The position numbers and the translations under genes are program-made. From the NCBI GenBank assembly GCA_020061125.1, contig JAGUYV010000446.1:1-22900 (forward strand): a stretch of DNA of 22,900 bases, given 5' to 3'. The notes beneath the pieces are model-generated. The model was given only the letters and a program-made list of their open reading frames with translations. It did no database searches and was not told the DNA's origin. This document shows positions 1 to 22,900 of the stretch, piece by piece. The stretch is from a bacterium (lineage in GTDB: Bacteria > UBP15 > UBA6099 > DSWB01). The first letter of the stretch is position 1, and each line of letters starts with the position of its first letter.

Positions 1-1
1 G

Positions 2-1444
2 GACTCGCAGTCCCTCATCGGTTTTGTGGAGGCGGATTTCGATTTCGCGCCTGTACAGGCGGACATCAACCGGCGCGGGGCGCAGACCCTGGCCGCGGGC
101 GCGGTAACGGTTCTGGCAGTGACCGCGATCATCGCGGCGTTCATGTGGTTCGCCGTGGGCCGGCCTCTCGGCGCCCTGGTCAAGAACATGAAACGCATCG
201 CCGCAGGCCGCCACAACCTGCAACTGGCCGTGCACTCCAACGACGAAATCGGCGAGGTTGCCAGAACCTTCAACACCATGGCCGCGCGCCTCGACGAAAA
301 AGAGGATTCTCTCAAGAAAACGCGGGATTACCTGCTGGGCATCGTGGAGAATTCGTCGGACATCATCATCACCGTGGGGCCGTACGAGCGCATCGAGACA
401 TTCAACCGCGGCGCCGAGCGCATCCTGGGCTACAGCCGCCGCGAGGCCGTGGGCCGCGACTGGAAAACCCTGTTTCTGAACGAGGACGAGTTGCGCGCAT
501 TCTCCGCCGAAGCCGATTCCCAGCCGCGCGTCGAAGGATTCGAAGCCGCTCTGCGGCACAAATCCGGCGAAAGCGTGACTGTGCTGCTCACGGAATCGCG
601 CCTGTGGGGAAACGGCGGCAAAACCATCGGCAAGATTCTTATAGCCGTGGACATCACCAAATACAAGGAAGTGCAGAAGCAGCTCATACAGCACGAGCGC
701 CTGGCCGCCCTGGGCACGGCCGTGGCCAAGATACACCACAGCTCCAAGAACATTCTCAACGCGTTCAAGGGCGGCTCGTATATGGTGAACACCGCTCTGA
801 AAAAAGGAGACGGCGCACTGCTCAAGGAAGGCTGGGAAATCATCGAGAGCGCCATCGCGCGCATTTCATCAGTCACGCAGGACATGCTGGACTTCTCGCG
901 CGCGGGCGGTCTCAATATCCAGCCCGGCGCCCTGGCCCCGCTGGCCCAGGAAGTGATCTGGAGCGTCAAGGGCGCGGCCCGCGAACACAATGTCACCATC
1001 GTCAGCCAGTTCCCGGACTCGATCCCGGCCGTGGCGTTCGACCATAAAGTCATTCACACAGCGCTGATGAATCTCATCGCAAACGCCATGGACGCGTGCC
1101 GGTTCAAGGACTACCCGCCTGGACACGGAGGCGAGATTGTGGTGCGCCTGCGCGAGTCCGCCGACCGGCGCTTCGTGCGCCTCGAAGTGCAGGACAACGG
1201 AGGCGGCGTCGAGACAAAAGATCTGGAGCGCATTTTCACGCCGTTCTTTTCGACCAAGTATTCCGAGGGAAACGGGCTTGGCCTTCCCATCACGCTCAAG
1301 GCCGCGCGCGACCACGGAGGCGACCTCGAAGTCCAATCCATCGAGGGCCAGGGGTCCACATTCACCCTCTCGCTGCCCGTTTGCAACGGCGCGCGCGCGG
1401 AATCAAAACATTCACCCGGCCGCACCGCCGGGTCAGCTTTATAA
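2..1444 (+). CDS. Membrane sensor histidine kinase (HAMP-PAS-HisKA-HATPase), 5' end outside window
   Basis: This is the C-terminal part of a membrane histidine kinase; the frame is already open at base 2, so the true start lies upstream and the GTG at 26 is only the first possible in-window start. Numbering from that GTG: a membrane helix at about 21-44, a HAMP-like segment at 45-100, a PAS domain at about 101-215, a dimerisation/phosphoacceptor segment at 220-290, and a HATPase domain to the end with an N box (NLIANAMD), a G1 box (DNGGG) and an F/G2 region (FTPFFSTK, GNGLGLP). The H box is not canonical: instead of H-E-(I/V)-x-N-P it has IHHSSKNILN, so His237 or His238 would be the phosphate acceptor. 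The periplasmic sensor domain is missing from the window. The response regulator 22 bp downstream, with its own AAGGAG site, is the likely partner. The signal sensed cannot be read from this sequence. Confidence 0.88.
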   Translation, partial: DSQSLIGFVEADFDFAPVQADINRRGAQTLAAGAVTVLAVTAIIAAFMWFAVGRPLGALVKNMKRIAAGRHNLQLAVHSNDEIGEVARTFNTMAARLDEKEDSLKKTRDYLLGIVENSSDIIITVGPYERIETFNRGAERILGYSRREAVGRDWKTLFLNEDELRAFSAEADSQPRVEGFEAALRHKSGESVTVLLTESRLWGNGGKTIGKILIAVDITKYKEVQKQLIQHERLAALGTAVAKIHHSSKNILNAFKGGSYMVNTALKKGDGALLKEGWEIIESAIARISSVTQDMLDFSRAGGLNIQPGALAPLAQEVIWSVKGAAREHNVTIVSQFPDSIPAVAFDHKVIHTALMNLIANAMDACRFKDYPPGHGGEIVVRLRESADRRFVRLEVQDNGGGVETKDLERIFTPFFSTKYSEGNGLGLPITLKAARDHGGDLEVQSIEGQGSTFTLSLPVCNGARAESKHSPGRTAGSAL

Positions 1445-1466
1445 ACCCTATCAAGGAGTGACAGCC

Positions 1467-1934
1467 ATGCAGAAAAAAGTGCTCATCGTGGACGACGACA
1501 TCGCCAACATCAAGTATCTCTCCACCGTGCTGCGTGAGAACGGCTTCGAACCCATTGACGCGCAGGACGGCGTCGAGGGCCTGCAAAAGGCCGAGGCCGA
1601 AAACCCGGATGTCATCGTGCTCGATGTGATGATGCCCCGCAAAACCGGGTTCGGCATGTTCAAGTCCCTCAAGAAGAACGAGTCCTTGAGCGGCATCCCC
1701 GTTATCATGCTCACCTCGATCCAGAAGATCATCGAGGACGGGCGCAGCGGCGCGGGCGACGACCCCACCTTCGAGGAAGTCAAGGACCACTTCCTGGACA
1801 AGATGGAAAAGGTCGTGGATCATCACCGCGGAAAATCGGATTCGGACAAGGATCGCCCCGAGGTGTTCATGGACAAACCCATCGATCCCGACGAGTTCAT
1901 CAAGGCCGTAAGCGGCCTGGCGGGCGTGGCCTGA
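1467..1934 (+). CDS. Single-domain response regulator (CheY-like receiver) with insert
   Basis: A 155-residue receiver domain with no output domain. Visible receiver hallmarks are the acidic pocket at Asp9-Asp11 (VDDD), the phosphoacceptor Asp53 in VLDVMMP, Thr83 in MLTS and Lys137 in FMDKPID. Between Thr83 and Lys137 there is a charged stretch (about residues 86-130) roughly 30-40 residues longer than in CheY-type receivers, so it lies between strand 4 and strand 5, the face usually used for partner binding. The start is set by AAGGAG at 1453-1458, eight bases before the ATG. It follows the histidine kinase gene by 22 bp and is followed 58 bp later by the sulfur-carrier gene on the same strand, so kinase, regulator and sulfur cluster may share a transcript. 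The lack of a DNA-binding domain suggests signalling through protein contacts. Confidence 0.9.
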   Translation: MQKKVLIVDDDIANIKYLSTVLRENGFEPIDAQDGVEGLQKAEAENPDVIVLDVMMPRKTGFGMFKSLKKNESLSGIPVIMLTSIQKIIEDGRSGAGDDPTFEEVKDHFLDKMEKVVDHHRGKSDSDKDRPEVFMDKPIDPDEFIKAVSGLAGVA

Positions 1935-1992
1935 ACCGCCCCGCCAAACGGTTTCGCACCGCGCCATTCAATTCATCAAGGAGGCATTCGCC

Positions 1993-2268
1993 ATGCCTGT
2001 GACAGTACGCGTGCCAACGGCCCTGCGCAAGTTCACCGGAAACAAAGAGCTTGTCGAGGCGCAGGGCGCAAACATCAAAGAACTGATTGACAACCTCGAA
2101 GCCGGATACCCGGGCATGAGAGCACGGTTGTGCGACGACGGCGGCAACCTGCGGCGCTTCATCAATATTTTCGTGGACGGCGAGGACATCCGCTTTCTGA
2201 ACGGGCCGGACACCGAACTGGCCGAGGGCCGCGAGGTTTCCATCGTGCCGTCCATCGCCGGAGGATGA
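1993..2268 (+). CDS. CysO/MoaD-like ubiquitin-fold sulfur carrier protein
   Basis: A 91-residue beta-grasp sulfur carrier ending in Gly90-Gly91, the tail that E1-like enzymes adenylate and convert to a thiocarboxylate. Length and overall sequence are strikingly like mycobacterial CysO (about 93 residues): start MPVTVRVPTALRKFTG, middle INIFVDGEDIRF, end VSIVPSIAGG. In Mycobacterium CysO delivers sulfur to CysM to make cysteine. The start is firm: AAGGAGG lies at 1978-1984 ahead of ATG 1993. It is the first gene of a dense cluster; the E1-like gene begins one base after its stop. No JAMM peptidase (Mec), needed in Mycobacterium to release cysteine from CysO, is in the window. Alternatives are ThiS (thiamin) or MoaD (molybdopterin), but the neighbours are neither thiamin genes nor moaE. 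Confidence 0.9.
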   Translation: MPVTVRVPTALRKFTGNKELVEAQGANIKELIDNLEAGYPGMRARLCDDGGNLRRFINIFVDGEDIRFLNGPDTELAEGREVSIVPSIAGG

Positions 2269-2269
2269 C

Positions 2270-3097
2270 ATGGACACAGCCGCAGCCCTTTTCGGGGGCT
2301 TCACCGAAGAGCAAATCCGGCGCTACGGGCGCCACATCATCCTGCCCGAGATCGGGGGCCAGGGGCAGCGCAGGCTGCTCGATTCCCGCGTGCTGCTGAT
2401 CGGCGCCGGGGGCCTGGGCTCGCCCAACGCCCTGTACCTGGGCGCCGCGGGAATCGGTACCATCGGGATCGTGGACGATGATGTGGTGGAATCCAGCAAC
2501 CTGCAGCGGCAGGTGGCTCACACCACCGCGGACATCGGCCGCTCCAAAGTCGAGTCCGCGGCCGAGGCCATCCGCGCCATAAACCCGGATGTAAATGTGA
2601 TCACTTACAAGACCCGCATCACCTCGGCGAACGCACTGGACATCATCCGGGATTACGACCTTGTGGTGGACGGATGCGACAGCTTCGCCACGCGCTACCT
2701 TGTGAACGATGCGTGCGTAATGCTCGGCAGGACGGACATTTACGGCAGCATCTTCAGGTTCGAGGGCCAGGTGAGCGTGTTCGCGCCGCGCCAGGGGCCG
2801 TGCTACCGGTGCCTGTTCCCGCAGCCGCCACCGGCGGGCATGGTGCCAACATGCCAGGAGGCGGGCGTGCTCGGCATCCTGCCCGGCATCGTGGGCCTCA
2901 TGCAGGCCAATGAAGCCGTTAAGCACCTGCTGGGCATCGGCCGCACGCTCGCGGGCCGCCTGCTGCTGTTCGACGCGCTCGACATGAGCTTCCGCACCAT
3001 GACCGTGCGCCGCGACCCGCAGTGCCCCGTGTGCGGCGACAACCCCGAAATTACCGAACTGATAGATTACGAGGAGTTTTGCGATGTCCATTTCTGA
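2270..3097 (+). CDS. E1-like sulfur-carrier adenylyltransferase (ThiF/MoeB/HesA family)
   Basis: A 275-residue E1-like enzyme expected to use ATP to adenylate the C-terminal glycine of the neighbouring CysO-like carrier. Visible features: glycine-rich nucleotide loop GAGGLGS at 45-51, the NLQRQ motif at 77-81, the VDGCDS motif at 133-138, two CxxC pairs (Cys178/Cys181 and Cys252/Cys255) expected to bind structural zinc, and Cys195 in TCQEAGV at the position of the conserved MoeB/ThiF cysteine. It lacks the C-terminal rhodanese domain of MoeZ/MOCS3-type enzymes, so sulfur must come from another protein; the TusA-like protein encoded downstream is a candidate donor. The ATG at 2270 sits one base after the carrier gene's stop, with GGAGG just upstream, which suggests translational coupling. 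ThiF, MoeB and CysO activators cannot be told apart from sequence alone; context favours the carrier next door. Confidence 0.92.
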   Translation: MDTAAALFGGFTEEQIRRYGRHIILPEIGGQGQRRLLDSRVLLIGAGGLGSPNALYLGAAGIGTIGIVDDDVVESSNLQRQVAHTTADIGRSKVESAAEAIRAINPDVNVITYKTRITSANALDIIRDYDLVVDGCDSFATRYLVNDACVMLGRTDIYGSIFRFEGQVSVFAPRQGPCYRCLFPQPPPAGMVPTCQEAGVLGILPGIVGLMQANEAVKHLLGIGRTLAGRLLLFDALDMSFRTMTVRRDPQCPVCGDNPEITELIDYEEFCDVHF

Positions 3098-4088
3098 TCC
3101 CTCCGGCCGCACCACATGCGAACTCGCCGGACTCACAGCTTGCGAACGCATCCGCGCGCACCTGGGCATGAAGCACGGCGCCGTGGGCGTGCGTTTCATT
3201 TTCGACGAACAGGAACTCGAGACCCAGGCTCTGCCCGCTCGCCCGGACAAGCCCTCGTGGTACTGCCAGATGGTGCTGCAGGCGGCTGGCGGCAAACAGT
3301 TCACGGCGCGCATGCAGGACATGTCGTGCCCCAATTCCGAGCTGTCCCTTGGCTTCCGCAAACCCAGGTTCGTGAACATCAAGACCGGTTTCGACAAAGA
3401 GACGCAGGCCGTGGTCATCGGCCCTCTGGAAAACGCGGATGTGATTCTGCTTGTGCTCAACAACCGCCAGGCCATGACCATGTCCATCCTCATGGGCGGC
3501 ATCTCCGCGGAGTTCCGCGGCGAGGTGGCCGTGTGCGGCGAGGCCACGGCCCAGGTGTACCACGAGGGCCTGCCCAACTTGAGCTTTCTGTGCAACGGCG
3601 CGCGCATGTTCGGCGGATACAAGGACAGCGAAGTCGTTCTGGGCCTGCCGCCCATCGCCGCGGAAAAGGTGGCCGAGCGCATCATGGCCCTGCAAAAAGC
3701 CGGAGGCGCGCTGTGCGGCTGCGTGGTCTCGGACCTGCCACGGGAGATCGTCGAGAACTTCAAAACCATAGGGTTCGAGAAAGGCTCGGATTACTTCTTC
3801 GGCAAGCTCTGCGGCTGGAGCGTGCGCATCTATCTGGACAAGGACGACACCGGGCGCATCAAGAACATTACGCTGTATGTGCTCGAAAAAGCTCCTCTGG
3901 ACGGAGTCCTGATCAAGCCGCCGTTCTCGACCCGCGAGCGCGAGGGCTGGGTGGACATCGTGGCAACCTTCGACACGCAGAGCATCGGCGCGGACCTCTA
4001 CTCCGGCGGCGACAAGCTGCGCAACACCTTCACCGAACTCATCTGCAATTACATCATCCGCACACAGGAAGGCGCATCCCAAAAGTGA
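3084..4088 (+). CDS. DUF169 family protein with C-terminal extension
   Basis: A 334-residue protein whose first ~215 residues match the DUF169 (COG2043) pattern as I know it: an opening AVGVRF, a conserved cysteine in DMSCPNSELSLGF (Cys82), VVIGPLENADV at 110-120, the NNRQAMTM segment, then a cysteine/glycine segment around Cys151 and NGARMFGGYKDSEVVLGLP at 171-189. The biochemical role of DUF169 is not established. Cysteines 61, 82, 151, 170, 211, 213 and 243 are notable for a sulfur cluster and might bind a metal or carry persulfide, but that is inference. Residues ~235-334 form an extra part I do not recognise. The ATG overlaps the E1 gene by 14 bp, and the stop overlaps the next gene's GTG by 4 bp, so it is embedded in the operon. 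No signal peptide or membrane helix is seen, so it is probably cytoplasmic. Confidence 0.82.
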   Translation: MSISDPSGRTTCELAGLTACERIRAHLGMKHGAVGVRFIFDEQELETQALPARPDKPSWYCQMVLQAAGGKQFTARMQDMSCPNSELSLGFRKPRFVNIKTGFDKETQAVVIGPLENADVILLVLNNRQAMTMSILMGGISAEFRGEVAVCGEATAQVYHEGLPNLSFLCNGARMFGGYKDSEVVLGLPPIAAEKVAERIMALQKAGGALCGCVVSDLPREIVENFKTIGFEKGSDYFFGKLCGWSVRIYLDKDDTGRIKNITLYVLEKAPLDGVLIKPPFSTREREGWVDIVATFDTQSIGADLYSGGDKLRNTFTELICNYIIRTQEGASQK

Positions 4089-5269
4089 ACAACCGTTACC
4101 GTGACCACATTATCATCAACGCGCTCATGCGCGGGGGCATCCTGCCGCCCGGAGTCAAAGAGGAACTTTTCGATCAATGGGGAGAGGTTGGCTACGCCCT
4201 GTGCCACGATTGCCTCGAGGGGCGCTCGTCGCTTTGCGGGAGGCCGCCCGTGAAAAAGCACCTTGAGCGCGTGGCCGCATTCTACGGCGGCGACGCAGCC
4301 GAGCACACATTCGGGTGCCGCACCGCCAAGTTCGCGGTCATGCGCGCCGTGCGCGAATGGCTCGACGCAAACCCCGAGCGCACGGATACCATCGTCGTGG
4401 ACGCCAACAGCCACTACAGCACCAACATCGCCGCGGAACTCAACAGCCTGCGCGTGGCCGAAGTGCCGCACAACGGGTATCCCACATACTCCATGTGCGC
4501 CGCAGGTTACGAGGAAAAAATCCTGGAGATCAAGCGCGAGACCGGGCGCCTGCCCGCCCTGGCCGTGGCCACGCACGCGGACCCCTATTACGGCAACCTG
4601 GCGCCCGTGGAGGACATCGGCCGCATCTGCCGCGAACTCGATGTGCCCTTTCTGGTGAACGCGGCCTACACCGGCGGCGTCATCCCCATTGACATGCGCG
4701 CCATGAACGCGGATTTCTTGAGCGTGTCCGCGCACAAGTCCATGGCGTCTCTGGCCCCGCTCGGATATGTGATCACGACCCACGAGTGGAGCGGCCGCGT
4801 GTTCGCAACCTCGGCGCAGCGCACCCAGTGGAGCGGCCGCGTGTTCGGCAAAAAGATCCCCAACATATTCGGCTGCAGCATCGGAGGCATTCCGGCCATC
4901 TCCGGCATGCTGTCCATGGACCATGTGGAAGAGCGCGTGAAGCAGTGGGATCGGGACATCGAATCCATCAACGCATTCGCGCGCGCCATGGAGGATATCC
5001 CGGACATCATGCTCCTGGGCCAGCGCCCGCACCGCCATCACCTGCTGCACTTCGAGACTCCGGGCCTGTGGGAAGCGCTCAAGCAGCAGGGCAAAAATGG
5101 GTTCTATCTCTCGGAGTTCATGATCAAAAACGGCGTTGTGGGACTGCACCGGGGCATGAGCAAGCACATCAAATTCAGCGTATACGGACTTTCGCAAGGC
5201 GAGCGGGACACGGTGCTGAACCTGTTCCGAGAAATCGCCGGAGCGAAGGTTCCGGCGGGAAAGGAATGA
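4085..5269 (+). CDS. SepCysS-like PLP-dependent enzyme (O-phosphoseryl-tRNA:Cys-tRNA synthase family)
   Basis: A 394-residue fold-type I PLP enzyme closely patterned on archaeal SepCysS, which turns phosphoseryl-tRNA(Cys) into Cys-tRNA(Cys) using a persulfide. Visible: CxxC at Cys40/Cys43 (GYALCHDCLEGR), a KFAVM segment at 82-86, VVDANSHYST at 104-113, the PLP lysine Lys218 in SAHKSMAS, and a third cysteine Cys264 in FGCSIGG. These match the three cysteines essential in the archaeal enzymes. The archaeal HGAREGKF motif reads FGCRTAKF here (76-83), which adds an extra cysteine (Cys78) and may change substrate. I chose GTG 4085 because it overlaps the DUF169 stop (GTGA) and gives the family length; ATG 4127 would cut the N-terminus. 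No SepRS is in the window, so the substrate may not be Sep-tRNA. The next gene starts within or just after its stop. Confidence 0.88.
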   Translation: MNNRYRDHIIINALMRGGILPPGVKEELFDQWGEVGYALCHDCLEGRSSLCGRPPVKKHLERVAAFYGGDAAEHTFGCRTAKFAVMRAVREWLDANPERTDTIVVDANSHYSTNIAAELNSLRVAEVPHNGYPTYSMCAAGYEEKILEIKRETGRLPALAVATHADPYYGNLAPVEDIGRICRELDVPFLVNAAYTGGVIPIDMRAMNADFLSVSAHKSMASLAPLGYVITTHEWSGRVFATSAQRTQWSGRVFGKKIPNIFGCSIGGIPAISGMLSMDHVEERVKQWDRDIESINAFARAMEDIPDIMLLGQRPHRHHLLHFETPGLWEALKQQGKNGFYLSEFMIKNGVVGLHRGMSKHIKFSVYGLSQGERDTVLNLFREIAGAKVPAGKE

Positions 5270-5274
5270 TCGCA

Positions 5275-5529
5275 ATGACGCAGGAAAGCAAAACATGGAC
5301 CGCGGACCGCGTGGTGGAACTCAAGAACGAGGTCTGTCCGTTCACATTCATAAAATCCAAGCTGGCCATAGAGGACATGGCGCCGGGCCAGGTGCTGCAA
5401 GTCGTGGTGAGCCACGCGCCCGCCGCGGAAAATGTGCCGCGCAGTTTCGAAAACGAGGGGCACGCCGTTCTGGGCGTGGACCAGACCGGCGAGCACGAGT
5501 GGACCATCACCGTCCGCAAAAAAGATTGA
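5275..5529 (+). CDS. TusA-like sulfur-transfer protein
   Basis: A small (84-residue) protein of the TusA/SirA fold. It has the beta-strand VVELKNEVCPFTF followed by a helix with KSKLAIEDMAPGQ, then the typical VLQVVVSH strand and a final EWTITVRKK strand. Cys21 aligns with the persulfide-carrying cysteine of the TusA motif CPxP, but the second proline is replaced (CPFT), as in divergent family members. TusA proteins pass persulfide sulfur between partners; here the likely partners are the E1-like enzyme, CysO-like carrier or SepCysS-like enzyme. Two starts are possible: ATG 5266, overlapping the previous stop as ATGA, and ATG 5275, with AAGGAA at 5261-5266 eight bases upstream. I prefer 5275. 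The next gene begins 14 bp after its stop. Confidence 0.85.
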   Translation: MTQESKTWTADRVVELKNEVCPFTFIKSKLAIEDMAPGQVLQVVVSHAPAAENVPRSFENEGHAVLGVDQTGEHEWTITVRKKD

Positions 5530-5543
5530 AGGATATCCAGATC

Positions 5544-6851
5544 ATGAAGGACAAACTGACCGGACTTGTATGCAAGGAATGCGGGGCGCAGTCCCCTATT
5601 GCGCCGCGGCACTATTGCGAAGAATGCTTCGGCCCGCTCGAAGTGGAATACAACTACGAGCGCATCAGGGAAGTCATGACGCGCGAGCACATCGAATACG
5701 GCCCCCTGTCCCTGTGGCGCTACCGGGATCTGCTGCCCGTGGAAACGGATCAGCCGGACAATATCGTTTCGTTGCAGGAGGGATTCACGCCTTTGATCCG
5801 CGCAAGCCGCCTGGGGCGCGAACTGGGGCTGAAAAATCTGTTCGTGAAGAATGACGCGGTCAATCCGACCTATTCGTTCAAGGATCGCGTGGTGGCCGTG
5901 GCCGTGAACCGCGCGCTGGAGTTCGGGTTCAAACATATCGCGTGCCCGAGCACGGGCAACCTGGCGTGCGCCGTGGCCGCGTACGGAAGCGTGGCCGGCA
6001 TGAAGACGCTCGTGTTCATGCCCGCGGATCTGGAGCAGGGCAAAATCGTGGGCGCGGGCATTTATCAGCCGTTCCTGGTGCGCGTGAACGGCAGCTACGA
6101 CGATGTGAACCGCCTGTGCAGCGAGATCGCGGAAACCATGAACTGGGCGTTCGTAAACATCAACATACGGCCCTATTATTCGGAGGGTTCGAAAACGCTG
6201 GGCTTTGAAATCGCCGAGCAACTGGGCTGGCGCGCGCCGGACCACATCGTCGCTCCCATGGCCTCCGGATCGCTGCTCACCAAAATTTACAAGGGGCTGC
6301 GCGAGTTCATGCAGATAGGCCTGATCCCGGAAGCGCGCGTGCGCATGTCCGGCGCCCAGGGGCAGGGTTGCGCGCCCATCGTGACTGCGGTCCAGGAGAA
6401 TTCGGACATCATCCGCCCCGTGAAGCCGGACACCATCGCCAAGTCCCTGGCCATCGGCAACCCCGCGGACGGGTATTACGCCTGGAAAATCATCAAACAG
6501 ACCGGCGGGTGCGCCGAAGCGGTGAGCAATGGGGAAATCATCGAGGGCATCCGCCTGCTGGCGCGCACCGAGGGCATTTTCACCGAGACCGCGGGCGGAG
6601 TGACTATCGCCGCGCTTGCAAGGCTCGCGTCTTCAGGCGCCATCGCTCCGGATGAACTCACCGTGGCCTGCGTCACCGGCAACGGACTCAAAACCCAGGA
6701 AGCCGTCACCGGCAGCATCGAGATGTGCGACCCCATCGAACCGGACATAGAGGCTTTTGACGAAGCCTACATCGAGGATTGGATGATCCGCTCCGCAACC
6801 GGCCTGTGCCCAACCAAAAACGGAACCGAAGTCCTGGCCCGCTGGACCTGA
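5544..6851 (+). CDS. Threonine synthase-like PLP enzyme with N-terminal zinc ribbon
   Basis: A 435-residue fold-type II PLP enzyme of the threonine synthase family. It opens with a zinc-ribbon-like pair of CxxC motifs (Cys10/Cys13 and Cys25/Cys28), as in archaeal-type threonine synthases. The PLP lysine is Lys113 in NPTYSFKDR, the phosphate-contacting loop is STGNLACAVAAYG at 136-148, and a glycine-rich ALARLASSG region lies near residue 370. Threonine synthase acts on O-phosphohomoserine; the same fold supports sulfhydrylases that use O-phosphoserine. As the last gene of a sulfur-carrier cluster with no other threonine genes nearby, it may use a sulfur nucleophile to make cysteine or homocysteine, taking the place CysM has in the mycobacterial CysO pathway. 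Plain threonine synthase remains possible. The gene is followed by 339 bp of AT-rich sequence, so the operon probably ends here. Confidence 0.82.
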   Translation: MKDKLTGLVCKECGAQSPIAPRHYCEECFGPLEVEYNYERIREVMTREHIEYGPLSLWRYRDLLPVETDQPDNIVSLQEGFTPLIRASRLGRELGLKNLFVKNDAVNPTYSFKDRVVAVAVNRALEFGFKHIACPSTGNLACAVAAYGSVAGMKTLVFMPADLEQGKIVGAGIYQPFLVRVNGSYDDVNRLCSEIAETMNWAFVNINIRPYYSEGSKTLGFEIAEQLGWRAPDHIVAPMASGSLLTKIYKGLREFMQIGLIPEARVRMSGAQGQGCAPIVTAVQENSDIIRPVKPDTIAKSLAIGNPADGYYAWKIIKQTGGCAEAVSNGEIIEGIRLLARTEGIFTETAGGVTIAALARLASSGAIAPDELTVACVTGNGLKTQEAVTGSIEMCDPIEPDIEAFDEAYIEDWMIRSATGLCPTKNGTEVLARWT

Positions 6852-7190
6852 TTCGCACGCGCCGCAATCCGTCATCATCGAGCAAATTGTTCTAATGCAA
6901 CTCATGTATATTAAATTCCGCATGCGTTTATGAAGAGACCGCAGCGGAATTTTACAATTTATTTTGTCATACATATTGATAAATTCGATAATTCCAATAT
7001 AGTAAAATAATCTACTTGAATACTCGAACTTTCAGATGCAAGATAGCAATTTGATTGATGATGAATGGCCGCACCTTGACATAATACATATATAATTCAA
7101 AAAAATCAATATAAAGCTACATTATTTGGCTTTTGCAATCTATGTCCCATTTGGGATTTTCATAAAATTGACATGGGAAAGGGGAAATCC
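6852..7190. other. AT-rich intergenic spacer upstream of carbonic anhydrase-MCP gene
   Basis: About 340 bp without a credible gene, far richer in A/T than the flanking genes. It holds a perfect TATAAT at 7091-7096 but no good -35 hexamer at the usual spacing (a TTGACA at 7076-7081 is too close). A 12-bp palindrome, TCCCATTTGGGA, lies at 7145-7156, about 35 bp before the start codon. I see no clear intrinsic terminator for the upstream operon. Confidence 0.6.
7087..7156 (+). promoter_or_regulatory. Possible promoter -10 and palindromic operator before the CA-MCP gene
   Basis: TATAAT at 7091-7096 would put a start of transcription near 7103, about 88 bp before the start codon. The palindrome TCCCATTTGGGA (7145-7156) would then lie in the leader. 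The 11-mer CATATATAATT at 7087-7097 recurs at 10048-10058 just upstream of the next gene. No -35 box fits, so an alternative sigma factor or chance in AT-rich DNA is possible. Confidence 0.25.
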
Positions 7191-9788
7191 ATGAAATTCG
7201 CATCAAGAGCAGTATTATGGTTATTATCGTTTTTATTATTAATTAGCCCTATTGTAAAGGCCTCATCAAGCGGAATCTCCATGACTCCAGATCAAGCCAT
7301 TGAAAAGCTCAAGCAAGGCAATGATCGGTTCGTGGCTGAAAAGAACGCCCACCCGAATCTGACCATGGGGCGCAGAGAGAGTACAGCCCAAAACGGACAG
7401 CAGCCGTTCGCCACCATACTGGGCTGCTCGGACTCCCGGGCGCCCGTGGAGGCGATTTTCGATCAGGGAGTGGGAGATCTGTTCATCATCCGCGTTGCGG
7501 GAAATGTGAGCGACACGGACGAAATCGGGTCCATCGAATATGGAGCCGGACATCTGGGCACGCCAGTTATTGTCGTGCTGGGACACACGCAATGCGGGGC
7601 GGTGACTGCTGTTGTCACCGGAGCAGAGGTTCATGGAAGCATTCCCAGGCTGGTGGATAACATCGGGCCTGCCGCGGAAGCAGCGCGGCTAAAGCATCCG
7701 GAACTCAACGGCAACGATCTGGTGCCGGCTGCGGTTCAGGAAAATGTATGGCAGTCCATTGACGACCTTTTCAAGGCCAGTGAAGAGATTCGCGGCCTTG
7801 TGAGCGAGGGCAAAGTCAAGGTTGTGGGAGCAATCTATGAATTGCATTCCGGCAAAGTGCAGTGGATAGGGGAACACCCCGGGCAGAGCCGTCTGCTTGC
7901 CTATGAGGGCGGCGCCAGAAGCCATGGAGATGGCGCACACGGCGCCGGGCAGGACCACGCCTCGGGAACTTCCGGGCACGATTCAGCTTCAGCCGCCGGA
8001 TCCCATGATCAAGCCGAATCCCACGAACAGGAAGCAACCGGCGGCAAGGGCATGTCCCTGGGCAAAATCGCAGGAATCGTCGCACTCTTCTGCCTGGCCA
8101 TCGGTGTCGCGGGATTCCTCATTTATTACTCCACCCGGCACGCCAACATCAAGGTCCGCGTATACGCAAGCACGGGATTCCTTGTGATGACCATGGTTGT
8201 CTTGTCCGCATTTGTCTTCGTGCTCCTGACGCGCATGGGGAACGAGTTGGAAATCATCGCAACAGACGATTTGCCGATCCTCAACAGCCTTGCCGATTCC
8301 GAGGCCACAATGCTGGAAATGGCCATCAGCATGGAACGGTTCATCCGCAGCGGGGATGAAGCCGAATTCCTGGCGTTCACGAACAACGGCAAGATCGTGG
8401 AAGAGGAACTGGCGGGCGCCATAGCAACGGCACAAGATGCGGCGAAAAAGACCCAGGGCGCGGAGAAGGCGACCTATGAGGACATCATTTCCAGGATCGA
8501 AAAGCTCGAAACAGAATTCAAGGATTTCGAAAGCACAGGCGCCGCATTGGACGAGGCTTTGAAGCGGAACGACACGGCCGGAGCCGAGGTGATTGAAGAA
8601 AAAATTGGGGAAGAAGAGCGTCAGATGCGGGCCGAGTTTAAGGAAGTGCTCAACGAGTTGCAGCACGAGACCCAGGCGCAGACGGAAAAGAGCCACGACA
8701 TGGCCATCGAGATCGAGGCTTTGAGCATGTCCATCACGATTTTCGCAACCATTCTGGCCATGCTGTTCGCTTTCCTGACCATACGCGCCATCATCGCCGC
8801 TCTCAACGAAATCACCACCACGCTCGGCGACGCCATATCGCAGATCGCGTCCGCGTCCACGCAGGTTTCTTCTTCTGGCCAGGTTCTGGCCGAGGGCGCG
8901 AGCGAGCAGGCTTCCTCTCTGGAAGAAACCACTTCCTCGCTCGAAGAAATGGCGTCCATGATACGGCAGAATTCGGAGAACGCGCAGCAGGCCGACTCGC
9001 TGGCAAAACAGGCCAGGGATGAAGCCATGAGCGGCAATGCGGAGACCCGGAGCATGAACGAAGCCATGCGCAAAATCAGCGAGTCCTCCCAGGAGACGCA
9101 GAAGATCATCAAGACGATTGACGAAATTGCGTTTCAGACGAACCTGCTCGCTTTGAACGCCGCAGTGGAAGCGGCGCGCGCGGGAGAAGCGGGCAAGGGA
9201 TTCGCCGTTGTTGCCGAAGAGGTCCGCAATCTCGCGCAGCGCGCCGGAGAAGCGGCGCGCAGCACCACCGAACTCATCGAAGGCTCCGCGGCCAACACCG
9301 TTCAAGGCGCCGAGATCGCAAAAAACATGGCGCGGACTCTTGAAAACATTGTGGCCGGATCCAACAAAGTCACCGATCTGATTTCTGAAATCGCCGCCGC
9401 TTCCAGGGAGCAGTCCCAGGGCATTGATCAGATCAATATCGCCATGGGGCAGATGGACGCCGTCACACAATCCACGGCGTCCAGCGCCGAGGAATCCGCG
9501 TCCGCGGCCGAGGAGCTCAACAGCCAGGTGGAAGCCGTTCAGGACATGGTCATCAAGCTCATTGCATTGACCGGCGCGTCGGCCGCATCCGCCAACCGGT
9601 CTTTGACAGCGGAAAACAAGCATGCGGTTGTTCATTCTTCGGGATCATTGACGCGTGGCAACGGATCGGCGGCTCACGGCAACGGCAGCCGCGCCCATCA
9701 GAGCATGCGTTCAACGGCAAAACGGGATTTGTACATTCCCGTGCACACCGCCGATTTCAAGGAAGACGGCGATTTCAAGGAATTTTAG
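7191..9788 (+). CDS. Exported beta-carbonic anhydrase fused to methyl-accepting chemotaxis protein
   Basis: An 865-residue fusion, numbered from ATG 7191, which has GGGG at 7181-7184 (ATG 7173 has no ribosome site). Residues 1-24 form a signal sequence. Residues ~30-240 are a beta-carbonic anhydrase with the zinc ligands Cys79 (CSDSR, with the Asp81/Arg83 pair), His132 and Cys135 (GHTQCGA) all intact, so it should interconvert CO2 and bicarbonate. A Gly/Ser/His-rich linker (241-287) leads to membrane helices at ~292-314 and ~324-347, joined by a positively charged loop. A periplasmic helical bundle (348-510), a third helix (512-536) and a cytoplasmic chemoreceptor domain (545-795) follow, with the hairpin tip [20 protein letters not shown] around 645-664. 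No clear HAMP domain is seen. The C-terminus DFKEF fits a CheR/CheB-tethering pentapeptide. The predicted topology places the enzyme in the periplasm. It is monocistronic, ending at a hairpin terminator. Confidence 0.95.
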
Positions 9789-9840
9789 CAGATGCCATAA
9801 AGCAATAGCGGCGCATCACCGCCAATTTTTAAGAATACAC

Positions 9841-9880
9841 CGGGGATCGGCGATCTCGGACCGCCGATCCCCGCTTTCAT
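9841..9880 (+). terminator. Intrinsic-type terminator after CA-MCP gene
   Basis: A perfect 12-bp stem (CGGGGATCGGCG at 9841-9852 pairing with CGCCGATCCCCG at 9862-9873) with a 9-base loop lies 53 bp after the stop. The following sequence (CTTTCATTT) is T-rich but not a clean T tract. Confidence 0.7.
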
Positions 9881-10067
9881 TTCTGGAATAGTTGCATATA
9901 TAAGACAATCCTGTTGAGACATTTTGCTGATTTCAACTTTATGCGGATAGATGCGAAGCGTTTGCTTTGTCCTGAAAATTTTTTCGGCAAAGGTTGCGCA
10001 GTTCGGCAGGCATTCCGAGCGGCGTGACTGGAACGCCCTGGACCCGCCATATATAATTAGAGGCGTC

Positions 10068-11207
10068 ATGAGGCACATACGGACCTTGATCTGGCTTCTC
10101 ATCACACTGGCGGGCGCGGGGCGAGCGCCGTGTTTCGCCCTGCCCGCGGAGACTCGCGCCATGATTCCCTACAGCGGACAACACGCCATCAAGCAGCACA
10201 ATTTTGAAAAAGGGTTCCGCGGCGGAACGGTTAAAAACCTCACTTACACCGAGGATGGGTTGATGCCGCTCGCCGGGTCTCCGGTCGCGGGGCTTGCGGG
10301 CGAGTTCCTTTCGGACGAGATCTTCCTGCTCTTCGAGGCGCGGCAGCTCGTGCTCACCTGGAACGCAACCACGCCGCCGGGCGTGTGGCTGCACATTCAG
10401 TTCCGCGTGCGCGGTCAGGGCGAAGACTGGTCTTCGTGGTACGACATGTCCGAGTGGCGCAGGCCGGACCAGGGCGCGCGCAACACCAAGGACGAAGACT
10501 ACGGAAAGCTCAAGGTGGACATCCTGGACGCGGATCGCGATTTTGCTTATGCGCAATACCGCGTGAGGTTTTACACCCACGCGCCGGGCGCCGCGGCCGT
10601 TCTGCGCATGGTGACCCTTTGCTACTCGCGCGAGATGGAAGACGAAGAGCGGCGCATCCCCGTGACCGCGCCCGCGGCGGGCAAGGGCGTGCTCCTGCCG
10701 GTGCCGTGGATCTCGCAGTTGCGCATCGAGGACATCGAGGACGAGGCCATGATCGAGGCCGGCGTGTGCGCCCCCACTTCCATGACCATGGTCATGCAAT
10801 ATCACGGCAGTCCCGTGCGCGTGCGCCAGGTGGCGGCCCACGCGTTCGATCCCGTGTCAAAGCTGTACGGCAACTGGGCCTACCTCGCGGCCACAGCAGG
10901 AGACCACGGCCTGCGCGCCTGGGTGCAGCGGTTCAACAACTGGGACGATGTGCGCCATCTCGTGGAACAGGGAACGCCGGTCATCATCAGCATCGCCTAT
11001 CCCAAGGGCACTTTCAGGGACGATCCCGACAAAACATCCGACGGCCATCTGCTCGTGGTGCGCGGATTCACTGCGGGCGGCAATGTGATTGTGAACGATC
11101 CCGGCACCGCATTCCCGGAAAAAGGCAAGGCCGTGGAATACCGCTGGGAGGAAATGGGCGTTGCGTTCTTCGGCCATGGCGGCGTGGGCATTGTGGTTGA
11201 AAAATGA
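10068..11207 (+). CDS. Exported C39-like (papain-fold) cysteine peptidase
   Basis: A 379-residue protein with a signal peptide (residues 1 to about 24, hydrophobic TLIWLLITLAGAG) and so probably periplasmic or secreted. The N-terminal half (~30-200) is beta-rich with several tryptophans (e.g. EDWSSWYDMSEW) and looks like a binding module of unknown ligand. The C-terminal half is a peptidase C39-like domain: VPWISQ at 212-217, nucleophile Cys234 in AGVCAPTSMTM, His327 in DGHLLVVRG and VNDPG at 342-346 supplying the third catalytic residue. In this family such domains cut peptides or peptide-glycan links; the substrate here is unknown. ATG 10068 was chosen because it begins the signal peptide; the frame stays open further upstream (to 9951) without a signal-like N-terminus. 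There is no transporter gene nearby, so a bacteriocin-export role is unlikely. Confidence 0.85.
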   Translation: MRHIRTLIWLLITLAGAGRAPCFALPAETRAMIPYSGQHAIKQHNFEKGFRGGTVKNLTYTEDGLMPLAGSPVAGLAGEFLSDEIFLLFEARQLVLTWNATTPPGVWLHIQFRVRGQGEDWSSWYDMSEWRRPDQGARNTKDEDYGKLKVDILDADRDFAYAQYRVRFYTHAPGAAAVLRMVTLCYSREMEDEERRIPVTAPAAGKGVLLPVPWISQLRIEDIEDEAMIEAGVCAPTSMTMVMQYHGSPVRVRQVAAHAFDPVSKLYGNWAYLAATAGDHGLRAWVQRFNNWDDVRHLVEQGTPVIISIAYPKGTFRDDPDKTSDGHLLVVRGFTAGGNVIVNDPGTAFPEKGKAVEYRWEEMGVAFFGHGGVGIVVEK

Positions 11208-11663
11208 TTCCTTATTCACGCTTTTCGCGCAGCTTTTGATTTATCAGCATTCTCGCGCATCCCATTTTTCGCATTTCAAGCCTTTATGACAAATTGACAC
11301 ACATTTTCAATTTTGTGTCAAAAAATACACGGTTTTGTGTTTGGCTTGACACATAATTTATATTTGATCAGATCATAATATTTGGGGTTTGAACATGGTG
11401 CGGGAGTGTAACCCGGAGCGGACATTGCGCCGGATCTTGTCGTGACGCCGCGAAACAGCCACAATATGTTGTGTGCAGTGATCATGGGCCGGAAACCGCG
11501 AAGGAGTGTCCCCGATCACGAGACACGGGATTTGCATGATTTTTATTATATCCGCGTTAATTCTATAATTTTTCAATTTTTAGTTCAAAAATTTTGATCT
11601 GGTATGGAAGTTGATATAGATCATCAGCGTTTGGTTATGTATTGTTCGCGTTGAGGAGACGAC
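11208..11663. other. Intergenic region with TTGACACA repeats and a GC-rich patch
   Basis: 456 bp with no convincing gene. The AT-rich left part (11280-11380) carries three copies of TTGACACA or its complement. A GC-rich patch (about 11395-11535) can form short hairpins, for example GTGATC at 11478-11483 with GATCAC at 11514-11519, and CACAA/TTGTG around 11460-11473. The right end is AT-rich again up to the murC ribosome site. A small RNA or structured leader is possible but unproven. Confidence 0.5.
11294..11353. repeat. Three TTGACACA/TGTGTCAA half-sites, possible operator
   Basis: TTGACACA at 11294-11301 faces its complement TGTGTCAA at 11314-11321 across 12 bases, forming a dyad, and a third copy lies at 11346-11353. 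A weaker TGTGTTTGG lies between them. This arrangement resembles a multi-site operator for a dimeric regulator; although TTGACA is also a -35 hexamer, no -10 sits at the right spacing. Confidence 0.45.
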
Positions 11664-13034
11664 ATGGAGTTCCGGAAAATTCATTTTGTGGGCATAGGCG
11701 GAATCGGGATGAGCGGCATCGCCCGCATCCTGATTGAAAAAGGGTACCAGGTCTCGGGATCGGACATCGCCGACACGGCCATGGTCAAGGAACTGCGGTC
11801 CCTTGGAGCGAAAATCAAGGTCGGGCACGCGGCCGCCAATCTGAACGGCTCGGAAGTCGCAGTGGTGTCGTCGGCCATTTCCATCAGCAACCCGGAAGTC
11901 AAATGCGCGATCCGCCGCGGAGTTCCCATCCTGCACCGCTCGGAAATGCTCGCGCACCTCATGAACGAGAAAAAAGGCATCGCCATCGCCGGAACCCACG
12001 GCAAAACCACCACAACCTCCATGGTCTCCCTGCTTCTGGAGCGCGCGGATCTGGATCCCACGCTGGTGATCGGCGGCGTGGTGGACCAGTTCAAAAGCAA
12101 CGCCAAAACCGGTCGCGGCGAGTATCTGGTGGCCGAGGCCGACGAAAGCGACGGCTCCCTGGTGCGGCTCAACCCGTACATCTCCGTGGTCACCAACATT
12201 GAAGCCGACCACATGGACTACTACACCGATGTCAACGACATCCGCAAAACCTTCGCCAAGTTCCTGCAGAAAACCCACCCGGACGGCCTGGCCGTGCTGT
12301 GCACGGACGACCACAATGTCAAGCAGGTGTCCGAGCAGTACCACGGCCGCAAGCGCACTTACGGGTTGGTCAACGGCGCGGAACTCAAGGCGTTCGATGT
12401 GAAATTTTCAGAGCTTGGCTCCGACTTCCTGGTGGTGAACCGGGGTCTGGAGCTTGGCCGGTTCCAGTTGCGCGTTCCGGGCATGCACAATGTATACAAC
12501 GCCCTGGCCGCTATCGCCATCGGCCTGGAACTGAACATAGACAGCGCCACAATACAGGCCGCGTTCAATGAATTCAAGGGCGCCAAGCGCCGGTTCCAGA
12601 TCATCAGCAGTTCCGAGTCCATGACCGTGGTGGACGATTATGCGCACCACCCGACCGAGATCATGGCCACCTTGAGTGCGGCGCGCAAGGTGCGCGGCAA
12701 CGGACGCATCATCTCCGTGTTCCAGCCGCACCGCTACACCCGCACCAAGTATTTCTATGACCTGTACGGCCGCAGCTTCTTCAATTCCGACCATGTGATT
12801 GTGACCGATGTGTATGCGGCCGGCGAGAAGCCGCTGCCGCGCGTGAACGGTGAACTCATCGCCGAGTCCCTGCGCAAATACGGGCATCCCGAAGTCAAGT
12901 ACATCCCGGACATCAGCGATGTGCCCGCGTACATCGGCCACATCGCCCGGGAAAACGATTTCGTGATCACCCTGGGCGCCGGAGATGTCTGGAAGGTGGC
13001 GCAGGCCGTGTCCAGCCGCGTCATGTCCGCCTGA
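11664..13034 (+). CDS. murC: UDP-N-acetylmuramate--L-alanine ligase
   Basis: A 456-residue Mur ligase that joins L-alanine to UDP-MurNAc in cytoplasmic peptidoglycan synthesis. The MurC-type N-terminal Rossmann motif is FVGIGGIGMSGIA at 8-20, the ATP P-loop is AGTHGKTTTT at 109-118, followed by AEADESDGS at 157-165 and NIEADHMDYY at 178-187. The C-terminal domain has DDYAHHPTEI and FQPHRYTR, both typical of MurC. Length is normal. GAGGAG at 11653-11658 sets the start. It stands alone, with no murB, murG, ftsQ or other division-cluster genes beside it, which is unusual; it may be a displaced single copy or a second copy. The related Mpl ligase is possible, but the motifs look like MurC. A strong terminator follows within 65 bp. 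Confidence 0.92.
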   Translation: MEFRKIHFVGIGGIGMSGIARILIEKGYQVSGSDIADTAMVKELRSLGAKIKVGHAAANLNGSEVAVVSSAISISNPEVKCAIRRGVPILHRSEMLAHLMNEKKGIAIAGTHGKTTTTSMVSLLLERADLDPTLVIGGVVDQFKSNAKTGRGEYLVAEADESDGSLVRLNPYISVVTNIEADHMDYYTDVNDIRKTFAKFLQKTHPDGLAVLCTDDHNVKQVSEQYHGRKRTYGLVNGAELKAFDVKFSELGSDFLVVNRGLELGRFQLRVPGMHNVYNALAAIAIGLELNIDSATIQAAFNEFKGAKRRFQIISSSESMTVVDDYAHHPTEIMATLSAARKVRGNGRIISVFQPHRYTRTKYFYDLYGRSFFNSDHVIVTDVYAAGEKPLPRVNGELIAESLRKYGHPEVKYIPDISDVPAYIGHIARENDFVITLGAGDVWKVAQAVSSRVMSA

Positions 13035-13095
13035 TGCTTTAGATCCGGAAACTGCTGTTCGTTTTCGGTTCCTCCATTTTTTATCCCCCGTGAAT

Positions 13096-13122
13096 CCTCG
13101 CTATTTATAGCGAGGTTTTTTT
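13096..13122 (+). terminator. Strong rho-independent terminator after murC
   Basis: CCTCGCTAT (13096-13104) pairs with ATAGCGAGG (13107-13115) and is followed at once by seven T residues (13116-13122), a textbook intrinsic terminator 61 bp after the murC stop. Confidence 0.92.
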
Positions 13123-13127
13123 ATTCC

Positions 13128-13163
13128 GGATTCGTCAATAGAAGCGAAAGATTTGACGAATCC
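13128..13163. repeat. Inverted repeat, 11-bp arms
   Basis: GGATTCGTCAA at 13128-13138 is exactly complementary to TTGACGAATCC at 13153-13163, with a 14-base spacer. It directly abuts the next, larger inverted repeat. Confidence 0.7.
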
Positions 13164-13164
13164 T

Positions 13165-13284
13165 GCAATCGCAAGAAGGCACGATTCGCTGCGTTATCGG
13201 CGCATTTTTTTGTTCATGAACCGCAGTTCTATTCGCTGCAAAAATGCGCCTGCTGCCTTGCGCCTCATGCCTTCTTGCGATTGC
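13165..13284. repeat. 120-bp nested inverted repeat
   Basis: The outer arms are a perfect 17-bp match: GCAATCGCAAGAAGGCA at 13165-13181 with its complement at 13268-13284. Inside lies a second perfect 11-bp pair: GGCGCATTTTT at 13199-13209 with AAAAATGCGCC at 13240-13250. The intervening arms are partly complementary, so the whole element could fold into one long imperfect hairpin of about 120 nt. It has no coding capacity. It resembles a small palindromic mobile repeat or a structured RNA; which is unknown. Confidence 0.6.
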
Positions 13285-13286
13285 CG

Positions 13287-13311
13287 CCCAAATTCCAACG
13301 GCGAATTTGGG
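13287..13311. repeat. 25-bp palindrome, copy 1 (arms CCCAAATTC/GAATTTGGG)
   Basis: CCCAAATTC (13287-13295), loop CAACGGC, GAATTTGGG (13303-13311). The same 25 bp recurs in exact reverse-complement orientation at 17140-17164. Confidence 0.75.
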
Positions 13312-13465
13312 GTTGTTGCGCGCGGGTGCGGATTTCCGCCCGCGTGTCTATAGACAACATTTCCCGGTCCTGTGTATAATGAACAGTCAGCCGCGCAGGC
13401 GGTTGTTTACTGATGCCCGCGACGCTTCCGCGCAGCAGGATGATACCGGTTCTGGAGGCAACACC

Positions 13466-14437
13466 ATGGCGCGTTTTCGGATCACAATCCTTGCAGTATT
13501 GCTGGTCGTTTTAAGCGGGAGCGCGGCGCGCGCCGTGGGCCAGGTGCCCCAGGTGAATTTGATACTGGACGACGGCGTGGTGCTGATTTACAAAGGCGCG
13601 GACCATGGGTTCAAGCCCGGCGATTTTCTGGATGTGGTGCGCGGCGGCCAGGTCGTGGGACGGCTGCAGGTGCTTGAGGTGTTCCCCACTTTCACGCGCG
13701 CAAAAATAGTGGGACAGGAAAAGACCATAGAGGTGTTTGATATCGTGGCCCCGGCTGCACCCGGCAGCGTGCTCGAAAAAAAGGAAAAACCCGCAGAAGA
13801 GAAAAAGGAAAAGAAAGAAGAAAAAAAGGAAGAGAAACCCAAGAAGGAACCCAAAGAAAAGAAGGAAGAAAAGAAGGAAGAGCCTAAGGCCGAGAAAAAA
13901 GAAGAGCCGAAAAAGCAGGAGCCGCAAACCGTGGCCGTGGCCGCGCACGACAAGTTCTACACCATCTCCATGGGCTACTTTTTTCTGAATCAGGATTTTG
14001 ACACCGATGTCGTGGACCAGCCCGGAACGCTGGGCTATGGCGTGGATTACTGGATGCGCCAGGGAGACAGCGGCGCGTACCTGGTGGCGGGTTATTTCGC
14101 ATCCAACCCCGAGATTAAGATCGCCACCACGGGAGCGCCCGCCACGATCAAAAACAAGTTCTGGAGTTTTTCCTTGAGCTATGTGATGGACAGCGGCGCG
14201 CCAGCGGGCAAAGGCAAGAGCGCCATGTATTACGGCGTGGGAGCGGCGTATCGCAGCCTGGAACTGGATTCCGAAGGACTCAACGCACCCCTGTTGACGA
14301 GCACGGAACGGGAGGTTAAGGGCACCGATTACCACTTGCTGCTGGGATACCGGTTCGGCAACGACGCGGAACTCAAGGGCCTGTACAGCTTCGATGAAAA
14401 ATATTACTCCATGTCTCTGGCCTTCAGCCTGAATTGA
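13466..14437 (+). CDS. Exported protein with Lys/Glu-rich tether and probable beta-barrel domain
   Basis: A 323-residue protein of unknown function. Residues 1-23 are a clear signal peptide ending in ARA. Residues ~28-98 form a small beta-rich domain (LILDDGVVLIYKG, HGFKPGDFLDVVR) like the SH3-type folds seen in FlgT-like envelope proteins. Residues 104-152 are almost only Lys, Glu and Pro in repeated KKEE/KKEEP blocks, expected to form a stiff charged helix or extended tether. Residues ~162-323 alternate hydrophobic and polar positions with many aromatics and glycines (YTISMGYFF, GYGVDYWM, AMYYGVGAAY, HLLLGYRF, MSLAFSLN), resembling an outer-membrane beta barrel that could anchor the protein while the tether spans the periplasm. 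GGAGG at 13454-13458 sets the start. The barrel assignment is inference from pattern. Confidence 0.7.
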   Translation: MARFRITILAVLLVVLSGSAARAVGQVPQVNLILDDGVVLIYKGADHGFKPGDFLDVVRGGQVVGRLQVLEVFPTFTRAKIVGQEKTIEVFDIVAPAAPGSVLEKKEKPAEEKKEKKEEKKEEKPKKEPKEKKEEKKEEPKAEKKEEPKKQEPQTVAVAAHDKFYTISMGYFFLNQDFDTDVVDQPGTLGYGVDYWMRQGDSGAYLVAGYFASNPEIKIATTGAPATIKNKFWSFSLSYVMDSGAPAGKGKSAMYYGVGAAYRSLELDSEGLNAPLLTSTEREVKGTDYHLLLGYRFGNDAELKGLYSFDEKYYSMSLAFSLN

Positions 14438-14501
14438 TTCTTGCGGGAACACGCCCCATAAGCATTGCTCCACCGCCCCCGGCGGGAAAGGTTTTGCGCA
14501 C

Positions 14502-16820
14502 ATGTCCCCTGAAGTGACTCTGGACCGGTTCAGCCTCAAAATCAACGGGCGGCGCGAGTTCATTCTCTGCGGCGCCATGCACTACTGCCGCCTGCCCGCA
14601 AAAGAGCTGTGGCCGCAGCGCCTGGCCCTCATCAAAGAGGCGGGCCTCAACGCCGTGGACATTTATTATCCGTGGAACTATCACACCGAACGGGAAGGCG
14701 AGTACGACTTCGAGGGCGCGCGGGATGTGGACTACCTGCACCGGTGCATTGAGGACGCGGGCCTGTATCTCATCGCACGGCCCGGCCCTTACATCTGCGC
14801 GGAAATTGACGCGGGCGGTCTGCCCGGCTGGCTCCTGGCCAAAAAGAATGTGACCCTGCGCTGCCGCAACGCGGACGGAAGCCCGCGCTACGATCCCGAA
14901 TTCGTCAAGTACACGCGCCAGTGGTTCGAGCAAATCGTGCCGCGCATCGCAGCATGCAAAAACCTCATCCTGTTCCAGGTGGAAAACGAATACAACGACC
15001 TTCCGTATCTCAAGGGTCCGGCCGGTATCGTGGTGAACGCCGCGCGCAAGATTGACCCCACTCTGCTGAACAAATTCCTCGGCTCCGACATTTTGCGTTT
15101 CGTCAACTTCAAAGCCTTGCCGCGCATCACCGGGCGGCAGACCGGCGCGCATGGCGAACCCCTGGAATATTTCCATGACCTGTGCGCCATGGCGCGCGAT
15201 CTGGGCGTACGCGCGCCCCTGTTCCACAACGACATCCAGAGTTCCTCGGGCCGCGTGACCGAAGTGGATTTCATGTCCATTGACGATTATCCGCTGAACA
15301 TGTATTCCACGGACTGGCGCGGCAAGCGCAACACCTTCGCCAGCACGGATGTGATCGAGGAAGGCCACGCCGCGTTCCAGCGCGACGAGCCTGTTTTCAT
15401 CGCCGAGTTCCAGGGCGGTTGGTTCGACTTCTGGGGCGGACCCGGATACGACGCCCTGGACAAGATTTTCACCACGGAATTTTTCGACATTCACGGCAAA
15501 ACCGCGCTGGCGCAGCGCGCCACGCTTTTGAGCTGGTTCATGTTCGCGGGCGGCACAAGCTGGGGCTATCTGGCCAGCCCGGATGTGTACACGGCGTATT
15601 ACCCGAATTCCGCGGTCACCGAATGGGGCGCGCGCAGCGAGAAGTGGTACGCCATCCAGTACCTGGCGCGCAAGATTGTCGAACTGTGCCCGGACCTTCT
15701 TGAAACCGAGCCGGACCCGCGCGTGCGCTGCGGCAGCCGAGGCGTGGATTACTTTGCGAGAAAGGCCGCATCGGGACGCAGGTTCGTGTTCCTGCGCAAT
15801 CTCACCACCGAAAAGCAGAAAGCGCGCCTCAACTTTTCAAATGGAAAATTCACGCTCGAACCCATGTCCATGACCATCCTGTCGTTCGGCGCGGACGGCT
15901 CTCTGGAACAGACAGTTGAGCCATACGAGAGCGCGCCCTGGGACCGGCTGCCGCGCAAATCCGAGCAGCCGCCCCTGCCGGACCTGGACGCCTGGACCAT
16001 CGCATGGGGCAGCCCCCAGCTCGCGACCGGTTTCGACGATTCCGGTTGGGCCGAAATTCCCGAGGGCGGCGTCATGGACATGGATTCCCTGGGCCACCAT
16101 TACGGATATGTCTGGTATCGCGGAGCATATCAGGGCCGCATCCCGCGCCTTCGCATTGACGCACGGCACTGCTTTTCCGTGTTTCTGAACGGCAAACTTG
16201 TGGGGTCGCGCGACAATTTCAAGAACCGGCTCGGCGCGGGGCCGGACCTGGCCGAAACTTTCAATGTCACGCTCCCGGCCTCATTCCACAACGACGAAGA
16301 AAACATTCTGGTGATCCTGGTCGAGAGCCTTGGGCACCACAAGGATTTCGAGGCGGACGCGCGCAATCCCAGAGGCATCGTGTACCTGGAAGCCTCGGGC
16401 GGAACGCGCGTGCGCTGGCGCTGGCGCGGGGGTCTGCTGCCCGGCGAGCGCGGCCTGTGCCCGGTTCTGCAGGCCGAGAGTTTCGACGCCGCCACGAAAA
16501 AATCCATTGTCACGCTTCCGCATCAGTGGGAGCCGTTCGAGCAGGGCGTGGGGCTGTACGAAACGGTCTTTGATCTCGGCGGCGCTCTGGACCCGGCAAC
16601 CGATGCGGTTGGGCTTGTGATCACAGAGGCGTTCAGCAAAGCGAATATATATCTGAACGGCGCGCTCATCGGCCGCTTCTGGCAGGAGATGGGACCCCAG
16701 CACAAGTTCTATCTGCCATGGGGCATTCTCAAGCCCGAGGGCGACAACCATCTGGCGCTGGGCGTGTGGAAGCGCTGGATCAAGGGAGGCCTGGGCCGCG
16801 TGCGGCTGGAGATGTTCTGA
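14502..16820 (+). CDS. Glycoside hydrolase family 35 beta-galactosidase
   Basis: A 772-residue retaining glycosidase expected to release terminal beta-galactose. The TIM-barrel domain begins at once (LKINGRREFILCGAMHY) and shows the GH35 signature RPGPYICAEIDAGGLPGWLL (93-112). The acid/base is Glu163 in QVENEY and the nucleophile is Glu302 in FIAEFQGGWFDFWGG; TSWGYLASPDVYTAYYPNS is also typical. The second half (~430-772) holds jelly-roll/galactose-binding-like domains (e.g. YVWYRGAYQG, FLNGKLVGSRD, IYLNGALIGRFW). There is no signal peptide, so it is predicted cytoplasmic and would need imported oligosaccharide. No sugar transporter or other sugar gene is nearby, which is odd for this enzyme and may mean a horizontally acquired orphan. 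The ribosome site before ATG 14502 is weak (a GGGAAAGG about 16 bases upstream). Confidence 0.92.
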   Translation: MSPEVTLDRFSLKINGRREFILCGAMHYCRLPAKELWPQRLALIKEAGLNAVDIYYPWNYHTEREGEYDFEGARDVDYLHRCIEDAGLYLIARPGPYICAEIDAGGLPGWLLAKKNVTLRCRNADGSPRYDPEFVKYTRQWFEQIVPRIAACKNLILFQVENEYNDLPYLKGPAGIVVNAARKIDPTLLNKFLGSDILRFVNFKALPRITGRQTGAHGEPLEYFHDLCAMARDLGVRAPLFHNDIQSSSGRVTEVDFMSIDDYPLNMYSTDWRGKRNTFASTDVIEEGHAAFQRDEPVFIAEFQGGWFDFWGGPGYDALDKIFTTEFFDIHGKTALAQRATLLSWFMFAGGTSWGYLASPDVYTAYYPNSAVTEWGARSEKWYAIQYLARKIVELCPDLLETEPDPRVRCGSRGVDYFARKAASGRRFVFLRNLTTEKQKARLNFSNGKFTLEPMSMTILSFGADGSLEQTVEPYESAPWDRLPRKSEQPPLPDLDAWTIAWGSPQLATGFDDSGWAEIPEGGVMDMDSLGHHYGYVWYRGAYQGRIPRLRIDARHCFSVFLNGKLVGSRDNFKNRLGAGPDLAETFNVTLPASFHNDEENILVILVESLGHHKDFEADARNPRGIVYLEASGGTRVRWRWRGGLLPGERGLCPVLQAESFDAATKKSIVTLPHQWEPFEQGVGLYETVFDLGGALDPATDAVGLVITEAFSKANIYLNGALIGRFWQEMGPQHKFYLPWGILKPEGDNHLALGVWKRWIKGGLGRVRLEMF

Positions 16821-16844
16821 CCCGCGCGCCCGGGGAGCCTGCCC

Positions 16845-17138
16845 ATGTTCTGGATACTGCTCATCACGGGACTCGCCCTTGCGGCCGGGGGCGCGTATGT
16901 TTACAAAGAAGGCCGGGAACGCACGGACCGCGTGATCATGCGCGAGGACGGCGGCAATCCCTCCCGGCTGTTCCTGCTGTTTTACAAATCCTATTATTTC
17001 AAATACAAGAATGACAAAAAGCACCGGGACGGATTTCCGGATAACTACTACGGGTATCTCGTCAGCAGCGGCGTGGCCACGGCCGTTCTCGGCGCGCTGC
17101 TCATGGCCATCGCTTTTTATTCGTTTCTGGACAAATGA
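16845..17138 (+). CDS. Small two-helix membrane protein
   Basis: A 97-residue protein with membrane helices at both ends (residues 1-19, FWILLITGLALAAGGAYVY, and about 72-93, SSGVATAVLGALLMAIAFY) and a charged, Lys/Tyr-rich middle (KSYYFKYKNDKKHRDG) with basic residues that would favour the cytoplasmic side. I do not recognise the family and give no function. GGGGAG at 16832-16837 sets the start. It follows the beta-galactosidase gene by 24 bp and probably shares its transcript. Its stop is one base before the 25-bp palindrome that separates it from a convergent gene. Confidence 0.72.
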   Translation: MFWILLITGLALAAGGAYVYKEGRERTDRVIMREDGGNPSRLFLLFYKSYYFKYKNDKKHRDGFPDNYYGYLVSSGVATAVLGALLMAIAFYSFLDK

Positions 17139-17139
17139 A

Positions 17140-17164
17140 CCCAAATTCGCCGTTGGAATTTGGG
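17140..17164. repeat. 25-bp palindrome, copy 2, between convergent genes
   Basis: CCCAAATTC (17140-17148), loop GCCGTTG, GAATTTGGG (17156-17164): the exact reverse complement of the element at 13287-13311. It lies between the stops of two convergent genes, where a hairpin could act as a terminator for both, though neither side has a T tract. Confidence 0.75.
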
Positions 17165-17180
17165 TGAATGCGCGCGGCCG

Positions 17181-17912
17181 TCACTGGCCGGGCATGGAGA
17201 ATTTGAGCGTGTCCGCGAACATCACGGCATCCTGCTCTTCGAGGATGCGCGCAATCGGTTCGCGGATGCGGCGCTTCATTTCCGCGTAAGTGCGGGTTTT
17301 CTTTTTGGCGAGCATGGCCGCGAACTCCACGCATTTGGGAAGCAGATCCTGCTCGGAAAACACATCCAGAACAAATCCCATGTCCTTGCACTGCTGGCCG
17401 GTGAACCGTCCGCCGGTGTAGTAGAACTGATGGAACGAGGCCGGGGGCATCACGGCCTGACAGATGGCGATCATGCCGGGCAGGAGCGGGATGTTGATGT
17501 CCACCTCGGGCAGGCACGCCCAGCCGCGATCCTCGCGCATGAACCGGAAATCCATGTGAGCGGCCAGAAAGAAACCCGCGGCGAAGGTGTGCCCGTTCAG
17601 CGCGGCCACCGTGGGTTTGGGGAACAGAGTCACGCGTTTGAACAGGTCGTTCACACCGCACAGGTAATCCGCGACTTTGGACGGGGCGCCCATGTTCATC
17701 ATGATGTGTTCCAGGTCCAGGCCGTTGGAGAAGAACTTGGGATCCGCGCCGGTGACCACGAGCGCGCCCGCGGCGGCATCAGCTTCCACTTGGTCCAGCG
17801 CCTGGCGCATTTCTGACAGAAACGCCGGGTTGAACCGGTTTTCCTTTTTATAGTTCATGGTGAGCACGGCCACGCGCTCTTTTTCCCGAATGTCAACGGT
17901 CACAAAATCCAT
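17181..17912 (-). CDS. Enoyl-CoA hydratase/isomerase family protein (delta3,delta2-enoyl-CoA isomerase-like)
   Basis: A 243-residue crotonase-fold protein. The oxyanion-hole motifs are FSNGLDL at 61-67 and GHTFAAGFFLA at 107-117. In the catalytic region it reads MREDRGWACLPEVDINIPL (125-143); Glu136 in PEVDI matches the single glutamate used by delta3,delta2-enoyl-CoA isomerases, while the first hydratase glutamate is not evident. I therefore favour isomerase over hydratase, that is, shifting double bonds during beta-oxidation of unsaturated acyl-CoAs. That fits the upstream gene on the same strand, a 2,4-dienoyl-CoA reductase, which acts in the same pathway. The ATG at 17912 has AAGGAG just upstream. 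A terminator separates the two genes, so this one probably has its own promoter or depends on read-through. Confidence 0.85.
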   Translation of the reverse strand: MDFVTVDIREKERVAVLTMNYKKENRFNPAFLSEMRQALDQVEADAAAGALVVTGADPKFFSNGLDLEHIMMNMGAPSKVADYLCGVNDLFKRVTLFPKPTVAALNGHTFAAGFFLAAHMDFRFMREDRGWACLPEVDINIPLLPGMIAICQAVMPPASFHQFYYTGGRFTGQQCKDMGFVLDVFSEQDLLPKCVEFAAMLAKKKTRTYAEMKRRIREPIARILEEQDAVMFADTLKFSMPGQ

Positions 17913-18009
17913 GGCAGGTCTCCTTGTGCATCGTGCGCGCCGCAGCTTGCGGCGAATGCCTGATTGTATCGCCGCGCGGCATGGATTTCAAGCCGGATAA
18001 GGCCCCATG

Positions 18010-18044
18010 AAAAGAGCCTGGACCGTTTTCACGGCCCAGGCTCT
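18010..18044 (-). terminator. Intrinsic terminator for the 2,4-dienoyl-CoA reductase gene
   Basis: On the minus strand, a 14-bp stem with one mismatch (18044-18031 pairing with 18026-18013; AGAGCCTGG arms) and a 4-base loop is followed by TTTT. It begins about 25 bp after the stop at 18069. Confidence 0.85.
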
Positions 18045-18068
18045 CTGTTTTCTGTTTATTTGTAATTT

Positions 18069-20063
18069 CTAAAGGGACAGGCCCGCGTTGTGGCCCGAAT
18101 GCACGGCGTCGAACGCCAGACCGATTTTCTTGGCGTCGCCCACGGTCACGACCTGAATGCCGCTGTCCGCGAGCGCGTCCCCGAGCGGGTTGTACGGCTT
18201 GGAGCCGATGGCAAGGACGATGGTGTCCGCGGGAAGGGTTTTGGCCCCGTCCGCGGTTTCCACTTTCACGCCGTCGTCGAGAATCTCCAGCACCTTGGTT
18301 TTTGTGAGCACCTTCACGCCCAGACGCCCGAGGTCCAGGGTCATGGTCCAGCGCGTGGATTTGCCGATGTCCTTGCCCACTTTGCCGATCATCTCCACCA
18401 GGGTCACATCTTTGGTGCCGTGGGTGCAAAGGTAGCGGATCTCCTCGGGCGTTTCGGCCTGGTTGACGAGAAGAAACTTTGCTGTGTCCGCGTTGATGGT
18501 TCCTTCCTCGGCGAGGGTGAGCGCGGTTTCCACGCCCACGGCGCCGCCGCCCACAACCACCACGCGCCGGCCCGCATGCGCTTCCCCTGACAGGTAATCC
18601 CACGACTGGATCACATGCGGCTTATCGCTTCCGGGAATGGGCGGCGCCAGCGGCACTGCGCCCGTGGCCAGAACCACAGCGTCGAACCCGCCCTGTTTGA
18701 TTTCGTCCGCGGTGACCTCATGGCCGATCTCAATTGTGATGCCCGCGTTGATGAGTTTCATCTCCAGATCGTCGGCGAGCATGATGAACTCCTCGCGTCC
18801 GGCCGGGGCCGCGGCCAGGTTGATCTGCCCGCCCAGGAAATCCTCTTTTTCGAAAATGGTGACATCGTGACCGCGGTCCGCGGCGGCCAGGGCCGCGCTC
18901 ATGCCCGCGGGTCCGCCGCCCACAACCGCGATCTTCCTCGGCTTATCCGCTTTTTCCACGGCTTCGAGTTCATGTCCGGCGCGCGGGTTGCACAGGCACT
19001 CCACGGGGCGAAGCTGGAACACATGGTCGAAGCACCCCTGCGCGCAGGCCACGCAGTGCAGGATGTCGTCCTCGCGCCCCTCGGCGATTTTGTTGACAAG
19101 ATGCGGATCCGCAATCAGCGCGCGGCCCATGCCGATCATGTCGCAGTAATCCGTGAGCAGAAGCTCGCGGGCGTCGTCGGGGTCGTTGATGCGGTGGCTT
19201 GCTATTACGGGCACGGTGAGGACTTCCTTCATGCGCCGGGCCAGGTACGCGTAGTTGGCGCGGGGCACGCCCATGGTGATCTGCGGGACACGGGCCTCGT
19301 GCCAGCCGACATTGATGCAGAACGCATCCGCGCCCGCGGCTTCGAGGGCCTTGGCGAACCGGCGCAGTTCGTCGCCGCGCATGCCGCCCTCCATCATGTC
19401 GTTGCCGTTCATGCGCACGATGATGGGATAGTCCGGGCCGCAGATTCTGCGCGTGGCCTCGATGACTTGAACGCCGAACTTCATGCGGTTTTCCTCGCTG
19501 CCGCCCCACTCGTCCTCGCGCTTGTTGGTGAGGGGCGACAGGAACTGGCTGATGAGGTAGCCGGTGCCGCAGAGCATCTCCACGGCGCTGAACCCGCCCT
19601 CTTTGCAGCGGCGCGCGGTCTGCGCGTACTTGTCAATGATGCCGGGAATCTCGTCCGCGGCCAGTTCGCGCGGGGTTTCGCCCGTGAGGCGCGAGGCGAT
19701 GGCCGAGGGCGCCACGGGCTTTTCGCCCTTGAGGAACATGCTGAACGCATAGCGGCCCTGGTGGTTGATCTGCGCGCACGAGCGCGCTCCGTGCTTGTTT
19801 ATGGCGCCGGACAGCCGGGCCAGGCCGGGGATGTATTTGTCGTCGTGCGCTCCGATGTTGGTGAACATGGACCCGAGCGGATCCACGGACACGAAGCCCA
19901 CGCAGATCATGCCCGTGCCGCCTTTGGCGCGCTCTTCGTAAAACGCGCAGATGCGGTCGCTGACTTCGTAATCCTGGCACATGTTCAGGTGCATGGCGGT
20001 CATATAAAACCGGTTGCGCACTTCTGTTTTGTTGATGGTAATGGGTTGCAGCAGTGGGTCCAT
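18069..20063 (-). CDS. 2,4-dienoyl-CoA reductase / NADH:flavin oxidoreductase (FadH type)
   Basis: A 664-residue FMN/FAD/4Fe-4S enzyme like E. coli FadH. Residues 1-330 form an Old Yellow Enzyme barrel with Tyr169 (CGTGYLISQF) and His255 (NVGWHEARVP) matching FadH's catalytic Tyr166 and His252. Cys337, Cys340, Cys344 and a cysteine at 356-358 (HCVACAQGC, VECLCNP) would hold the iron-sulfur cluster. An FAD-binding motif follows (VGGGPAGMSAALAAA, 381-395), then an NAD(P)H-binding motif (VVVGGGAVGVETALTLAEEG). Electrons flow from NAD(P)H through FAD, the cluster and FMN to a dienoyl-CoA. ATG 20063 was chosen because AAAGGAG lies just upstream and FadH-like sequence starts there (MDPLLQPITI). Other members of this fold reduce enones, but the downstream isomerase gene supports dienoyl-CoA. 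Confidence 0.9.
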   Translation of the reverse strand: MDPLLQPITINKTEVRNRFYMTAMHLNMCQDYEVSDRICAFYEERAKGGTGMICVGFVSVDPLGSMFTNIGAHDDKYIPGLARLSGAINKHGARSCAQINHQGRYAFSMFLKGEKPVAPSAIASRLTGETPRELAADEIPGIIDKYAQTARRCKEGGFSAVEMLCGTGYLISQFLSPLTNKREDEWGGSEENRMKFGVQVIEATRRICGPDYPIIVRMNGNDMMEGGMRGDELRRFAKALEAAGADAFCINVGWHEARVPQITMGVPRANYAYLARRMKEVLTVPVIASHRINDPDDARELLLTDYCDMIGMGRALIADPHLVNKIAEGREDDILHCVACAQGCFDHVFQLRPVECLCNPRAGHELEAVEKADKPRKIAVVGGGPAGMSAALAAADRGHDVTIFEKEDFLGGQINLAAAPAGREEFIMLADDLEMKLINAGITIEIGHEVTADEIKQGGFDAVVLATGAVPLAPPIPGSDKPHVIQSWDYLSGEAHAGRRVVVVGGGAVGVETALTLAEEGTINADTAKFLLVNQAETPEEIRYLCTHGTKDVTLVEMIGKVGKDIGKSTRWTMTLDLGRLGVKVLTKTKVLEILDDGVKVETADGAKTLPADTIVLAIGSKPYNPLGDALADSGIQVVTVGDAKKIGLAFDAVHSGHNAGLSL

Positions 20064-20169
20064 GGAACGCTCCTTTATTGCGGAATTATTCTCAATACTA
20101 TAACGGAATCCCGAATACTGATCCACATGGAATAAATGCAGGGATGGCGCAATGATGATGAAATATCAT

Positions 20170-20187
20170 AAGCCCGTTTTTAGGCTT
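20170..20187. terminator. Weak inverted repeat after sfsA
   Basis: AAGCC (20170-20174) pairs with GGCTT (20183-20187), 52 bp after the sfsA stop on the minus strand. The stem is short and lacks a T tract on that strand, so a terminator role is only possible. Confidence 0.25.
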
Positions 20188-20238
20188 GTTATGAAGCCCC
20201 TGTCCACTGCACGATTTACGAGGAATCCGCGCCGCGAC

Positions 20239-20937
20239 TCACAGGCCCCGCACGGGCAGCCGCCGCACGCAGCGAATGCGCCTGGGCGACACCGTGCACG
20301 CGCACGCTTCCACCATCACGCCCGCTCTGCGCGCCTCTGCAAGCGCCGCGGCAAAAACCGGGTCAATGCGCGATGCAGGCTCGAACCACGACACATCCGA
20401 GCGCTGCACTATGAAAAGCACAGCGGCGCGGCTGCCGCGCGACACCGCATGAGCCAGCTCGCGCACATGGCGCGCCCCCCGCTCCGTCACCGCATCGGGA
20501 AACTGCGCCGCGCCGCGCTCCGCGAGCGTCACATTCTTGACTTCGACCCACATCCGGCCCCGGCTCGGATCTTCCAGAAGGAAGTCGAATCGTGAGTTGC
20601 CGTATGTCACTTCCCGCCGCATGGTTCGAAAACCCCGGAGCCGCGGAACCAGTCCAGCTTCCATGGCCTCGGCCGCAATACGGTTTGTCAGCGCCGTGTT
20701 CACGCCCACCCAAACGCGGCCCGCGCGCACAAGTTCCAGTGAATACTCCAGCCTGCGATGCGGCGAGGGCCGGTGCGACACCATGACCCGCGCCCCAGGC
20801 GCGCCGCAGCCCATCATGCTGCCGGGATTGGCGCAGTGCGCGGTGACCACGCCCCCGCCGTCCAGTTCCACATCCAGCAGAAACCGCTTGTACCGGCGCA
20901 TCCACCGGCCCGCGATCAGTTCCCGGTCAAAATCCAT
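20239..20937 (-). CDS. sfsA: SfsA family protein (sugar fermentation stimulation protein homolog)
   Basis: A 232-residue protein of normal SfsA length (E. coli 234). Family landmarks are AHCANPGSMMG (33-43), YSLELVRAG (65-73), VGVNTALTNR (77-86), and the nuclease-like core SRFDFLL (115-121) with VEVKNVTL (131-138), followed by FPDAVTERGARHVREL (146-161). The Asp118...Glu132-x-Lys134 arrangement is that of a PD-(D/E)xK nuclease fold; the cellular function of SfsA is not settled and the 'sugar fermentation' name is historical. The start at 20937 has GGAG four bases upstream and gives the family length. It is divergent from moeA across a 104-bp spacer that contains a perfect 6-bp dyad. Confidence 0.92.
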   Translation of the reverse strand: MDFDRELIAGRWMRRYKRFLLDVELDGGGVVTAHCANPGSMMGCGAPGARVMVSHRPSPHRRLEYSLELVRAGRVWVGVNTALTNRIAAEAMEAGLVPRLRGFRTMRREVTYGNSRFDFLLEDPSRGRMWVEVKNVTLAERGAAQFPDAVTERGARHVRELAHAVSRGSRAAVLFIVQRSDVSWFEPASRIDPVFAAALAEARRAGVMVEACACTVSPRRIRCVRRLPVRGL

Positions 20938-20987
20938 TTCTCCGGCATCCTTTGAAATCCTGCGGCTCGTTGCCCACCATAAGTATA

Positions 20988-21005
20988 TGCGGAATAATAT
21001 CCGCA
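20988..21005. promoter_or_regulatory. Dyad in the sfsA-moeA divergent spacer
   Basis: TGCGGA (20988-20993) and TCCGCA (21000-21005) flank ATAATA, forming a perfect 18-bp dyad centred between the divergent starts, a typical place for an operator. The inner AT-rich part could also belong to a -10 region. The binding protein is unknown; it does not clearly match the ModE site. Confidence 0.4.
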
Positions 21006-21041
21006 GATGATGTGCGATCACAGATGCAAAGAGGATCTGAA

Positions 21042-22262
21042 ATGCCGGATTTTTTCAAAGTCGTGACGCCGGAACAGGTTTTTGATTTTTTGTCCGGATT
21101 CCACCGCATGCCCGCGGAAAGCGTGGCTCTGGAGCAGGCGCTTGGCCGTGTGCTGGCTGAAGACGCCCTATGCGCCGAAGACATGCCCCCTGCGGCCCGT
21201 TCCACCATGGACGGATTCGCGGTGCGCGCCGCGGACACCTTTGGCGCGTCGGACGCCGTGCCCGCGCTTCTGGCCGTGCGCGGCCGCGTGCTCATGGGCG
21301 AGACGCCGGATTTTGAAGTTGCGAAAGGATGCGCCGCGGACATTCCCACAGGCGGGTTTCTTCCGCGTGGAGCGGACGCCGTGGTCATGGTGGAATACAC
21401 CGCGCGCATCTCGGACGACGAGATCGAAGTCACCCGCCCTGTGACGGCCGGGGAGAATGTTCTACTGCGCGCGGGCGATGTGGCTTCCGGAGAAATTGTG
21501 CTGCGCCGCGGACAACGGCTGCGCCCGCAGGACATAGGCATGCTCGCGGCCCTGGGCGCGGAGCGCGTCACGGTGCACAAACGGCCCGCAGCCGCCGTTA
21601 TTTCCACGGGTGACGAAATCGTTCCCGTAACGGAAACGCCCGCGCCCGGCCAAATCCGCGACTCCAATACTTACGGAGTAAGCGCCATTATCACGGCTGC
21701 GGGCGCGGTTCCGCAACCGTGCGGCATCGTGAAAGACGAGGCGTCTCTTTTGCGCGACACGATCGCCGCGGCCCTGAACACCGCCGATCTGGTCGTGATC
21801 TCGGGAGGCAGTTCCGTGGGCGAACGGGACCACATGCTCGGCGTGATGTCGTCGTTCGGAGATTCTGAAATTTTCGCGCACGGCGTGGCCATCAGCCCCG
21901 GAAAGCCGGCGCTGTTCTCGCGCATCGGGGACAAGCCCGTGATCGGCCTGCCCGGCCACCCGGTTTCCGCGCTCATCGTGGCGCAGGTGTTCGTGTCGCC
22001 GTTTCTGAAATTTCTGGAAGGCGAGGACCTGTCGCGCCGGCCCGCGGGCCAGTGCGTTCGCGCGACCCTCGCAACCCCGGTTCATTCGCCGCACGGGCGC
22101 GAGGACTTCGTGCGCGTGAAACTTGATGGGCGCTCCGCGGTCCCGGTATTCGGAAAATCAGGCATGCTGTCCACGCTCGTGAACGCCGACGGCTTCTTTG
22201 TGATTCCCATGCATTCAGAAGGCGTCCCCGACGGGGAAACCGTGGAAGTGTTTTTGTTCTGA
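21042..22262 (+). CDS. moeA: Molybdopterin molybdenumtransferase MoeA (copy 1)
   Basis: A 406-residue MoeA, which inserts molybdate into adenylylated molybdopterin to finish the molybdenum (or tungsten) cofactor in the cytoplasm. Hallmarks: ARSTMDGFAVRAADT (52-66), STGDEIV (188-194), RDSNTYGV (206-213), the MoCF-binding core ISGGSSVGERDH (253-264), SPGKPA (285-290) and GLPGHPVSA (302-310). The C-terminal domain is complete. ATG 21042 has GAGG at 21031-21034; an in-frame ATG at 21024 would add six residues. A second MoeA-type gene begins 14 bp after the stop, forming a tandem pair, a pattern seen in anaerobes with many Mo/W enzymes. One copy may prefer tungstate; that is inference. Confidence 0.95.
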   Translation: MPDFFKVVTPEQVFDFLSGFHRMPAESVALEQALGRVLAEDALCAEDMPPAARSTMDGFAVRAADTFGASDAVPALLAVRGRVLMGETPDFEVAKGCAADIPTGGFLPRGADAVVMVEYTARISDDEIEVTRPVTAGENVLLRAGDVASGEIVLRRGQRLRPQDIGMLAALGAERVTVHKRPAAAVISTGDEIVPVTETPAPGQIRDSNTYGVSAIITAAGAVPQPCGIVKDEASLLRDTIAAALNTADLVVISGGSSVGERDHMLGVMSSFGDSEIFAHGVAISPGKPALFSRIGDKPVIGLPGHPVSALIVAQVFVSPFLKFLEGEDLSRRPAGQCVRATLATPVHSPHGREDFVRVKLDGRSAVPVFGKSGMLSTLVNADGFFVIPMHSEGVPDGETVEVFLF

Positions 22263-22276
22263 AAGGACACCGGCCC

Positions 22277-22900
22277 ATGGAAAGAAAAAAACGAATTTTT
22301 CGCAACCTCAAGACCCTTGCCGAAGCCAGGGAGATTGTATTCGGCGCGTTTCGCGGCGTGCGCGCCGGCGTCGAGACCGTGCCCGTGCGGCAGGCGCTGG
22401 GCCGGATCCTTGCGGGTCCGGTTACGGCGCGGCGCTCCGTTCCCGCATATCACGCCGCAGCCATGGACGGCATCGCGGTCCAGTCCCGGGCCACCGCCGG
22501 CGCCTCGGCCACCCGCCCCAAGATCCTGCGCCTGGCCAAAGAGGCGGTGCCGATCGACACCGGCGATCCGATGCCGGAGGGCTACGACGCGGTCGTCCCG
22601 ATCGAGCTGATCAACGAGACCGCCGAGGGCGGCTTCGAGATCACCGAAGCGGTGCCGGCCCGCAAGCACGTGCGCCTGACCGGCGAAGACATGGTGGCCG
22701 GGGAGATGATCCTGGCGTCCAACCGGATGGTGCAGCCGGCCCACGTGGGCGCGCTGCTGGCCGCCGGGGTCGTCCAGGTCAGCGTGCGGCGGCGGCCACG
22801 GGTGGCCATCCTGCCGACCGGCGACGAGCTATGCGAGCCCGGCCAGGACCCCAGCGCCGGCAAGGTGATCGAGTCGAACTCCCGCATGCTGGCCGCCTAC
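22277..22900 (+). CDS. Second MoeA-type gene, 3' end outside window
   Basis: An open frame of 208 codons with no stop before the window ends. The protein has MoeA landmarks: AMDGIAV (62-68), DTGDPMPEGYDAVVPIE (94-110), a VRLTGEDMVAGE segment (131-142), AHVGALLAAGV (154-164) and ILPTGDEL (176-183). The sequence resembles the MoeA type that in many anaerobes continues into a periplasmic-binding-protein-like domain, but that part would lie beyond the window. It starts 14 bp after the first moeA gene, with AAGG at 22263-22266. Base use changes inside the gene: about 19 of the first 65 codons end in A or T, against about six of the last 140, and the only two ACGT sites of the window (22668 and 22743) lie in this later part. 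Confidence 0.88.
   Translation, partial: MERKKRIFRNLKTLAEAREIVFGAFRGVRAGVETVPVRQALGRILAGPVTARRSVPAYHAAAMDGIAVQSRATAGASATRPKILRLAKEAVPIDTGDPMPEGYDAVVPIELINETAEGGFEITEAVPARKHVRLTGEDMVAGEMILASNRMVQPAHVGALLAAGVVQVSVRRRPRVAILPTGDELCEPGQDPSAGKVIESNSRMLAAY

Follow-up and report, generated by a model that had tools for sequence, protein, structure and literature searches.

To our knowledge, chemoreceptors are generally described as binding their ligands through non-enzymatic domains, and few dedicated receptors for CO2, bicarbonate or pH are known. The 4HB/HBM chemoreceptors (Tar/Tsr and McpS types) combine two membrane helices around a periplasmic helical bundle with a signalling hairpin and a CheR-type pentapeptide; a protein encoded by a bacterium of the GTDB lineage UBP15; UBA6099; DSWB01 (GenBank assembly GCA_020061125.1) resembles them in all these parts, but begins with a putatively exported beta-carbonic anhydrase (CA) and one more membrane helix, and no HAMP domain was detected in it. 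Its CA belongs to the same clade as the membrane-anchored exported beta-CAs (57% identical to L033 of Kapaibacterium and 53% to L042 of Ignavibacteria), with which it shares an N-terminal export-type sequence and a C-terminal membrane helix; those enzymes stop after the anchor helix, whereas this protein continues into a complete chemoreceptor (MCP). The Mycobacterium tuberculosis enzyme Rv3588c (CanB; 2A5V/1YM3) is alike in CA fold and active site, but is free-standing and without a receptor. The SulP transporter-CA fusions (L176, L180) also unite CA with a membrane protein; unlike in the CA-MCP protein, their CA is C-terminal to the transporter and no signalling domain is present. In fungal CO2 sensing, the Cryptococcus CA Can2 feeds a bicarbonate-responsive adenylyl cyclase, which is alike in its CA front end and in the bicarbonate relay proposed here, but the Can2 system consists of separate, cytosolic, eukaryotic proteins. 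The Helicobacter pylori bicarbonate/arginine chemoreceptor TlpA shares the response to bicarbonate, but has a dCache sensor and no enzyme (PMC8406319).

Among the papers listed by full-text searches of 5.4 million open-access articles, none describes a CA-MCP protein, so that in this literature the prospect, raised with the original prediction, that the architecture was already well described has no footing; on this open-access basis the architecture is called undescribed provisionally. One paper that pairs 'MCP' with carbonic anhydrase (PMC12918730) is unrelated and concerns circularly permuted GFP.

The window, meaning the whole stretch of DNA analysed, is one entire contig of 22,900 bases from a genome of 4.1 Mb in 513 contigs that is 79% complete. 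An uninterrupted frame on the + strand, which carries all features given below, spans 7173-9788 and encodes 871 aa from its first ATG; the CA-MCP fusion gene within it (7191..9788) comprises 865 codons and a stop. The ATG at 7191 is likely to be the translation start rather than that at 7173, since a good Shine-Dalgarno-like ribosome site, GGAAAGGGG (7176..7184), read directly from the sequence, lies 6 nt 5' of it. This supports the start originally proposed, and the 865-residue product reproduces the original residue numbering; residues are numbered here from the ATG at 7173 unless stated. The fusion gene stands alone in the window, with a PLP enzyme gene on one side and a C39-peptidase-like gene on the other. 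The window also encodes a class-V aminotransferase-like protein of 717 aa followed directly by a PALP enzyme gene (3116-6848), and two long frames without a Pfam match (13244-14434, 397 aa; 18615-20132, 506 aa).

Pfam matches to the protein are Pro_CA (residues 80-229, E 6.4e-38) and MCPsignal (residues 610-765, E 1.7e-44); the scan detected no HAMP domain and no Sulfate_transp domain, the latter absence leading us to reject a SulP-type bicarbonate transporter fusion. Helices were placed by hydropathy and an AlphaFold2 prediction of the monomer (pTM 0.39). In order, the predicted parts are a signal peptide (7191..7262, residues 7-30, placed by hydropathy; AlphaFold2 helix at about 6-31); the CA domain (7275..7892, residues 35-240, pLDDT mostly >90); a His-rich low-complexity linker (7893..8057, residues 241-295, pLDDT <50 over 247-294); TM1, the CA anchor helix (8058..8132, residues ~296-320, hydropathy and AlphaFold2); after a short loop, TM2 (8172..8228, residues ~334-352, hydropathy), the counterpart of an ordinary MCP's first membrane helix in a by-eye comparison with the N-terminus of a stand-alone receptor of the same order (L138); a periplasmic helical bundle of no Pfam family (8229..8738, residues 353-522, pLDDT ~88), with modelled helices at 366-393, 396-426, 430-464 and from 468 onward; TM3 (8739..8795, residues ~523-541, hydropathy and AlphaFold2); and the signalling hairpin (8853..9572, residues 561-800), with its turn at 670-674 in the model. 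The tail, disordered in the model, ends in DFKEF (9771..9785), by its sequence form a pentapeptide of the CheR/CheB-binding type, which has an aromatic residue at position 2, Phe at position 5 and acidic residues elsewhere (PMC7390727). Other receptors of the same genome and order have endings of the D-F-x-[DE]-[EDF]F type (DFNEF, DFGEF, DFDDF, DFKEF). The predicted topology is consistent with CA and bundle outside the membrane and the hairpin inside. Pfam, hydropathy and AlphaFold2 thus agree with the original prediction of a single chain carrying an exported CA, three membrane helices, a helical bundle and an MCP domain with a CheR-type tail. The joining of an exported, presumably active CA to a full chemoreceptor stands; the proposal that CA replaces the receptor's outer domain does not, because CA is added in front and the MCP retains its own periplasmic helical sensor.

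The exported CA is complete in its active-site residues and presumably active. Cys85-Ser-Asp87-Ser-Arg89 (7425..7439), invariant in alignment A1, supplies the first zinc ligand and the catalytic Asp/Arg pair, and His138 and Cys141 (7584..7595) supply the second and third ligands; these are exactly the Cys79, Asp81, Arg83, His132 and Cys135 named originally, counted in the longer frame. Rv3588c (2A5V) is the nearest solved structure by sequence (E 2.2e-34), and the modelled domain has the beta-CA fold, superimposing on it with a TM-score of 0.91 (normalised by the target) at 1.7 A. Type II (bicarbonate-regulated) beta-CAs are marked by a triad that is Trp39/Arg64/Tyr181 in the Haemophilus influenzae enzyme. 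In the alignment this triad is incomplete: the Arg and Tyr positions are retained, but the Trp position is Ile82 in the window protein and either Ile or Val throughout the fused domains. A second CA in the source genome, on another contig (218-aa frame, CWIGCSDSR motif), is of a different kind and has no obvious signal peptide; its presence suggests that the fused CA is probably not required for housekeeping. TM1 is explicable as the CA's own anchor, since some of its stand-alone relatives (L033, L040, L042, L057) end in a membrane helix; other exported CAs of this form are L055, L183 and L189.

The signalling half is evidently native to the lineage, with CA joined on in front, as indicated by its tree grouping and by its match to L138. 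In the signalling-domain tree, the window MCP clusters with seven receptors from its own genome and order (8 rows, support 100/100), the closest being L136 of the same order (70% identity). L138, a 4HB receptor of 587 aa that likewise ends in DFKEF, is 45% identical over window residues 360-854 in the genome search and 47% identical over residues 424-871 in pairwise BLASTP; the kinship of the bundle is held with less confidence, since the pairwise alignment starts inside it, at residue 424. The near receptors L138, L240, L241 and L242 are likewise without HAMP by Pfam. Apart from HAMP, which MCPs usually but not universally have, every MCP-defining feature tested was found: an MCPsignal hairpin, a sensor between membrane helices, CheA/CheW partners and a motor. 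The source genome has ten CheW-domain matches (in CheW and CheA proteins) in addition to FliG, and a flagellar chemotaxis pathway is therefore likely.

The same arrangement recurs in at least 16 other genomes, each with CA and MCP in a single frame. A scan of named genomes yielded one further fusion, in Planctomycetota SZAS-3 (L032; 1057 aa; CA, HBM, HAMP and MCPsignal), and 400 relatives of that genome, searched with an alignment of exported CAs and followed by reading of long frames, yielded 15 more of 1001-1487 aa (L157, L159, L160, L162-L173); the carriers appear to be mostly Planctomycetota. The gene is incomplete at three more loci: in L158 and L175 it reaches a contig end, and the CA-MCP of L177 (2758-6341) is broken over several frames, by a real break or a sequencing error. 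Two fusions have tandem CA domains before one MCP (L168, 3413-7873; L169, 4301-8257). Most of the related proteins have HAMP, unlike the window protein; the fused proteins retain a sensor of their own, which Pfam names HBM, 4HB_MCP_1 or CHASE3 in some of them, although between separate fusions the bundles have diverged too far to reveal a common binding site. Their linkers are of low complexity and variable length, and in L032, L157, L159, L160, L163 and L165 a stretch resembling LAATG-F--PE-K---R--FG--AGK lies between linker and TM1. A second round with 300 relatives of the genome of L171 (G479) returned only genomes already found. In a broad sample of 385 genomes (relatives of G069), 112 had CA matches and, as judged by frame length, no CA-MCP was identified among the frames that were read, a set to which the long frames of G700 (two, of 758 and 765 aa) and G673 (one, of 995 aa) do not belong; one member of this sample (G115) has a SulP-CA fusion. 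No relative was found in viral contigs, and no plasmid record covers 80% of the query, the ten matches listed being CA-only. Other arrangements include, at L181 (2324-6717, the same place as L023), a version in separate genes, in which a CA gene directly follows, in the same orientation, that of an MCP with a Tll0287-like sensor and another MCP gene lies upstream, and, in Leptolyngbya (L089, 2912-4576), HisKA, a receiver and a C-terminal CA in one frame.

These recurrences bear on the possibility that assembly or gene prediction fused two adjacent genes. The source assembly is fragmented and incomplete, and third-position GC is unequal between the CA part (0.59) and the MCP part (0.74), a difference that may, weakly on its own, also fit a later addition of CA. 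The window frame, however, is single and open without a gap, and the same order of parts occurs in one frame in all 16 other genomes, with a scaffold gap (147 N, inside the gene) only in L165. An artefact is therefore very improbable; assembly fusion, which the original prediction had named among its possible refutations, was rejected on these 16 further cases, and the joining of CA to MCP is far beyond chance.

Gene neighbourhoods place some fusions directly among chemotaxis genes. L171 lies in a cluster ordered cheA-cheW-[CA-MCP]-cheR-cheD-HDOD-cheY-cheX (cheY being receiver-like) and is the only MCPsignal protein found by a search of its genome; cheA and cheW are immediately upstream of L032; and cheR, HDOD and receiver genes lie downstream of the broken frame of L177. 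The HDOD-domain genes of these che clusters are at 8348-9217 (L171) and 7844-8713 (L177). No neighbourhood common to all fusions was found: cheA-cheW lies upstream of both L032 and L171, and other genes recur within small groups.

Inheritance of the fusion within the order was rejected, as Pro_CA is absent from all six same-order genomes searched. In the CA tree, the fusion label requires six changes, three of them forced by well-supported branches. AU tests rejected placing the fusions in one clade both for the signalling domain (p-AU 5.3e-5) and for CA (p-AU 6.6e-5; here L158, L175 and L177 were treated as fusions), values to be read in the light of groups chosen once the trees were known and of a long-branch warning in the receptor tree. 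The signalling stretches are of two lengths (238-240 versus 245-268 residues), and some cluster with unfused receptors encoded in the same genome. The simplest reading of these sequences is that CA and MCP were joined more than once, as would be expected if coupling CA to a receptor is useful. A single ancient fusion is rejected by the tests on both halves; a single join, with later losses and swapping of receptor halves, is less readily dismissed.

We propose, with a probability of about 0.5, that the fusion is a transmembrane chemoreceptor responding to inorganic carbon, or to the pH that this sets, in which the product of CA is read by the receptor's helical bundle. An anchor helix of its own and the flexible linker would hold CA outside the inner membrane, where it would catalyse CO2 + H2O <-> HCO3- + H+ close to the receptor; the product, either bicarbonate or protons, would be sensed by the bundle that lies between TM2 and TM3; and the signal would pass from the bundle through TM3 and the signalling hairpin to CheA/CheW and the flagellum. 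Without a catalyst, hydration of CO2 takes tens of seconds, whereas swimming bacteria compare concentrations over a span of seconds. Because the uncatalysed reaction is too slow, CA would let a receptor that senses bicarbonate or pH track CO2 in real time. The disordered, low-complexity, length-variable linker fits a product that diffuses better than it fits stiff mechanical coupling; retention of all five zinc and catalytic residues in 18 of the 19 fused CA domains favours turnover; and retention of the bundle favours a separate reading head. The bicarbonate response of H. pylori TlpA is a precedent for the signal (PMC8406319). Against a product relay, the accumulation of product near one enzyme molecule should be small compared with millimolar bicarbonate; a free CA in the periplasm would equilibrate that compartment just as well; and in one fusion whose receptor is still present (L167, 2731-5733) two zinc ligands of CA are replaced, Cys by Ser and His by Asn, while Asp, Arg and the third Cys are retained. 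L167 is likely to be a pseudo-enzyme receptor, and since it keeps the receptor despite losing two of three zinc ligands, catalysis would be dispensable in some fusions. The sequences themselves show the join, the export signal, the intact active site, the topology, the kinship of the MCP half, its recurrence and, in relatives, the surrounding che genes; catalysis, the ligand, the relay or coupling of the product and the sign of the response are what we infer.

The incomplete zinc site of L167 fits a direct binding sensor, in which the CA dimer would itself be the reading head, turnover would be incidental, and binding of zinc, bicarbonate or a proton would toggle an open and a closed state that is passed on via TM1 or contacts with the bundle. 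Both beta-CAs and MCPs are dimers, the closest solved relative is Rv3588c (2A5V/1YM3), and tandem CA domains occur in two fusions, all of which speak for such a sensor; yet about 50 disordered residues separate CA from TM1, a loop and TM2 intervene between TM1 and the bundle, and full catalytic residues in 18 of 19 domains go beyond the strict need of a mere switch, so that we consider direct binding unlikely. Less likely still is that the receptor merely carries CA to the pole or flagellar base with no signalling role: a flexible linker and a separate anchor would suit such a tethered enzyme, as would the stand-alone exported CAs that end in a membrane helix, but a stand-alone anchored CA would suffice for the same job, the AU tests reject one common origin of the fusions for either half, and L171, the sole MCP found in its genome, is the receptor of its che cluster. 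The broader proposal of a class of chemoreceptors with a built-in working enzyme, serving enzyme-coupled gas taxis, in which several lineages separately fused an exported CA to their own receptors and so read CO2 at the time scale of swimming, is advanced tentatively, at somewhat under even odds.

The bacteria that bear these fusions probably use dissolved CO2, bicarbonate or pH to guide their movement. The repeated fusion of enzyme and receptor suggests a direct bacterial route to sensing these signals, and the CA-MCP proteins offer a ready test system for the roles of enzyme, zinc site and linker in receptor output, with L167, whose fused CA is without an intact zinc site, as a natural control.
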